Both the position numbers and the translations under genes were made by a program. From an uncultured Hyphomicrobiaceae bacterium (GTDB lineage Bacteria; Pseudomonadota; Alphaproteobacteria; Rhizobiales; CAMYJA01), in the NCBI GenBank assembly GCA_947258705.1, contig CAMYJA010000006.1, forward strand, positions 1-64,000: a stretch of 64,000 nucleotides of DNA, written 5' to 3'. This document shows positions 1 through 64,000 of this stretch, in pieces (positions within the stretch are counted from its first letter, which is position 1; each line of letters begins with the position of its first letter). The notes beneath the pieces were generated by a model, which did no database searches, was not told the DNA's origin, and saw only the letters and a program-made list of their open reading frames with translations.

Positions 1-219
1 CCCTGTTCCCCAGCGGGTCAACCGACCCTCACGGACTCCGTCTCCGTGCGCTCGCCTTGCGACACGCGGATTCGTTCCGGTGCTTCGTTTTTCGAAAGCT
101 ACTGCAGCCAACTTTTCCAAGAGATTCCCGGCCAACCCATGCACCAGGCAATCCGACGCTACCCATTTACTGGAAGACGCGGTTACGTTGCCGTATGTCC
201 GGTCTCGGCTCTAAGCTAA
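1..219 (+). other. Open frame at left window edge, unrecognised
   Basis: Frame +1 stays open from the window edge to a TAA at 217-219, and frame +2 is open over almost the same stretch, so openness alone is weak evidence of coding. The translation matches no family I know and lacks clear codon bias. It could be the 3' end of a gene starting outside the window, or non-coding. I also compared it by eye with tmRNA, RNase P RNA and SRP RNA and saw none of their hallmark sequences. Confidence 0.15.
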
Positions 220-308
220 ACAGATGACCCAAACCAATGATGCGTTCGGGCTGCCGTAATAGGCCGCATACAAACAATTAACTATTTTTCGGAGGTAAAA
301 GGGGGTAG

Positions 309-345
309 TTAACAAAAGGTTAACCGACGTTAACCACTTGTTAAC
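309..345. promoter_or_regulatory. Two perfect CtrA-type boxes in AT-rich DNA
   Basis: TTAA-N7-TTAAC occurs at 309-324 and again at 330-345; the second TTAA of the first box and the first TTAA of the second box are 6 nt apart. Another TTAAC half-site lies at 278-282. This is the binding consensus of the alphaproteobacterial cell-cycle regulator CtrA. The surrounding 260-600 is strongly AT-rich compared with the rest of the window. The sites could control the transcript that includes trhO (start at 624) or belong to a replication-origin-like region. I saw no convincing DnaA boxes. Binding is inferred from the motif only. Confidence 0.5.
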
Positions 346-623
346 TGGTGCTGATGAGCACTATTTTGTTATGGAAAATTTACAACTTAGTGGTGTAAGT
401 TGTTGTAACTCTTGATTTTTTTATAATTTTTTCTCATATTATGACTGGCATAAATCTTGGAAATTTCAAACCATAGGTTGTGGCTTTGAAATTGTTGCTC
501 TATTGCATCCAGATTGAAATATTTTTGTCTTTTTGCCGTTTATCTTCGAATGTATATAGTTCGGCAGCTTTACTTCGGCCATTTGTGCTGGAGAAATTTC
601 GCACTCAAACAAACACTTGATCA

Positions 624-1643
624 ATGAAAAATTTCCATGATGCGCCATTGACGGTCGCGGCGTTTTACAAATTTGTAGCCGTCCGCGAGTGTCCGCTATT
701 GCAAAATTCCATCGATGAATTTGCTCGGGTCCGCGGGATTATGGGCACGGTTCTGCTCGCGCCCGAAGGGATTAATGGGACGATTGCCGGCACACCGGGC
801 GCCGTTGATGAATTCATCAACTATCTTCGAAACGGTAATGTTTTCGGGGGCGTCTTCCGTGACATATCTCCGAAATTTTCGCGCGCATCAGATATGCCCT
901 TCCTTCGACTGAGAGTGCGCCTCAAAAGTGAAATCGTCACCCTGCGTGCGGAAGATATCGACCCGACACGACAGGTCGGCACTTATGTGAGCCCCCGGGA
1001 CTGGAACGACCTGATCTCTGAGCCCGATGTGGTCGTGGTCGACACGCGCAATGTATATGAAACAGCGATAGGCACCTTTGAAGGGGCGACCGACCCGGGT
1101 CTCGATCAGTTTACGGACTTCAAGACGTTCGCGACGCGTGAGCTTGATCCGGAGCAACACAAGCGCGTGGCGATGTTCTGCACAGGCGGCATCCGTTGTG
1201 AAAAAGCGTCGAGCTACCTCCTCGCCCAGGGTTTTGAGGATGTTTATCACTTGCAGGGAGGGATATTGAAATATCTGGAAGAGGTGCCCGAGAATGAAAG
1301 CCGGTGGCAGGGCGCCTGTTTCGTGTTTGACGATCGTGTCGGTGTCGAACACGGGCTGAGACAGTCGGAACATGAGCTGTGCAGGGCATGCCGATGGCCG
1401 CTGTCAATTTCGGACCGGTCCAATTCAGATTATATCGAGGGTGTGCAGTGCCCGCATTGCAAGGACAAACTCGATGAGGCAACCCGGGCGAGGGCGGTCG
1501 AACGTCAGCACCAGGTGGAACTCGCAATAAGCCGCGGCGAAGCGCATATGGGAGACCGCGGACGCGATGTTGCCGAAAAGCGCCGGTCGGATAAGAATGT
1601 CAGGCGGCAGCAATCACGCGGGGCATCGAAGGGTATAGTTTGA
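624..1643 (+). CDS. trhO: tRNA uridine(34) hydroxylase TrhO (YceA/rhodanese family)
   Basis: This 339-residue protein matches the TrhO (YceA) family in length (E. coli about 350 residues) and architecture. It has an N-terminal acylphosphatase-like part (GTVLLAPEGINGTIAG), a central rhodanese domain with the active-site loop FCTGGIRCEK, and a C-terminal Cys-rich tail (CRACRWP, CPHC) that probably binds zinc. The family performs O2-dependent 5-hydroxylation of uridine 34 in certain tRNAs, in the cytoplasm. The final ~40 residues are basic and probably disordered. The ATG at 624 directly precedes the family's usual N-terminus. The gene stands alone; an AT-rich region with CtrA-like boxes lies about 280 nt upstream. 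Confidence 0.9.
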   Translation: MKNFHDAPLTVAAFYKFVAVRECPLLQNSIDEFARVRGIMGTVLLAPEGINGTIAGTPGAVDEFINYLRNGNVFGGVFRDISPKFSRASDMPFLRLRVRLKSEIVTLRAEDIDPTRQVGTYVSPRDWNDLISEPDVVVVDTRNVYETAIGTFEGATDPGLDQFTDFKTFATRELDPEQHKRVAMFCTGGIRCEKASSYLLAQGFEDVYHLQGGILKYLEEVPENESRWQGACFVFDDRVGVEHGLRQSEHELCRACRWPLSISDRSNSDYIEGVQCPHCKDKLDEATRARAVERQHQVELAISRGEAHMGDRGRDVAEKRRSDKNVRRQQSRGASKGIV

Positions 1644-1793
1644 GGCGGCGGCAATCGGGCAGTTGAAACCGCATCGCGGCAGAAATTGCTCTCGATATTA
1701 ATTATTCCGCCAAGGTTCTGAGCTTTCCGCTTGCCGGAAACTCCCAATCATTGTTATCTCGCGGGTAAAATCACGCAACGGAAACCCGCCCCC

Positions 1794-4460
1794 ATGAAAA
1801 CTTCGACACCGCGACCCATTTATCTCAAAAACTACGCACCATCGCCCTACCTCATCAAATCGGTGGCCCTCGATGTGTCGCTCGATCCGACAGCCACACG
1901 TGTTCGGGCGCGGCTGAAAATTGAGCGCAACAAAAAGGCGCCCGCTTTCCAGAAAAGGAAAGGCAAGAGCGCGCCGCTCGTTTTGGATGGCGAAAATATC
2001 AGGCTATTGGGGGTTAAAATTTCCGGCAGGGCAGTCCCTACCGGGGATTACACATTGAGCAATAAAAGCCTCACCCTGAAAAAACCGCCATCCAGACCGT
2101 TCACATTAGAGATCACGACCGAATGCAACCCGGATGCGAATAAAGCGCTGTCGGGCCTTTACCGCTCGAATGGCGTTTATTGCACGCAGTGCGAGGCGGA
2201 GGGCTTCCGGCGCATTATGTATTACCTCGACCGGCCGGACGTGCTGGCGAAATTTAGCGTACGGATCGAGGCGGACAAAGCCGAGGCTCCGGTTCTTCTT
2301 TCCAATGGCAATCTTATTGATAGCGGCAAGGCCGGCACGAGCGGACGGCACTATGCGGTCTGGGATGATCCTCATCCAAAACCAGCTTATCTCTTTGCTC
2401 TGGTTGGCGGCAGGCTGGATCTTAAACGGGGAAGTTTTAAAACCATGTCCGGGCGTAAAGTCGATCTCCGTATTTATGTGGAGCCGGGCAAGGTAGACCG
2501 GTGTAACTGGGCCATGGATTGTCTCAAACGCTCGATGCGGTGGGATGAACGGCGCTTTGGACGGGAATATGATCTAGATATATTCAATATCGTCGCTGTC
2601 AGCGATTTCAATATGGGGGCGATGGAAAACAAGAGCCTCAATATTTTCAATGACCGGATGGTGCTCGCATCGCCCGATACGGCGACAGACGGGAGTTATG
2701 CCGCGATTGAATCGGTCATTGCTCATGAGTATTTTCATAACTGGACCGGCAACCGGATCACCTGCAGGGACTGGTTTCAGCTTTGCCTGAAGGAAGGGCT
2801 TACGGTTTTCCGCGATCAGGAGTTCTCGATGGATGAGCGCTCACGGATTGTCGCGCGGATCGACGATGTGAAGATTCTCAAGTCCCATCAGTTTCCAGAA
2901 GATGCCGGTCCGCTCGCGCACCCGGTCCGGCCCTCATCCTATATCGAAATCAATAATTTCTACACCGCCACCGTCTATCAGAAAGGTGCGGAGATTTGCC
3001 GCATGATCCACACAACCCTTGGCGAGGCCGGTTTCAGACGGGGCATGGATCTTTATTTCAAACGTCATGATGGCGAGGCGGCGACGGTTGAGGATTTCAT
3101 TAAATGCTTCGAGGATGCCAATGACGTCGATCTCAGGCAGTTCATGCTTTGGTACGAGCAGGCCGGCACGCCGGAACTGATCGCTTCGTTTGACTATAGC
3201 GAGACCAGAAAGACGGCCCGGCTCACGCTTGAGCAGGTTCTCAAGCCAACGCCGGGGCAGGCACGCAAGAAACCGATGCAGATACCTGTTCGCATTGGGC
3301 TCGTTGATGGATCGGGCCGGGATATCAAGCTTCAAACGACAAAAGGCGGACCCGTCAAGGATGGGGTGCTGCATCTCAAAAAACGCCGGGAAGTGTATGA
3401 GTTCACGAATATTCCATCGAGACCGGTGCCGTCGCTCGTGCGCGGTTTTTCGGCTCCGGTAAATCTCGATTTCGAACAGGGGTGTGATGATCTGGCTTTC
3501 CTGATGTCCCATGACAGCGATCTTTATAATCGCTGGCAGGCGGCGCAGACTTATGCCACGCGGCGCATGATCGAGATGACCGATGTGTTGCGATCGGGCA
3601 AGCAGCTTACCAGGGGGCGGGAATTTGGCCGGGCACTGGTTGAAACAATCGAAAACGACAGGCTGGAACCGGATTACCGCGCACTCTTTATGCAATTACC
3701 TGGAGAAAGCGACATCGCCCGCGAGATCGGTTCTGATGTGGATCCTCTCGCAATTCATAAAGCGCGCAAGGGCTTTGCCCGGCGAGTTGCTTCAGAAATA
3801 GAACCGAGCCTGCAGCGGATTTATGAAAAATCCAGGCTTAGGGGAGATTATTCGCCCGATGCCCGTAGTGCCGGCCTGAGATCGCTACGCAACACCGCTC
3901 TCGCGCTGCTTTCCCGTCTCGGCGGGAAAGACAATAGTCAACTATTGGCCAGCCATTATCGGAATGCCCGTAATATGACCGACATGAGCATCGCCCTCAT
4001 GCTGTTGGCCAATGTCAAAGGGCTGCCGCGCGATAAGGCCTTTGCGCATTTCTACAAACGCTACCAGCATGATCATCTGGCAATCGACAAATGGTTCAGT
4101 TTTCAGGCCATGTCGAGCCTTGATACAACGCTGCCAACCGTGAAAAAGCTTCTCAAGCACCCTCTCTTTTCCATTAAAAATCCGAATAAAGTGAATTCGC
4201 TTATTGGCGCATTTGCGCGTTTTAATCCGATCGGCTTTCACAGAACCGATGGGGCGGGTTATGAATTCGTGGCAGATCAGATACTCGAGATCGACAGATT
4301 TAATCCGCAAGTTGCCTCGCGTTTGCTCAACAGTTTCCGAAACTGGCGCACGCTTGAAAAGGGCCGGCAAAAGATGGCCAGGAAATCGCTGACTCGAATA
4401 GCGCGCCGAAAAACTCTGTCCCCTGACGTTTTTGAGATCGTGACCAAGATACTCGGATAA
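1794..4460 (+). CDS. pepN: Aminopeptidase N (M1 family zinc metallopeptidase)
   Basis: The 888-residue product is a full-length bacterial PepN (E. coli 870). The exopeptidase motif GAMEN is seen in NMGAMENKSLN. The zinc site HEYFHNWTGNR (HExxH) is followed by the third zinc ligand in LKEGLTVFRDQEF. The central beta and C-terminal helical domains are intact. It removes N-terminal residues from peptides in the cytoplasm. The ORF track begins at a TTG at 1731, but the ATG at 1794 (MKTSTPRPIYLKNY) is the usual N-terminus, so I use it; no strong ribosome site precedes either. It is not obviously in an operon with trhO (150 nt gap). Confidence 0.95.
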   Translation: MKTSTPRPIYLKNYAPSPYLIKSVALDVSLDPTATRVRARLKIERNKKAPAFQKRKGKSAPLVLDGENIRLLGVKISGRAVPTGDYTLSNKSLTLKKPPSRPFTLEITTECNPDANKALSGLYRSNGVYCTQCEAEGFRRIMYYLDRPDVLAKFSVRIEADKAEAPVLLSNGNLIDSGKAGTSGRHYAVWDDPHPKPAYLFALVGGRLDLKRGSFKTMSGRKVDLRIYVEPGKVDRCNWAMDCLKRSMRWDERRFGREYDLDIFNIVAVSDFNMGAMENKSLNIFNDRMVLASPDTATDGSYAAIESVIAHEYFHNWTGNRITCRDWFQLCLKEGLTVFRDQEFSMDERSRIVARIDDVKILKSHQFPEDAGPLAHPVRPSSYIEINNFYTATVYQKGAEICRMIHTTLGEAGFRRGMDLYFKRHDGEAATVEDFIKCFEDANDVDLRQFMLWYEQAGTPELIASFDYSETRKTARLTLEQVLKPTPGQARKKPMQIPVRIGLVDGSGRDIKLQTTKGGPVKDGVLHLKKRREVYEFTNIPSRPVPSLVRGFSAPVNLDFEQGCDDLAFLMSHDSDLYNRWQAAQTYATRRMIEMTDVLRSGKQLTRGREFGRALVETIENDRLEPDYRALFMQLPGESDIAREIGSDVDPLAIHKARKGFARRVASEIEPSLQRIYEKSRLRGDYSPDARSAGLRSLRNTALALLSRLGGKDNSQLLASHYRNARNMTDMSIALMLLANVKGLPRDKAFAHFYKRYQHDHLAIDKWFSFQAMSSLDTTLPTVKKLLKHPLFSIKNPNKVNSLIGAFARFNPIGFHRTDGAGYEFVADQILEIDRFNPQVASRLLNSFRNWRTLEKGRQKMARKSLTRIARRKTLSPDVFEIVTKILG

Positions 4461-4501
4461 ATTTTACGCCCAACAGCAGGTCGACATGGCGACTTGTGTG
4501 A

Positions 4502-4539
4502 CTCGATGTCCACACATCGAGCGAAATGCAATTTTTTTT
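4502..4539 (+). terminator. Possible terminator after pepN
   Basis: A perfect 7-bp stem CTCGATG/CATCGAG (4502-4508, 4515-4521) with a 6-nt loop is followed, 10 nt later, by a run of eight Ts (4532-4539). The distance between stem and T-run is longer than in a classic intrinsic terminator, so efficiency is uncertain. Confidence 0.35.
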
Positions 4540-4671
4540 CGCGGTCGAATCGTTTTCATGTGGACAGATGACACTGATTCGCATGAATATGATTTGAGTG
4601 ATTCGCGGGCTGGGCAGGCTCGATTCCTGTAAAAAAAACTAGATTACTCAAGCTATTCGAGGGGGCTTGAA

Positions 4672-5565
4672 ATGGCGCGGACAGCGTTCGTCCGGCTGAG
4701 GGATTTCGTGTGCTTTGTTTGGGGTCGGACAAAGCGAAATTTTTTTCGGCTAAATAAATTAATTTCAAAATCGGTATCCGGATCCAGGTCCGGGCCTGAT
4801 TTCATATCCAGCATTTCATTGGCTTACCGATCGAGCATGGCTGGTCAACTGGCTGCTCTTCTCGCTTTATTTTTTGCGTTGGGAGACCAAGCTCCAGGCG
4901 TGACGGCCGCTGAGGCGGCAGGTCCGGCCGATCAGATGCTTGGCGCCAAGGCATATTCCGTACCACTCGACCTCACAACAATATTCGGCGTGACTGCAAT
5001 CTTGCTGCTCGTGGGTGCGAATTTATATCTTTTGCGCCGACCGATTTCAGCCGATCATGCGGACCACGCTCAATCAGACGGCGGTGCGACCGATCCCGCC
5101 GAAATCAAAGCACATGAAGAACCGGAGATGGCCAGCGCCAGTTCACATCGTCACGATATTCGCTTCGAGCTTGAGCGCCAGTGCCAGCAGCTCGCCGATA
5201 TTGCCGACCGTTCCCAACGCGCCTGCTCAGAAGTGGTGGCATCCAATCGCAGCAAAAACGCCCGGTTGGCCTCTCTCTCCCATGATCTCCGAACACCACT
5301 GAATGCGGTCATTGGTTTTTCCGACCTCATGCGCCGCGAAATGTTCGGTCCTCTCGGGCATTCCAAATATCAGGAATATGCCGAACATATCGGCGACAGC
5401 GGGCATGATCTTTTAAGCGCCGTGGATGATATTTTTGAACTGACTTCCGAAGAAATTAACGATTTTCCCCGCAATGGAACTGACGGGGAAAAGGTTCGCG
5501 GATCGTTTCACAATCCCGGGCCCGATGGCGATCCGCTGAAGCATGAGCTTGAGGGTATCGATTAA
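4672..5565 (+). CDS. Membrane protein with orphan HisKA domain (no ATPase domain)
   Basis: The 297-residue protein has a hydrophobic segment near residues 57-72, a second near 100-121, then a linker and a histidine kinase dimerisation/phosphoacceptor domain at about 195-260. The H-box is LASLSHDLRTPLNAVIGFSD, with the phosphoacceptor at His204. No N, G1 or G2 box follows: the protein ends about 35 residues after the HisKA domain, and only 13 nt separate its stop from the convergent neighbour, so there is no detached ATPase remnant. GAGGGGG upstream of ATG 4672 supports the start. It could be a phosphotransfer protein, a dimerisation partner of a full kinase, or a decayed kinase. No response regulator is adjacent. 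Confidence 0.75.
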   Translation: MARTAFVRLRDFVCFVWGRTKRNFFRLNKLISKSVSGSRSGPDFISSISLAYRSSMAGQLAALLALFFALGDQAPGVTAAEAAGPADQMLGAKAYSVPLDLTTIFGVTAILLLVGANLYLLRRPISADHADHAQSDGGATDPAEIKAHEEPEMASASSHRHDIRFELERQCQQLADIADRSQRACSEVVASNRSKNARLASLSHDLRTPLNAVIGFSDLMRREMFGPLGHSKYQEYAEHIGDSGHDLLSAVDDIFELTSEEINDFPRNGTDGEKVRGSFHNPGPDGDPLKHELEGID

Positions 5566-5578
5566 TGCGTAACCGCAC

Positions 5579-6142
5579 TTATTGTTCGGTTTTCTTTTCG
5601 GGAAATACGCCCCTGTCCCGACCTCTATCGAATGGCGCCCGGTGACGGCTCCTGCGCCATCGGTGGCGGCGCTGAAGGTGTTTCACATAATTACGGCGTT
5701 CGGCGGCGGTCATTTTCCCGGCAAACTCTGCGAGAACCGACGTCAGGGCAGACCGCGCCATAAATTCCTCCTTGCGCATTTTTCCCATGGCTTCCTCGAA
5801 TTTCGCGCGGTCAAACCGATCGGCTTTCAAAACCTCTGCAACATCGTCGCGCGCTGCCCGGATATTCTTCCGAAGAGGTCTTATCTCGGTATATAGGGGG
5901 CGGATTGCATCGCGAATTTCCGCTCTTCGTTCATCGGGAAGCGTGCGCAAATAGGTCGATATCTGACCGCCAAAACCGCGCATCCCCCAATGTCCGCCGT
6001 GCCGCCATTTCCAGAATGCACCGCCCGCGAAGCCCAGGATTACCAGATTAAAAGCGAGCGAGGCGACGAGCAAAATTCGCATCCAGCCCCACCGCCCGTT
6101 CGTTTGCCCGCCCGATTGCCCGGTACCATTATCGCTCATCAC
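5579..6142 (-). CDS. Periplasmic CpxP/ZraP-like (heavy-metal resistance fold) protein
   Basis: A 187-residue protein with a short cytoplasmic N-terminus, one membrane segment (about 22-44) and a helical periplasmic part rich in Arg, Glu and Lys (for example DERRAEIRDAIRPLYTEIRPL). This matches the periplasmic heavy-metal resistance / CpxP-like family, whose members act as envelope-stress sensors or chaperones. The C-terminus is strongly basic with RH repeats (HLQRRHRWRRSRHR). It overlaps the upstream anti-sigma-like gene by 4 nt and is the last gene of the sigma-factor operon, which suggests an accessory role in sensing or as a main output. Function is inferred from family and context. Confidence 0.7.
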   Translation of the reverse strand: MMSDNGTGQSGGQTNGRWGWMRILLVASLAFNLVILGFAGGAFWKWRHGGHWGMRGFGGQISTYLRTLPDERRAEIRDAIRPLYTEIRPLRKNIRAARDDVAEVLKADRFDRAKFEEAMGKMRKEEFMARSALTSVLAEFAGKMTAAERRNYVKHLQRRHRWRRSRHRAPFDRGRDRGVFPEKKTEQ

Positions 6143-6732
6143 AAACCCCCTTCGAATAAGTCCGCTGTCTCACTTTGGAAAAGCGTCAATTCCAGCGCAG
6201 GTGAAGTGTCTCTACCGGCAATCTGCGCCACCCCTTCAGCCGCGCTTTCCGTGAATTGGGTTGCGCCAATATATATGCCGAGCGCGAATGACGCGGCGAG
6301 CAGACCTGCCATTTGCCATGTGATCGATTTGCGGTGATCATTGTTGGCGCTTTCGGCCGGTTTATTATTGCGCTTTCTATGGCTGTCCAGCTCGACGATC
6401 TTTCCCATCGCCTCCCCTTGATGGTCCGGGGAAAGCAACTCCCGATCAGCGGCGCGCCCGATCCGCTCCATGATTCCGTCGGCCGCGCTCGTAATATCGA
6501 CCTCCGTCACGGCACCGGCCTGATTGAGGAGCGTATCCAGGGTTTCCGCCTCATCAAGCATTGCGCGAAGCTCGGGGCGGGCCTCAATCAACTCAACCAA
6601 TGCGGCGCGTTCTTCCGCCGGCCATTTCTCCGAATTGCCGCCATAAGCGCCGAGCACTTCGCTTAATCTCTCAGAAGTTGGTTTTTTTGTTTTCTTCATC
6701 ATCATTCTCTCAATCAGGTCCCGGTTATTCAC
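6139..6732 (-). CDS. Membrane-anchored anti-sigma factor-like protein
   Basis: The 197-residue protein has an N-terminal soluble part (residues 13-135), one transmembrane helix (about 138-157, ITWQMAGLLAASFALGIYIG) and a short periplasmic tail. It overlaps the sigma factor gene upstream by 8 nt, the typical place for its cognate anti-sigma factor. I do not see the HxxxCxxC zinc motif of ZAS anti-sigma factors, so this would be a zinc-free type. The listed start is a GTG; an ATG cluster at 6699-6705 preceded by GAGAG is a good alternative, removing about 10 residues. The call rests mainly on topology and position. Confidence 0.65.
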   Translation of the reverse strand: MNNRDLIERMMMKKTKKPTSERLSEVLGAYGGNSEKWPAEERAALVELIEARPELRAMLDEAETLDTLLNQAGAVTEVDITSAADGIMERIGRAADRELLSPDHQGEAMGKIVELDSHRKRNNKPAESANNDHRKSITWQMAGLLAASFALGIYIGATQFTESAAEGVAQIAGRDTSPALELTLFQSETADLFEGGL

Positions 6733-7384
6733 CGGGCTCGGGCATCAAGTCTTTCCAATTATCGGCCAGTGCGATCTTCAGCCCGGCTCGGGCACGGCGC
6801 AACAGCGATTCCAGCGCCTCCTCGGTAATCTCCATGATCTCGGCAGTGTCGCGCTGGCTCAAGTCCTCAAAATGAAAGAGCGCCAGAGCGAGCCTTTGAC
6901 GCTCGGGAAGTTCCGCAATTGCCGCCTCAACAGTTTCGGACATCTGCCGTTCGGCAATTTGTCTGTTCTGTTCTGCGGGGATCGGCCTTTCCGGAACATC
7001 AATACCCGTCAACTCCCGTTTCCTGCGCAAATGATCGAGGCACAGATTGCTGGTCACACGATAAAGCCATGGACGCACACCACGATCGTCGAGCTCAATG
7101 CTGTTAGCATTTCGCCAAAGCCTGAACATCGCCTCCTGGGCGATATCCTCCGCATCCGCCGGTCCAAGCATATGCCGTGCCAGCGCAAGCGTTGCGGGAA
7201 GGTGCCGCTCTATTAGCATGAGCGTGGCCTTCTCATCGCCCCCGGTCACGGCCCGCATGAGCCGTCGGTCAGTCGTCTGGGCTGAATAACTCACCTTGGC
7301 GCGATATCTCTGGTTGCCGGTGCGCAGGCAAGATGAAGCCTGCGCACCGTTGTTTTCAATCTCGCCGGGATGCAAAGCGGTCAT
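6725..7384 (-). CDS. ECF-family RNA polymerase sigma factor
   Basis: A 219-residue sigma-70 family protein with region 2 at about 40-115 (ADAEDIAQEAMFRLWRN, then RPWLYRVTSNLCLDHLRRKR) and region 4 at about 155-205 (LPERQRLALALFHFEDLSQRDTAEIM, with the recognition helix around ITEEALESLLRRARAGLK). Regions 1.1 and 3 are absent, as in the ECF group. The N-terminal ~40 residues before region 2 are longer than usual, so the true start could be internal. It lies 24 nt downstream of the EF-hand gene and overlaps the anti-sigma-like gene, so the four genes probably form one operon that it may autoregulate. Confidence 0.88.
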   Translation of the reverse strand: MTALHPGEIENNGAQASSCLRTGNQRYRAKVSYSAQTTDRRLMRAVTGGDEKATLMLIERHLPATLALARHMLGPADAEDIAQEAMFRLWRNANSIELDDRGVRPWLYRVTSNLCLDHLRRKRELTGIDVPERPIPAEQNRQIAERQMSETVEAAIAELPERQRLALALFHFEDLSQRDTAEIMEITEEALESLLRRARAGLKIALADNWKDLMPEPGE

Positions 7385-7408
7385 TTATGATCCCGCCGCA
7401 TGCGTCCC

Positions 7409-7885
7409 TTAGCGCCTGTGATGAGATCCACGATATTTCCGGCGCGGCAACTCATCGCCATCCAGTTTGCCGTCATCATTGAGATCGTTCCAGCTAAACC
7501 GTTCGCGTGCGCGGGAATTGAATTCCTCTTTCGTGATCCGGCCGTCGCGATTTTTGTCAAACCGGCGGGTCATGCGTTTCACCCTGCGCTCTATGCGCTT
7601 TTTGATTTTTTCTTCAATCCTGGCTTTGAGTTCAGCTTCGTCCACGACGCCATCTGCATTTTTGTCGAATTCCGCGAAGCGTTTTCCGCGCATGGCCTCG
7701 ACTTCTTCGAGGGTGATCGCGCCATCCTCGTCAGCATCGGCTTTCGTCATCCAATAGCCCATATGACGCCCCATGCCGTAACCATGTCCGCCACCGCGCC
7801 CACCGAAGGCATAGGTTGCCGTAATACCGGAGGCGATGATAAGGCCGGAGGCGAGTAAAATTCCCGTTTTCCTTTTCAGACTCAT
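7409..7885 (-). CDS. Exported four-EF-hand calcium-binding protein
   Basis: The 158-residue protein begins with a signal peptide (LLASGLIIASGITATYAFG) and then carries four EF-hand loops at about residues 50-61 (DADEDGAITLEE), 74-85 (DKNADGVVDEAE), 110-121 (DKNRDGRITKEE) and 134-145 (DLNDDGKLDGDE). All four keep acidic ligands at positions 1, 3, 5 and 12. A very basic helix (KKRIERRVKRMTRR) links the pairs. It is probably a periplasmic Ca2+ binder. It is the first gene of the minus-strand operon with the sigma factor, so it may be a sensor or a target of that regulon. Confidence 0.85.
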   Translation of the reverse strand: MSLKRKTGILLASGLIIASGITATYAFGGRGGGHGYGMGRHMGYWMTKADADEDGAITLEEVEAMRGKRFAEFDKNADGVVDEAELKARIEEKIKKRIERRVKRMTRRFDKNRDGRITKEEFNSRARERFSWNDLNDDGKLDGDELPRRKYRGSHHRR

Positions 7886-8162
7886 GAGATTCTTTCCTTG
7901 ATTGATTAAAACAAAACAGCGTTTTACCGCTCATACACCGTAAGAACGCAACAGCGGGCATATTTCCGTCGCACTAAACTGCCATTGCGTATCCGGCTTT
8001 GGGGCCGGGACCGCCTTGACCGACAGCTCGTCAGGATCAATCCTTGCGATAGATGGTGAAGTCCTCCACACTCAATATGATCAAAAGTTTGCCTGTTTGT
8101 GTTGTTAGACAAATGAGATAAAGTTTCGCCGGCATAGTGAAATTTGGAAGGCTTTCAGGACT

Positions 8163-9179
8163 ATGGATAAAAATGTCACGCAGGACTCAGTCCATAAGGC
8201 GCTCTCAAGTCCCGGGGTCTTTCTGACACGAATGCTCGTTTTTCTGGTGCTCGCAGGATTTCTGGGCTCGATCCTCTATGCTCAGGCATATCTTGCTTTT
8301 ATGGCAAATCCGGGATTGAACGGTCTCATTCTTAGCGTCCTGTTGATCGGCTCCCTATACGCTTTTCGTCAGGTTGTAAGACTCTATCCGGAAATAAGGT
8401 GGGTGAATTCCTACCGTATTTCAGATCCCGGTCTGGCGATGCAGAAACGGCCATCTCTGCTGGCGCCGATGGCCAATCTCATGTCAGGGCAGCGCGGTCA
8501 GTTGTCGATATCCACGGGCTCGATGCGGTCGATCATGGATTCCATAGGATCGCGGCTCGACGAGGCCCGTGACACCTCCCGCTATCTCATAGGTCTACTT
8601 ATATTTTTGGGGCTTCTGGGCACATTCTGGGGGCTTCTGCAAACCATCCAGTCCATAGGGCAAACCATTGGTTCTCTCAACACGGGCGCAAGCAGCATGG
8701 TTGCCTTCGAGGAATTGAAAAATGGACTGGAAGCGCCGCTGAAGGGTATGGGAACGGCTTTTTCTTCATCGCTGTTCGGGCTGGCCGGATCGCTTATACT
8801 CGGATTTCTGGATCTACAGGCGGGGCAGGCGCAAAATCGTTTCTACAACGAGCTTGAGGAATGGCTTTCCGGCATAACGGAACTCACGCCGGCAGGCGGC
8901 GCGGGAGCCGACGACCTTTCGGGGCAACTCCGTCATGCATTGGTCGACCTTCAGCGGACGGTTGTTAATCTCGGCGACCGGATCGGATCGGAGGCGGGTA
9001 GCGGCGGCGGCGCGGGCACGGCGGCAAGAGAACTTGCGGTGGGTGTAGAAAAACTCGTCAAGCAGATGAGGTCCGAACAGAAGGTCGTTCGCGAATGGAT
9101 GGATGAACAGGCTGCGAACCAGGTGGATGTTTCTACGGCGCTTCAGGATCTTGCGAACAACATCGGCAAAAAAAAATAA
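8163..9179 (+). CDS. MotA/TolQ/ExbB-type proton channel protein
   Basis: A 338-residue membrane protein with predicted helices near residues 22-43, 54-70, 142-165 (LIGLLIFLGLLGTFWGLLQT) and 198-218 (GTAFSSSLFGLAGSLILGF), the MotA/ExbB arrangement with conserved Gly/Thr-rich pore helices. It is followed 3 nt later by an OmpA-like partner, as stator subunits usually are. GGAAGG precedes the ATG. No flagellar, Tol or TonB gene is nearby, so it is likely a non-flagellar stator whose load is unknown. The C-terminal ~120 residues are Gly/Ala-rich and then helical. Confidence 0.82.
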   Translation: MDKNVTQDSVHKALSSPGVFLTRMLVFLVLAGFLGSILYAQAYLAFMANPGLNGLILSVLLIGSLYAFRQVVRLYPEIRWVNSYRISDPGLAMQKRPSLLAPMANLMSGQRGQLSISTGSMRSIMDSIGSRLDEARDTSRYLIGLLIFLGLLGTFWGLLQTIQSIGQTIGSLNTGASSMVAFEELKNGLEAPLKGMGTAFSSSLFGLAGSLILGFLDLQAGQAQNRFYNELEEWLSGITELTPAGGAGADDLSGQLRHALVDLQRTVVNLGDRIGSEAGSGGGAGTAARELAVGVEKLVKQMRSEQKVVREWMDEQAANQVDVSTALQDLANNIGKKK

Positions 9180-9182
9180 CAT

Positions 9183-10211
9183 ATGGCTTATACCAGATAT
9201 AAACGCGCCTATACCGGCGGCGATTACTGGCCGGGCTTCGTCGATGCGATGGCGACGATGCTGCTGGTCGTCACATTTTTACTGTCGCTCTTCATGCTCG
9301 CCCAATATTTCGTACAACTTGAATCGAGCGGAAAGGATACGGCGCTACAACGGCTGAATCGCCAGATCCAGCAGCTCACCCAGCTCCTGGCGCTCGAAAA
9401 GGGATCAAACAAGTCGATTCAGGACGAGCTTGCGACATTGACTGCATCTCTATCGGACCTTGGATCGGAAAATGCCCGGCTGCAGGGGATGATCGATCTC
9501 GGAACCAAGAAGGCGGATCAGGCCGGCGCCGAGGCAAGCAAACTGACTTCGGACCTTGAGGGCGAGAAAAAGATCTCATCAGAAGCCCTGGCCCAGGTTG
9601 AAATATTGAATCAGCAGCTTCTTGCCCTGCGCCGCCAGATCGGCGCGCTCGAACGCGCGCTCGAAGCGTCAGAGGCGCAGGATGAGGCGAGCAAGAAAAA
9701 GATTGCCGATCTTGGCCGCCGCCTCAACGTGGCCCTCGCAAAAAAGGTCGAGGAGCTTTCAAGATTCCGATCCGATTTTTTCGGACGATTGCGCAAACTT
9801 CTCGCGAACCGCAAGGATGTACGCGTGGTCGGCGACCGTTTCGTCTTTCAGGCGGAGGTTCTGTTCCCAAGCGGATCGGCCGACATGAATCCCGAAGGTC
9901 TTGCCACCCTGGCCCCGCTCGCCGACGCGATCAAAACACTTGAAGGAAAAATACCCGGTGAGATCGAATGGGTGTTGCGCGTCGACGGACATACCGACAT
10001 ACGCCCGATAAGTACGGCCGAATTTCCATCGAACTGGGAATTGTCATCGGCAAGGGCTTTATCGGTCGTTCGCTTTCTCATATCACGGGGGGTTAGCCCG
10101 AAACATCTGGTGGCAGCCGGATTTGGTGAATTTCAACCGCTGGACAAGGGCGCTACCGAGGAGTCGCTGAGAAGAAACCGGCGTATCGAGCTGAAGTTGA
10201 CGACACGATAG
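9183..10211 (+). CDS. MotB-like OmpA-domain peptidoglycan-binding protein
   Basis: The 342-residue protein has a single N-terminal membrane helix (about 18-41) opening with WPGFVDAMATMLLVV, where the Asp sits at the position of the proton-carrying Asp of MotB. A long coiled coil (about 50-195) and a C-terminal OmpA-like domain (about 215-340: GHTDIRP, SNWELSSARALSVVRFL, RRNRRIELKL) follow. The domain binds peptidoglycan in this family. It starts 3 nt after the MotA-like gene and probably forms an inner-membrane ion-driven complex with it. The long coiled coil is unlike flagellar MotB. Confidence 0.85.
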   Translation: MAYTRYKRAYTGGDYWPGFVDAMATMLLVVTFLLSLFMLAQYFVQLESSGKDTALQRLNRQIQQLTQLLALEKGSNKSIQDELATLTASLSDLGSENARLQGMIDLGTKKADQAGAEASKLTSDLEGEKKISSEALAQVEILNQQLLALRRQIGALERALEASEAQDEASKKKIADLGRRLNVALAKKVEELSRFRSDFFGRLRKLLANRKDVRVVGDRFVFQAEVLFPSGSADMNPEGLATLAPLADAIKTLEGKIPGEIEWVLRVDGHTDIRPISTAEFPSNWELSSARALSVVRFLISRGVSPKHLVAAGFGEFQPLDKGATEESLRRNRRIELKLTTR

Positions 10212-10223
10212 TCTTTTCAGAGA

Positions 10224-12080
10224 TCAGGAACTGAACTGAAGAGCAGCCAACTCGCTATAAGTACCGGCTCTGTCAACCAGTTCCTCATGGGTGCCCTCTT
10301 CGATGATGCGCCCCTCTTTCAGGACGATTATCCGGTCGGCACGCTTTACCGTCGCCAGTCGGTGCGCGATGATGAGTGTCGTTCGTCCTTCCATGGCATG
10401 TTCGAGCGCTTCCTGGACTTTCTTCTCGCTATCGGCATCAAGCGCGCTTGTGGCTTCATCAAGCAGAAGTATCGGGGATTCGTGCAGAATTGCGCGTGCA
10501 ATCGCAATCCTTTGACGCTGTCCACCGGAGAGGTTGACGCCATGCTCGCCAAGCATGGCCGCATAGCCACCTGGAATTTCCTCAATGAAATCATGGGCCA
10601 GAGCAGCGCGGGCAGCGGCCTCGACTTTTGCCTGGGGCATATTGCCCGTGCCGTAGCGGATGTTCTCGATGATACTGTCCGCGAAAATATTGATTTCCTG
10701 GGGCACCAGCGCGATTTTCCGACGGAGCGCGCCAAGGTCGGCCTTGTCAATCGGCACACCGTCGATATCAACCGAGCCGGCGCCCGGGTCGTAAAATCGC
10801 AACGCCAGGTTGAATATGGTGCTTTTGCCCGCACCCGAGGGTCCCACGATTGCGACAACTTCACCCGGTTTGATTTCGAGGCTCACATCATCGAGGGCTT
10901 TTTGATCGGGCCGCGTGGGATAGCTGAAGGTGACGTTCCGGAATGCGATTTGGCCCTTTCCATTTTCTGGAAATTCTACCGGATTGATTGGCGATTTAAT
11001 TTCCGGAGACGTATTGAGGAGTTCGGTCAGGCGTTCGGCGGACCCGGCTGCCTGTTGAATTTCGCCCCATACTTCCGAAAGCTGACCCAGCGCGCTGGCC
11101 GCAAAAACGGTATAAAGCACGAATTGACCAAGCCTGCCCCCGGTCATGGTTCCGGAAAGAACTTCACCTGCGCCGTACCAGAGGATACCGACGATACTCG
11201 CGAATATGAGAAATATCGCAATCGCAGTGAGACCGGCACGCGCGCCCGTGCGTTCGCGTGCCGCGGCAAACGAGCGTTCAACCTCGTCGCCAAATCTGGT
11301 TACGACATGTTTCTCATTGGTGAAGGCCTGCAATGTTCTGACGGCCGAGAGGTTTTCGGCGGCATAGGCGGAGGCTTCCGCCAAAGTGTCCTGCGCCTTG
11401 CGGGACAATTTCCGTACATAGCGGCCATAGGCGAAGAGCGGCAGAATTATCAACGGTATCGCGAGGAAGACCAGGAATGAGAGTTTGATGCTTGTCACAA
11501 ACATCATCACCAATGCGCCAAAAAAGAGAACCGTATTGCGAAGCGCGACGGAGGCGCCCGCCCCGATCGTGGATTTGATCTGAGTGGTGTCGGCTGTCAG
11601 GCGCGACATGACCTCGCCCGAGCGGGTTTTCTCATAAAATGAGGGGCTCAGTCGGGTCAGGTGAGTGAACACATCAGTTCTCAGATCGGCAACAATTCGT
11701 TCACCAAGCCAGGTGACCAGGTAGAATCTGGCGGAGCTCGAGACAGCCAGGACGAGACCGACCATGATCATCATGCCGAAATATTTGTCGATAAACCCGC
11801 CGTTTTCGGAGGAGAAACCGAGATCGATCATCCGGCGGACACCCAGGGGGACGGCCAGGGTTGCGGCTGCGGCAATAATCAGGGCGATGAGGGCCGCGAT
11901 CAACATGCCTCGATGATTCAGGACATACGGCTTGAGCGCCCGCAGAGGTTTCAACTTTTCCCCACGGCTCTTTTTATCAATATCAGTTTCGATGTCAGTA
12001 CCGATTTTGGTTCCGGCGCGCATGTCCCCGCTCTGCAAATCCGTCTTTGCAGTACCCGCATTTGAGGCCGTATTACTCAT
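10224..12080 (-). CDS. ABC transporter, fused permease and ATPase (MsbA-like exporter)
   Basis: The 618-residue half-transporter has six predicted helices in residues 45-330 followed by a nucleotide-binding domain. Walker A is GPSGAGKST, the signature is LSGGQRQRIAIARAIL, Walker B is ILLLDEATSALD and the H-loop is IIAHRLATVKRADRI. A homodimer should form the exporter. The family moves lipids, peptides or drugs outward; the substrate cannot be read from sequence. The gene is divergent from rpmE, 314 nt away. The first ~45 residues are hydrophilic and variable. Confidence 0.9.
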   Translation of the reverse strand: MSNTASNAGTAKTDLQSGDMRAGTKIGTDIETDIDKKSRGEKLKPLRALKPYVLNHRGMLIAALIALIIAAAATLAVPLGVRRMIDLGFSSENGGFIDKYFGMMIMVGLVLAVSSSARFYLVTWLGERIVADLRTDVFTHLTRLSPSFYEKTRSGEVMSRLTADTTQIKSTIGAGASVALRNTVLFFGALVMMFVTSIKLSFLVFLAIPLIILPLFAYGRYVRKLSRKAQDTLAEASAYAAENLSAVRTLQAFTNEKHVVTRFGDEVERSFAAARERTGARAGLTAIAIFLIFASIVGILWYGAGEVLSGTMTGGRLGQFVLYTVFAASALGQLSEVWGEIQQAAGSAERLTELLNTSPEIKSPINPVEFPENGKGQIAFRNVTFSYPTRPDQKALDDVSLEIKPGEVVAIVGPSGAGKSTIFNLALRFYDPGAGSVDIDGVPIDKADLGALRRKIALVPQEINIFADSIIENIRYGTGNMPQAKVEAAARAALAHDFIEEIPGGYAAMLGEHGVNLSGGQRQRIAIARAILHESPILLLDEATSALDADSEKKVQEALEHAMEGRTTLIIAHRLATVKRADRIIVLKEGRIIEEGTHEELVDRAGTYSELAALQFSS

Positions 12081-12394
12081 ATTGTCGTTATGCTTTTTGA
12101 TTGTTGCTCTGTGAGGGCCGCACCATGCCCGAATTAGACCTACCGATGCAAGCGTTCATTATGGCGGCCGGCAATCTGCTTGCTTCCCTGCCTATCCGCC
12201 GAGGTGCCCGGACAGAACCGGAGCCCATATCAACCCCAGAGCTCAACACCGGGATCAGCTCCCGGGCCCACTAGAGGGTTGTGAGCCGAATGCTCTTCCT
12301 GTATAAGAGCGTTCAAATCAACACATTTTTTATTGCCAGCCGCCCGCGCCATTATGGCCGGTTCGGCAAAACGCTTTTTAAGGACGACAAGCTA
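12081..12394 (+). other. Intergenic region with small hairpin in the rpmE leader
   Basis: No gene is evident here; the ORF track's extension of rpmE upstream has no family match. A short hairpin GCTCTT/AAGAGC (12292-12297, 12305-12310) lies about 85 nt before rpmE. It could be part of a leader but matches no element I know. The divergent promoters of the ABC transporter and rpmE must lie in this stretch. Confidence 0.3.
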
Positions 12395-12619
12395 ATGAAG
12401 AAAGACGAGGGCCTGCATCCCGATTATCACATGATCAAGGTGGTGATGACTGATGGGACGGAATTCGAGACCTATTCGACTTTAGGCGCCGAAGGCGACA
12501 AGCTGACACTCGATATCGATCCGAAAACGCACCCTGCCTGGACCGGCGGCGGACAGCATCTGGTCGACCGTGGCGGACGGTTGTCGCGGTTCAAGAAAAA
12601 ATTCGACGGAATGTTTTAA
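12395..12619 (+). CDS. rpmE: 50S ribosomal protein L31
   Basis: A 74-residue protein beginning [21 protein letters not shown] and ending in the conserved HPAWTGG...[12 protein letters not shown] pattern of bacterial L31, the usual length for alphaproteobacteria. It lacks the CxxC zinc pairs, so it is the Zn-independent form of the main L31 type. The ORF track starts at 12281, but the ATG at 12395, preceded by AAGGACG, is the family start. It is followed by a strong hairpin terminator. Confidence 0.93.
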
Positions 12620-12657
12620 ATTCAGGGGAACAACAGCCTTGTTCCACCTTTGAAACA

Positions 12658-12697
12658 AAAAAAGCCACCAGGAGAAAGTTCTCGAGGTGGCTTTTTT
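12658..12697. terminator. Bidirectional terminator between rpmE and the rcdA-like gene
   Basis: AAAGCCACC (12661-12669) pairs with GGTGGCTTT (12686-12694), and the inner bases GGAGAA/TTCTC extend the stem. On the plus strand a T-run follows; on the minus strand the A-run before the stem gives a T-run as well. It can therefore stop both the rpmE transcript and the convergent DUF1465 transcript. Confidence 0.9.
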
Positions 12698-12707
12698 ATT
12701 TTCCGGA

Positions 12708-12743
12708 TCGAAAACGGGAGACTTCTCGAAAACGGGAGACTTC
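12708..12743. repeat. Perfect 18-bp tandem duplication
   Basis: TCGAAAACGGGAGACTTC occurs twice head-to-tail (12708-12725, 12726-12743) just past the terminator and before the stop of the DUF1465 gene. It looks like a slippage duplication in non-coding DNA. Confidence 0.9.
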
Positions 12744-12796
12744 CAGCGCTTTCAAACACCGATGCAGATGGTTTGCCTTTTATTCGGAAAGGTTTG

Positions 12797-13339
12797 TCAC
12801 TCGGGCGTGCAGAAAGCCTCTTCGAGCTCAGCCATTTGTGTGCTGAGCGGATTTTGACGCGGCGCATCCACGTCGAAGCCCGAACTCAACAGATGGCGGT
12901 CCAGACTTTCTATCTGATCATAAAGCCTCATGCTTTGTTCGATCAGGCTCCTCAATTTCGCGGGCAATTCATCAAAATGATCAATATGTTCGGGACGGGC
13001 AACCGTGTCGAAACGTATTTTTTTGCGCTTTTCCTCAATATCAGCGGGCGTGAGCTTACCCTGCGCGATACCGCGATAGATGACCAGCCATGATGCCAGT
13101 TGCATCAAGCGCGTTGTCAGGCGCATGCTTTCGGTTGTATAGGTCAGTGCGATATTGTCTTCGAGGGCGCGTGAATCACTACGTCCATCGCATTCGAGAT
13201 ATTCAGAAGTCTCTTCGATCAGCTCCATGCCTTCCCGAAAAAGCGACAGGAAATTTTGGGACGCTGCATATTTTTTGCTGAAGGATATTGCAGGTTCGGA
13301 TCTCGCGGAATCCTGCTCCCGCTTTAAGGCATTACTCAT
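12797..13339 (-). CDS. rcdA: DUF1465 protein, RcdA-like (regulator of CtrA degradation)
   Basis: The 180-residue helical protein matches the DUF1465/RcdA family in length (Caulobacter RcdA about 177) and in segments such as FSKKYAASQNFLSLFREGMELIEE and LTTRLMQLASWLVIYRG. In Caulobacter, RcdA is a ClpXP adaptor that helps deliver CtrA and other proteins for degradation at cell-cycle transitions. Its position beside rpmE and DUF1192 is commonly seen in the Hyphomicrobiales. Its presence fits the CtrA-type boxes found in this window. The specific adaptor role in this organism is inference. Confidence 0.8.
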   Translation of the reverse strand: MSNALKREQDSARSEPAISFSKKYAASQNFLSLFREGMELIEETSEYLECDGRSDSRALEDNIALTYTTESMRLTTRLMQLASWLVIYRGIAQGKLTPADIEEKRKKIRFDTVARPEHIDHFDELPAKLRSLIEQSMRLYDQIESLDRHLLSSGFDVDAPRQNPLSTQMAELEEAFCTPE

Positions 13340-13773
13340 ATAAACAACTCACATACAAATTATCGGCACTGCCACTTTAACGCGTCGTTCCATGGCGCGA
13401 AGATTTATCGCACCACATGATAAATGCCACAGGGTTAACAAATTCCAAATTTTTCGGTCAGCAACATATGAAATCCGAATAACACATATAAATGTATTTT
13501 GACAAAAAAATGAGCCGCTTAAAAAAGCGGCTCAAGAGTTAACAGGGAGGCGTCAAACAGAGTGGCAGGTGCCACTCGGTCTCCAGATAACTGGATAAGT
13601 ATTAAGGTAAATCAACTTCCTTAATAATTCATTAATCGCCCAGATATTTGGTTTGCGAGTGTTTCAATGCGCTACAGCGCCAGCGCAATGAGGGGCGCAA
13701 TGCAGGCGTTATTCCGGAGAATTGGACGTGCGACAGACCGTCTGGAACCGGGCCGGAAATTAACTTATAGGAC
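13340..13773. other. AT-rich intergenic region without a gene
   Basis: No ORF with family support lies here. The part next to the rcdA-like gene should hold its promoter; the only clear element is the minus-strand terminator at 13504-13534. A TTAA-N7-TTAA at 13621-13635 lacks the final C of a CtrA box. Confidence 0.4.
13504..13534 (-). terminator. Intrinsic terminator (minus strand)
   Basis: TGAGCCGCTT/AAGCGGCTCA (13511-13520, 13525-13534) is a perfect 10-bp stem with a 4-nt loop. Read on the minus strand it is followed by seven Ts, so it should end the transcript of the DUF1192 gene about 240 nt upstream. Confidence 0.85.
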
Positions 13774-13962
13774 TCAGTTCCTGAAGACGTCTTCCGCCGC
13801 GCTTTGCGTGCTTTTCCTGGCACTGATTTCCGCGCGGACCCGTTCGATTTCATCTTCAAGCAGCTGGATGCGGCTGTTTAAATCTTCGACGGACAGACTC
13901 GACAAATCCTCTCCAATTTCGATGGCCGCTTTCTTCTTCGGCTCCAGTTCGTCCCAATCCAT
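13774..13962 (-). CDS. DUF1192 small coiled-coil protein
   Basis: A 62-residue protein starting MDWDELEPKKKAAIEIGEDL and continuing into a predicted coiled coil (LSVEDLNSRIQLLEDEIERVRAEI), the recognised DUF1192 pattern of alphaproteobacteria. Its function is unknown. The ORF track extends it upstream to 14226, but GAGGT placed 7 nt before the ATG at 13962 and the family N-terminus decide for the short form. It is divergent from the quinone oxidoreductase, with 72 nt between the starts. Confidence 0.85.
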   Translation of the reverse strand: MDWDELEPKKKAAIEIGEDLSSLSVEDLNSRIQLLEDEIERVRAEISARKSTQSAAEDVFRN

Positions 13963-14034
13963 TGCGATCACCTCTATTGATGCGATATGAGTTTTCAGAT
14001 CGGATTTTAGTTCAACGGCGAGAGATGTCACCCC

Positions 14035-15063
14035 ATGAACGCAATACCCCACTCCATGACGGCCATACATTTTGAGGGAAGCGGCGGACCTGAGGTCCTC
14101 GTACCTTTGACAACCGATGTGCCGGAGCCCACAGAGGGCGAGGTGCTCATTCGCGTGTCCGCCGCCGGGATCAACCGCCCGGATGTATTGCAACGGCTCG
14201 GGCTTTATCCCCCGCCATCGGGGCATTCTCCATTACCGGGCCTGGAGGTCGCCGGGGAGATCGCTGCAACCGGCGCATCGTCGATGCGTTTCAAGGTAGG
14301 CGATCAGGTCATGGCGCTCGTGAACGGCGGCGGTTATGCGGAATACGTGTCGGTCGACGAGCGTTCCGTTCTATCCATACCAAAGGGGCTCAGCCTGATC
14401 GAAGCCGCGGCGATCCCCGAGACCTATTTTACCGTATGGCACAATGTGTTCGAGCGCGGTCAGCTCAAAGACGGAGAATGGTTTCTGGTTCATGGAGGTA
14501 CCAGCGGCATCGGCACCACGGCTGTGCAACTTGCGAAGGCTTTCGGCGCCCAAGTCATTGCGACAGCGGGATCGAAGGAGAAATGCGATGCGGTGCTCAG
14601 TTTGGGCGCCGATTACGCAATTAACTACCGGGAGGCTGATTTCGCCAGGGAAGTCAAAGCCGTTACCGGTGGGCATGGCGTCGATGTCATTCTCGACATG
14701 GTGGGGGGCGACTATATCGCGCAGAATCTCAAATGCGCCGCAACCGACGGGCGCATTATCCAGATCGCCTTTCTCCAGGGATCGAAAGTGGAAATCAATT
14801 TGATGCCCGTTATGCTGAAGCGGCTGACATTCACAGGCTCTACCCTGCGGACCCGGACGGCAGAGTTCAAGGGCGCTGTCGCGCGGGCGCTTGAGACGAA
14901 GGTCTGGCCGTTGATCGAGGCGGGCACAATCCGGCCCGTCATTTTTGAAACATTCGACCTCCAAGACGCATCGGATGCGCACCGGTTGATGGAGTCGAGC
15001 GCGCATATCGGCAAGATCGTGTTGAAGGTTCGCCAGCCTGATCCCAACGGCGGGTCTTTCTAG
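14035..15063 (+). CDS. NAD(P)H quinone oxidoreductase (zinc-free MDR, PIG3-like)
   Basis: The 342-residue protein belongs to the medium-chain dehydrogenase/reductase family, quinone oxidoreductase branch. The N-terminal GroES-like fold runs from TAIHFEGSGGPEVL to about 130, and the Rossmann domain contains VHGGTSGIGTTAVQLAKAFGA for NADP(H). The structural and catalytic zinc ligands of alcohol dehydrogenases are missing, as expected for this branch. It likely reduces quinones or reactive carbonyls in the cytoplasm. An alternative start is the ATG at 14056. Its stop overlaps the psiE stop within a CTAG palindrome. Confidence 0.9.
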   Translation: MNAIPHSMTAIHFEGSGGPEVLVPLTTDVPEPTEGEVLIRVSAAGINRPDVLQRLGLYPPPSGHSPLPGLEVAGEIAATGASSMRFKVGDQVMALVNGGGYAEYVSVDERSVLSIPKGLSLIEAAAIPETYFTVWHNVFERGQLKDGEWFLVHGGTSGIGTTAVQLAKAFGAQVIATAGSKEKCDAVLSLGADYAINYREADFAREVKAVTGGHGVDVILDMVGGDYIAQNLKCAATDGRIIQIAFLQGSKVEINLMPVMLKRLTFTGSTLRTRTAEFKGAVARALETKVWPLIEAGTIRPVIFETFDLQDASDAHRLMESSAHIGKIVLKVRQPDPNGGSF

Positions 15064-15521
15064 GATTCCTTGCCCTTGCCCTTGCCCTCATCTTCACCCG
15101 CAAATCCCCTCCGTCGGCTGGGATATATGTAGGTTCCGTAGCGCAAGACAAGAGCGGAGAGGGCCAGGATCAATATGCCCGCGGCCATGATCAGAATATC
15201 CAAAACCGGATTCTCGTGGATATTCACGACTGCCACCATGTGCCGTGTCAGGGCGGTGATGGCAACGTAGATCAGGAACCGGACGGGCAACTGGTTGGTC
15301 TGGAAATAAATGCCGACCATGGCACCGATTTCGAGATAAATGAAAAGCAGCAACAAATCCTCGACGGTTGCCGTTCCCTTCTGGGCCATTACCATAAATG
15401 CAGTCGCTGCAGCCCATACGGTCGCACCGCCGATTGCGAACAATCCCAACAGGTGGAAGGATTCAACGAGTACATTGCCGGCACCGTAAATTCTCCGGCG
15501 CAGTGGTGTCTGATTGTCCAT
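15060..15521 (-). CDS. psiE: PsiE-family membrane protein
   Basis: A 153-residue protein with four predicted membrane helices (for example LLGLFAIGGATVWAAATAFMV and ILIMAAGILILALSALVLRY) and the PsiE-typical segment RFLIYVAITALTRHMV. In E. coli psiE is induced by phosphate starvation; its molecular function is unknown. I see no clear Pho box before it. It converges on the quinone oxidoreductase gene with a 4-nt overlap. Confidence 0.82.
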   Translation of the reverse strand: MDNQTPLRRRIYGAGNVLVESFHLLGLFAIGGATVWAAATAFMVMAQKGTATVEDLLLLFIYLEIGAMVGIYFQTNQLPVRFLIYVAITALTRHMVAVVNIHENPVLDILIMAAGILILALSALVLRYGTYIYPSRRRGFAGEDEGKGKGKES

Positions 15522-15659
15522 GATCCCTTATGCAGTTGACAACTGCATCTCCCATCCAATTTCCGTTCTCAGTGAATACAACAATAGAAGTTTCGATCAA
15601 CCATATTGCGATTGCGCCTGCCTCCGCCGAGAGTGGAAATGGTTGGGCGCGCGCCGCTG

Positions 15660-16580
15660 CTACCACTTCAAAGCGGTCTGAGCCGCAACGGGTGGTACCA
15701 TTCCATCAAAGATTTCGGCCAGCATGGCGCTATCGAGGCCGCGCTCCCTGTCCACATGGATCGCACTTGGCACAAAGAGCGCGTCAATGCCGGCTGCCGC
15801 GGCGCCCGTAATGTCGGTTTTGACATTGTCGCCTATGGCTAGAATTCGGCTCTTTGGAACACTTTCGCCCCGCACCTCGGCCATAAGATCAAAAGCGCGT
15901 TCATAAATGGGCAGGTGCGGCTTGCCCGCAAACGTCACCTCACCACCCCGTTCTGCATAGGCCTCGGCAAGAGCGCCTGCGCAATAAATGACCTTATTGC
16001 CCCGCTCGACCTTGATGTCGGGATTTGCACAAATCATCTTCAGGGCTCTTTGCTTGAAAGTAGAAAACAGATCCGAATAATCGTCGGGGGTTTCTGTGGT
16101 GTCGTCAAAGAGGCCTGTATTGACGATCAAATCAGCCGCATCAATTTCTGCAAATTCAACCTCGATCCCCGTAAAGAGCGAACGGTCGCGCTCGGGTCCA
16201 AGATGAAATATCCTGCGGCTGGGCGAAATGTTCAACCACTGGCTGAGCAGGGTTCGCGTCACATCGCCGGAGGTGATGACCTCGTCCCAGGCATCGCCGG
16301 GGACACCGATGGCGGTGAATTGTTCAATGACGGGATTTTTCGGGCGAGGCGCATTAGAAATCAGAACAACCACACCACCCGCTTCGCGGTATTTGATGCA
16401 GGCCTCGCAAGCGCTGTCAAAAGTGTCTATCCCATTGTGAAGCACGCCCCAAATGTCGCACAACCAGGCGTCATAATTTTTCGCCAGAGGACCAATGGAA
16501 GTTAAAAGCGGGATGCCCCCCTCGGGGGCGACGCGGGGGGCATCAACATTCGACATGGCTTTAATTACGTTAACCTTCAA
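15660..16580 (-). CDS. HAD-superfamily hydrolase, TIGR01459/subfamily IIA
   Basis: The 306-residue protein carries the HAD motifs: motif I DAWLCDIWGVLHNG (Asp nucleophile, second Asp replaced by a tripeptide-shifted residue as in this subgroup), motif II VVLISNAPRP, and motif IV in ILAIGDNVKTDITGAAAAGID. This is the TIGR01459 group of alphaproteobacterial subfamily IIA hydrolases, related to NagD-type phosphatases. The substrate is unknown. It overlaps the upstream EAL-like gene by 4 nt, so the two are probably co-transcribed. Confidence 0.85.
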   Translation of the reverse strand: MKVNVIKAMSNVDAPRVAPEGGIPLLTSIGPLAKNYDAWLCDIWGVLHNGIDTFDSACEACIKYREAGGVVVLISNAPRPKNPVIEQFTAIGVPGDAWDEVITSGDVTRTLLSQWLNISPSRRIFHLGPERDRSLFTGIEVEFAEIDAADLIVNTGLFDDTTETPDDYSDLFSTFKQRALKMICANPDIKVERGNKVIYCAGALAEAYAERGGEVTFAGKPHLPIYERAFDLMAEVRGESVPKSRILAIGDNVKTDITGAAAAGIDALFVPSAIHVDRERGLDSAMLAEIFDGMVPPVAAQTALKW

Positions 16581-18415
16581 GCTGCGTCTTCAAGCAATTC
16601 CTGTTTTACAGGACGAGGGCGCGAGAAGATATAACCTTGACCGAATTTTGCACCGAACTCGATAACTTGTTCGAGCTCGACGTCAGATTCTATCTGATCT
16701 ATGATCAGTTCAACGCCCGCCAGAGATGCCTCGCTTAATATTTCCGCCGGCAGGAGCGAAGATTCGCCCGCGCCGAGCCGATCAAGGAAGAAGGCGGTAT
16801 CGAGCTTTATGAATGAGAAGAGACGGCTGCGCAGGGCATCCATATAAATACCAGCATCCTTGATCTGATCCAGCGACAGTCTGACGCCAAGATCGCGAAG
16901 GGCGTCAAGTTTCACACGATCATTAGGGGTGCAGGCGAGGTAGGCCTGTTCGCTCAACTCGATAACGAGGCGGCCGGCTATCTGTTGCTCTTGACTGAGT
17001 ATTTCGATGAGAGCGGTCATGACTTCATCATCAGAGAGGGAAAAGATCGACAGGTTGCAGAACATCGTGCCGGAGCTTTTGGTCGCCTCAAGTTTTCTCA
17101 AAACGCCAATGGTCCGTTTCAGCATTGCATCATCAATGACCGGCATCTGGCCGGCGCGCTCCGCCTCTTCGGTATATTGATCGGGTGCAAGCACTTCTCC
17201 CTGGCCATATTCAAGATGGGCGAGGACTTCGAAACTTTCGGCCTTGCGATTAGCCAGACCCAAAATCGGTTGCAGGTAAATTTGCGTGCGGCATTCGGCA
17301 ATTGCCTGCGAGACAATCTTGTGCAGCTCCATTTCATCCGCTTGCGCCATCCGGTCCGTTTCGCTCTCTTGTTCAGAAGCGTCCGTATGACCGGAAAGAT
17401 CGGAAAGATCGGATGCGCCCGTTTGCTCTACTTGCGGATCGCCCTCAAGGCTTTCCGGACTTCTCTCCGGCGGCAATTCGCTGGCGTCCTTTCCGCCCTC
17501 CGCTTCTGACTCGATCCGTATGAAGTCGTTCGTATCCAGCTCATCTTCCGCCAGGTCTTCTTCAACGGCAAGGCTCCGTTCGAGATCCAGCGTCGCGGCC
17601 TGGAGTTCGCGCATCAGAGTGTCATCAGCATACGCATCATAACCAGGGCGTATTTCGCTAAGCTCGCTTACAATCTGATTAACGATATCCTTGGAAGGGT
17701 TGAGTCCCTCAGAGGGCGCGCTTTCGCCCGTAGCGGGTTCTTCAACGTTCCCGGTTGGAATTGCCTCGTGAAGCGGCGCCGCATTCGACGTCATACCTAA
17801 ATCGGGTTCGGGTTCGGGTTCGGATAGGGATTCGGGTTCAGATTTGAACCCAGGTGAAAGTTGAGAGGGCGGCTGTCCAGCAACCGTGCTTGAAGCGGGC
17901 TCAGACTTTTCCGTTCCTTCAGCCTTCTTTTCCGTTCCTTCTACCTTTTTCGTTTCCCGAACGTATTGAGCCGGAGCGGCGCGCGCCGTGTCCCCGCCAG
18001 AATTTTCGAATTTCTTTGCGGTATCGATTCCATCCGGTGATTGCCGGCGAGGAAGATGAAGCGCACTCAGATCGAAGGTTTCGGGGAATTCATCATGTTG
18101 CCCATGACGGGATACGGCCAGACCGGATTCCATAGTTTTCAACCTGAGAACATATCCGATCAGGCGATGAACCAAACTCAAGATGATATAGGACATGACT
18201 GATATGCCGACTGACAGGGCCGGGCTGAATTGAAGTTCCAAATGGAGTGCAAAACCGATCGCAGTCGCGATGAGGATCATCCCAAGACCGGGAATGTGGC
18301 TGTTCATGCTCCCATTTACCATTCCTGGCTGCACTTTAGGCGCGGCAGAAGCTGAATGTTGTGTCTGAATTCTCCCACGACTCCGATCGTATGATTGCCG
18401 AGTTTCGTTGCTCAT
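16577..18415 (-). CDS. Membrane protein with degenerate EAL domain (TipF-like)
   Basis: With the start at 18415 (MSNETRQSYDR) the protein has 612 residues: two membrane helices at about 44-88, a long acidic, Pro/Glu/Ser-rich linker with short repeats (EPEPEP, SDLSDLSG), and an EAL-like domain in the last ~240 residues. The EAL signature reads EVL, the DDFG metal-site motif reads LDQIKD, while IKLD and FGQGYIF survive, so phosphodiesterase activity is unlikely. The layout resembles Caulobacter TipF, a c-di-GMP-binding factor for polar flagellum placement, but that role is inference. The ORF track start at 18472 lies inside tandem repeats and is less likely. Confidence 0.7.
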   Translation of the reverse strand: MSNETRQSYDRSRGRIQTQHSASAAPKVQPGMVNGSMNSHIPGLGMILIATAIGFALHLELQFSPALSVGISVMSYIILSLVHRLIGYVLRLKTMESGLAVSRHGQHDEFPETFDLSALHLPRRQSPDGIDTAKKFENSGGDTARAAPAQYVRETKKVEGTEKKAEGTEKSEPASSTVAGQPPSQLSPGFKSEPESLSEPEPEPDLGMTSNAAPLHEAIPTGNVEEPATGESAPSEGLNPSKDIVNQIVSELSEIRPGYDAYADDTLMRELQAATLDLERSLAVEEDLAEDELDTNDFIRIESEAEGGKDASELPPERSPESLEGDPQVEQTGASDLSDLSGHTDASEQESETDRMAQADEMELHKIVSQAIAECRTQIYLQPILGLANRKAESFEVLAHLEYGQGEVLAPDQYTEEAERAGQMPVIDDAMLKRTIGVLRKLEATKSSGTMFCNLSIFSLSDDEVMTALIEILSQEQQIAGRLVIELSEQAYLACTPNDRVKLDALRDLGVRLSLDQIKDAGIYMDALRSRLFSFIKLDTAFFLDRLGAGESSLLPAEILSEASLAGVELIIDQIESDVELEQVIEFGAKFGQGYIFSRPRPVKQELLEDAA

Positions 18416-18921
18416 TCCTCTACAGCCCCTGTCAGGTCTTATTGCCCGTGAATCATGTTGCCCGTGAATCATGTTGCCCGTGAATCATGATTTTATGCGA
18501 AGTGATTCGCTTTTTTTCCAATAATTCACTGGTTTAGGGAAAATCACAACTTGTCGCAGCCGGCAATCCACGGCGAAACACTCGAAAAGTTAAAAACTTT
18601 CGGAAATGTGTTCGCGATCACACAGTTTGAGAAGAGAACGCATATTTAAGATGTTTCGAGCACAATAATTGGGCTCGCTATTGGTTCGGAGCCAAGATGC
18701 AGCGCGCCGGGACGGGCTCGCAAATACCGATTTTTTCGCGGCAATCTAAAATTTGACATCACATTGTCATTCTTTTTGCCCGAATCATCGCGTCCGTTTA
18801 CATTCTGTTAGGCGACTCGATGAATGTTAGCATCGAATCACAATTGCAGCCGTAGTGCGGATTATATATGTAATTATAGCCCCGCGTTTCGTTTGGTGCT
18901 GCGTAGTCTGGGAGAGTTAAG
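18416..18921. promoter_or_regulatory. Divergent control region with seven GANTC sites
   Basis: This gap between divergent genes holds no ORF. It has GANTC at 18450, 18466, 18482, 18504, 18782, 18814 and 18835, in one cluster beside each gene. Random expectation is roughly one per 256 bp. GANTC is the target of the cell-cycle methyltransferase CcrM in alphaproteobacteria. A 6-bp inverted repeat TCGATG/CATCGA lies at about 18817-18836. Whether methylation affects either promoter is unknown. Confidence 0.5.
18442..18489. repeat. Three perfect 16-bp tandem repeats
   Basis: TTGCCCGTGAATCATG is repeated three times without mismatch (18442-18457, 18458-18473, 18474-18489), 27 nt upstream of the preferred start of the EAL-like gene. 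Each unit contains GAATC, a GANTC (CcrM) methylation target. Confidence 0.92.
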
Positions 18922-19779
18922 ATGAGTCTGGTTTTGGCCTCTGAGCAATTACGTCCACGGTTCTATCCTGAACTCGAGGAATCTCGCGTTCTCATTACCG
19001 GGATACGGCAAGAATGCGGTATGGCGCTTGCCAAGGCATTTGCACGTCACGGGACGCATTTGATCGCGCAGTTTGACGAACCTCAAGACACGGGATTTGA
19101 ACTTGCCGATCAGCTTGGTCATGAGGCTGCCGGATTTCGTTTCTTGCAATGCAATTATGAAGATTCCGACAGTATTACGCGGTTTTCTGATACAGCAATG
19201 CGCTCCTTCCACGGCCTGGATATCGTCATCAATGTGGTTGGCTGCCAGCATAATCCCCTGGGCGCCGGGCAGATGGCTGAAACCGAAGAACAGCTCGAAG
19301 CCATTGTATCAGCCGAGTTGCGCTCGGCATGGCATATGACGCGGCAGATAGCGATGAGAATGCGCGATCGCGGCATGGGCGCCACGATTATCAATACGGC
19401 CGTGTTGCCGTCTGACGACAATCCGCGGAACCTTGCCCATCGGGCTATTCTGAAAACTGCTCTTGAAAATATCGCGGCCAATCATGCGGCGGAATACAAA
19501 GACGACGGTATTCAGGTTAATACGGTCATTCTTAATGCGGATCCGGCGCTCAAATTCGACGATATCGAAGATTTCTTACAGGGGGATCCTGTCGAAAATG
19601 ACTTCTCCGATAGCCTGACGGATTCATTGGCACTAAGCGATAGCTCATTTGGCTTTGAAGACATTACGCAGCCGAATTACAGCACCGCCGAGGAAGACGA
19701 TATGGTCGCGGCGACACTCTTTCTCGCGAGCGATCACGGACAGCGCTTTTCCGGATTGACGCTGAGTGTCAGCCGCTGA
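18922..19779 (+). CDS. SDR-family protein, catalytic residues degenerate
   Basis: A 285-residue Rossmann-fold protein of the short-chain dehydrogenase type: an N-terminal VLITGIRQECGMALAKAFA replaces the usual TGxxxGxG, the NN-G-like motif is seen in DIVINVVGCQ, and the position of the catalytic YxxxK reads RAILK, so the Tyr is missing. The C-terminus ATLFLASDHGQRFSGLTLSV is typical for SDRs. An acidic insert (DDIEDFLQGDPVENDFSD) interrupts the substrate loop. Enzyme activity is doubtful; a binding or regulatory role is possible. GGGAGAG precedes the ATG. Confidence 0.75.
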   Translation: MSLVLASEQLRPRFYPELEESRVLITGIRQECGMALAKAFARHGTHLIAQFDEPQDTGFELADQLGHEAAGFRFLQCNYEDSDSITRFSDTAMRSFHGLDIVINVVGCQHNPLGAGQMAETEEQLEAIVSAELRSAWHMTRQIAMRMRDRGMGATIINTAVLPSDDNPRNLAHRAILKTALENIAANHAAEYKDDGIQVNTVILNADPALKFDDIEDFLQGDPVENDFSDSLTDSLALSDSSFGFEDITQPNYSTAEEDDMVAATLFLASDHGQRFSGLTLSVSR

Positions 19780-19880
19780 TTTTCCGACCGTTCCCGACGT
19801 CTTGCAGACTATTTTTCCGTGCGCCTGACCGGTTCGTTAATACCGAATCGAATAATTTTTCTGCGTTTTAGCCTAATATT

Positions 19881-19910
19881 CTTGACATTTATACCTGCGC
19901 CCCCTATTTA
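19881..19910 (+). promoter_or_regulatory. RpoH (sigma-32)-type promoter of groESL
   Basis: CTTGAC at 19881-19886 and CCTATTTA at 19903-19910 are spaced 18 nt apart counting from CTTG, which fits the alphaproteobacterial heat-shock promoter pattern. It lies just upstream of the CIRCE operator and groES. Confidence 0.7.
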
Positions 19911-19922
19911 CCCGTGCGTGTG

Positions 19923-19949
19923 TTAGCACTCATCTGAATCGAGTGCTAA
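19923..19949. promoter_or_regulatory. CIRCE operator (HrcA binding site)
   Basis: TTAGCACTC-N9-GAGTGCTAA is a perfect match to the CIRCE consensus, positioned 13-39 nt after the -10 element and before groES. HrcA is expected to repress groESL here. The hrcA gene is not in the window. Confidence 0.97.
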
Positions 19950-20018
19950 CATGACATTCACCACCCATTTCGGGGTATTTCAACTTCTTCTCACAGTTCG
20001 GAGCGGGAGAATTTTATT

Positions 20019-20306
20019 ATGAAATTTCGTCCACTACACGACCGCGTGGTTGTTCGTCGGATAGACGAAGCACAAACAACCGCCGGTGGCATCATCATTC
20101 CCGATACAGTAACCGAAAAACCGCAACAGGGCGAAATCCTTGCTGTTGGTCCCGGCGCACTCGGAGAAAATGGTAAGGTTATAGAGCTTGACGTCAAATC
20201 CGGCGACAAGGTGCTTTTCGGAAAATGGTCAGGTACCGAGGTCAAGATTGACGGCGAAGACCTTTTGATCATGAAAGAATCCGACATTATGGGTGTGCTG
20301 CAATAA
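20019..20306 (+). CDS. groES: Co-chaperonin GroES
   Basis: A 95-residue protein with the family opening [13 protein letters not shown] and the mobile loop around [13 protein letters not shown], followed by [14 protein letters not shown]. It caps the GroEL ring and assists protein folding in the cytoplasm. It is the first gene of the groES-groEL operon, expressed from an RpoH-type promoter under a CIRCE operator. The leader contains GGAGCGGGAGAA just before the ATG. Confidence 0.98.
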
Positions 20307-20405
20307 GCACATGAAATCGGCTGTTCCGGGAGATTAACCCAACCGGACAACCTCTTTTCTTACCCTCCCTCCCCTCAATCTGAAATTCATGACGAGGAGT
20401 CATTC

Positions 20406-22055
20406 ATGTCTGCAAAAGATGTAAGATTTTCAACGGAAGCCCGCGATCGCATGATGCGCGGCGTCGACACTTTGGCCAATGCGGTCAAGGTTACGCTCGG
20501 TCCCAAGGGCCGCAATGTCATTCTCGACAAATCCTTCGGCGCTCCGCGCACGACCAAGGACGGTGTCACCGTCGCGAAGGAAATCGAGCTTGAAGACAAG
20601 TTCGAAAATATGGGCGCGCAGATGCTGCGCGAGGTCGCCAGCAAGACGAATGATGTCGCTGGTGACGGCACGACAACGGCAACGGTTCTGGCTCAGGCGA
20701 TCGTCCGCGAAGGTCTCAAGGCGGTTGCTGCTGGGATGAATCCGATGGATCTCAAGCGCGGGATCGACAAGGCGGTTATCCAAGTTGTCAAAGAAATCGA
20801 GCGCCTTTCCAAAAAAGTGAAATCGTCGGAAGAAATCTCACAGGTCGGCACAATATCGGCGAATGGCGAAAGCGCTATCGGCGAGATGATTGCCGAAGCA
20901 ATGCAGAAGGTCGGCAATGAAGGCGTCATTACGGTTGAAGAAGCCAAGTCGCTCGATAGCGAGCTTGATGTCGTTGAAGGCATGCAGTTCGATCGTGGTT
21001 ATCTTTCACCTTACTTCATCACCAATGCCGACAAGATGGTTGCCGAGCTTGAGGATCCCCATATCCTGATCCACGAGTCAAAACTGTCAGGTCTTCAGGC
21101 CATGTTGCCGATCCTCGAGTCCGTTGTTCAGTCGAGCAGACCGCTTCTCATTATTGCTGAAGACATTGAAGGAGAAGCGCTGGCAACTCTGGTTGTCAAC
21201 AAGCTGCGCGGTGGCCTGAAAATCGCTGCGGTCAAGGCTCCCGGCTTTGGCGACAGGCGCAAGGCGATGCTCCAGGACATTGCCATTCTTACCGGTGGCC
21301 AGGTCATTTCCGAAGATCTCGGCATCAAACTCGAAAATGTCACTCTCGATATGCTTGGTACGGCGAAGACCGTGTCGATCACCAAAGACGACACAACCAT
21401 CGTCGATGGCGCCGGCGCCAAGAAGGACATTTCAGGCCGGGTCGCTCAGATCAAGGCCCAGATCGAGGAAACGACATCGGAATACGACCGAGAGAAACTG
21501 CAAGAACGTCTTGCCAAGCTCGCAGGAGGCGTGGCCGTTATCAAGGTGGGCGGCGCCACCGAGGTTGAAGTGAAGGAGCGCAAAGACCGTGTCGATGACG
21601 CACTTAACGCGACCCGTGCTGCGGTTGAGGAAGGTGTCGTCGCCGGTGGCGGCGTGGCGCTTGTTCGCGGCACTCAGGTGATCGGTGATCTGACTGGCGA
21701 CAACAGCGACCAGGATGCGGGCATCAATATCGTTCGCCGTGCGCTTCAGGCGCCGCTTCGTCAGATTGTCGAAAATGCCGGTGGTGAAGGCTCGATCGTT
21801 GTCGGCAAGGTGCTTGAAAAGAGCACCACCGGCTTCGGCTATGATGCGCAGAACAACGAGTATGGGAATCTCATCGAGAAAGGCATTATTGATCCAGCCA
21901 AGGTGGTTCGCACCGCGTTGCAGGATGCAGCCTCGATCGCGTCGCTGCTGATTACCACGGAAGTCGGCGTTGCCGATGCCCCGAGTGAGGACGCCGGCAG
22001 CCCGCCCGATATGGGTGGCATGGGCGGCATGGGCGGTATGGGCGGCATGATGTAA
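20406..22055 (+). CDS. groEL: Chaperonin GroEL
   Basis: The 549-residue protein is full length, with the ATP-site segment [34 protein letters not shown], and the C-terminal GGM repeat tail ([14 protein letters not shown]). It forms the double-ring folding chamber with GroES. The gap to groES is about 100 nt, and a strong terminator follows. Nothing unusual is seen in the active-site residues. Confidence 0.98.
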
Positions 22056-22087
22056 GCCCGGCCGTTCTTGTTTTAACCAGGACGACC

Positions 22088-22124
22088 ATGGCCGTTCTCC
22101 AACCGGAGGACGGCCATATTTTTT
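22088..22124 (+). terminator. Intrinsic terminator of groESL
   Basis: ATGGCCGTTCTCC and GGAGGACGGCCAT (22088-22117) form a long, nearly perfect stem around AACC, followed by a run of Ts at 22119-22124. Confidence 0.9.
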
Positions 22125-22225
22125 GCGCCCGGCGTGGCCGAGCTCCCAGAACCGGATTGAATATATTCTATTCAGCCTCTACATAGATTTGCACCATCGG
22201 CGTTTAGACAAGGTATCACCAGACC

Positions 22226-22687
22226 ATGGATCCGCAGGAATTCCGCAGGAAATGCGCGCTTTGGTGCACCGGTGTATCCATTGTTACGACGACCGATACC
22301 AAGGGTAAGCACTGTGGCCTGACGCTGAACAGTGTCGCGTCCTTATCCATAGATCCGCCATTGATGCTCATCTGCGTAGACAATAATTCCGAAACGCTAG
22401 ATGCCCTTCTGGAAAAGGGATTTTTCTGCATCAATGTCCTTTCCCAAGATCAGGAAGAACTGGCCAAACGGTTTTGCGCGCAAGGCGACAGGTTCTCAGG
22501 CGTGGCGTTGTCCACCGGACTTCAAGGCATCCCGTTGATAGATGGTGCGATCGTTTCGTTTGAATGTGAGGTCGAAGATGTTCATCCTGGAGGAGATCAC
22601 AAGATTGTCGTTGGTCGTTTGAAAAATATTGTTGACGGCGACACTTCCAGGGAACCGTTGATTTTTATTAATGGTAGTTATTGCTGA
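22226..22687 (+). CDS. Flavin reductase-like (FMN-binding split-barrel) protein
   Basis: A 153-residue protein of the flavin reductase / DIM6-NTAB family, with typical segments RRKCALWCTGVSIVTT, GLTLNSVASLSIDPPLMLICVD and FCINVLSQDQEELAKRF. Members reduce FMN or FAD with NAD(P)H and often supply two-component monooxygenases, but no oxygenase gene is adjacent, so the partner is unknown. The stop codon lies within a perfect inverted repeat. Confidence 0.88.
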   Translation: MDPQEFRRKCALWCTGVSIVTTTDTKGKHCGLTLNSVASLSIDPPLMLICVDNNSETLDALLEKGFFCINVLSQDQEELAKRFCAQGDRFSGVALSTGLQGIPLIDGAIVSFECEVEDVHPGGDHKIVVGRLKNIVDGDTSREPLIFINGSYC

Positions 22688-22708
22688 TCCGGATTGCGCC
22701 GGATCAGC
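22683..22708. repeat. Perfect 10-bp inverted repeat over the flavin reductase stop
   Basis: GCTGATCCGG (22683-22692) and CCGGATCAGC (22699-22708) flank a 6-nt loop and include the TGA stop at 22685-22687. No T-run follows, so it is not a standard intrinsic terminator; it may stabilise the mRNA end. Confidence 0.85.
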
Positions 22709-22766
22709 GCGATCCACATGTGATCGAGCATTACGCAATCCGCCTTTCTGCTCACTCCCGACAAAT

Positions 22767-22796
22767 AAAAAACCGCACCGAGTTTCTTCGATGCGG
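22767..22796 (-). terminator. Terminator of the small secreted protein gene
   Basis: On the minus strand CCGCATCGA and CTCGGTGCGG form a stem (22773-22796) followed by six Ts (22767-22772), 20 nt after the stop of the minus-strand gene. Confidence 0.75.
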
Positions 22797-22817
22797 CCGT
22801 ATTGTACACTTCGGCTA

Positions 22818-23096
22818 TTACTTGCAGCCGTCCAGCGCTTTCTGGCGCATGTCCATTTTTTTCTGCCAGACCTCGGGGGCAACGGTTTCGCACCAGGCGC
22901 GGTGCTCCCGAACATTCTTTGACCACTCATCGCCTTTGAAACCGCAATTCTTCTGCAAATTCACCTGCTGTTGCTTGGCTGAATTCAAAGCATACCATGC
23001 GCAGTTGTCCTGGGCAGCGGCGCTTTGGATGACTGCAAATGCACCAATCCCGAAAGCTATGGCCAATGCAGTATAATTTTTAAAATTAATTCTCAT
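22818..23096 (-). CDS. Small secreted Cys-containing protein, unknown function
   Basis: With the start at ATG 23096, preceded by AGAGG at 5-nt spacing, the product has 92 residues: a signal peptide (ALAIAFGIGAFAVIQSAAA, cleavage before QDN) and a mature part with four Cys (NCAWYALNSAKQQQ, NCGF, WCETV, and a C-terminal GC). The even number suggests two disulfides in the periplasm. I have seen similar small proteins annotated as hypothetical in rhizobial genomes. The ORF track start 63 nt upstream is not needed. It is a single-gene transcript with its own terminator. Confidence 0.75.
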   Translation of the reverse strand: MRINFKNYTALAIAFGIGAFAVIQSAAAQDNCAWYALNSAKQQQVNLQKNCGFKGDEWSKNVREHRAWCETVAPEVWQKKMDMRQKALDGCK

Positions 23097-23459
23097 TAAA
23101 ACCTCTTGGGTTGGCGTGTACCTAGAATGTAAGGGACCTGGTCGGGAATTCAATCGCATCCATACGCATCACCCCTTTTGATATAGGTAAATTAGCAATT
23201 TGAAAATGAACGCTGACTGAATGCCCTTGCCGGTTATTGTTAATTTTGCAAATTTGCTTGCGGCTACCGGCATTGAGAACGATGGCGTCAATCGTTTTTT
23301 TGCACATATTTTCAATGGATTAACTCTTGAGAGAAATCCTGGATTACATCGCCGTTTTAAAGAATATCAGCTATAAAACCTGTTTGAAAAAAATATCTGC
23401 GAGCCGGATTATTTACTAGAAATGCCTGCAACGTTCCGAACGAACGCCTTGAACCGGCT
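23097..23459. other. Intergenic region, no gene seen
   Basis: AT-rich DNA between the small secreted protein and hisG. The 61-residue minus ORF here has no features of a real protein. GAGCCGG/CCGGCTC (23401-23407, 23454-23460) with an inner GTTCGGAAC hairpin and a T-run on the minus strand at about 23386-23392 could end the his operon. Confidence 0.35.
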
Positions 23460-24158
23460 CTAGTCGCCAAATTTTGCGATGATCTCATTGCCGATTTCAC
23501 TTGATATGCCGGTCCAGTCCGCAGCACGGGATGAGATCAGATTGGCTTCACTCGAAAGGATTAGGCCGTCGTCGAGAATTTTCAGTTCATTGGCCTCAAG
23601 CGTGGTCCCAGTCGAGGTAATGTCGACAATCAGGTCGGCCGCTCCGGACATCGGCGTACCTTCTGTGGCTCCGAGGCTTTCAACAATCCGATAATTCAGA
23701 ACGCCGCATCTGGAAAAGAAGCGGCGCGTCAAATTCATATATTTGGTTGCCACGCGCAAGCGTCTGCCATGGGTCTTTCGGAACGGTACCGCGATTTCTT
23801 CCAGATCGATCATTCTGTGTACGTCTATCCAGCAGCGAGGAACCGCGACGATCACATCGGCACGTCCGAAGTCCAGCTTTTTCAGGAAACTCACACGGGC
23901 GTCGGCATTGGTAATGTATTCCCGGACAAGATCTTCGCCCGTCACGCCCATGTGGGCGTTGCCGTTTTTCAGGAAGTGGACGATTTCAGATGCGGACTGA
24001 AAGGACACCTCGACCTGTGGCAATTCCTTTATTTCCCCGATATATCCACGCTCATGACCGGATTTGCTTATTTCCAGGCCAACCTCCTCGAACCGGGCTA
24101 ATGTGCGTTCCATAAGCCGGCCTTTGGAGGGGATCGCCAAAATGAATTTATCCGACAT
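23460..24158 (-). CDS. hisG: ATP phosphoribosyltransferase, short form (HisG-S)
   Basis: The 232-residue catalytic subunit starts KFILAIPSKGRLMERTL and has the PRPP-binding loop VDITSTGTTLEAN. It lacks the C-terminal ACT-like regulatory domain of long HisG, so it must work as a hetero-octamer with HisZ. It catalyses the first step of histidine synthesis, ATP plus PRPP to phosphoribosyl-ATP. Its ATG shares one base with the hisZ TGA, indicating translational coupling. Confidence 0.96.
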   Translation of the reverse strand: MSDKFILAIPSKGRLMERTLARFEEVGLEISKSGHERGYIGEIKELPQVEVSFQSASEIVHFLKNGNAHMGVTGEDLVREYITNADARVSFLKKLDFGRADVIVAVPRCWIDVHRMIDLEEIAVPFRKTHGRRLRVATKYMNLTRRFFSRCGVLNYRIVESLGATEGTPMSGAADLIVDITSTGTTLEANELKILDDGLILSSEANLISSRAADWTGISSEIGNEIIAKFGD

Positions 24159-25333
24159 CAGAGCTCACCCTTCACCGCTGCGAGGAGACGCTCAGTATGA
24201 ATTGCTCCACCCACTGCGGGCACCATATGAGGGGCGCCTATTGTCTGAAGGAGTTCGTCATAACGCCCGCCGCCCGCTATAGGAAAGCGGTCCGTCATGC
24301 CTTCTACATTGAGTTCGAAAACGAGGCCCGAGTAATATTCGAGGTTGCGGCCAAATTCGGCCGAGAATTCCGCATTGGCAAAATCGATCCCCGCCTCGGC
24401 CATTCGCTCGATACGCTTGCGGAAATCATCGAGTTCCTTCGCCAGATCAATACCGCTTTCGGCGATGAGATCGGCAATCCTGGCACCTGCGGCGCGTGGC
24501 GGCGCCGTGATGCCGACATAGGCCTCGATTAGATTGGCGGCCTCGGTGGATAGCGGCTCGGTGCGCACATCCTCGACTTCTTCCAGGAGATGCTGGGTGA
24601 TTTCCGCCAATGTACGGGCGCCGATCATCGGTATGTTGTTAGCGTCGAGATAGGCGGCAATCAGCTTTTGCGCCTCGATCGGTTTTCCCGGATCCAGTTC
24701 GGCCACCAGATCGGGCGGTACGGTCATGACAGCGTCCTGATCTTCGGAACTCAGCCGGTGAACCAGTTCGCGAAAGTGTTCCGGCCGCCAAAATTGGTGA
24801 CGGAGCCGTGTCTGCCAGCGGTTCGGGATTTCAAGGGCCTTCAGCAATGCATTGAAAAGTTCAAGGTCGCCGATTTTGAGCCTGAAATTCTCAAGACCCG
24901 CTTCCTGGACGGCTTCGACAAGAATGGCGACAACATTTGCGTCCTCAATATCGCGTTCCATTCCACCCAGCCGTTCGACACCCGCATGAAAAAATTCACG
25001 CGGGTTTGTCTTTTCACTGCCCGAGGGCTGAAAACGGAAAGCGGGGCCGTTATAGGCATATCTTGCCTTTGTATCGGCTTCCGGGAAACGTTCCAGATAG
25101 AGCCGTGCAGTGGGGACCGTAAGGTCGGGGCGCAGGCAGAGCTCCTCGCCTTCGGGATCACTGAATACATATGTCCGGCCTCGCAGGCTTTCTCCGATCA
25201 CATCGAGAAATACATCAGCAGGCTGAATGATCGAGGGCACGATCTGCTCATAACCGGCATCCGAAAAAATAGCCGCAACTACGTTTGCCTGATCCTTGAG
25301 TTCTTCGAATTGCTTTACCGCTTCCGCTGACAT
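24158..25333 (-). CDS. hisZ: ATP phosphoribosyltransferase regulatory subunit
   Basis: A 391-residue paralogue of the histidyl-tRNA synthetase catalytic core without the anticodon-binding domain. The motif 2-like segment RFQPSGSEKTNPREFFHAGVE and the C-terminal GGRYDELLQTIG are visible. HisZ activates short HisG and mediates histidine feedback. It is 12 nt downstream of hisS, so the synthetase and its paralogue share an operon with hisG. Confidence 0.95.
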   Translation of the reverse strand: MSAEAVKQFEELKDQANVVAAIFSDAGYEQIVPSIIQPADVFLDVIGESLRGRTYVFSDPEGEELCLRPDLTVPTARLYLERFPEADTKARYAYNGPAFRFQPSGSEKTNPREFFHAGVERLGGMERDIEDANVVAILVEAVQEAGLENFRLKIGDLELFNALLKALEIPNRWQTRLRHQFWRPEHFRELVHRLSSEDQDAVMTVPPDLVAELDPGKPIEAQKLIAAYLDANNIPMIGARTLAEITQHLLEEVEDVRTEPLSTEAANLIEAYVGITAPPRAAGARIADLIAESGIDLAKELDDFRKRIERMAEAGIDFANAEFSAEFGRNLEYYSGLVFELNVEGMTDRFPIAGGGRYDELLQTIGAPHMVPAVGGAIHTERLLAAVKGEL

Positions 25334-25345
25334 AATAAATTCTCT

Positions 25346-26863
25346 TTATTTTGTGTTGCGCGGTATGTCCGCCGCCTGCTGCGCGATAAGTTTTCCCACG
25401 GCATCGGTCAATTCATCACGGGGAACGGAAAATTGCGCGGGCCGGCCTTCTCGCCATTCCTTGTTGTCCTCGATTTCCCGGGACAGGCGCGTCCCTTCAA
25501 GCAGATCCTTGATGGTCACGTTACCGTCCTTGCGCTCGTCTTCACCTTCGATGATGACGCAGGGAGCGTGGCGCTTATCGGCGTATTTCATCTGGGCGCG
25601 CATGCCGGATGTTCCAAGATACATCTCCGCCCTTATTCCCGCGGCTCTCAACTCCTGCGCCATGGCCTGATAAGCGGTCAGCCGGTCGCGATCCATGACG
25701 AGAACGAGGACCGGACCAGAATGGGTGCCGTCCTGGGTTTTATCGAGCGCTTCAAGGGCCGCACTCAGGCGTGAAACACCGATCGAGAATCCGGTGGCCG
25801 GCACTTCGACGCCTTTGAAGCGGGCGACCAGACCGTCATATCGGCCACCGCCGCCGATCGAGCCGAAGCGGACGGGGCGACCTTTCTCGTCTTGTGTTTC
25901 AAATGTGAGTTCGGCTTCGAAGACCGGACCCGTATAGTAATCGAGCCCGCGCACAACGCTTGGGTCGAAGGCAACTTCATCCGCTCCCAGTCCGGCCGCG
26001 CTCAGCAAATCATCCATCTCACGCAACTCTTCGAGACCTTCGCATCCCGTTTCACTGGCCGATACGAGTTTTTCCAGGGACTTGAGCGTTGCGGTTCTTG
26101 TTTTTCCGCCCGCTTTCACGAATTTCACAATGCTTTCGATTTGAGCCTTGTCGAGTTCGGCGCCTTTGGTGAAATCGCCCGACTCGTCCTTGCGGCCCGG
26201 CCCCAGCAAAAACTCGACGGCCTCAAGCCCCAGCCGGTCAAGCTTGTCGATTGCCCGCAACACAGTTAGACGCGTTTTATCGCCATCCTCTGCCGCACCG
26301 TCCAGGCCAGCGATTTCGAGCACGGCATCGAGGAGTTTCCGATTGTTGACCTTGACGATGTAGCTGCCGGGCTCGATACCGATCGCTTTTAGCGTCTCGG
26401 CGGCGAGCATGCAAAGCTCGGCGTCGGCAGCCACGCTCGGCGTTCCGACGGTATCTGCGTCGAATTGCATAAACTCGCGGTAGCGTCCCGGACCTGGTTT
26501 CTCATTTCGAAAAACAGAGCCGGACTGATAACGCCTGAAGGGTTTTGGCAATGCGTCGTAATTCTGCGCAACAAAGCGGGCGAGCGGCGCGGTCAGGTCA
26601 TAGCGCAGGGATAGCCATTGACCGTCATCATCCTCAAAGGAGAACACACCTTCATTGGGGCGATCCGCATCGGGCAGGAATTTTCCCAGCGCATCGGTAT
26701 ATTCAAATGCAGGGGTGTCAAGACACTCAAAGCCATAAGTTTCAAACACATCCCTGATCCGCGCGATCATTCGATCGGTCGCGCGAATTTCTTCACTGCG
26801 AACGTCTCTCAAACCTTTAGGCAAACGAGCCTTGGGGCGAATGATTTTACTCTTCTTTGCCAT
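25346..26863 (-). CDS. hisS: Histidyl-tRNA synthetase
   Basis: The 505-residue class II synthetase shows motif 2 ([21 protein letters not shown]), the histidine A motif [15 protein letters not shown], motif 3 ([13 protein letters not shown]) and a C-terminal anticodon-binding domain ([15 protein letters not shown]). It is longer than E. coli HisRS (424) because of an insertion around residues 200-280 ([12 protein letters not shown]). It charges tRNA-His in the cytoplasm and is the first gene of hisS-hisZ-hisG. Confidence 0.96.
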
Positions 26864-26953
26864 GAGGTAAAAAGGACTGAATGAATTTATGGATTAGAAA
26901 GCATGCTCTATCTGAATCCCGCCTCTGGAGCAAGACCGGGATGCATGATCCGG

Positions 26954-28336
26954 TCAACCGTTGACCGGGGCGTCAGTGAGAAAAGTGCTGACGGCAGTGG
27001 GGCCGGGACTCGGGACGTCGCTGGAGCGATCCTCCAGATGTTTGAGCTTTTCCGGACAATGTCCGCCATAGGCCCAGTCCAGAAGCTCTACCGTATGGAC
27101 GACGGGAATTGACGTGCCGCTTTGTATCTGGACCATGCAGCCGATATTTCCTGTTGCGATAACATCGGGTTCAAGGGGTTCGATATTTCCGACCTTGCGA
27201 TCGCGCAGTTCTCTGGCGATTTCCGGCTGCAGAAGATTGTATGTTCCTGCGGAGCCACAACAAATGTGACCTTCGGCGATCTCCAGGACGCCATATCCGG
27301 CCTTTTTCAAGAGCGTACGCGGAGCGTCGATCACGCGCTGGCCATGTTGTAGCGAACAGGGCGCGTGATAGGCCACCTGAAGCGATGTCCATCGCTTGGG
27401 CGGGCCGAGATCGTAGGTTGTCAGAAATTCAGTGATGTCACGCGCCATACCGGCGATATGTTCCGCCTTGTCCGCATAGTCCTTTTCGCCGGCCAGCATG
27501 TGGGCGTAGTTTTTTACGGAGGTTCCACAACCCGAAGCATTGACTACGATAGCGTCAATATCCTCTTTTTCGATGAGCTTGTTCCAGGCATCAACATTCG
27601 CCTTCGCCTGCTGCTTCGCCTGTTCTTCCGCGCCGTTGTGGAAGGCCAGCCCCCCACAGCAGGTCGCGCCATCGCCGATAAAGACCTCTACCCCGTTCCT
27701 GGCGAGAAGCCGAATTGTTGCATCATTTATTGAAGGCTCTATCGTCGGCTGTACGCAGCCTTCCAGCAGGATTACGCCACTGCGCCTTATGCCACGCGGT
27801 TTTGCGGCGCCCGCGCCATGGTAGGTACCCGGATTTGACGGTGCTGTGGGCATGATCTCCAACATGCCCACCAATTCCTTGAAACCTATCTTCTTGAGTA
27901 TGCTTTGGAAAGGGCGGGCAAGCTTCGCAGCCCGCATGGCTGATTTCAGCCGTCTCGGATAAGGCAGCGTCGAGAGGACAAACTGGCGCGTGAGCTGATC
28001 CTTGTAGCTGCGCTTGCCGCGTGTACCTATCATGTTTTTTGCAATGTCGATGAGATGCATATAGTTGACCCCGCTCGGGCAGGCGGTCATGCACGACAGA
28101 CATGTCAGGCAGCGATCGAGGTGGGTGGTGGTCTGGGCGCTGGCCTCGCCGCCGTTTTCCATCATCTCCTTGATCAGATAAATTCGACCTCGTGGACTGT
28201 CGCGCTCATCTCCCAGCAACAGATAGGTCGGGCAGGTGGCGGTGCACAGGCCGCAATGAACGCAGCTTTTAATGATGGACTCGGCCTTGGCCATGCGTTC
28301 ATCGTTCTGGGTTAATTTTCCGAAAGCGGTTTTCAT
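26954..28336 (-). CDS. glcF: Glycolate oxidase iron-sulfur subunit
   Basis: The 460-residue protein has two ferredoxin-type 4Fe-4S clusters near the N-terminus (CVHCGLCTATCPTY and CLTCLSCMTACPSGVNY) and two CCG domains (GATCCGG, then HAPCSLQHGQR and HICCGSAGTYN). It passes electrons from GlcD/GlcE flavin to the quinone pool at the inner membrane. It is the last gene of glcDEF. The C-terminal ~40 residues go slightly beyond the usual family end (E. coli 407 residues). Confidence 0.94.
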   Translation of the reverse strand: MKTAFGKLTQNDERMAKAESIIKSCVHCGLCTATCPTYLLLGDERDSPRGRIYLIKEMMENGGEASAQTTTHLDRCLTCLSCMTACPSGVNYMHLIDIAKNMIGTRGKRSYKDQLTRQFVLSTLPYPRRLKSAMRAAKLARPFQSILKKIGFKELVGMLEIMPTAPSNPGTYHGAGAAKPRGIRRSGVILLEGCVQPTIEPSINDATIRLLARNGVEVFIGDGATCCGGLAFHNGAEEQAKQQAKANVDAWNKLIEKEDIDAIVVNASGCGTSVKNYAHMLAGEKDYADKAEHIAGMARDITEFLTTYDLGPPKRWTSLQVAYHAPCSLQHGQRVIDAPRTLLKKAGYGVLEIAEGHICCGSAGTYNLLQPEIARELRDRKVGNIEPLEPDVIATGNIGCMVQIQSGTSIPVVHTVELLDWAYGGHCPEKLKHLEDRSSDVPSPGPTAVSTFLTDAPVNG

Positions 28337-28394
28337 CTAGAGCTCTTTCAATGCGTTCTGGAATTAGCTCCAGCCCGGCCTTGTATTTCAAATA

Positions 28395-29615
28395 TTACAT
28401 CGTCGCATAAAGTCGGCCAGGATTGAGCAGGCCGTGGGGATCATATTGCTTTTTCAGCAAAGTTGAGAGTTTTTCCAATCCCGGTTCGAGCGGGTGGAAC
28501 ACATTAATTGTGGCGCGTACGGCCGGTTCGGCGCGGATCAGCGTCGCATGGCCTCCGAGGGAAGCAAGAAGACGTCTGATTTCGGCCGCGCCGGCATCGG
28601 TCGTGGAGGGCACCTCAACCCAGATCAAACCACCCGCCCAATCATAGGCCGTGCGGCAATCCATAAAACTCGAGAGCACTTCGGTAAACCGGGGCCCATC
28701 CGTGGGCGCCGTCGAAATTCTCCAGAGCGGGTCCTTGCTGCCTTGCAAAAATGAGAGTTCGCGAAGTTCACCCCAAAACTCGATCGAGTTGTCATGGTCC
28801 AGTTCGTGAACGTCGCCATAGGCCGCGAAAGCTTCCTTCAATTTCTCGGCCCGTCCGGCAACCGCGCCTGAAAAATTCTCCAGCCTGATGGCCGTCAGCG
28901 CCTCTCCCATATTGCGCAAGCCGTCGTGACGCAGACGAAGTGCCAGCGGTTTCTGAAGATGCAATGTGCCAGAAACCTCATAAGGGGTTTGCATTGCCCG
29001 GGTCATCACTTCGGTGGCTATTTTATCCGGCATGCCGAAAAAGATCAGCGTTCTCGTTTCCTCGGCTTTGGGCATCACCTTGAAGCTCAATTCCGTGAAG
29101 ACCGCGAGCGTGCCCCAGGAGCCAGACAGGCCGCGGCTCAGATCATAACCGGTGACGTTCTTCATCACCCGGCCACCCGACTTGAATATTTCACCGCGGC
29201 CGTTAACGCCCTTTATGCCAAGAAGGTGATCGCGCGCTGCGCCAAGCTGAATCCGCCGCGAGCCTGATAAATTGGTCGCGAATACGCCGCCGCATGTCAA
29301 TTGGCCGGCCTCCTGCCCGATGGCAGGCGCCGGGTCAATCGGCTCAAATGCAAGTTGCTGATTGTGCTGGGCGAGTTCGTTTTCGACGGTGGAAAGCGGC
29401 GTTCCGGCACCGGCCGTCATGACCAACTCGTTCGGCTCGTATAGCGAAATGCCCCTGAGACGCGATGTCGTGACGGAGGCGCTCGTGTTCATCGGGCGGC
29501 CGATTTCACGTTTGCTCCCGGCTCCCAGAATTTCCAGGGGCGCCTGCTCGTTTAATGCATCCTTAATTGCATCCGAAAGCTCCTGCTCATCGGCAGGCCG
29601 TATCATGGAAAGCAC
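28395..29615 (-). CDS. glcE: Glycolate oxidase FAD-binding subunit
   Basis: A 406-residue protein with the PCMH-type FAD fold (ILGAGSKREIGRPM, MTAGAGTPLSTVENELAQ, GQLTCGGVFATNLSGSRRI), shorter than GlcD and lacking much of its C-terminal cap. It forms the GlcDEF complex that oxidises glycolate to glyoxylate. It starts 10 nt after the glcD stop. Confidence 0.93.
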   Translation of the reverse strand: MLSMIRPADEQELSDAIKDALNEQAPLEILGAGSKREIGRPMNTSASVTTSRLRGISLYEPNELVMTAGAGTPLSTVENELAQHNQQLAFEPIDPAPAIGQEAGQLTCGGVFATNLSGSRRIQLGAARDHLLGIKGVNGRGEIFKSGGRVMKNVTGYDLSRGLSGSWGTLAVFTELSFKVMPKAEETRTLIFFGMPDKIATEVMTRAMQTPYEVSGTLHLQKPLALRLRHDGLRNMGEALTAIRLENFSGAVAGRAEKLKEAFAAYGDVHELDHDNSIEFWGELRELSFLQGSKDPLWRISTAPTDGPRFTEVLSSFMDCRTAYDWAGGLIWVEVPSTTDAGAAEIRRLLASLGGHATLIRAEPAVRATINVFHPLEPGLEKLSTLLKKQYDPHGLLNPGRLYATM

Positions 29616-29624
29616 GGTCCACTC

Positions 29625-31061
29625 CTATTTGAGATGCCATTTGTCGAGAGGGAAGACCTTGCCCGGATTAAGAAGCCATTTCGGATCGAATAAGGTCTTT
29701 ACACGCATTTGTTGCGCGAGATCCGTATCGGAAAACTGCACCGGCATGAGCTCCCGCTTTTCGATACCGACCCCGTGCTCTCCGGTCAGGCAACCGCCAG
29801 CCTCAACGCAAAGTTTCAGAATCTCCGCACCGCACTGTTCGGCGCGATCGACCTCATCGGGATCATTGGCGTCAAAGAGGATCAGGGGATGAAGGTTGCC
29901 ATCTCCCGCATGAAAGATATTGGCGACTCGAAGCTCATAAGTTTTGCAGATTTCAATCACCCTGGTCAGCACGTCCGACAAGCGGCTGACAGGTATGACG
30001 CCGTCCATGCAGTAAAAATCCGAAATTCGACCCATCGCACCAAACGCACCCTTGCGGCCGAGCCAAATGGCAGCGCTCATCTCGTCATCCGTACTGACCT
30101 TTATGACCGTCGGATCATGGGATTTTGCGATATTTTTCAGCTTTTCCTGGAGTTCCTCGATTTCGCTGCCTGAACCTTCGACCTCGATGATCAGCAGCGC
30201 CTCAACATCGAGTGGATAGCCGGCATGGGCGTGGGCTTCGCAGACCTCGATCGCCGGCTTGTCCATGAACTCGATCGCCACCGGCAGAATGCCCGATGCG
30301 ATGATCGATGCAACGCAGGCGCCCGCATCCTCAACCGTTGAAAAACCAATGAGCATGGGGCGCGCACCTTCGGCCGCCTTGAGAATCCGAACCGTCGCTT
30401 CTGTGATAACGCCTACCTGACCTTCCGATCCGGTCAGCAAACCCAGGAAGTCATAGCCAGGTGCATCGAGATAGTTGCCGCCAATATCAATGATCTCGCC
30501 GCTCATGAGCACCATGCGCACGCCAAGAAGATTATTTGTTGTGACGCCATATTTGAGACAATGGGCGCCACCGGAATTCATCGCGATATTTCCTGCCAGG
30601 GTGCAGGCGATCTGGCTTGAAGGGTCTGGAGCATAGAAAAAGCCCTCCTTCGCCACAGCGTTTGTGATCGCGGTGTTGGTGATGCCGCTTTGAACCCGAA
30701 TGGTGCGGCTGTCATAGTCGGTCTCAATGACCTTGTTCATGCGCGATACGCACAGAACGATTGCATCTTCCTGGGGCAAGGCACCCCCGGTTACAGATGT
30801 TCCGGCGCCGCGGGCGACAACCCTGATATCGTGTTCATTGCAATAAGTCAGAATGTCGCTGACCTCTTCCGTCGTCTCGGGCAGGACAACCGCAAGGGGC
30901 ATGCATTTATAGGTCGTGAGTGCGTCCGTTTCGAAGGCGCGGCGGCCATATTCATCGGAAATGACCGCAGTGCGCCCAACCAGGCGTTTGAGCTGGCGTA
31001 TAATCCTGTCACGCCTCTTAAGTATTTGAGGATCGGGTGCGAGTTGCTGAAGAAGTGCCAT
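29625..31061 (-). CDS. glcD: Glycolate oxidase subunit GlcD (FAD-linked oxidase)
   Basis: The 478-residue catalytic subunit has the FAD-binding PCMH domain (RVVARGAGTSVTGGALP, CTLAGNIAMNSGGAHCLKYG) and the C-terminal FAD-linked oxidase domain (VANIFHAGDGNLHPLILFD, CLTGEHGVGIEKRELM). It oxidises glycolate, or possibly D-lactate, in the cytoplasm-facing membrane complex with GlcE and GlcF. It is divergent from a LysR regulator, and a perfect CtrA-type box lies 27 nt before its start. Confidence 0.95.
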   Translation of the reverse strand: MALLQQLAPDPQILKRRDRIIRQLKRLVGRTAVISDEYGRRAFETDALTTYKCMPLAVVLPETTEEVSDILTYCNEHDIRVVARGAGTSVTGGALPQEDAIVLCVSRMNKVIETDYDSRTIRVQSGITNTAITNAVAKEGFFYAPDPSSQIACTLAGNIAMNSGGAHCLKYGVTTNNLLGVRMVLMSGEIIDIGGNYLDAPGYDFLGLLTGSEGQVGVITEATVRILKAAEGARPMLIGFSTVEDAGACVASIIASGILPVAIEFMDKPAIEVCEAHAHAGYPLDVEALLIIEVEGSGSEIEELQEKLKNIAKSHDPTVIKVSTDDEMSAAIWLGRKGAFGAMGRISDFYCMDGVIPVSRLSDVLTRVIEICKTYELRVANIFHAGDGNLHPLILFDANDPDEVDRAEQCGAEILKLCVEAGGCLTGEHGVGIEKRELMPVQFSDTDLAQQMRVKTLFDPKWLLNPGKVFPLDKWHLK

Positions 31062-31087
31062 TCGAAATTATTCCAAGCCAGTCAGAA

Positions 31088-31103
31088 GTTAAGGTGTTGT
31101 TAA
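31088..31103 (-). promoter_or_regulatory. CtrA-type box upstream of glcD
   Basis: On the minus strand the sequence reads TTAACAACACCTTAAC, a perfect TTAA-N7-TTAAC, ending 27 nt before the glcD start and in the glcD/lysR divergent region. Binding is inferred from the motif alone. Confidence 0.4.
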
Positions 31104-31322
31104 ACCTATTGGTGTGTTTATTGTATTTCTTGCAACTAATGATTTTAATTTGATGCGACTCGTTTTACTCTTGTCTCTCAATTTGCAGTTCGAAGCAAAG
31201 CACAACGCGTAGTTGACATTCAAGTCTGGCAGCCGACACGGCTGCTTGCTGAGCCGGTGAAAGAAGATGTCGTCACTTGTTGCTGCGCCGAGCTTATCAG
31301 TTTTCTATCCAGTGAGGCAAAT

Positions 31323-32249
31323 TTGACGAATATCAATGACCTCAAGATTTTCGCACGTGTCGTTCGAACGGGCAATATGTCAGCTGCGGGCCGGGAACTC
31401 GGTTATTCCCCTGCGGTGATAAGCAAGCGTGTCGGACATCTGGAGGAGCGGCTGGGCGTGCGCCTTTTACAAAGAACCACGCGCCGGCTGACGCTGACGG
31501 AGACGGGAGAGGGTTATTACAAGCGCGTCGTCGACATACTGAGCCTCGTCGATGAGGCCGAGAATTATGTTTCTCAAAGCTGCACAACGCCCAGTGGCAT
31601 TCTCCGGCTTTCAGCGCCGACAATATTCGGTCAGCTGCATATAGCTCCCCATCTACCAGCATTTCTCAAAGCGTATCCTGGTATCGATCTGGATATTCAG
31701 TTGTCCGATGAATATGTCGATATCATTCGCGAGGGCTATGATCTGGCGGTGCGCATCGGCCCGCAGCGGGAGACAACCATGCTGGTGCATGAAATCGCGC
31801 CAAACCGCAGCGTGATTTGCGCAACTCCGAAATATATCGAAACTTCGGGGAAGCCGAATACAGTGGCTGAGCTCGATCAATTCGAGTGCATTTGCGCCGG
31901 GGCTCAGGAACAATGGCGGCTGACGGGACCAGACGGCGAAGAAATTTACCGTGTGCGCGGTAAAATCAGAACCAATTCTCGCGCATTCACCAAACAGGCC
32001 GTTCTTGCACATCATGGAATTGGACTCTTTTCAACCTGCGAGGTGGGGTCCGAACTTGACAGCGGTGCATTGCAAGTCATCCTGCCCGATCATGAAGGCA
32101 GCCCTGATGCCTCGGTGTCGGCGGTTTTCCCCAGCTGTGATTTCGTACCGGAGAAGGCGAAAGTGCTCGTCAACTTTCTCACAAACATCTACCGCAATGA
32201 ACCAGACTGGGGGAGAAGGGCCGGCGCGACGCCTGCTTGCTCTCTTTAG
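31323..32249 (+). CDS. LysR-type transcriptional regulator
   Basis: The 308-residue product has the LysR winged helix (LKIFARVVRTGNMSAAGREL, then QRTTRRLTLTETGEGYYKRV) and a periplasmic-binding-like effector domain. The ORF track uses a GTG at 31257, but a TTG at 31323 preceded by GAGG at 5-nt spacing gives the usual LysR N-terminus, so I prefer it. Divergence from glcDEF makes that operon the likely target, with glycolate or a related acid as possible effector; this is inference from position. Confidence 0.85.
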   Translation: MTNINDLKIFARVVRTGNMSAAGRELGYSPAVISKRVGHLEERLGVRLLQRTTRRLTLTETGEGYYKRVVDILSLVDEAENYVSQSCTTPSGILRLSAPTIFGQLHIAPHLPAFLKAYPGIDLDIQLSDEYVDIIREGYDLAVRIGPQRETTMLVHEIAPNRSVICATPKYIETSGKPNTVAELDQFECICAGAQEQWRLTGPDGEEIYRVRGKIRTNSRAFTKQAVLAHHGIGLFSTCEVGSELDSGALQVILPDHEGSPDASVSAVFPSCDFVPEKAKVLVNFLTNIYRNEPDWGRRAGATPACSL

Positions 32250-32585
32250 TTGCGGGCTTAACACCAGTTAGTAGCTGGCTTAAACACCAGCATTGATCAT
32301 CCCCATGCCATAAGAGAAGACACTGCATGATTTGCGGCTCTATAAGCCGTGGCCGCTAGCGGTATGAACGCCGTACTTTATGACAAACGGGACTGGAATG
32401 TTGTATTTGCATAGCTTATACATGCTCGCGCTCGATCATGAATTCATGCAGCATTTGGTCGCAATTACTGCCTTAAAATTGTCTGGTATAAGCGACAGGG
32501 TGTAGGTCGGTGGTCGTGTTAACGCCCAACGGGGATAGGTTGGAGAGATAACTGGCTAATGGAAACAAGTTAAGGAAATAAGAGA
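32250..32585. other. Intergenic region, no gene seen
   Basis: No ORF of note. A small hairpin CGGCT/AGCCG lies at about 32336-32350 and nothing matches a known RNA. The promoter of the cytochrome gene must lie in the right half. Confidence 0.35.
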
Positions 32586-33002
32586 ATGAAACTCATTTTA
32601 CGTATTCTTGTCACGGGTCTGGCGCTCATGGCCTTTTCGGGCCTTGCGTCGGCTGAAGGGGATGTCGAAAAGGGCAAGAAAGTGATGAAACGCTGCGCTG
32701 CCTGCCACAAGGTGGGTGAAGGCGCCAAGCATAGGGTCGGCCCGATGCTCAACGATCTTTTCGGAAGAACAGCCGGAACCGCCGAAGGGTTCAAATTTTC
32801 AAAAGCGATGCGGGATGCCGGTGCCGGCGGACTGGTCTGGAACGAAGAGAGTCTGGCGAAATTTCTCGCCAAGCCGAGAAAGTTCGTGAAAAAAAACAAG
32901 ATGTCGTTTTCAGGATTGCGCAAAGAAAGCCAGATCAAAGACGTTATTGCCTATCTGAAAACATTTTCGAAAGCCAAAGTGGAAGGTGCTGCGATACAAT
33001 AA
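32586..33002 (+). CDS. Class I c-type cytochrome
   Basis: A 138-residue exported protein with a signal peptide (LILRILVTGLALMAFSGLASA), the haem attachment site CAACH, and a distal Met in KNKMSFSGL. The layout matches cytochrome c2/c552-type electron carriers in the periplasm. It sits between the glycolate oxidase and LutABC genes, but its partners cannot be told from sequence. GGAAATAAGAG precedes the ATG, and a strong terminator follows. Confidence 0.92.
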   Translation: MKLILRILVTGLALMAFSGLASAEGDVEKGKKVMKRCAACHKVGEGAKHRVGPMLNDLFGRTAGTAEGFKFSKAMRDAGAGGLVWNEESLAKFLAKPRKFVKKNKMSFSGLRKESQIKDVIAYLKTFSKAKVEGAAIQ

Positions 33003-33049
33003 GCCCTTCCACACCGGGTGGCACGCCCGTTTGTGGCAAGAAAAAACAC

Positions 33050-33088
33050 AATACCCGTCGGCACAAGGTGTCGACGGGTATTTTTTTT
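33050..33088 (+). terminator. Intrinsic terminator of the cytochrome c gene
   Basis: AATACCCGTCG (33050-33060) and CGACGGGTATT (33072-33082) form a perfect 11-bp stem, extended by an inner CAC/GTG, and are followed by a T-run to 33088. Confidence 0.95.
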
Positions 33089-33269
33089 CCACGCGGTCCC
33101 TTGACCACCGTCCGTTTGCAGACGAGGATTTCATGCCGCGAGACCCGGGGTCGGTGCGATGAAATTACGCCCACACCCGCGTAGGCCGGCCACCGATCAT
33201 GTTTATTCCAATTCCAAGAATATTTAATCCTGTTCACTGGATATCACTATCGGATATGATCCCGGCACC

Positions 33270-34067
33270 ATGCTGAACCCCGCCCAGACAAAGAGCACAG
33301 CCAGTGTCGGTTTATTTGCGACCTGCCTTGTCGATCTCATTCGGCCAAATGTGGGGCTGTCCGCGGCCCGGCTTTTGGAGGATGCCGGCTGCACAGTCGA
33401 CGTTCCTTCACGGCAAAGCTGTTGCGGGCAACCGGCCTATAACATGGGTGAGGCCGATGGTGCGCGAGAGCTCGCACGAATGACTATTCAGAGTTTCGAG
33501 AACTATGATTATGTCGTGGCGCCATCGGGTTCGTGCGCCGGCATGCTGAAACTTCATTACCCGGCACTATTTGCCGACGACCCTGTCTGGTCGAAACGGG
33601 CACAGGCATTTTCAGAAAAAGTGTTTGAACTTGTTTCCTTTCTCACCGATGTCTGCAACGTCCGCTCGGTCGATGCGAAGCTGGATTGCCGCGCCACCTA
33701 TCATGACGCCTGCGCGGGTTTGCGCGAACTCGGTGTTCGTGACCAACCGCGCCATCTGCTCGCGAGCGTAAAAGGGCTCGAACTTCTCGAGTTGAAAGAG
33801 CCAAATTCCTGTTGCGGATTTGGCGGCACGTTCTCGGTCAATTATGGCGACATATCAAATGCGATTGTGGAAAAGAAAGCGGCGGACATTCTTTCTTTGG
33901 ACGTGGACCTTTTGATTGGCGGCGATGTCGGCTGCCTAATGAACATTGAGGGCAAACTCAGGCGCCAGGGCCAGACCACCCAGGTTCGACACGTGGCGGA
34001 AGTTCTGGCCGGACAGGCCGGGCGCATTTCGACACGCCGAGCTCATAATCGCGAGAAGCCCGCATGA
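33270..34067 (+). CDS. lutA: L-lactate utilisation protein A (CCG-domain Fe-S protein)
   Basis: The 265-residue protein carries two CCG domains (RQSCCGQPAYNMG with HDACAGLREL, and PNSCCGFGGTFSV), which coordinate iron-sulfur clusters in LutA/YkgE. It is part of the LutABC complex that oxidises L-lactate to pyruvate. It overlaps lutB by 4 nt (ATGA). No strong ribosome site precedes the ATG at 33270, so the start is less certain. Confidence 0.93.
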   Translation: MLNPAQTKSTASVGLFATCLVDLIRPNVGLSAARLLEDAGCTVDVPSRQSCCGQPAYNMGEADGARELARMTIQSFENYDYVVAPSGSCAGMLKLHYPALFADDPVWSKRAQAFSEKVFELVSFLTDVCNVRSVDAKLDCRATYHDACAGLRELGVRDQPRHLLASVKGLELLELKEPNSCCGFGGTFSVNYGDISNAIVEKKAADILSLDVDLLIGGDVGCLMNIEGKLRRQGQTTQVRHVAEVLAGQAGRISTRRAHNREKPA

Positions 34068-35494
34068 AGCCCCTATCGCACAAATTCCGTGAGAATGCGG
34101 GCAAAGCCCTCGACAATCCGACGCTTCAAACGGCACTCAAAAACGTGCCTGAGGGATTTGTGGCAAAGCGGGCAAAGGCGCGCAGCAAACTGCCGGAGTT
34201 CGATGCGCTTACGGAGCAGGCCCAACAGATCAAATCCCACGCCCTGGCTTATCTTGATCTCTACCTTGAAGCATATGAGAAACAGGTCAAAGCCTCGGGC
34301 GGTCATGTTCACTGGGCCGGAAGCGGAACGGATGCCTGCAATATCATCTCCGGCATCTGCCGAGATGCAGGTGCACGGCTTGTCGCCAAAAGCAAATCCA
34401 TGGTGACTGAGGAAATTGCGCTCAACGCCCATCTCGAAGCGTCGGGATTCGAGGTCATCGAAACGGACCTCGGAGAGTATCTCATCCAGATCAGAGGCGA
34501 GGTGCCAAGTCATATCATCGGCCCGGCGATCCATCTCACCAAAGAGCAAATCGTCGATGACTTCAGACGAATTCATGTCGATCTGCCCACGGACCGGGTG
34601 CTGGACGAACCGGAAAGCATCGTCAATGAGGCGCGGCTCATTCTTCGTGATAAATTTCTCAATGCCGATGTGGGGATTACGGGCGCCAATTTCCTAGTCG
34701 CGGAGACCGGGGCGGCGGTCATCGTTACCAATGAGGGCAATGCAGATCTCGTGCAGACTTTGCCGGAGGTGCATATTGTCGTCGCCACGATTGAGAAAAT
34801 CGTACCCACAACCGAGGATGCGACAACCATATTGCGGGTGTTGGCCCGCTCTGCCACCGGACAGGAAATTTCGACCTATACGACATTCACCAGTGGGCCC
34901 CGGCGCGAGTCGGACCCGGATGGACCCCGTGAAACTCATGTCATCCTGATCGACAATGGCCGCACGGAGCTGCTGGCGAGCGAATTTCACGAGGTGTTGC
35001 GATGCATTCGCTGCGGTGCGTGCATGAACCACTGCCCGGTTTATCAATCGGTCGGAGGGCATGCGTATGGATGGACTTATCCCGGACCGATCGGTGCGGT
35101 TTTAACGCCATCGCATGTGGGCATAAGGGAAGGGTATCATCTGCCGCATGCATCAAGTTTTTGCGGTGCTTGTGAAGAGGTATGTCCAATGGGCATTCCG
35201 CTGCCGGCACTCATGCGGCGATGGAGAAACCGCGCTTATGGCGAAGGGCTGACATCGTTGCGTCAAAGGTTGGCGATGAAAACGTGGCTCTGGTTTGCGA
35301 AACGCCCGCGCGCATATCATTTTGCAACCAGTATTTTCATACCGGTGTTCCGCATGGTCGGCCGACGGGAGAGGCTTGCAAGGTTTCTGCCCTTGCCAAA
35401 GGGCTGGGTGCGGCACCGCGCGTTTCCATTGCCGGAGGGATCGACTTTCCAACGCCAATGGAAAAGGCGGCGGGCGGGTGAGGTGCAGCAATGA
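34064..35494 (+). CDS. lutB: L-lactate utilisation iron-sulfur protein LutB
   Basis: The 476-residue protein has an N-terminal LUD domain (KSKSMVTEEIALNAHLEASG, GANFLVAETGAAVIVTNEGN) and a C-terminal pair of 4Fe-4S motifs (CIRCGACMNHCPVYQSVGGH and CGACEEVCPMGIP), followed by the family's C-terminal helical region. It is the central electron-transfer part of LutABC. It overlaps lutA and lutC by 4 nt each, indicating coupled translation. Confidence 0.95.
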   Translation: MKPLSHKFRENAGKALDNPTLQTALKNVPEGFVAKRAKARSKLPEFDALTEQAQQIKSHALAYLDLYLEAYEKQVKASGGHVHWAGSGTDACNIISGICRDAGARLVAKSKSMVTEEIALNAHLEASGFEVIETDLGEYLIQIRGEVPSHIIGPAIHLTKEQIVDDFRRIHVDLPTDRVLDEPESIVNEARLILRDKFLNADVGITGANFLVAETGAAVIVTNEGNADLVQTLPEVHIVVATIEKIVPTTEDATTILRVLARSATGQEISTYTTFTSGPRRESDPDGPRETHVILIDNGRTELLASEFHEVLRCIRCGACMNHCPVYQSVGGHAYGWTYPGPIGAVLTPSHVGIREGYHLPHASSFCGACEEVCPMGIPLPALMRRWRNRAYGEGLTSLRQRLAMKTWLWFAKRPRAYHFATSIFIPVFRMVGRRERLARFLPLPKGWVRHRAFPLPEGSTFQRQWKRRRAGEVQQ

Positions 35495-36195
35495 CGGATC
35501 ACCCCCTGTCTGCAAGAGACCGCATTCTCGGCAATGTACGAGCCGCGCTCAAAGCCACCGAGAACGACAATGCACGGACCTTCATGGTGCAAAAGCGCCT
35601 GAAACTGCACAAACGAAATCTGATACCGTCGCGGGCGGAACTGCCAATGGAATCCAAGGTCCGGCTCTTTCAAACCACACTTGAAGGGCAATCGGCATCC
35701 GTTGCAAAAATTGCGGCGGCAGATGCGCTTCCCGGGGCGGTCGCACAATATCTCGCCTCGCAAAATCTAGAGAAAACAATACGCACAGGCGACGACCCGA
35801 TTTTCGAGGGGCTTGATTGGGACGGTGCAATGATCACACGATCAATTGGGGCGACCGCGGGCGATGACCCGGTTGCTCTCAGCATGGCAAATTACGGCGT
35901 ATGTGAAACTGGAACGCTGTTTCTGACATCTGGTCCACGCAATCCGACCAGCCTTAGTTTTCTGCCAATGACCCATATTATTGCGGTCAATGAGCGGGAT
36001 ATCGTCGGCAGCTATGAAGAGGCCTGGGACGGCATCCGGCTGGCTTCGGATATGGAACGCCGCGGCGCGTCGGGGCTGCCACGAACGGTCAATCTCATTT
36101 CGGGCGCCTCGCGCACCGGCGATATCGAGCAAACCATTATATTGGGGGCTCACGGACCGAAAAATCTACACGTGATTATTATCGGCAAGGCTTGA
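35491..36195 (+). CDS. lutC: L-lactate utilisation protein LutC
   Basis: A 234-residue LUD-domain protein with the family segments ITRSIGATAGDDPVALSMAN, YGVCETGTLFLTSGPRNPTS and a C-terminal SRTGDIEQTIILGAHGPKNLHV. It completes the LutABC L-lactate dehydrogenase. No lactate permease (lutP) or GntR-type lutR is seen next to it. Confidence 0.93.
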   Translation: MTDHPLSARDRILGNVRAALKATENDNARTFMVQKRLKLHKRNLIPSRAELPMESKVRLFQTTLEGQSASVAKIAAADALPGAVAQYLASQNLEKTIRTGDDPIFEGLDWDGAMITRSIGATAGDDPVALSMANYGVCETGTLFLTSGPRNPTSLSFLPMTHIIAVNERDIVGSYEEAWDGIRLASDMERRGASGLPRTVNLISGASRTGDIEQTIILGAHGPKNLHVIIIGKA

Positions 36196-36226
36196 TGCAT
36201 CGGTAAGGGGTCAATCGTCCCCGGTT

Positions 36227-36505
36227 TTATTTTTCCGACGCTTTTTTTGCGGCCGATGCCATTTCCAGAATGCGTTGAAGGCTGGAGAGATATATGGCGC
36301 ATCCCTGAGAGCACTGAGCTTGCCGGGCGCGGCACTGATTGCGATTCTTGGTCTGGCGATAACAATTTGTGAACTGGGCCTGACAGCTCTCAACGCAGGC
36401 CTTGTACTTGGCCCGGTCTCCGGCATGTAGATTCGTGGCGAAGAAAGAAATGCCCAAGGCCACCAATAAAACCAGTGCCGATTTCGCGCGTATGTTTTTC
36501 GTCAT
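36227..36505 (-). CDS. Small exported Cys-rich protein, unknown function
   Basis: A 92-residue protein with a signal peptide (SALVLLVALGISFFATNLHA) and a mature part with six closely spaced Cys (KACVESCQAQFTNCYRQ, QCRARQAQCSQGCAI). The pattern suggests three disulfides or metal ligation in the periplasm. It is convergent with lutC and divergent from the thioredoxin-like gene, which could be its oxidative-folding partner, although that is speculation. Confidence 0.6.
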   Translation of the reverse strand: MTKNIRAKSALVLLVALGISFFATNLHAGDRAKYKACVESCQAQFTNCYRQTKNRNQCRARQAQCSQGCAIYLSSLQRILEMASAAKKASEK

Positions 36506-36711
36506 TTCGGTCTCGATCCCTCAATTGGAAATCCGATCATACGGGATAACCGATATTCCCAAGCCGATTCATCTCGTATGTTTGCCCATTCACGGTTATT
36601 TTAAACCGGCAAAGCCTCAATTTGGTGCAAAATATGATAATTTATATGAATGGAAGCTGAACCGCTCGTTTATAACAGTGTGGTCATACATTTCGGAGGC
36701 AGAAGCTGAGC

Positions 36712-37338
36712 ATGAAATTAAACCGTCGAAACTTTCTTGAGACATCACTTGGCGGCGCCGTCGCGGGCGCATTCATGGGCGGTAGCCTGACATCGAAAGC
36801 AAGGGCTGCGGAACTCGGCGATGATGGCCTGCACAAGCAAAGCTGGTTTATTGATTCATTCCTGGATCTCAGGGAAGACCGGCAGGAGGCGGCCAAGGCC
36901 GGAAAGCATTTTGCAATTTTCTGGGAGCAAAGAGGCTGCCCTTATTGCGCCGAGATGCACAATGTCAATCTGGCCAAGCCCGAGATCAGAGATTTCATCA
37001 AAAATAATTTCAATGTCCTTCAGCTCGACATTTACGGCCCACGCAACGTCACCGATTTCGATGGCAAGGAAATGAGCGAGAAAGACCTCGCCAAACGCTG
37101 GGGGGTGAACTTTACGCCAACGATCACCTTCTTTTCAAACATGACTTCCGAACTTCCACCGCATCCCGGGAACACTCTGAAAGTGTGGCAATTGATCGGC
37201 TATTGGAAGCCCTTCCATTTCCTGACCACGTTCGAATATGTCCGTGGGAACCACCATCAGTCACTCGGATTTCAGAAATTCCTCAATAACAAGATCGAAC
37301 GGTTGAAGGCTGAGGGGAAAAAGATCGATGTCTGGTAA
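36712..37338 (+). CDS. Tat-exported thioredoxin-like protein (SoxW-like)
   Basis: The 208-residue protein begins with a twin-arginine signal (LNRRNFLETSLGGAVAGAF) and has a thioredoxin fold with the redox motif CPYC in FWEQRGCPYCAEMHNVN and the cis-Pro segment NFTPTITFF. This resembles SoxW-type periplasmic thioredoxins. Its likely role is reduction or isomerisation of exported proteins, but no sox genes lie nearby. Export already folded, through Tat, is unusual for a thioredoxin and may mean a cofactor or partner. Confidence 0.83.
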   Translation: MKLNRRNFLETSLGGAVAGAFMGGSLTSKARAAELGDDGLHKQSWFIDSFLDLREDRQEAAKAGKHFAIFWEQRGCPYCAEMHNVNLAKPEIRDFIKNNFNVLQLDIYGPRNVTDFDGKEMSEKDLAKRWGVNFTPTITFFSNMTSELPPHPGNTLKVWQLIGYWKPFHFLTTFEYVRGNHHQSLGFQKFLNNKIERLKAEGKKIDVW

Positions 37339-37474
37339 CTTACCAAACACAATCCTCCACCCGACTGCCGCGCGCAATGACTTCTTGTGACGACAGGCCA
37401 AGAACGTTAGTCTCTGGCCGCGTGTCGGCGTCAGCTTGCCCGGACCGCTAAACTTCAATCAGCTTCAATCCGAT

Positions 37475-39478
37475 ATGAGCAATTTACTGAACCAGAGAGA
37501 CAAGCTCCTTAACGGGCTGATCGAGCTTCCCCGTTATCCCAAACGGTTGCTTCTGATTGCCAACGACCTGGTGCTGCTCATCCTTGCATTGTGGTTGGCT
37601 TTTTCGCTGCGCCTGAGCACGTTCTATGTTCCGGAAACGCTTGAATTCGGCTTGATACTTGCGGTAGCTCCGCTGAGTGGCGTCCTCATCTTTTATTATC
37701 TCGGTCTTTACAGGCTGGTGACGCGATTTATCGGTCAGCAGGGCGCGTTCAGAATTTTTCTTGCCGTTTTACTTTCGGTTCTTGTCTGGTCGCTCGTGGT
37801 TACGCTTGCCGCTGTTCCCGGCCTGTTGCCTCGCTCGGTGTTTATCCTCTACGGGCTTCTGGCGATAATTCTCATTTGGGGAAGCAGATATGTTGCGGGC
37901 TCTCTATTGCAGGGATTGCCATTTGTCACTCTCGCCCGGTTCGACGACACACGTACCAATGTTCTGATCTATGGCGCCGCTCATAGTGGCGTGCAGCTTC
38001 TCAACGCGCTGCGCAACTCGGATGAATATTCACCGGTCGCCTTTATCGATGACGATAAAAGCCTGCAGGGGCAAAACGTCAGTGGTTTGAAGGTTTATCC
38101 GCCGAATAAAATCGAAAAGCTCGTCGAGCGCGGCGAGATAAAGGACGTGTTTCTGGCAATGTCCGAAGCAACGCTGGCGCAGCGCAAATTGGCGCTGAGA
38201 CGGCTTGAACCTCTGCCCGTACTTGTCAAAACGCTTCCCGCTCTCAGCGATATTGCCGCGGGCAAAGTCAGTGTGAGCGACCTCCGGCATGTCGATGCCG
38301 AGGATCTTCTGGGCCGCGATCCCATTCCACCCAACCGGGATCTGCTGGGGCGAAACATATTCGGCAAGGTTGTGATGATAACGGGAGCCGGAGGTTCGAT
38401 CGGGTCAGAACTCGCCCGGCAAATTCTGCTGCTCGCGCCAAGAAAGATTGTTCTGTTCGACCTCTCGGAAATCGCTCTTTACGACATTGAAATGGAAATT
38501 CGGGACCGGCTCAACGAGTTGATGAGCGATCCTGCGCCGGCCATGGAGTTTAGCGCCCCGCAAATTTCGGTCGTGCTCGGCTCCGTTCATGACCGTGCGC
38601 TCGTAATGCGAACAATGAAGGCGCATGATATCGAAACTGTCTATCATGCAGCTGCCTACAAGCATGTGCCTCTTGTGGAGGCCAACCAGATTTCAGGTCT
38701 AACAAACAATACGTTCGGGACGCGCACGCTTGCGCTTTGCGCGCAGGAATGCGGTGTGGATCGTTTTGTGCTTATTTCGACCGACAAAGCCGTCCGGCCG
38801 ACGAATATCATGGGCGCCAGCAAACGGCTTGCCGAGCTTGTATTGCAAGCCCTTTCGGAAGGCGGGAAAAGCAAGACGGTCTTTACGATGGTCAGGTTTG
38901 GAAACGTGCTCGACAGTTCCGGATCGGTTATCAAGCGTTTCAAAAAGCAAATACTCGACGGCGGTCCTGTTACGGTCACCCACCCAGAAATCATTCGTTA
39001 TTTCATGTCCATTCCCGAGGCCGCGCAGCTCGTAATTCAGGCCGGAGCAATGGGGAGCGGTGGAGACGTGTTCGTTCTCGACATGGGGGAGCCTGTCAAA
39101 ATCGACGATCTGGCCAGGTCGATGATCCGGCTGATGGGGCGGGACATCCTCGATGAAGACAACCAGAATGGGGATATCGCAATCGAATATATGGGATTGA
39201 GGCCTGGCGAAAAACTTTATGAAGAGCTTCTCATCGGAGACAATTCATCGGGTACAAAACATCCGCGAATCCTGAGAAATCTAGAGCCGAAGCTGTCGAA
39301 GGCCGAACTCGACGAGCACCTGAAACTCCTTGAGCTTGCTATGTCTGAAGGAGACAAGGATGGAGTTAAAAAAATCCTGTGCGATACCGTGGAAGGATAT
39401 GTTCCAGAGTATATTCCGGTGGGTGAAATCGATGAACCGGACAACAGGTGGGTCGGCAGCCCACGAACACTTCATTGA
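37475..39478 (+). CDS. Nucleotide-sugar 4,6-dehydratase, WbpM/FlaA1/PglF type (CapD family)
   Basis: Using the ATG at 37475 the product has 667 residues: an N-terminal block of four membrane helices (about 20-150), a CoA-binding-like Rossmann part (about 165-275) and a C-terminal SDR domain opening MITGAGGSIGSELARQIL. The catalytic region reads STDKAVRPTNIMGASKR, with Met in place of the usual Tyr (MxxxK), as in WbpM and PglF. These enzymes convert UDP-GlcNAc to a 4-keto-6-deoxy sugar for O-antigen, capsule or protein glycan. It heads a polysaccharide gene cluster. The TTG at 37436 in the ORF track is less likely. Confidence 0.9.
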   Translation: MSNLLNQRDKLLNGLIELPRYPKRLLLIANDLVLLILALWLAFSLRLSTFYVPETLEFGLILAVAPLSGVLIFYYLGLYRLVTRFIGQQGAFRIFLAVLLSVLVWSLVVTLAAVPGLLPRSVFILYGLLAIILIWGSRYVAGSLLQGLPFVTLARFDDTRTNVLIYGAAHSGVQLLNALRNSDEYSPVAFIDDDKSLQGQNVSGLKVYPPNKIEKLVERGEIKDVFLAMSEATLAQRKLALRRLEPLPVLVKTLPALSDIAAGKVSVSDLRHVDAEDLLGRDPIPPNRDLLGRNIFGKVVMITGAGGSIGSELARQILLLAPRKIVLFDLSEIALYDIEMEIRDRLNELMSDPAPAMEFSAPQISVVLGSVHDRALVMRTMKAHDIETVYHAAAYKHVPLVEANQISGLTNNTFGTRTLALCAQECGVDRFVLISTDKAVRPTNIMGASKRLAELVLQALSEGGKSKTVFTMVRFGNVLDSSGSVIKRFKKQILDGGPVTVTHPEIIRYFMSIPEAAQLVIQAGAMGSGGDVFVLDMGEPVKIDDLARSMIRLMGRDILDEDNQNGDIAIEYMGLRPGEKLYEELLIGDNSSGTKHPRILRNLEPKLSKAELDEHLKLLELAMSEGDKDGVKKILCDTVEGYVPEYIPVGEIDEPDNRWVGSPRTLH

Positions 39479-39486
39479 ATATTGAG

Positions 39487-40656
39487 ATGGCAACAGATAT
39501 TGCGCGCGCGGAAAATGAAGTGCGCACAAAAAAAGTCGCACTGGTGGCGTCCTACGCCCCATCGATCCTTTCATTCAGAGGACGTCTGATTGCCGACATC
39601 GTTGCGGCGGGACATGAGGTCTATTGTCTGGCGCCCGATTTCGACAGAGATACCATCGAAGAGATCCGTGCTCTCGGCGCTTCTGCAATGAGCTACCCTC
39701 TGGCACGTACCGGCACCAATCCACTCGACGACTTCACGGCGCTCAGATCGCTCACCAGAATATTCCGGACCCTGAGACCGGATGTTGTGATGGGATATAC
39801 AGCAAAACCTGCGATTTATTCCTCAATTGCCGCCCATTGGGCGGGCGTCGCGCACATTGTTCCCATGCTGACGGGGCTCGGATATGCGTTTCTTGAGGGC
39901 GGCGGGCGCAAGACGGATCTAATCCGCAAGAGTTCGACATTTCTATACAAGCGCGCGCTATCCCGCGCCGATGGCGTGATCTTTCATAATCGGGACGACT
40001 ATCTGCATCTCAAATCATACGGCGTTATCCCGGACCGACTTCCGGTTCATATCGTCCGCGGCTCGGGGGTAGATCTCGATCATTACAAATCATCACCGAT
40101 CCCGTCCCTGTCGGGCGGAATCGTTTTTCTGATGATCGCACGTCTGGTGAAATACAAGGGCGTGCGCGAATATTGCCTGGCTGCCACAGCCATCAAGAAA
40201 GAATACCCGAATACACGGTGGCTGCTGGCCGGGCCCGAGGAAGCCGGTCCGGCAGGGTTTTCAGTAGAAAACCTTCGTGAGTTTGGAGGCGCGGTCGAAT
40301 ATTTAGGCCCGCAAAACGATGTGCGCCAACTCTATGAACAGGCACACATTTATGTGCTGCCATCCTATGGGGAGGGATTGCCGCGTACAGTGCTCGAAGC
40401 CATGGCGTCAGGGCGTCCCATTGTTACCACCGATACGCGCGGATGCCGGGATACGGTCGATGAAGTGGTCAATGGTTGTCTGGTACCTATCCGTGACTGG
40501 TCGGCGCTGGCCGATGGAATGGAGTTTTTTATCAAGCACCCCGATCTTATTTCCCCAATGGGAATGGCCAGCCGCCAAAAGGTCGAACGGCTTTTCGACG
40601 TCCGCAAGGTCAACCGGGACATGATACGGATCCTCGGCTTGGAAAGCCAGGAATGA
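39487..40656 (+). CDS. Glycosyltransferase family 4
   Basis: A 389-residue GT-B enzyme with an N-terminal acceptor domain (VALVASYAPSILSFRGRLI) and the C-terminal nucleotide-sugar motif E-x7-E in GEGLPRTVLEAMASGRPIV. It most likely transfers a sugar during assembly of the repeat unit on the inner face of the membrane. Donor and acceptor are not predictable. The start ATG 39487 lies 8 nt after the dehydratase stop; the ORF track start overlaps that gene. It overlaps the next glycosyltransferase by 4 nt. Confidence 0.88.
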   Translation: MATDIARAENEVRTKKVALVASYAPSILSFRGRLIADIVAAGHEVYCLAPDFDRDTIEEIRALGASAMSYPLARTGTNPLDDFTALRSLTRIFRTLRPDVVMGYTAKPAIYSSIAAHWAGVAHIVPMLTGLGYAFLEGGGRKTDLIRKSSTFLYKRALSRADGVIFHNRDDYLHLKSYGVIPDRLPVHIVRGSGVDLDHYKSSPIPSLSGGIVFLMIARLVKYKGVREYCLAATAIKKEYPNTRWLLAGPEEAGPAGFSVENLREFGGAVEYLGPQNDVRQLYEQAHIYVLPSYGEGLPRTVLEAMASGRPIVTTDTRGCRDTVDEVVNGCLVPIRDWSALADGMEFFIKHPDLISPMGMASRQKVERLFDVRKVNRDMIRILGLESQE

Positions 40657-41855
40657 GCAGTTCGGAAGACAAAAGCCGGGGGCGGATCATGGTGGTAATC
40701 CCAGCACTGAATGCGGGCGGCACCGAGCTTCATATCGCATCAATCATGCCGCAGCTGGCGGAAAAGGGCTTCGATATATGCGTTGCCGCGATCAGCGCGG
40801 GCGGGCCTGTCGTCGATGTACTGCGATCCAGACGAATTCGGGTTCTCGAACCCGCTTCGAGCGGTGACCGGGAGGGCATTACCCGATCAAGGCAGGGGCG
40901 TCCGGTGTCGGGTACTTTTGGACTGGTGAAAGATCTCAGGCAGCGCCCGGTCGATATCGTGCATAGTTTTTTACCACTGGCCTATCTTGCAGGCAGCTTC
41001 GCCGCCTGGATTACAAAAACGCCGATCACTGTCATGAGCCGGCGCAATCTCAATCTTTATCAAAAACGCTATCCGGGAATGGCCCGTATCGAGCGCTATC
41101 TGCACAGGCGGACCTCCTATATTCTGGGCAATTCAAATTGCGTGGCGCGCGAACTTTTGACCGAAGGCGCACCTTCCGAGCGGGTTGGCGTCATTTACAA
41201 TGGCATCGATGCTGTGCAGACGGATGCGGATATTGATCGATCCGATGAACGCGCAGATCTCGATATCCCGGATGATGCCCTGGTTTTGACCATTGTCGCT
41301 AATCTCATCTCCTATAAGGGGCATGCAGACCTTATTGACGCCCTGGGCGCCGTTTCGGAGCAAATGCCCGCGGGTTGGGTGCTTCAGGTCGTCGGGCGCG
41401 ATGACGGCCTGGGACCTGGTTTGAAAGCACGCGCCAACAGTCTCGGATTGGCGGCGCATGTCCGCTTTCTCGGCCAACGGACCGACATATCAAAACTCCT
41501 TCGCCTATCCGATATCGGTCTGCTCGTTTCCCATGAAGAGGGTTTTTCCAATGCGGTGCTCGAAGGCATGGCTGCGTCCCTGCCCATGATCGTAACCGAT
41601 GTCGGCGGAAATGCGGAGGCCGTCATCGATGGTGAAAACGGGTATGTCGTGCCTGCTCACGACACCGATCGGCTGGGACGGGCGATCGTGAAGCTCGCGG
41701 GTGATGCCGGATTGCGGCAGGAGTTGGGGCGGGCCGGTCGGAGACGCATCACGGATATTTTTTCTCAAGCCGCTTGTGTTGAAAAATATTGTGGTCTTTA
41801 TGATGCACTTCTTGAAGGCCGCGTTCCCGACTTCTCAATTGCGCGCACAACCTAA
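40653..41855 (+). CDS. Glycosyltransferase family 4
   Basis: A 400-residue GT-B enzyme with the N-terminal glycine loop (VVIPALNAGGTELHI) and the C-terminal motif EEGFSNAVLEGMAASLPMIV (E-x7-E). A Ser/Gly/Arg-rich insert (SSGDREGITRSRQG) follows the first strand-loop region. It is coupled to the preceding gene by an ATGA overlap. It probably adds another sugar to the same polysaccharide unit. Confidence 0.88.
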   Translation: MSSSEDKSRGRIMVVIPALNAGGTELHIASIMPQLAEKGFDICVAAISAGGPVVDVLRSRRIRVLEPASSGDREGITRSRQGRPVSGTFGLVKDLRQRPVDIVHSFLPLAYLAGSFAAWITKTPITVMSRRNLNLYQKRYPGMARIERYLHRRTSYILGNSNCVARELLTEGAPSERVGVIYNGIDAVQTDADIDRSDERADLDIPDDALVLTIVANLISYKGHADLIDALGAVSEQMPAGWVLQVVGRDDGLGPGLKARANSLGLAAHVRFLGQRTDISKLLRLSDIGLLVSHEEGFSNAVLEGMAASLPMIVTDVGGNAEAVIDGENGYVVPAHDTDRLGRAIVKLAGDAGLRQELGRAGRRRITDIFSQAACVEKYCGLYDALLEGRVPDFSIARTT

Positions 41856-41893
41856 CACAAGCCATCTCAAGGATTTCAGCCCGGGCCCGTCTC

Positions 41894-43834
41894 ATGTGTG
41901 GAATTGCAGGATTTATCGATCAGGACAGACGGTTTGCGGCCGATAAATATGGGGCCGTCGCCCGCGCCATGGCGGACGCGATTTGGCACAGGGGGCCGGA
42001 TGAAGGCAACGCCTGGGCGGACGAAAAGGCCGGCATCGCGCTCGGCCACCGGCGACTTTCGATAATCGACCTGACCTCCGCCGGTGCGCAACCGATGATT
42101 TCGGCCAATGAGCGATATGTGCTTTCCTATAATGGCGAGATCTATAACGGGGCTGAAATACGGACCGAGCTTGAGGCATCGGGACATATCTTCCGCGGAC
42201 ATTCGGACACGGAAGCCCTGATCGAAGCCTGTGCGGCATGGGGGCTTGAGACCGCCGTCAAACGCGCAATCGGCATGTTCTCCTTTGCTCTTTGGGACAG
42301 GAAGGAACGGCGCCTCTGTCTGGTCCGCGACCGTCTCGGCATCAAACCGCTTTATTGGTCGCAGAAGGACGGGCTTTTCCTGTTCGGCTCTGAGCTCCGC
42401 GCACTCCGGGCGCATCCGGGATTTCATGCAAAACTCAACCGGAACGCGCTCGCGTCCTATGTCCGACATAATTATTTTCCGCATCCATATTCCGTGTTTG
42501 AAGGCGTTTCACAGCTCCCGCCCGGGTATGTTCTCACCCTAGAGGATGGCGGAAAGCCTGAACTCGAGGCCTATTGGTCGCTTCAGGATGTTGTGCAAAC
42601 CGGGAGAAGGGAAAGGTTTCAAGGGTCTGCAGACGAAGCGGTTGACGCGCTCGAGGATATTCTCGGGGATGCGGTTCGTGGCCGGATGATCTCTGATGTG
42701 CCGCTTGGCGCTTTTCTTTCCGGGGGTTACGACTCATCGACAGTCGTTGCGTTGATGCAAAAATATTCTGACCGCCCGGTTCGGACGTTTTCTATCGGTT
42801 TCGACAACACGGACTTTAACGAAGCGGCCCACGCGAAAGCCGTGGCTGAACATCTCGGCTGTGAGCATACGGAGCTATACGTGACTTCAGGGGACACGCT
42901 TGGCGTGGTGCCGGAATTGCCCGAGCTTTATGACGAACCATTTGCGGATTCCTCGCAGATTCCGACCTACCTCGTCTCGAAACTTGCCCGGCAACACGTA
43001 ACCGTTGCGCTGTCGGGCGATGGCGGGGACGAGCTTTTCACGGGCTATAACCGCTATTCGATGGCTGGCTTTTTTTCCAAGAATATCGCGCCATATCCAG
43101 CTTTCATGCGCCGAGCGGCAGGCTCTGCGATCAAGATGGTACCCGAGCGTGTGTGGGATGCCTCGGCGCGGGTTTTACCGGCGCAATACCGGCCAAGACT
43201 GCTTGGTGACAAGCTGCACAAGTTTGCGGATGTGGCGGGGCTCGACCGGGAGGGTTTTTACCGGAGGCTGACCAGCCAGTGGATGGAGCCCGAAAAAATT
43301 GTTATCGGCGCTCATGAGCCGCAAACGATCGTCGATGATACCCGCTCCCATGAGATTGCGCCCGATTTCATAGAAAGGCTGCAATATTGGGACAGCCTCA
43401 CATATCTTCCAGGCGATATTCTTACCAAGGTCGATCGCGCCAGCATGGCGGTGTCTCTGGAAGCGCGGGTACCCTTGCTGGATCACCGGGTTGTCGAGTT
43501 CGCTTGGTCTCTACCGCTCGATTACAAGCTTCGCCAAGGCACGCGCAAATGGGTGTTGCGCCAACTTCTTTACCGGCATGTTCCACGGGCTCTGGTCGAT
43601 CGCCCGAAAATGGGTTTTGGCATCCCGATTGCGGACTGGTTGAGGGGGCCGCTGAGGGAATGGGCCGAGGATTTGCTGAGCGAGGCGTCATTGAGCGCGG
43701 GCGGTGTTTTTCACGTTGAACCCATCCGTCGCCGATGGGAGGAACATTTGTCCGGGCGCAGCAACTGGCAATATGCCATTTGGACGATCCTGGTCTTTGA
43801 AGCCTGGCGTCGCGCGCAGGGTGACTTAACTTAG
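41894..43834 (+). CDS. asnB: Asparagine synthase (glutamine-hydrolysing), AsnB type
   Basis: The 646-residue protein starts MCGIAGF, giving the N-terminal Cys nucleophile of the glutaminase domain ([17 protein letters not shown]), followed by the synthetase domain with the ATP loop [15 protein letters not shown]. It makes asparagine from aspartate using glutamine nitrogen. Inside a polysaccharide cluster, such paralogues often amidate a sugar acid or another building block, so the true acceptor may not be free aspartate. The housekeeping alternative cannot be excluded. Confidence 0.88.
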
Positions 43835-43841
43835 GGTGCAC

Positions 43842-45293
43842 ATGTCAGGACGCGTTCTATTTTCAGGCTGGGGGGCTTTGGGGCTGGTTCTTTTCTTATG
43901 GGCGAGCGCACTTCTCGTCCTGTCCCCTCAATTCGGATATGACTACAAGGTTTCCGAAATGCCCATCCGGCTATTTACGGCGCTTCTCGTTGGTGGCGGC
44001 TTGGGTTTTTGCCTTTTGCCTTTCCTGATTATAAAATCGCTCGGGATCGACCGGTCTCAACGACTGAAATTACTGGGTTTCATTGTCGTGGCTGGTCTTG
44101 CAATCCGCTCCGTCCTCTTTGTCAGCGAACCGATGCTCGAAGATGATTATCAACGCTATCTTTGGGACGGGGCGCAAGTGGCGCATGGATTGAACCCCTA
44201 TTCGCTCTCACCCGAAAATGCCCGGCGCGCGCCTTCAGACTCGATCACGGGCATGCTCGCGACCCGTTCCGGCGATGTCATATCGCGTGTCAATCACGGT
44301 GATTTACGCACGGTTTATCCGCCGGTTGCACAGGTGTTTTTTGCTCTTTCGCATTTTCTCGCGCCATTCGATCTGTCAGGGTGGCGCGCCATTATTCTCC
44401 TGACGGATCTCCTTATTCTCGGGCTCCTGTTTCTTTTGCTCAGTCATGCCGGCAGATCGCCCATATGGATTTCCCTGTATTGGTGGAATCCGGTGGTCGC
44501 GAAGGAGTTCTACAATTCGGCGCATATGGACATCATCATTATGCCATTTGTCCTGGGCGGGATGTATCTATTGCTGAAAAGCCGGAAAATAGCGCCGTTC
44601 ATGTCTCTCGCGTTCGGGGTCGGCGCGAAAATCTGGCCCGGCTTTCTGCTGCCCTTGTTTCTCAGGCATCATGGCTTGGCGCGCGACCGGTGGCCCGTTT
44701 TGGCTGTCGGCATGGCAGTTTTTACATTGTTCTCAGCGCTGTGGTTCGTTCCTGTTTTCATTGCCGGTCTTGACGGAACGTCCGGCTTTGTTGCTTACGC
44801 AGAAAAATGGCAGACGAACAGCGCGCTTTTTCCCGCGATCAAAGGCGGGGTTGGATGGTTTCTCGAATTGTTCGGAATTGCGGAGGTTTGGAGCGGCCGC
44901 ATCGGGCGGCTGATCGTTATCGGCGCACTTGGTCTTGCTGCTCTCGCGCTCGCGAAAGCGCCTGTCAGAGACGCGCAGGATTTCATTCTGCGCTGCGGTT
45001 TAATGGTGCTCGCCATCGTCATGCTCTCGCCGGCGCAGTTTCCCTGGTATCTTACCTGGTTCGCTCCCTTTCTCGTATTCATGCCGCTTTGGGGCGTCAT
45101 GGTCCTGCATGCCACAATACCGCTCTATTACCTCGGTTTTCACTATATGGTGACAGACAATTATTCATTTTTTTCAAATGTCATTGTCTGGCTTATCTGG
45201 CTTCCGGTTTGGGCGCTTCTCGCTTATGAGTTTTTCGTTCGTCCGAAGTGGATGCGGTCCTCCCTTTGTTCTCAAAATCAGATCGAGAAGTAA
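43842..45293 (+). CDS. Multi-pass membrane glycosyltransferase (GT87/DPM-dependent type)
   Basis: A 483-residue protein with about 11 predicted membrane helices. The first long loop has LEDDYQRYLWDGAQVAHGLNPY, an acidic motif of polyprenyl-phosphate-sugar-dependent transferases, and the middle has YWWNPVVAKEFYNSAHMDI. It likely transfers a mannose-like sugar from a lipid-linked donor on the outer face of the inner membrane. The GT2 gene that follows 6 nt later could supply that donor. ATG 43842 with AGGG upstream is preferred to the GTG at 43836. Confidence 0.72.
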   Translation: MSGRVLFSGWGALGLVLFLWASALLVLSPQFGYDYKVSEMPIRLFTALLVGGGLGFCLLPFLIIKSLGIDRSQRLKLLGFIVVAGLAIRSVLFVSEPMLEDDYQRYLWDGAQVAHGLNPYSLSPENARRAPSDSITGMLATRSGDVISRVNHGDLRTVYPPVAQVFFALSHFLAPFDLSGWRAIILLTDLLILGLLFLLLSHAGRSPIWISLYWWNPVVAKEFYNSAHMDIIIMPFVLGGMYLLLKSRKIAPFMSLAFGVGAKIWPGFLLPLFLRHHGLARDRWPVLAVGMAVFTLFSALWFVPVFIAGLDGTSGFVAYAEKWQTNSALFPAIKGGVGWFLELFGIAEVWSGRIGRLIVIGALGLAALALAKAPVRDAQDFILRCGLMVLAIVMLSPAQFPWYLTWFAPFLVFMPLWGVMVLHATIPLYYLGFHYMVTDNYSFFSNVIVWLIWLPVWALLAYEFFVRPKWMRSSLCSQNQIEK

Positions 45294-45299
45294 GGCCTT

Positions 45300-46016
45300 A
45301 TGCGCGATCAACATAAAATCTGCGTCGTCATTCCGGCGCTGAATGAAGCCAGGGCCATCGGGCGGGTGCTCGACGACATACCCGGATGGGTGGATGAAAT
45401 TGTTGTCGCGGACAATGGGTCCACGGACGATACGCCAAAGGTCGCCGCCGAGCATGGTGCGCGGGTCGTGCATGAACCAAAGCGCGGTTACGGGGCGGCC
45501 TGCCTGGCCGGGTTGGCAGCCCTGGGCGCCGGTTCTGAAGCGTGCGATATTATTGTTTTCATAGACGGGGATTACAGCGATCACCCTGAGGAAATGGACC
45601 AGATTGTCGAGCCCATCCTGCGCGACAGTGCCGATCTCGTTATTGGTTCGCGGGTGCGCGGCAATCTTTCACCGGGCGCGCTTACACCACAGCAGATCTT
45701 CGGTAACTGGCTTGCTTGCCGCCTCATGGCCTTGTTCTGGAAGGCCGAATTCACGGATCTCGGACCGTTTCGTGCAATCCGTGCGACGTCGCTCGAGGAA
45801 ATCGGGATGGCCGATCAGAATTACGGCTGGACGGTCGAGATGCAGATCAAGGCTTTGCGCCACGGTTTGCGATGCACGGAGATACCGGTGAGTTACCGGG
45901 CCCGCATCGGCGTTTCAAAAGTCTCAGGAACGCTCAAGGGAACGATACTGGCAGGCTATACAATTTTGCGGGTGATCGGTCAGTCGGCGTGGAATTCACG
46001 CAAAAACAGGCTCTAA
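45300..46016 (+). CDS. Glycosyltransferase family 2 (polyprenyl-phosphate mannosyltransferase-like)
   Basis: A 238-residue GT-A enzyme with VVIPALNEARAIGRVLDDIP, the nucleotide site VADNGSTDDTPKVA and the metal motif FIDGDYSDHPEEM. No C-terminal membrane domain is present, as in dolichol-phosphate-mannose synthase-like soluble types. It probably makes the lipid-linked sugar used by the membrane transferase encoded just before it. It is the last gene of the cluster and converges on the rhodanese gene. Confidence 0.85.
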   Translation: MRDQHKICVVIPALNEARAIGRVLDDIPGWVDEIVVADNGSTDDTPKVAAEHGARVVHEPKRGYGAACLAGLAALGAGSEACDIIVFIDGDYSDHPEEMDQIVEPILRDSADLVIGSRVRGNLSPGALTPQQIFGNWLACRLMALFWKAEFTDLGPFRAIRATSLEEIGMADQNYGWTVEMQIKALRHGLRCTEIPVSYRARIGVSKVSGTLKGTILAGYTILRVIGQSAWNSRKNRL

Positions 46017-46027
46017 TCAATACAGCT

Positions 46028-46630
46028 TCAATTGGGAAGTCCGGTTCGGGCCAGATCCTTGCGATCGATCAATTTTCCCCAATGGCTGTCATAAGGATGA
46101 ACATAGGATGTATCTCCCTTGGCATTGACCAGACCGCGTTTCTCATTGTGCCAGGCAAATATGCCGCCGTTCAGATTCATGACCTCTGCGGCGCCGCGTT
46201 CGAGCAAACCCTTCTGCACCCGTGCCGCCATGATTGAACTCCTGACGCCAACCGAGCAGTAGAAGACAACTTTCTTGCCTTTGACCTTGTCGCCATGTTC
46301 ACGAAGAAAGGTCCAACCCCAGCTTGAAGGAGAGATGCGGATGGCGCCGGGAATACGGCTCACATTGAACTCGGATTCTTCGCGCACATCGAACAGCAGT
46401 GTCTCGCCTTTGCCCTCAAGAGTTTCCGCCAATTCGGCGGTTTCCATGTGTTTGACGCCTTTATAGTCCCGGACTACCTGGTCTTTCACGGATTGCAGGT
46501 TAAAGGCTTCGGCCAGCACTGATTGTGGGGCAATTGCTGCGCCGATTAGCAAGATAAACACGGTCAAGCCGGCTGCGATTGCCTTTGTTGCTGATCCGTA
46601 AAGCGTTCCGCGTTGTCTCATCATATGCAT
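46028..46630 (-). CDS. Periplasmic rhodanese-domain sulfurtransferase
   Basis: The 200-residue protein has a hydrophobic N-terminal export signal (ITVFILLIGAAIAPQSVLAEA follows residue 20) and a single rhodanese domain (LLFDVREESEFNVSRIPGAI) with the active-site loop YCSVGVRSS, so the catalytic Cys is intact. After the domain it continues with a short conserved tail (LINAKGDTSYVHPYDSHWGKL type sequence). It is probably an exported sulfur carrier; its substrate is unknown. It is convergent with the GT2 gene, 11 nt apart. Confidence 0.82.
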   Translation of the reverse strand: MHMMRQRGTLYGSATKAIAAGLTVFILLIGAAIAPQSVLAEAFNLQSVKDQVVRDYKGVKHMETAELAETLEGKGETLLFDVREESEFNVSRIPGAIRISPSSWGWTFLREHGDKVKGKKVVFYCSVGVRSSIMAARVQKGLLERGAAEVMNLNGGIFAWHNEKRGLVNAKGDTSYVHPYDSHWGKLIDRKDLARTGLPN

Positions 46631-46831
46631 CTTCCGTATCTTTCCGGGTGCTTATTAAGTGCCCTATTGTGCCTTTGACCGGCTTTATCTGGTGTCAATG
46701 GCGGAATTTGTCCAGCCCAAACCACTGCAATTTTTAGTGATCCCATGGGGTCAGTCTTTTGCCATCTTTATGTGACTTCATGAGAGGTTCGGGGTGGCAG
46801 TGTAGTTTTATTATTGTGGCTGTATCATTCC

Positions 46832-48013
46832 ATGCCTGATCTAGCATCCCAGAGTAAAAGGAAACGTTCGGACCAAAAGGCTGCGAAACTCAGGACTCGT
46901 AACCGCCGCCTGGATTTGTTTCATGAGCCTTACCGACAGCATATTGCGTCGCTGACCTGTTGTTCTCAGGCGCTCGAGGACCTGTCATCAAGCTTTCCAG
47001 CTCTTCTCTTTGCACTCACAACGAATTATGGAACGCCGAGAAACAGGGCGAAAACTGTCCGGCTTGTCAATGAAGGCGCGCCGCTGAAAAAAGTTGCGGA
47101 TAGCCTTGGGCTGCCGTGGTGGTTGCGCAAAATTCCCGCAGAAGCCTTAATCGAACCGTTTACCGAATTGCCAGACAGTGCCGAGTTCAATCGTCAGATT
47201 ATCAATCTCATCCCAAATACCGATACGGAAGCACGCTATTGGCTGCGCAGGGTCATTTATGCCTACCGGGCCTGCGATGAGGATTATGCCCTTTGGATGG
47301 CGCGGCACAAACGATTTCCATTCCGCGACAGGGCCAGGGAACCACATGTACTGCTCGCGGCCTGGGCGTGGTTCAGCAAGAACAGAGAAACATCCGGTCA
47401 CAAGCTTTTGCGCAAAAGCTGGACAGAAAATATCAGCATGATCAGAGCCTATGACGAAGCGCGTGCATGGGAACGCCGCCTGCGTCTCGCCGCGGCATTG
47501 GGGGAGGGATTGCGCGATACATGGTTTGAAGGCGGAACGGTTCATGGCTATGAGTTTGTCGCACTTCGGACGGTAGAAGACTTTCTCAACGAATCGAGAG
47601 TGATGGGGAATTGCCTCGATCAGTATGGCGATCAGGTTACGCGCGAAAATATCCGCGTCTTCAGCCTCAGGAAATCGGGAAAACATCTGGCTGATGTCGA
47701 AATTGGATATCATGAGGATGATCCGGCCATACCGATGATCGAACAATTGCGAGGGCCAAAGAATAAACGCGCCGCGCCGAAACTCTGGCAGGCTGCCTAT
47801 GCCTGGCTCGGATCTCAAACGATCCGGCCGATCGTGGAGGGCGTGCAGGGGGGCGACAGGATCGGCCAGGAGGTCATCGCATCCGTCTGGAGGCCCTACC
47901 TCAACTCATTACGCGATCCGGAACAAAGGGAAATCGTCGGAAATTTTGCATTCAGCAAGCCTCAGGATCCGGTTATGGATCCGGCCAACGCACTGCTTCA
48001 AACTATTGACTAA
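46832..48013 (+). CDS. PcfJ-like domain protein
   Basis: A 393-residue cytoplasmic protein with the PcfJ signature near the C-terminal third: ESRVMGNCLDQYGDQV followed by RVFSLRKSGKHLADVEIGY and QLRGPKNKRA. The N-terminal ~230 residues are helical and carry no domain I recognise. PcfJ was first named from a conjugative plasmid, but chromosomal copies exist; the activity is unknown. No other plasmid or conjugation gene is nearby. The ATG at 46832 is used instead of the TTG at 46814. Confidence 0.72.
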   Translation: MPDLASQSKRKRSDQKAAKLRTRNRRLDLFHEPYRQHIASLTCCSQALEDLSSSFPALLFALTTNYGTPRNRAKTVRLVNEGAPLKKVADSLGLPWWLRKIPAEALIEPFTELPDSAEFNRQIINLIPNTDTEARYWLRRVIYAYRACDEDYALWMARHKRFPFRDRAREPHVLLAAWAWFSKNRETSGHKLLRKSWTENISMIRAYDEARAWERRLRLAAALGEGLRDTWFEGGTVHGYEFVALRTVEDFLNESRVMGNCLDQYGDQVTRENIRVFSLRKSGKHLADVEIGYHEDDPAIPMIEQLRGPKNKRAAPKLWQAAYAWLGSQTIRPIVEGVQGGDRIGQEVIASVWRPYLNSLRDPEQREIVGNFAFSKPQDPVMDPANALLQTID

Positions 48014-48118
48014 TCGCGCATCCGGCGTCATCACATCCATTCGGGTCCATGCTTCGGCCTGGCTTTAGCGCGCCATATCGGTACGCATCAATTTCAATAC
48101 ATATCGGATTGCGGCGGT

Positions 48119-48733
48119 GTGAATTATTTTGTCACGGGAACGGATACGGATGTCGGCAAGACGATTGCCTCGGCATGGCTTGTCGAAACGCTTGCAGCGG
48201 CTTATTGGAAGCCTGTTCAGAGTGGTTTGGACGGCCTGACGGACTCGCAGGCAATCAGTGATCTTACCTCGCTTCAGGCACCTGATATTCATCCATCGGC
48301 CTATGAACTTCCGGAGCCACTTTCTCCGCATGAATCCGCCCGGCGGGCCGGCGTCACGATCAGCCTTGACCGGTTCGGGCTCCCGGTCTCGCGCAAACCT
48401 CTTATCATCGAGGGCGCAGGTGGTGTTCTGGTGCCGCTCAATGACAATGATCTGATGGTCGACCTGATGGCGCATCTGGCCACGCCTGTCATTCTGGTCT
48501 GCAGGACAGGGCTTGGAACGATCAATCACAGTCTACTCTCGCTTGAAGTACTGCGCGCCCGTGGGATCGACGTCCGCGGCGTCATTCTGAACGGGAAGCC
48601 GGTCGCCCATAATCGGGACGCTATCGCGCGTTATGGCCGGGTCGAAATTATCGCCGAGATCCCTCACCTAGAGCCCTTGACGCGGGAAGCCATTTCCAGC
48701 ATCCCAGCAAATGTGGATCTGAGGTCTTTCTGA
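48119..48733 (+). CDS. bioD: Dethiobiotin synthetase
   Basis: The 204-residue protein starts (GTG) with NYFVTGTDTDVGKTIASAWL, the P-loop of BioD, and has PLIIEGAGGVLVPLND for the substrate and Mg sites. It closes the ureido ring of biotin using ATP, CO2 and diaminopelargonate. It is slightly shorter than E. coli BioD (225). bioA follows after 62 nt; bioB and bioF are not in the window. Confidence 0.92.
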   Translation: MNYFVTGTDTDVGKTIASAWLVETLAAAYWKPVQSGLDGLTDSQAISDLTSLQAPDIHPSAYELPEPLSPHESARRAGVTISLDRFGLPVSRKPLIIEGAGGVLVPLNDNDLMVDLMAHLATPVILVCRTGLGTINHSLLSLEVLRARGIDVRGVILNGKPVAHNRDAIARYGRVEIIAEIPHLEPLTREAISSIPANVDLRSF

Positions 48734-48795
48734 GACCAACCATTGTCCATGATTTATGTCCATAAATTCAATCTTATTCAATTTTAGAGGCGCCA

Positions 48796-50118
48796 ATGAG
48801 CACAGTCCTGGAACTCGACCGCCGTCATGCATGGCATCCCTATACGCAACATGCTCAGGAGAGGGATCCGATTGTCATTTCCAGAGCCAGGGACGCATCG
48901 CTCTTCGATGAGGAAGGGCGCGAAATTCTCGACCTCATCTCCTCATGGTGGACCTGCGGTCATGGCCATAGTCATCCTGAAATCAACAAGGCCTTATGCA
49001 CCCAGGCCAATAATTTCGAACACGCCATGTTTGCCGGCTTTACCCACCGGCCCGCGGCCGAGCTCTCCGCCAGACTGGCGCAAATCCTGCCCGGGACGCT
49101 AAACCGGGTGTTCTTCTCTGATAATGGTTCAACCGCCATCGAAGTCGCTCTGAAGCTCTCCTATCAGTACTGGCGCAATCAGGGCGAGGAAAGGCGCTTG
49201 CGTTTTCTGGCTTTTGACGGCGGCTACCACGGCGACACGTTCGGCGCCATGGCGGTTGGAAAGGGTTCCGGTTTTTTCAGCCTTTTTGACGAACTCATGT
49301 TCAAGGTCACCGCCCTCCCCTTTCCCGATACATGGAGGGGGGATGATGAGATTGCCGCCAAGGAAGCGATTGCGCTCGAGGCGCTGGATCGCGAGCTTGC
49401 AGACGGAGGGATTGATATCTCCGCAATGATTATCGAGCCGTTGCTGCAGGGTGCCGGGGGGATGCGCATGTGCCGTCCCGAATTCTTGCGCCTGGTTACG
49501 GAGCGTGTTCAAGCGGCGGGAATCCCGGTCATATATGACGAGGTTGCCACTGGCTTCGGGAGAACCGGAACCATGTTTGCGCTTGAGCAGGCCGGCGTGA
49601 TCCCGGATATCATATGCCTCTCGAAAGCCCTGACATCGGGATATATGCCGATGTCCGTTACAGTCGCAAAAGACGAAATCTTCGAACATTTTCTGGGTGA
49701 TGATTTTGGCCGGGCGCTCGCGCATGGTCATTCCTTTACCGCCAATCCGCTCGCATGTGCAGTGGCTTTACGTTCTCTTGAGCTGTTTGACGAGGAACAT
49801 ACCCTCAAAAAAATTGCTGCAATTTCTGCGCAGCATGAGCGCTTTCTCGATGAGCGGGAGACGAGCGACAACGTCATCCGGCTCAGATGCCTCGGATCCA
49901 TACTCGCGTTCGATCTCAAGGATGCCGGAGAAGGGTATAAATCGGGGACAAGCGAATTTCTGCGCGATTATTTTCTCCGCCGCGGGCTGAATATCCGACC
50001 ATTGGGATCGACGGTCTATCTGATGCCGCCCTATTGCACCACCGAGAATGAGCTCGAGCGCGCCTATAGCGGCATATTGGATGGTTTGGCGGAACTCGGC
50101 GGCGCGACATCTCCTTAA
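48796..50118 (+). CDS. bioA: Adenosylmethionine-8-amino-7-oxononanoate aminotransferase
   Basis: The 440-residue class III aminotransferase has the typical start RRHAWHPYTQHAQERDPIVI, SSWWTCGHGHSHPEINKAL, the PLP Asp region VIYDEVATGFGRTGTMFA and the PLP Lys in CLSKALTSGYMPMSVTV. It makes diaminopelargonate, the BioD substrate. GAGGCGCC precedes the ATG. It likely shares a transcript with bioD. Confidence 0.95.
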   Translation: MSTVLELDRRHAWHPYTQHAQERDPIVISRARDASLFDEEGREILDLISSWWTCGHGHSHPEINKALCTQANNFEHAMFAGFTHRPAAELSARLAQILPGTLNRVFFSDNGSTAIEVALKLSYQYWRNQGEERRLRFLAFDGGYHGDTFGAMAVGKGSGFFSLFDELMFKVTALPFPDTWRGDDEIAAKEAIALEALDRELADGGIDISAMIIEPLLQGAGGMRMCRPEFLRLVTERVQAAGIPVIYDEVATGFGRTGTMFALEQAGVIPDIICLSKALTSGYMPMSVTVAKDEIFEHFLGDDFGRALAHGHSFTANPLACAVALRSLELFDEEHTLKKIAAISAQHERFLDERETSDNVIRLRCLGSILAFDLKDAGEGYKSGTSEFLRDYFLRRGLNIRPLGSTVYLMPPYCTTENELERAYSGILDGLAELGGATSP

Positions 50119-50229
50119 CCTTGACGACGCTATCAGCCATAACGGCGCTAAAATTATTGACATGATCATCCTGTAGCGTTTTGGATAATTATCAGGCTAT
50201 GTGTAGATTTCAGCGTGGGAGGATTTGTG

Positions 50230-51903
50230 ATGGGGATTGCATTGTTAGATTGGATGCTCGTTAATCTGCGGCAGGCGAAATTGTATGTTCTTCCGATAAG
50301 TCTAGCTCTCGCCCCGGCCATGTTCCTCGCCCCTCCCTTACCGGCCAATGCGCAGACCGCCGCCATGGCACAGGAACCCGTATGCAAGGGGCCGCGATCG
50401 ACGAAACTACGTCCCAAGATCGTCGGCGGATGGCGCGCGGACATCAAACATTGGCCGGGTCAGGTGTCTATTCGGGCGCATAATCCGCTAACCCAGCAAT
50501 CGTTTCATTTTTGCGGCGCTTCGGTGATTTCGCCGCATTGGGTTCTGACTGCGGCGCATTGTTTTTATGGATTCGTGCAGCGGGATACACAACGGAGATA
50601 TTTTATTTCCTTCGACAATGTTCCCTCCGCCAAGAAAATCGGTTTCGAGGGACCAGGCTATCTGGAAGCCGTCATGGGGACAGACGATCTCGACGATATC
50701 GGCCCGGAGAATATCCGCGAGATCGAAAAAATCGTCATTCATGGCGGTTATGAAGACGCACCGCGCACCGGGCATGATATCGCGCTGGTCAAGCTCGACC
50801 GGCCATGGACCGGGCCGATATCGCGGATCTCCGAAAAAGCAGATACGGATCCCGCCACACCGCCGGGGGCCGCCACCATGATTGCCGGATTCGGCGATCA
50901 GGAATGGCAGGCCGGCATTCGCAAATATGCCCGGCAGGGCGGTGGCGCCTTTGCCGCGGGTTCTCCCGCCATGCGCGAAGTCGATTTACCGACCATTCCG
51001 CTCAGACAGTGCCAGAAGCGATATGAGGGAGCTGCGATCGGTGCCGGCCAGATATGCGCGGGTTACGAGGAAGGTAAAAAAGACTCATGCCAGGGTGACA
51101 GCGGCGGGCCGCTCGTGGCTTTCGACCGGGAGGGGTGTCCTTATCAAATCGGCATTGTGAGCTGGGGGGCCAAATGCGCCTCGCCAAAGAGCTACGGGAT
51201 CTATACACGCGTTTCGCATTATATCGACTGGATCAAAAAATATGTGAACGAACCGCTTGTTCCCGCCGATGCACGTGTGATCGCGAAGAACATGGATGCC
51301 TCCTATCAGGTGCCCCTTGCCAAGGGGACCATTGGCGCACTCAAAGGGCTTTTCTCGGGCGCCGGCCATAGGCTGAACGTGGTGCTTGCGCGCAAAAACG
51401 GCGATGCGCCACGATCTTCGGGATTGGAAAAACTCAAACTTGGCGATAATTACGTTGTCCGCCTTTCGAGCAGCGGTTCGGGACGTGTAATTCTTCTGGA
51501 TATGGATGCACGGGGTACCGTGACACAGATTTTTCCCAATAAATTTGTCCGTGGCAGTAAGGTTGCAGCGCTTTCGTCCGGCGAAACCCTGACTATCCCG
51601 GGATCCAATTACGGATTTGACTGGTTCGAGGCGGTCGAGCCTCTTGGCAAAGGGCGCCTTGTTGCGATGCTGGTACCGGACGACTTTCCTTTAAGCGCGC
51701 ATATTGCATCGAAGGACCGGCTCGAGGCCGATCTCGGGCCTGTTGCAAGTCCAAGCAATTATGTACTCAATCTGATTGATCAGATTCATGGGCACATGGC
51801 GAAGTCATCCGGCGATCAGGTTAAACCTGACAAGGTCAATGCCGGATCCGCAAAAGGTGCGTGGGGCCTGAAGGTGATTGATTATGAGATCGTCCTGCGA
51901 TAG
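50230..51903 (+). CDS. Secreted trypsin-like serine protease with C-terminal DUF4384 domain
   Basis: A 557-residue exported protein. Start ATG 50230 has GGAGG at 7-nt spacing. After a signal peptide it shows a trypsin zymogen pattern: PKIVGGWR, so cleavage after Lys would expose IVGG. The S1 triad is His110 (LTAAHC), Asp183 (GHDIALVKL) and Ser291 (CQGDSGGP); Asp285 fits the trypsin specificity pocket (cleavage after Lys/Arg). Residues about 380-480 match DUF4384 (NYVVRLSSSGSGRVILLDMDA), a domain often found with kinases and export systems. S1 proteases of this animal-like type are uncommon in Gram-negatives. Confidence 0.88.
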   Translation: MGIALLDWMLVNLRQAKLYVLPISLALAPAMFLAPPLPANAQTAAMAQEPVCKGPRSTKLRPKIVGGWRADIKHWPGQVSIRAHNPLTQQSFHFCGASVISPHWVLTAAHCFYGFVQRDTQRRYFISFDNVPSAKKIGFEGPGYLEAVMGTDDLDDIGPENIREIEKIVIHGGYEDAPRTGHDIALVKLDRPWTGPISRISEKADTDPATPPGAATMIAGFGDQEWQAGIRKYARQGGGAFAAGSPAMREVDLPTIPLRQCQKRYEGAAIGAGQICAGYEEGKKDSCQGDSGGPLVAFDREGCPYQIGIVSWGAKCASPKSYGIYTRVSHYIDWIKKYVNEPLVPADARVIAKNMDASYQVPLAKGTIGALKGLFSGAGHRLNVVLARKNGDAPRSSGLEKLKLGDNYVVRLSSSGSGRVILLDMDARGTVTQIFPNKFVRGSKVAALSSGETLTIPGSNYGFDWFEAVEPLGKGRLVAMLVPDDFPLSAHIASKDRLEADLGPVASPSNYVLNLIDQIHGHMAKSSGDQVKPDKVNAGSAKGAWGLKVIDYEIVLR

Positions 51904-52361
51904 CTGGTGATTTCCCCTAGGAGCGCGTTATGAACCGGTCAACAGGTTGGCCAACGCTTCGACATGGGTTCTGGGAATGCACTGTCTGTTTTCCTGTTTG
52001 CACTTTCGGGACATCGGGAAGATTTTCTTTCAGCTGATCGCGACCGGCAGCCCCCAGCGCGATTTGTTGACGATTTTCGTCTTGGTCACAGGATCGAGCC
52101 AAACCCCTGGAGACTTGTTGCCCGCAGATTGTATGGCGCGGCGGTAAGGCCGGAGATGTTCCGGATCGAGAACCCGTTAAGGGTTTGTTTTCCATAAGGG
52201 ATGAATGGTCCCAATAGTGCTTTCTGGTGAGTCATCTTTAAGGGCTTCACATGCATGATCGCTGCAAATGATTGTTTCGGTGCGCTTTGCTGCGCGCGAA
52301 ACGAAAGGCGCTTGCGGAAGGGCGTCGAGCGAGATCCAGGAAATGGCCAGTTGGAGACGAC
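51904..52361. other. Intergenic region, no convincing gene
   Basis: Short ORFs overlap in several frames here (for example 51917-52195 minus) but none shows a domain, a good ribosome site or a signal peptide. A decayed gene is possible: short protein-like segments appear in two minus frames. The PL14-like gene's promoter must be near the right end. Confidence 0.3.
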
Positions 52362-53228
52362 ATGAAATTCAATGCACTGACAATCGGACTGAACGTAGTT
52401 GTCCTTGTCATCATTTCTGTAGGGGTGCTGACCCTCGTAAAAAGCGCGTTTACCACTGAGACACTTGCTCCATGCGGTCAGCGCTATGCGACTTTCGTTC
52501 GCTTCCCGGACAGCAATAGCATCGGGCAGGAACTGCGTGACGAGGATCTGTCGATATATCTTGACGACGAAGTTCAGGGTTTGTCGCGGTTTACGCGTGT
52601 TATCCGTCCCCAAAGCGGACATCCCTCCGTCGCTCTTGAAGTCCAAATGCCGCAAGGCTCGCTTAATCCACGGCTGCCGATTGCCCGGAAAGGCGGAATG
52701 GGATTCGCCTGGCGCCCGGCAATCCCTCAATCGGCCACCTCGGCCTGCCTGACATACAAGGTCTGGCTGCCGAAGGGATTCAAATTCGCCTCAGGTGGAA
52801 TCCTTCCCGGTCTTTTTGGCGGAGACGCCCCCAAGCCTGATGGTTATGAGCAAGTAGATGCGGGTTTTTCAAGCCATATTCTATGGGAGCGAAACGGGCA
52901 GGCCAGAGTACGCGCCTTCACATCCGACAATCCATCGAAAAACGGTTCTCAGGTCAGCCTGGGAAAATTGCCATTACCGACCGGTCGGTGGGTTGAACTG
53001 GCGCAGGAAATCAAGCTCAATACGCCGGGAAAAAAGGACGGGAAATTGCGGGTCTGGATAGATGGACAGCTTAAAGCAGAAGCGGTCGATTTGGAATTTC
53101 GAAAATCATCCAAGCATATTGTTGCGGGTGTTTTGGGTGACGTTTTTTATCGCGGCGACAAATTACAGATGGCCGCCCCCAAAGATACCTTCCTGAGGAT
53201 CACACCTTTTGAGCTAAACTGGAACTGA
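52362..53228 (+). CDS. Membrane-anchored PL14-like polysaccharide lyase fold protein
   Basis: The 288-residue protein, starting at ATG 52362 behind GGAG, has one N-terminal membrane helix (ALTIGLNVVVLVIISVGVLTLV) and a jelly-roll-like periplasmic domain. The segment YKVWLPKGFKFASGGILPGLFGG closely resembles the polysaccharide lyase family 14 pattern, and RVWIDGQLKAEAVDLEFR follows. It may bind or cleave an acidic polysaccharide; catalytic residues are not certain from sequence. The polysaccharide cluster lies 6 kb upstream, so a role in the same surface polymer is possible. Confidence 0.65.
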   Translation: MKFNALTIGLNVVVLVIISVGVLTLVKSAFTTETLAPCGQRYATFVRFPDSNSIGQELRDEDLSIYLDDEVQGLSRFTRVIRPQSGHPSVALEVQMPQGSLNPRLPIARKGGMGFAWRPAIPQSATSACLTYKVWLPKGFKFASGGILPGLFGGDAPKPDGYEQVDAGFSSHILWERNGQARVRAFTSDNPSKNGSQVSLGKLPLPTGRWVELAQEIKLNTPGKKDGKLRVWIDGQLKAEAVDLEFRKSSKHIVAGVLGDVFYRGDKLQMAAPKDTFLRITPFELNWN

Positions 53229-53241
53229 AGCTATCCACCTG

Positions 53242-54414
53242 TCAGGCCCAGGGGCCGAGCGGTGGAAACCAGGGGATTTGAACCAGCGGATGGTTCAGCC
53301 AGTTCCACCATTTATAGTTCATGAACTGTCCGACATAGGTCTGGGCGACAAGACCAAACCAGATCGCGGGCAGCAGGATGACGAGAAGGACTGCGCGAAT
53401 TTTCGCTGGGCCCGTCCTTGGCCTGTGTGACCCCAAATCAAAATTCTCTTCAAGCACATAGCCCATTATTCTGGTATCGCCCCAGCCTGTCTCGTCGCGC
53501 AGATAGAGGTCCAGTGCGCTGCGAGCATAAATTCGCGCAGCCCAGGCGCGCAGAGTTAGCAGCGCTGCAAGAATGTAGACGCTTGTCCAGAAATGGTGCG
53601 CACCGATATATTCACCGATCTCTTCCGGCGACATGTCCGATATGCCGGGATTGTAATTCTCGATAAAGACAGGCGCGGCATTGGCCAGGAAAACGGGCAA
53701 CGCCGCGATCACATAAGCTGCACTCAACAGGATATAGCGCCAGCCGGCCGTATGAATGAGCTTTAGAACTCTACCGAAATGAAAGAATGAGGAAATCCTG
53801 CGTTCGAGAGACAGATGGGCGAGCGCCATTGGGAGGTAGCTCAAAGCCATGAGCGAGAGAGCAATTCCGAGAAGTGAAATTGCCGGTCCCGCGAAAGCCT
53901 GCTCGTAGCCTTTCGTGAAAGAGTTCTGCCAACCGCTCCACCAGCCCAAAAACCACAGGGCGCCGAAGGGAAGTGTGAGAACGGCCAGGGCGGTGAGCGA
54001 TTGAAGACCGGCTTTCAGATTGTCCCAAAACCCGCCAAACCTGCTGGCGAGAAAGCCTGCTACGCCTTTTTTTACAGGCGGGCGGGAGGGGCTCTCTCCA
54101 TTGACGGCAAGCCGCATACCGTCGTCAACAAACCAGCCTGGCCAGCCAAAGTGTCGCGGAGGGGTTGCGCGTTCGGGATACGCATCTCCGGGCAGGCGAC
54201 GGCCAAGCCGGGTGATGAAATAATTCGCCGATTTGCGCTCCGTGAATCTCGCGAGCCAGCCAAGCACAATTACGGCGGTGAGCGGTGTTAGCGAGAGGAG
54301 TACGCCCAGAATAAATTTTACGGGTTTTCCGAACGCGCGAAAAATCCGGACACTTCTATTCCATTTTGGCACCGGTCGGGAAGAGGACTCCGCAACGGTC
54401 TCGGCATTGCTCAT
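53242..54414 (-). CDS. Multi-pass membrane protein of unknown function
   Basis: A 390-residue protein with about six or seven predicted membrane helices (for example FILGVLLSLTPLTAVIVLGW and YILLSAAYVIAALPVFLANAA) separated by a hydrophilic loop (about 60-125). No family is recognised. It overlaps the upstream Tat-exported phosphatase-like gene by 4 nt (ATGA), so the two are translated together and probably act together at the inner membrane. Confidence 0.65.
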   Translation of the reverse strand: MSNAETVAESSSRPVPKWNRSVRIFRAFGKPVKFILGVLLSLTPLTAVIVLGWLARFTERKSANYFITRLGRRLPGDAYPERATPPRHFGWPGWFVDDGMRLAVNGESPSRPPVKKGVAGFLASRFGGFWDNLKAGLQSLTALAVLTLPFGALWFLGWWSGWQNSFTKGYEQAFAGPAISLLGIALSLMALSYLPMALAHLSLERRISSFFHFGRVLKLIHTAGWRYILLSAAYVIAALPVFLANAAPVFIENYNPGISDMSPEEIGEYIGAHHFWTSVYILAALLTLRAWAARIYARSALDLYLRDETGWGDTRIMGYVLEENFDLGSHRPRTGPAKIRAVLLVILLPAIWFGLVAQTYVGQFMNYKWWNWLNHPLVQIPWFPPLGPWA

Positions 54415-55583
54415 GTAAAGATTCCTCCAATCGCCCGACCGTCAGCGCGTGGTGTCCGCATTCCCATCATCGCACCGATTGTGGAGGCCATTTGCGACTG
54501 ATCGAACTGCCGGTCATAGGTTTTATCCCTGACTATGTTCGGGCCGAATATCAATGTCCATATTTCATGTGCGGAGCGGGTGTTGAAATGGTGCTGGAAG
54601 GGAAGGGCCGTCAGGGGATTCGCATCGCGTCCGCAATCGGGAACAATGACGAAAATGGTGCGCCTTCGATAGAACGGATTCCGGTCGGCCAGTTCAACGA
54701 TACGTTCCAGCCCCTTGTCGATGATTGATATGGCTCGTGTGTAGTGGGACTTATTGCCCCAATGAACGTAATCGGGATCCTGGTAGTTGATCATCATCAA
54801 GGCGGGGCGCAAGGTTTTCATGGCGCGCAACGCCAATTCGGTGAGAAGACGGTCGCCCCGGGGATTGATCAGGCCGCTGTCGCGGTAGTCTTTGCGCCAG
54901 TTTTCCCAGAACCGCTCAAGCTCCCGCGTCTGCTTGATGCCGACACCGCGGTAGTCCATCGACTTGAGCTTGTCATATTCTGCTTGCGCCTTTTTCAACT
55001 CCGCTTCATCGGCGCTACGCTCCGCCAATATTTTTCTGAACTTGAAAAGCTTGTAGCGATAGAGACTGAGATTTTCGGACCGATATTTGATGCCGTAATG
55101 CTTGTGCCGGGCGAATGCGAAAAACTCTTCCTGAGGCCGGTCCTCCCCATTGATCAGCAAGGTGCGATGGGCTGGCACCGCATAGGCTTTCCGAAAATAC
55201 TCGAACAATGTCGGTTCGATCGGCTCAAGACGATCTTCCAGAATTTTCGATCCGGCATCTCGCCAGGACATATAACGCCCGGTCAGGATGTTGAGCGTGC
55301 CTTCGGCATGGCTTGTATTCAAACCTTCAAGGTTTTCGATCATCATGTTGGGAATGAGCACGCCACGTTTTACAAGTTTGTGCGCAAGAAAAGGCGCATA
55401 GGTGTGTTTGGGATCGATAGTCTCTCGACGCCGAACGCCACCGCCAAAGCGGACGATGATGACATTGGGCCCGCGATAGGGTGCTTTGGCCCCGGCTGTG
55501 GCCAGAGTGCCTGCGTTCCCGAGCAGGGCTGCCGTGGCGCCCAGCCCAAGGTTAAACTGTCTGCGTCCAATAATGTCCGGCAT
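54411..55583 (-). CDS. Tat-exported alkaline-phosphatase-superfamily protein
   Basis: The 390-residue protein begins with a twin-arginine signal (GRRQFNLGLGATAALLG) and an alkaline-phosphatase-like core: an N-terminal VIIVRFGGGVRRRETID, LNTSHAEGTLNILTG, and a late metal-site-like segment IVPDCGRDANP. The usual first metal-binding Asp is not obvious in RFGGGV, so hydrolase activity is unsure. It is upstream of, and coupled to, the membrane protein gene. It may be a sulfatase- or phosphatase-type enzyme of the periplasm. Confidence 0.68.
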   Translation of the reverse strand: MPDIIGRRQFNLGLGATAALLGNAGTLATAGAKAPYRGPNVIIVRFGGGVRRRETIDPKHTYAPFLAHKLVKRGVLIPNMMIENLEGLNTSHAEGTLNILTGRYMSWRDAGSKILEDRLEPIEPTLFEYFRKAYAVPAHRTLLINGEDRPQEEFFAFARHKHYGIKYRSENLSLYRYKLFKFRKILAERSADEAELKKAQAEYDKLKSMDYRGVGIKQTRELERFWENWRKDYRDSGLINPRGDRLLTELALRAMKTLRPALMMINYQDPDYVHWGNKSHYTRAISIIDKGLERIVELADRNPFYRRRTIFVIVPDCGRDANPLTALPFQHHFNTRSAHEIWTLIFGPNIVRDKTYDRQFDQSQMASTIGAMMGMRTPRADGRAIGGIFT

Positions 55584-55955
55584 TTTTCACTCCTGTCGCA
55601 AGGAGATTATAGATCAAAACCGGCAAAATTCGGAATGGGTAATGTTATTAAGTCCATGCTGACGGGTGAACTTTCAAGCGCGGTGCAAAAGAGTTTGTAG
55701 GATAGGATAGAGCCGTCAACAATGTCGAGTTAACCTTGCACTCATGGCTCACCGGTTGGAACGTACCGCTTTTTGAACCGGCCAGTATCATTGTTGATAC
55801 GCATCGAATATTTCTAGGTCCGATCGTGATCCAAGGCTTTTTTCTTCTGATAATCGTGAAATGAACTATCGTTTTTATTTATATCGCCTATTGAACATCA
55901 GAATATAACATGCGTAATCTGGAGTGAATACAGGAGCGGCTTGGGGGGGCAGTTC
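55584..55955. other. Divergent intergenic region, no gene seen
   Basis: AT-rich toward the right, presumably containing promoters for the minus-strand phosphatase-like operon and the plus-strand outer-membrane protein. I see no repeat or known operator. Confidence 0.35.
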
Positions 55956-56912
55956 ATGATCAGATTTTACACGCGATTACAGAACTATTGGCGGGGCATT
56001 TTATGGGCTGTACTCTTTACCTTATCGCCGGTTCATTTTCACATTGTGCCGGTCAGCGCAGCCGAGCGGGGCGTAAGCACCTTTATCCCGGGGACTTACG
56101 GAGATTTTGCGGTCGCCCTAACCCCGGCTCCTGGTGTCTATGTACGTGAAACCGTTTTCAGCTATTCGGCGGACCGGATCAGCCGCGGTGCATTGACCGC
56201 AACCATCGACGTGGACTACTGGGTCAATTACAATCTGTTATCCTTCGTGACGGACTGGACCCTTCTTGGCGCGCGTTACAACTTCGCTTTCGGCATTCCG
56301 ATTGTAGATGGGGACGTCGATCAGACCCTATCGGCCGCACCCCAGTTTAATTTCTACGATGACCGTCAGGCCACGGGAGATTTTTTCTTTGTGCCGATAT
56401 CCCTGTTCTGGAAACTGGGATCTCTTTCGCTCAATCTATATGAATATGTCGTCACGCCGACCGGTGCTTTCGCGCGTAACAAACTCGCCAATTCAGGATT
56501 TGGACATTGGGCGTTTCAAACGCATCTCGCAGCCACATGGATCAATCAGAAAGGCGGCCAGGAAATATCGCTTAATCTCGGCCATGTGTATAATCTCGAA
56601 AATCCGGACACGAACTATAAAACCGGTCAGGAGGCATTCGCCGAATATCTGTTTGCTCAATATCTTTCACCTCAATTCGCCATCGGTGTTCAGGGATATT
56701 TTTACCGGCAATTGACAGGCGACAGCGGCAGAGGCGCCAGTTTCGGAGGCTTCAAGGGATCGAGCGCAGGGATTGGACCGGCTATTTTGTGGAACACCAA
56801 AATCCGCGATCAGAAAATGAGCTTTATCGGTAAATGGCTGCATGAATATGATGCGGAGAACCGCTTTAAAGGCGACTTTGTTTTTGGGACGCTTGTTCTC
56901 TCATTCAATTGA
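55956..56912 (+). CDS. Outer-membrane MetA-pathway-of-phenol-degradation-type protein
   Basis: With ATG 55956 (GGGGGG six nt upstream) the product has 318 residues: a signal peptide ending around SAAERG and a mature part of alternating beta strands ending in an aromatic-like strand (DFVFGTLVLSFN), typical of outer-membrane barrels. Segments such as FGIPIVDGDVDQTLSAAPQ and YDDRQATGDFFFVP match the phenol_MetA_deg transporter family. It probably lets a hydrophobic or aromatic compound cross the outer membrane; the substrate is unknown. Confidence 0.75.
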   Translation: MIRFYTRLQNYWRGILWAVLFTLSPVHFHIVPVSAAERGVSTFIPGTYGDFAVALTPAPGVYVRETVFSYSADRISRGALTATIDVDYWVNYNLLSFVTDWTLLGARYNFAFGIPIVDGDVDQTLSAAPQFNFYDDRQATGDFFFVPISLFWKLGSLSLNLYEYVVTPTGAFARNKLANSGFGHWAFQTHLAATWINQKGGQEISLNLGHVYNLENPDTNYKTGQEAFAEYLFAQYLSPQFAIGVQGYFYRQLTGDSGRGASFGGFKGSSAGIGPAILWNTKIRDQKMSFIGKWLHEYDAENRFKGDFVFGTLVLSFN

Positions 56913-56941
56913 CCGCAAGCGGCCCTCTTGAACCCGGGGCA

Positions 56942-58261
56942 TCAGGGCCAGCGCGTCAGGCGCCAACCTGCCTTTATGGCGTCGTGTTCATTGCAGAACC
57001 AGCGTTCGCCCTTTGCCGGCTGAATTTTGATCCGGTCATATTGGTTTGACCAGGGAAGGTAATAGACGTGGCCTGCGCCAGATATATTGCCTTTCACCGG
57101 GCATCCCTCGGGGGCGCGCCGCTTCGCCAATTGCCAGCGCTGCTCACGGTAATTCCATGGCGTGTCGCTGGTTGCGCGCCAAATGCCAATTCTTTTTTTC
57201 CGCGCCTCGGTCTCTACCGCCTTGTAATTTCCCGGATCTCCGGGAGCCAACCAGGCAAGGCCCGCGCGCATCATATGGGCGCCGATATCCCGACCGGCTG
57301 ACCGGCACCGGCCGATGAGGCGGCCCAAATCGTCGATGCCTGTACGGGTGCATGTTACCTCGCGCTTCCCGATCAGCCTGCTCAATTGCCTTACGGCCTT
57401 TTCGCCGCATTTCCACTGGGACCGTCCACCGGGTCGGCGCTTGCATCTTTGCGCCGGCTCGGGAGCGTCAATTCCATGAAGCCGAATGTAAGTATCGTTA
57501 ATTTTAATGGTATCTGCGTCGATGACGCGAGCGGTCCCCGCAATGACATTGTTCTTTGGCAATTGCGAAAAAAGACCGAGTGAGAAGATGCTCACAGCTC
57601 CTGCGAACACGATAAACGTGAGCGCGCCATAGGCAATAGTCTGCCGCTGATGAACGACTTGCCGTGTAATGACGGCAGTCGCGCGCTGACTGACACTGCC
57701 CATGTCGGACATGGATGCATACAGATTTCTCAGTTGTATGCCGCTCCAGTTGAAACCGGCGATCGCACCTGCCAGCAAATTGCGACCGCTCCAATAAGCG
57801 GCATCGGTGCTTCCCTTGAGAGTTTTCGCACCGATCATTCGACCAACCCTGCCCAATATGCGTGATAAGGAAATTGCACCGCCGGCAATATGTGCGACAT
57901 ACCGTTTCGAAACTCCGGCGATCCTGACGGCCAGGCTGGCCGTCCGGTTGCCTGATCGCCGGGCGAATCCTGCCAGCCAAATCAAGAGCGACTGAAATCC
58001 TTGAGACAGTTTTGATAGATAGACGGGGCCTTTGATTGCGATCCACCGCGATATCGAAATTCTCATCCGGCTGAGTTTGAGCAGGAAATATTCGAAGGAT
58101 GCCCTTAACTTCAGGACCAGGAGCGATGTGCATGTCCGGCAAAAATAGCCCAGCGCCGATAATTGCTCCTCGCGCTCTTCGCGTCGCATTCTGACTTGGG
58201 TTTTCTCATGTGTGATCCACTCAAAACCCTCTTCCTTTTTCCGCCAGGGTAAAGTGAGCAT
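56942..58261 (-). CDS. Membrane-anchored nuclease, SNase (thermonuclease) fold
   Basis: The 439-residue protein has a SNase domain at about 235-345: IDADTIKINDTYIRLHGIDAPE keeps the calcium Asp pair, Arg and Glu of staphylococcal nuclease, and DDLGRLIGRC supplies the second Arg, so catalysis is plausible. A membrane helix (AYGALTFIVFAGAVSIFSLGLF) precedes it, putting the domain in the periplasm. The N-terminal ~200 residues are basic and amphipathic with no known domain. A Cys/His-containing C-terminal tail (PEGCPVKGNISGAGHVYYLPW) is a common extension of exported thermonucleases. Confidence 0.85.
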   Translation of the reverse strand: MLTLPWRKKEEGFEWITHEKTQVRMRREEREEQLSALGYFCRTCTSLLVLKLRASFEYFLLKLSRMRISISRWIAIKGPVYLSKLSQGFQSLLIWLAGFARRSGNRTASLAVRIAGVSKRYVAHIAGGAISLSRILGRVGRMIGAKTLKGSTDAAYWSGRNLLAGAIAGFNWSGIQLRNLYASMSDMGSVSQRATAVITRQVVHQRQTIAYGALTFIVFAGAVSIFSLGLFSQLPKNNVIAGTARVIDADTIKINDTYIRLHGIDAPEPAQRCKRRPGGRSQWKCGEKAVRQLSRLIGKREVTCTRTGIDDLGRLIGRCRSAGRDIGAHMMRAGLAWLAPGDPGNYKAVETEARKKRIGIWRATSDTPWNYREQRWQLAKRRAPEGCPVKGNISGAGHVYYLPWSNQYDRIKIQPAKGERWFCNEHDAIKAGWRLTRWP

Positions 58262-58747
58262 GACCAGTACCTTTATTCACACCGCCCGTTGCCGCTCTCA
58301 TCATCGCTATTATAACATCGCATTTCGATCGGGTAACAAAACAAATATCGCCACTTCATTAATCGAATTGCCCACAGCTACTGTTGGTTCAAGGAATGCC
58401 GTGACCTGGACCGGAGGGTGTGCAGGAGGTATTTCCAGATAAAAGTCAGGATGCCCATGCGAAATTCGCGTGGCTGCCTGCCTTTGCGAAACGGTAAGCT
58501 TCTTTTTCTAACCCACTGGAAATCATGGGTAAATTCTTCTTGTACCGGCATTTTAATCGATCTCCCCGCAGTCCAGCCGCGTCTGAAATATCGCGCGTTG
58601 GCCATAATTCTAGATTTGCGGCTGATTCGGTTCTATCTCCGGTGGAATTTTTCCACAGGGAGAGGCGGTCGCGGTGGTTTGGTTGGGATTGGGGTGCTTG
58701 GAGAGACTTCCAGGTCTGGGGATTTGGGAGGCCGTTAAATCAGTCCG
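58262..58747. other. Region between nuclease and kinase genes, mostly non-coding
   Basis: Two minus-strand genes flank this 486-nt gap. Apart from a possible 57-residue ORF listed separately, no gene, repeat or RNA is recognised. It should hold the nuclease gene's promoter. Confidence 0.35.
58378..58551 (-). CDS. Possible 57-residue basic protein, unsupported
   Basis: A minus-strand ORF downstream of the kinase gene, with GGGGAG about 10 nt before ATG 58551 (MPVQEEFTHDF). It is strongly basic with a C-terminal hydrophobic stretch (MGILTFIWKYLLHTL). No family is recognised; it could well be chance. Confidence 0.2.
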   Translation of the reverse strand: MPVQEEFTHDFQWVRKRSLPFRKGRQPREFRMGILTFIWKYLLHTLRSRSRHSLNQQ

Positions 58748-61354
58748 TCAGCGTGCAGCTATCTCGCGTCGCGAGGAGGGGCGTATGGTCCAGACGCGTA
58801 TTGTCCCGTCATCGCTGCCGGATACGATTTTGCGGCCATCGGCGGAGAAGCCCACAGTGCGTACTGAGCCCTGGTGTCCCTTAAACGTTCGCAGCAGGCG
58901 TTTGCGGCGGACGTTCCATAGGCGGACCGTCCCATCTTCTCCAGCACTGGCAAGCAATTTCCCATCGGGGGAGAACCTGGCCATGAAAATTCGGCCCTTG
59001 TGTCCGCGCAAGGTTCTCCGTGTACGGGAAGATTTTGCCGACCAAAGCTTCAGGCGTCCGTCCAGTCCGGCGGAAACCAGATAGCGCCCATCCGGTGAGA
59101 AGTGAATCGAACTTACCGCCCGCTTATGGCCGCGGAATTTTCGGATGAGTTTTTTTCTGGTGACGTCCCAAAGCTTGATCACGCGATCCGCACCAGCGGT
59201 GGCGACCAGATTTTGGGATTTTATCACCGCAATGGCGTAAACGGCGCCCGCCCCGCTTTCAAGGGTCAAATATGGAGTGCGCTCCCCGTTGCGCCACAAT
59301 TTTACCGCGCCGTCCTGACCGGCTGAGAAGAATTCCGTATCCTTTCGGCCAAAGGCAACCGAGTGCACAAGGCCATTATGGTGCCGGATCTTTTGTATCG
59401 TTTTGCCTGTCCGCCGGTTTTTCAAGCTGATCACACCATTAGCCCCCGATGCGAGCAGCATGTCGTCGCGAATATCGAGGGCGGTAATCGAGCTTTGCTC
59501 TTTGGAGAGTATCCGGTCCTGCCTTCCGCTTTTGAGGTTCCAGAGGCGGAGCCGCTCATCAATACCACCCGAGATGATATACTTTCCATCCGGGGTGAAA
59601 ATAGCGGTCTGCACCATGCCGTCATGGCCGCGCAGGATCTGCACATTTCCGACCGGCACTGCGGGGGTTGAAACAAGTGCGCGCCGCAGCTTTCCGACGT
59701 TGGCGATCGTGCTGGCATAGGATTTTTCGATATTGTCCTTCAGCACCGGCCAGTCGCGCTTGAAATTTCCAAGCGCTGCCTCGGCCTTGTTCACGTAACG
59801 GGCGGGGATCCATTCCTGCCTGACCGCCGCGCCGGTAAGCATGATTGCGATGATGGAGAACGACATGATTGCGTGAGTGCGGAAAAAATTCAGCACCGGC
59901 ATTCCTTTTGACCCACCGTTTCCGGCCATACGCGCGGCCCCTCCCAACAATGCCTTCAAGAGCAGGTAAACCGGGGAGACTATGGCCGCCATGATATGTG
60001 TTAAAAGACTGCCCGCGCTCGTCGCTGCACGGTATATCCGTGTCATCGGGATGTCGATTTCCGGCGTTATTGCAGCGGCGCCATTGCCGTCCGCAGCTTT
60101 GTGCATGCCAAAAAAACCAAGCCCGTCTTTTGACTTTTTGCTCTCGGCGAATAAATTCTGTGCGGCCATATCTCCCGATGGGCGGACCTCTGCCAGCCTG
60201 TTGGCAAGGCTGCCGGCCGCAGCGGCATCACTGGCATTCGGTGCGGAGGGAATGCGATCGGTATCAGACTGGGGGGGCGCGGAGCCGGGTCGTTGTTTGT
60301 TAATCCTGCGAAAGCGAAGAAAGTCAGGCACGTGCGGCATGGTGGCTGCTGCCACCGTCGGACCCAGACCATGGGTGAGTGCGCGCGTCGGGCGGTACGT
60401 CAATTGCTTATCCGCTTGAAGCATCGGTGGATTGGAGCCGATCTTTACCGTCTCGCCTGTCTCGGCAGCGGCGATCCCGTCCGGTTCGATCAATGCATCG
60501 CGCCATTCGCCGATATGGGAAGGTCTTCGCTCCGGCTTGACTTCCAATGCCCGATCGATAGCCCTCAAAAAACTCTCGCGATAACGGCCCTTCGCCGTTT
60601 CAAAAGCGCTTTTGTGGTTGTCGTCGGTCACGCGGCCAGGTGCATCGAGGGGCCGTTTTCTGGTTATTGCGTAATAGAGCGTTGCTCCCAGGGAATATAT
60701 ATCCGTCCAGGGGCCCTGCTGTTTGGCATTTACGGCATATTGCTCAAACGGCGAATAACCGGGCTTGACGATTGCGCTCACGGTTTTGGAATGCTGGGCG
60801 ACATCGCCCCTGGCAGAACCAAAGTCGATCAAAACCGGCGCGCCGTCTTCACGGATCAGAATATTATCCGGCGCAATGTCACGATGGAGTAAATCCGCGT
60901 CATGGATGGTTTCCAGCGCCGGAAGTATTTTTTCGAGCAGTGCGTCGAGTTCAGACTGCAATGGCGCCCGGCCGAGCATGTCTAGCCAGTTCTTCAGACT
61001 CTGACCATTTTCATGATGCAGAACCATATAGGCGGTATTGTTCTCGCGGAAATAGCGATAAACGCGAACAATATTGTCATGATTGAATTTGGCTAGAATC
61101 CGGGCTTCGTGGATAAAGCGATCGAGACCCCAGACATAACGGTCCTTACCCTTTTTGCCCTTGGACCGTACCAGCATACTCCCTTCGCGAACCGCCAGGC
61201 CGGTCGGGAAATATTCCTTAATGGCGACCATGCGCTTCAAGGTTTCTTCTTCGGCCAGATAGGTAATACCGAATCCACCCGAGCCGAGTACATTCTTGAT
61301 GCGGTATTCCCCAGCTAGCCGGGTCTCCGGAGCTAATGCCTGCGGATTGTCCAT
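58748..61354 (-). CDS. Membrane Ser/Thr protein kinase with C-terminal WD40 propeller
   Basis: The 868-residue protein has an intact Hanks-type kinase domain (about 15-290): Gly-loop GSGGFG, Lys46 in VAIK, catalytic Asp159 in HRDIAPDN and DFG at 177-179. A linker follows, then a membrane helix (about 493-511, MSFSIIAIMLTGAAV) and seven WD40 repeats (about 572-860; e.g. GHKRAVSSIHFSPDGRYLVS). Seven repeats fill a complete beta-propeller, which should face the periplasm and could bind a ligand or partner. It is divergent from the FHA and PP2C genes, its likely readers and erasers. The target protein is not known. AGGGG precedes the ATG. Confidence 0.9.
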   Translation of the reverse strand: MDNPQALAPETRLAGEYRIKNVLGSGGFGITYLAEEETLKRMVAIKEYFPTGLAVREGSMLVRSKGKKGKDRYVWGLDRFIHEARILAKFNHDNIVRVYRYFRENNTAYMVLHHENGQSLKNWLDMLGRAPLQSELDALLEKILPALETIHDADLLHRDIAPDNILIREDGAPVLIDFGSARGDVAQHSKTVSAIVKPGYSPFEQYAVNAKQQGPWTDIYSLGATLYYAITRKRPLDAPGRVTDDNHKSAFETAKGRYRESFLRAIDRALEVKPERRPSHIGEWRDALIEPDGIAAAETGETVKIGSNPPMLQADKQLTYRPTRALTHGLGPTVAAATMPHVPDFLRFRRINKQRPGSAPPQSDTDRIPSAPNASDAAAAGSLANRLAEVRPSGDMAAQNLFAESKKSKDGLGFFGMHKAADGNGAAAITPEIDIPMTRIYRAATSAGSLLTHIMAAIVSPVYLLLKALLGGAARMAGNGGSKGMPVLNFFRTHAIMSFSIIAIMLTGAAVRQEWIPARYVNKAEAALGNFKRDWPVLKDNIEKSYASTIANVGKLRRALVSTPAVPVGNVQILRGHDGMVQTAIFTPDGKYIISGGIDERLRLWNLKSGRQDRILSKEQSSITALDIRDDMLLASGANGVISLKNRRTGKTIQKIRHHNGLVHSVAFGRKDTEFFSAGQDGAVKLWRNGERTPYLTLESGAGAVYAIAVIKSQNLVATAGADRVIKLWDVTRKKLIRKFRGHKRAVSSIHFSPDGRYLVSAGLDGRLKLWSAKSSRTRRTLRGHKGRIFMARFSPDGKLLASAGEDGTVRLWNVRRKRLLRTFKGHQGSVRTVGFSADGRKIVSGSDDGTIRVWTIRPSSRREIAAR

Positions 61355-61731
61355 TTTCCCCTATACGTCTCTGAACAGAGACCAGCCTCGTTTTTATTTC
61401 TCCGCCCGCCATAACCAAAGGATGAGGCAATAATTTGTTGGCAGGGTCGGCTGGGGAAAAAAATCATCCGTAGTGACGTCTTTGCAACAGGTCTCCGCCT
61501 ACCCGGCTCCTGCCCGAGAATAAACACAGTTCCAGCGTAATGCGTGATTTGTCACATGCATGATGGAGGTCGATAGGTCGTTTGAACACTCTCGATACAT
61601 TTCTTTTTTCCGAGAATGGTTCATTCCTGTCTTTGCGCTTATTCGAGGCACGTTTGGCGCGGTCGACCCCAGAAGCTGACGGCCCCCGAAACTTCAATTT
61701 TTTCAATTTCGACTGATATCAGGAGAACAGT
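61355..61731. other. Divergent intergenic region, no gene seen
   Basis: Holds the divergent promoters of the kinase and the FHA genes. I see no clear operator or repeat. Confidence 0.35.
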
Positions 61732-62556
61732 ATGGGGCAGAGCAACTTACCGAACACTACTGAACCAAATAGTGGAACCACCAGCGGGAATGCAGGTGGA
61801 CGCAGCCGCGCACGATCGTCTCTTCGAACGGCTTTAAACGCTCTTATGATGTCGGATGAGCGTAAAAGGGACGGCAAGCCCGGTGAAATTACACTTGAAA
61901 TGGAAAAGGATCCTCACAGCCTGAGCCGGTCCCAATCCAGAAAGAAATCCGATCGTTCAGAGAGAACCCAAGACAGAGAGGGAGTGCGTAATATGAGTAT
62001 GACAGCGAATAATGAAATCAATCATTCGGGCAATAGCGAGCCGATTAGAATTGGTCGACGCGGTGGACATGGTTCGAAAGACGCTCCGATCACGATACAG
62101 GCCGAGCCGATAAATGACGGTTCTGACGCATCGGCCAAGAAAACGCAGATGGTCCGAGGTGAACAGTCAATAAAGCGATCGGGTTTTCATCAGGAACCGG
62201 TTGTCGGATGGCTGGTTGTCATTGGTGGTCCGGGGCTCGGCGCCTATCGTCCAGTCTTTGAAGGCAACAATACGCTTGGCCGCTCCGAGTCGCAGCGCAT
62301 TCCCATCAATTTCGGTGACGAATCCATCTCGGGCGAGGAGCAGGTCTATATCCGCTATGATTCGTCCGACAAGAATTTCCTGCTTGTTCCCAATTTGACC
62401 AAGACCAATGTGGTTGCCGTCAATGACGAAAAACCGACATCGGCTGTACCTCTGAATTCGATGGATGTTATAACTGTCGGACGGACCCAGCTGGTTTTCG
62501 TGCCATTTTGCGGCGTGGAGTTCGACTGGTCCGAATTAAAGAAAATTCAGAAATAG
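61732..62556 (+). CDS. FHA-domain protein with long basic N-terminus
   Basis: The 274-residue protein has a Ser/Arg/Lys-rich, probably disordered N-terminal ~145 residues and a C-terminal FHA domain (about 160-260): NNTLGRSESQRIPINFGDES keeps the phosphothreonine-binding Arg, SISGEE keeps Ser but has Glu for the usual His, and LTKTNVVAVN keeps Asn. It could bind phosphothreonine with altered specificity. AGGAG precedes the ATG. It is followed 42 nt later by the PP2C gene. The Ser-rich N-terminus is a candidate substrate of the divergent kinase. Confidence 0.82.
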   Translation: MGQSNLPNTTEPNSGTTSGNAGGRSRARSSLRTALNALMMSDERKRDGKPGEITLEMEKDPHSLSRSQSRKKSDRSERTQDREGVRNMSMTANNEINHSGNSEPIRIGRRGGHGSKDAPITIQAEPINDGSDASAKKTQMVRGEQSIKRSGFHQEPVVGWLVVIGGPGLGAYRPVFEGNNTLGRSESQRIPINFGDESISGEEQVYIRYDSSDKNFLLVPNLTKTNVVAVNDEKPTSAVPLNSMDVITVGRTQLVFVPFCGVEFDWSELKKIQK

Positions 62557-62598
62557 AGATTGGGCTTCACTGACCGGTCAAATAGTGAGAGTTCATCA

Positions 62599-63429
62599 AT
62601 GACCGCTCAATTCGAGCATGCTTACGGGGCTATTGTCGGGTCCCGGGCCACACAGGAAGATGCCTGCGCGTTCGCACTGCTGGACGGGCAGGCCTCCCGG
62701 CTTACGGGCACGACCATAGCTGTTCCGGATTCTTCAAGCGCCACGATCGAGCTTGCCGGATCGCAGGAGCTGCTGGCCGTTCTGGCCGACGGAATGGGCG
62801 GCCATGTCGGCGGAGCGAAAGCGTCGAACCTTGCCTGCCAGAAATTTATCGATGACTATTCCGACCGCACGGGTTCGGTTTCCGAACGGCTCATGGAGGC
62901 GCTGGTCCAGTCCAATAGCGCGATCGACGAAGAAGTATGCCTCGATCTCTCCCTTAGCGGCATGGGCTGCACGCTTATCGGCGCCATTTTTAGAGAAGGC
63001 GGCCTTCGCTGGGTAAGCGTCGGAGATTCGCTTCTTTATGTTTGCCGAAAGGGCGTCCTTTATCATCTCAACGAAGACCATTCCATGGCGCCGGTGCTCG
63101 AGCAACTCGTTGAGGCGGGTGAGATGAGCGCTTATGAGGCGAAATGCCACCCCTCGCGCAATGCGCTGCGCTCGGCTGTCACCGGGAATACGATTGAGAT
63201 TATCGACCTCAATGATGAAGTTTTCGAACTCGAGAATGACGATACTATTGTCATCGCCAGCGATGGTCTCCTCTCAATTTCCGAAAATAAAATTACCGAA
63301 ATCATCGCGGCCAGCAAGGCGGGGGGAGCAGAGAAAATTGTGTCCGAATTACTCGCGGCGGTCGAGGCTGCCGGTGATCCCTATCAGGACAATACGACCA
63401 TCATGACCGTTAAGCCCATTCTGGATTGA
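62599..63429 (+). CDS. PP2C-family Ser/Thr protein phosphatase
   Basis: With the ATG at 62599 the product has 276 residues and the full set of PP2C motifs: GSRATQEDA, LLAVLADGMGGHVGG, SVGDSLLYV, VIASDGLLS and DNTTIM. The metal-coordinating Asp residues are present, so it should be an active Mn/Mg-dependent phosphatase. It has no membrane segment. Located after the FHA gene and opposite the kinase, it most likely reverses the kinase's phosphorylation. Confidence 0.92.
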   Translation: MTAQFEHAYGAIVGSRATQEDACAFALLDGQASRLTGTTIAVPDSSSATIELAGSQELLAVLADGMGGHVGGAKASNLACQKFIDDYSDRTGSVSERLMEALVQSNSAIDEEVCLDLSLSGMGCTLIGAIFREGGLRWVSVGDSLLYVCRKGVLYHLNEDHSMAPVLEQLVEAGEMSAYEAKCHPSRNALRSAVTGNTIEIIDLNDEVFELENDDTIVIASDGLLSISENKITEIIAASKAGGAEKIVSELLAAVEAAGDPYQDNTTIMTVKPILD

Positions 63430-63563
63430 GTGCCCCACAACTGAACATTCAATCTGTCTACACAGGCTGGTGATGATTGAAAAGTCCGGCCGGAACCCGA
63501 TCTCGATTGTCCCGCCGCAAGCAAGCGATTGAGCGTGCCGCTTTATTTCAAACGATTAATTTC

Positions 63564-64000
63564 TCAAGACCGGAACGCACGACCGATAGCTTCGTTAAAC
63601 GGCTTCAATAACATTCTGAGGGGGGTGCGCGCTCTGGTGCGGATGTAGACTTCGGCGGGCATGCCGGGGAGTAGCGTGACCGTGGACCCGAGGGATTCAC
63701 GCCCATCTTTGGTCAACTCGATCTCGACCGAGAAAAATGGAGCGCCGGTCGACTGGTCTGAAAATCCGGCTGCGGATACTTTTCGCACCACTGCCGGCAG
63801 TGTCGGCACTTTATCGCTGTCGAAGGCCGTCAGATTGACGGATGCTGCCTGGCCTATTTTCACCTGATCCACATCGGTCGGCTTTATTCTCGCCTCGACT
63901 ATGATGAGGTCCCTCTCGGGGATGATACGCAGAATGGGTTTGGCAGGTGATATGACCCCCCCCACAGTGTGAATGGAAAGCGCGTGAACCGTACCCGATT
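63564..64000 (-). CDS. Type I secretion HlyD-family adaptor, C-terminal part (runs off window)
   Basis: The minus-strand frame is open through the right edge, so the ORF track start (GTG 63965) is artificial. The visible ~145 residues match the end of HlyD/PrtE-type periplasmic adaptors: HTVGGVISPAKPILRI, LIIVEARIKPTDVDQV, GQAASVNLTAFD, LLPGMPAEVYIRT and LLKPFNEAIGRAFRS. The adaptor bridges an ABC exporter and TolC for secretion of an unfolded protein. The exporter and substrate must lie beyond the window, if they are linked. Confidence 0.93.
   Translation of the reverse strand, partial: SGTVHALSIHTVGGVISPAKPILRIIPERDLIIVEARIKPTDVDQVKIGQAASVNLTAFDSDKVPTLPAVVRKVSAAGFSDQSTGAPFFSVEIELTKDGRESLGSTVTLLPGMPAEVYIRTRARTPLRMLLKPFNEAIGRAFRS

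Follow-up and report, generated by a model that had tools for sequence, protein, structure and literature searches.

Three neighboring ORFs, encoding a WD40 transmembrane Ser/Thr kinase, an FHA protein and a PP2C phosphatase, form a self-contained module that is conserved as a unit within one order, the Hyphomicrobiales. We consider it somewhat better than an even chance, with a probability of about 0.55, that this trio acts as an autonomous threonine-phosphorylation switch with the architecture of the PpkA-Fha-PppA pathway but no attachment to a type VI secretion system (T6SS), in which the kinase would act on Thr138 of the FHA protein, the FHA domain would capture the modified residue and the phosphatase would reset the system. 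The trio would thus represent a circuit of a known kind in a T6SS-free form, with a putative WD40 sensor and a GarA-like candidate switch. The papers searched contained no description of such a trio in Rhizobiales or Hyphomicrobium. The existence of a conserved version of PpkA-Fha-PppA in the absence of a T6SS points to the kinase-reader-eraser unit being a portable module, and the trio, with a single kinase, FHA protein and phosphatase and one invariant candidate phosphosite, offers a compact system for probing the signals and targets of bacterial WD40 receptor kinases.

Organization and conservation of the trio

The window, i.e., the whole stretch of DNA that was analyzed, covers the first 64,000 bases of a contig of 84,790 bases and belongs to a genome of 2.77 Mb whose completeness is rated 100%. 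The kinase gene (868 aa; 58748-61354, minus strand) is separated by a divergent intergenic region (61355-61731) from the FHA gene (274 aa; 61732-62556, plus strand), which is followed after 3 bp by the gene of the PP2C-type phosphatase (289 aa; 62560-63429, plus strand; Pfam PP2C_2). All three ORFs lie where a first-pass annotation of this DNA had placed them. A promoter scan of the kinase-FHA intergenic region gave nothing above shuffled sequences. Elsewhere in the window, the alphaproteobacterial sRNA BjrC1505 (RF02356, 83.9 bits; 13505-13618, minus strand) represents the only Rfam match at the gathering level.

A contig scan yielded 170 confirmed relatives, 80 of which were retained, with labels that are mostly Hyphomicrobium, Filomicrobium and Hyphomicrobiaceae. 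The FHA gene is present in all 80 loci, the PP2C gene in 78 and the kinase gene in 64, and the kinase gene is divergent from the FHA gene in every locus that has both (64/64). In the two loci devoid of a PP2C gene the sequence stops just past the FHA gene, and many of the kinase-less loci stop before the position of the kinase; for the five kinase-less loci with sufficient room, an orthologous WD40 kinase is encoded elsewhere in four of the five genomes. Close orthologs of the FHA protein (E better than 1e-45, hand count) are found in 26 of 298 Hyphomicrobiales genomes.

The PpkA-Fha-PppA threonine phosphorylation pathway regulates type VI secretion (PMC3953482, PMC6082577), and the trio shares with it a transmembrane Ser/Thr kinase, an FHA reader and a PP2C eraser. 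The first-pass annotation had already read these genes as a phospho-switch of receptor-type kinase, reader and eraser that resembles the T6SS control set, a reading supported by the conservation of the unit and by the PpkA-like kinase domain. In contrast to the known pathway, however, the trio is found without a T6SS, since TssK, the sole T6SS marker used, is missing from this genome and 12 further ones, 10 of which hold the FHA ortholog. The lack of any visible T6SS gene, reported initially for the window, extends to TssK genome-wide, and the possibility raised at the time that the trio might control a T6SS located just outside the window is contradicted by the same absence. The trio also differs from the T6SS pathway by the WD40 propeller that is predicted to form the extracytoplasmic part of its kinase, by a phosphatase that is nearer to PstP than to PppA, and by the C-terminal location of its FHA domain, behind a threonine motif.

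The kinase and the phosphatase

Among kinases of solved structure, the closest to the kinase domain of the trio (residues 14-287; 60494-61315, minus strand) is PpkA of the T6SS pathway, with a score of 215.7 bits when the domain is compared on its own, followed by PknA with 88.3 bits. The catalytic Lys, the HRD motif, the Asn and the DFG motif are invariant in 64-65 homologs. A transmembrane segment is predicted at residues 493-511 (59822-59878, minus strand), which is hydrophobic in 51 alignment rows and has positive-inside flanks. One such segment between kinase and propeller is predicted in 50 of 59 near-full-length homologs, and the 15 alignment rows inspected all carry positive charge on its kinase side. 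The kinase and WD40 assignments of the first-pass annotation are confirmed by Pfam, and the propeller (58769-59640, minus strand, approximate boundaries) has seven blades as counted by eye in the sequence. WD40 repeats, also read by eye, are present in all five complete trio-adjacent orthologs among seven kinases inspected; the kinase of locus L021 has them as well, and the distant kinase of L029 does not.

The propeller is predicted to be outside the inner membrane and the kinase domain inside. The kinase of this species harbors a second, weaker hydrophobic stretch (residues 448-466) that is absent from its relatives, so that the kinase-inside, propeller-outside topology is likely but not certain here. 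In the initial description of a membrane-spanning protein with an external propeller, the membrane-spanning part agrees with the single predicted segment of conserved position and with the positive charge of the kinase side, and the outside location of the propeller is a prediction.

A kinase joined to a WD40 propeller is also found in PkwA and in other WD40 Ser/Thr kinases (PMC6113231, PMC5587647), and the WD40 part of PkwA was found by sequence in the comparison with the propeller of the trio kinase. The trio differs from these kinases by its PpkA-type kinase domain and by having dedicated partners, an FHA protein and a PP2C phosphatase, with a constant arrangement of the genes. Two other ideas about the kinase were rejected. 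A TRKIE motif in its linker was considered as a docking site and dropped, being present in only a minority of 65 kinases, and the models of anti-phage defense kinases match it solely via the generic kinase or WD40 parts. The only other kinase of the genome above the Pfam cut-off is a fused PP2C-kinase protein (L002, contig C41, 3147-4943), whose gene adjoins that of a NarK-like transporter.

As for the phosphatase, its metal-ligand Asp residues are all present, in line with the full set of ligands announced by the first-pass annotation, and they are invariant in its relatives. The protein scores 130 bits against the Stp1 family model, which is under the equivalog cut-off of that model, and it matches PstP better than PppA.

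The FHA protein and the proposed switch

A Pfam search of the FHA protein gave no FHA match. A profile built from its relatives matches the solved FHA domains of CT664, FhaA, OdhI and GarA, and a fold model constructed with 56 sequences (mean pLDDT 84) matches the fold of OdhI (E of 8.3e-8), GarA (about 2e-7), FhaA and DgcB of Bdellovibrio. The domain spans approximately residues 157-257 (62200-62502, plus strand). The phosphothreonine-binding Arg and Ser, which are features of membership in the T6SS pathway, are kept, as Arg184 in 79 and Ser200 in all of the 80 aligned sequences; the other residues of the site, Lys224 (80/80) and Asn226 (79/80), are similarly conserved.

The region ahead of the FHA domain is variable apart from a [RK]TQ[LM]VRG motif, which ends about 14 residues ahead of the first strand of the model and reads KTQMVRG here (62140-62160, plus strand). 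Its threonine, Thr138, is a candidate phosphosite, and both it and the following Arg142 are found in 80/80 aligned sequences; position +2 is Leu or Met and position +3 is Val. A search for RTQLVRG in other proteins returned two extra matches, which fall in open frames 42 codons and 14 codons long and were judged to be due to chance.

In GarA and OdhI of Actinobacteria and in DgcB of Bdellovibrio, the FHA domain binds a Thr motif in the N-terminal region of the same protein, with hydrophobic residues at +2/+3 (PMC6733907). The trio protein has in common with them an FHA fold located behind a conserved Thr motif with hydrophobic +2/+3 positions. It differs from them in that its TQLVRG motif has a Gln at +1, positions +1 and -2 being different, in that the His of the FHA site is a Gln, and in that there is no sign of a 2-oxoglutarate dehydrogenase or GGDEF partner; sequence identity is about 25%.

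On these grounds, the following sequence of events may be envisioned. The kinase would reside in the inner membrane, its PpkA-like catalytic domain facing inward and its propeller outward, and the binding of a ligand or an envelope protein to the propeller would alter kinase activity. The kinase would then phosphorylate Thr138 in the motif of the FHA protein, and the FHA domain, which retains Arg184, Ser200 and Asn226, might bind the phosphorylated residue in cis or in trans. Fold and motif suggest that this capture would change which partner is held by the FHA protein, as in GarA, OdhI and DgcB, and the PP2C phosphatase would presumably reset the switch.

Candidate effectors and alternative readings

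The gene located 486 bp downstream of the kinase gene (56942-58261, minus strand) codes for a membrane-anchored SNase, identified by an SNase match, with a C-terminal sunset domain that scores above the cut-off and one predicted transmembrane segment at residues 213-231. In 28 of the 80 loci, an SNase homolog is encoded downstream of the kinase gene, co-directional with it and at most 4 kb away; eight of these loci have a gap of 105-212 bp. The N-terminal part of the protein, which is predicted to be cytosolic, contains the motif FEWITHEKTQVRMRR (58181-58225, minus strand). It takes the form FEW/FDW-x-x-x-VRTT in 28/28 linked relatives and reads FEWITHEKTQ here. Searched for at the DNA level, the motif gave a single match in each of 20 of 27 genomes, and a reversed-pattern control gave no match. 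In family f2, 8 of 14 genomes have the motif no more than 10 kb away from the FHA gene, the distances being measured by hand.

These data make the SNase the best candidate effector of the trio, though only a candidate. It might be the dedicated output, the Thr of its tail (FEW...[RK]T[TQ]) being phosphorylated by the kinase and bound by the FHA protein, such that an envelope signal would control a nuclease domain outside the inner membrane. We regard this as a tentative proposal with limited odds. The recurrent gene position and the distribution of the motif argue for it, and the basic-Thr-x-hydrophobic pattern of the tail resembles the motif of the FHA protein itself. However, the resemblance covers only a short stretch, and many of the tails lack a hydrophobic residue at +3. 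Moreover, trio and motif are both present in all 14 family-f2 genomes, so that their co-occurrence may reflect ancestry alone and was uninformative over the 298 genomes, and other families hold the trio without such a motif pattern. Equally doubtful, in our view, is the broader picture in which a pathway of the PpkA type has become independent of type VI secretion and its WD40 envelope sensor would control, via a GarA-like FHA switch, a membrane-anchored extracytoplasmic nuclease through its dedicated Thr tail (FEW-[RK]T).

A second reading concerns the FHA domain itself, which might no longer read phosphothreonine and instead serve as a constitutive scaffold, the kinase and the phosphatase acting on other proteins. 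The first-pass annotation had noted that the usual His of the FHA site is altered, which is correct, and that Glu replaces it, which is not, as the residue is Gln204 (62341-62343, plus strand) rather than Glu203. In distant relatives, which read IS-R-E-G-H or IS-R-I-D-H, the His comes four residues after the Ser, and its gapless equivalent here is hence Gln204; the profile alignment to FhaA likewise places the His opposite Gln204, with a gap at the Glu. The canonical His is thus missing, and the Gln is kept in 79/80 sequences. In addition, the NG pair of the site is replaced by NV or NI, and a separate alignment shows three relatives without the binding Arg, which is replaced by Trp in L025 and by Ser in L026 and L027. 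All three changes count against the FHA switch. A FVPFCGxxFDW patch behind the FHA core (residues 256-267; about 62497-62532) is nearly invariant in the 80 sequences, a conservation that is not accounted for by the phosphopeptide site and would fit a scaffold. The near-complete retention of Arg184, Ser200 and Asn226 and the invariance of the Thr motif nevertheless make the scaffold reading improbable, and they favor the phosphorylation switch centered on Thr138.

The third reading, put forward by the first-pass annotation, sees the trio as a control device for the type I exporter next to it or for exported enzymes. There is indeed a HlyD-type adaptor gene beside the PP2C gene (63564-64934, of which 63564-64000 are in the window, minus strand; TIGR01843, 361 bits), and extending the sequence rightward, as the annotation had advised, revealed the rest of a PrtD-type type I secretion system (T1SS), i.e., complete HlyD and ABC genes that form a two-gene exporter reaching contig position 66777, with ExbB, ExbD and TonB genes behind it. 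This genome has one T1SS ABC protein above the PrtD cut-off, and a distance of about 15 kb separates the trio from a PrtD-type T1SS in one genome. However, the exporter genes are convergent with the PP2C gene and not operon-like, and the linkage is not conserved: across the 80 trio loci there is a single HlyD match, 9.2 kb to the left, on the other side of the trio, and none beside the PP2C gene, and just six ABC matches, which are weak, with about 27% identity. The DUF4384 protease mentioned as a neighbor does exist, as a predicted exported protein with a trypsin domain and DUF4384 (50215-51903, plus strand), and none of the 80 loci yielded a match to it at the thresholds applied.

A T1SS recurs in another setting, next to the gene of a polysaccharide lyase 14-like protein with an N-terminal anchor (52272-53228, plus strand; Pfam PL14, 106 bits; transmembrane segment at residues 38-56). 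The lyase gene is linked to the trio in 10 of the 80 loci. Traced into 33 further stretches and L154, it adjoins the SNase gene in most of these 33 loci, and a T1SS directly precedes it in 11 loci, including three where the kinase is present as well. In the exporter tree, ten lyase-linked T1SSs form one clade (100/100) apart from the local exporter, which indicates that the two T1SS proximities are separate events. The linkage survey and the ABC tree thus speak against a T1SS as the output of the trio and make control of the exporter or of exported enzymes very unlikely; on present evidence, type I secretion is not its effector. A lack of conserved linkage to type I secretion genes is also the outcome that the first-pass annotation had itself named as refuting its proposal.

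The lyase and SNase genes, joined in 11 loci by a distinct T1SS clade, constitute a separate conserved neighborhood. In L154, a frame with RTX-like GTRGNDVIRG repeats (1-1275) is found beside the lyase-linked T1SS and might encode a substrate of that exporter.
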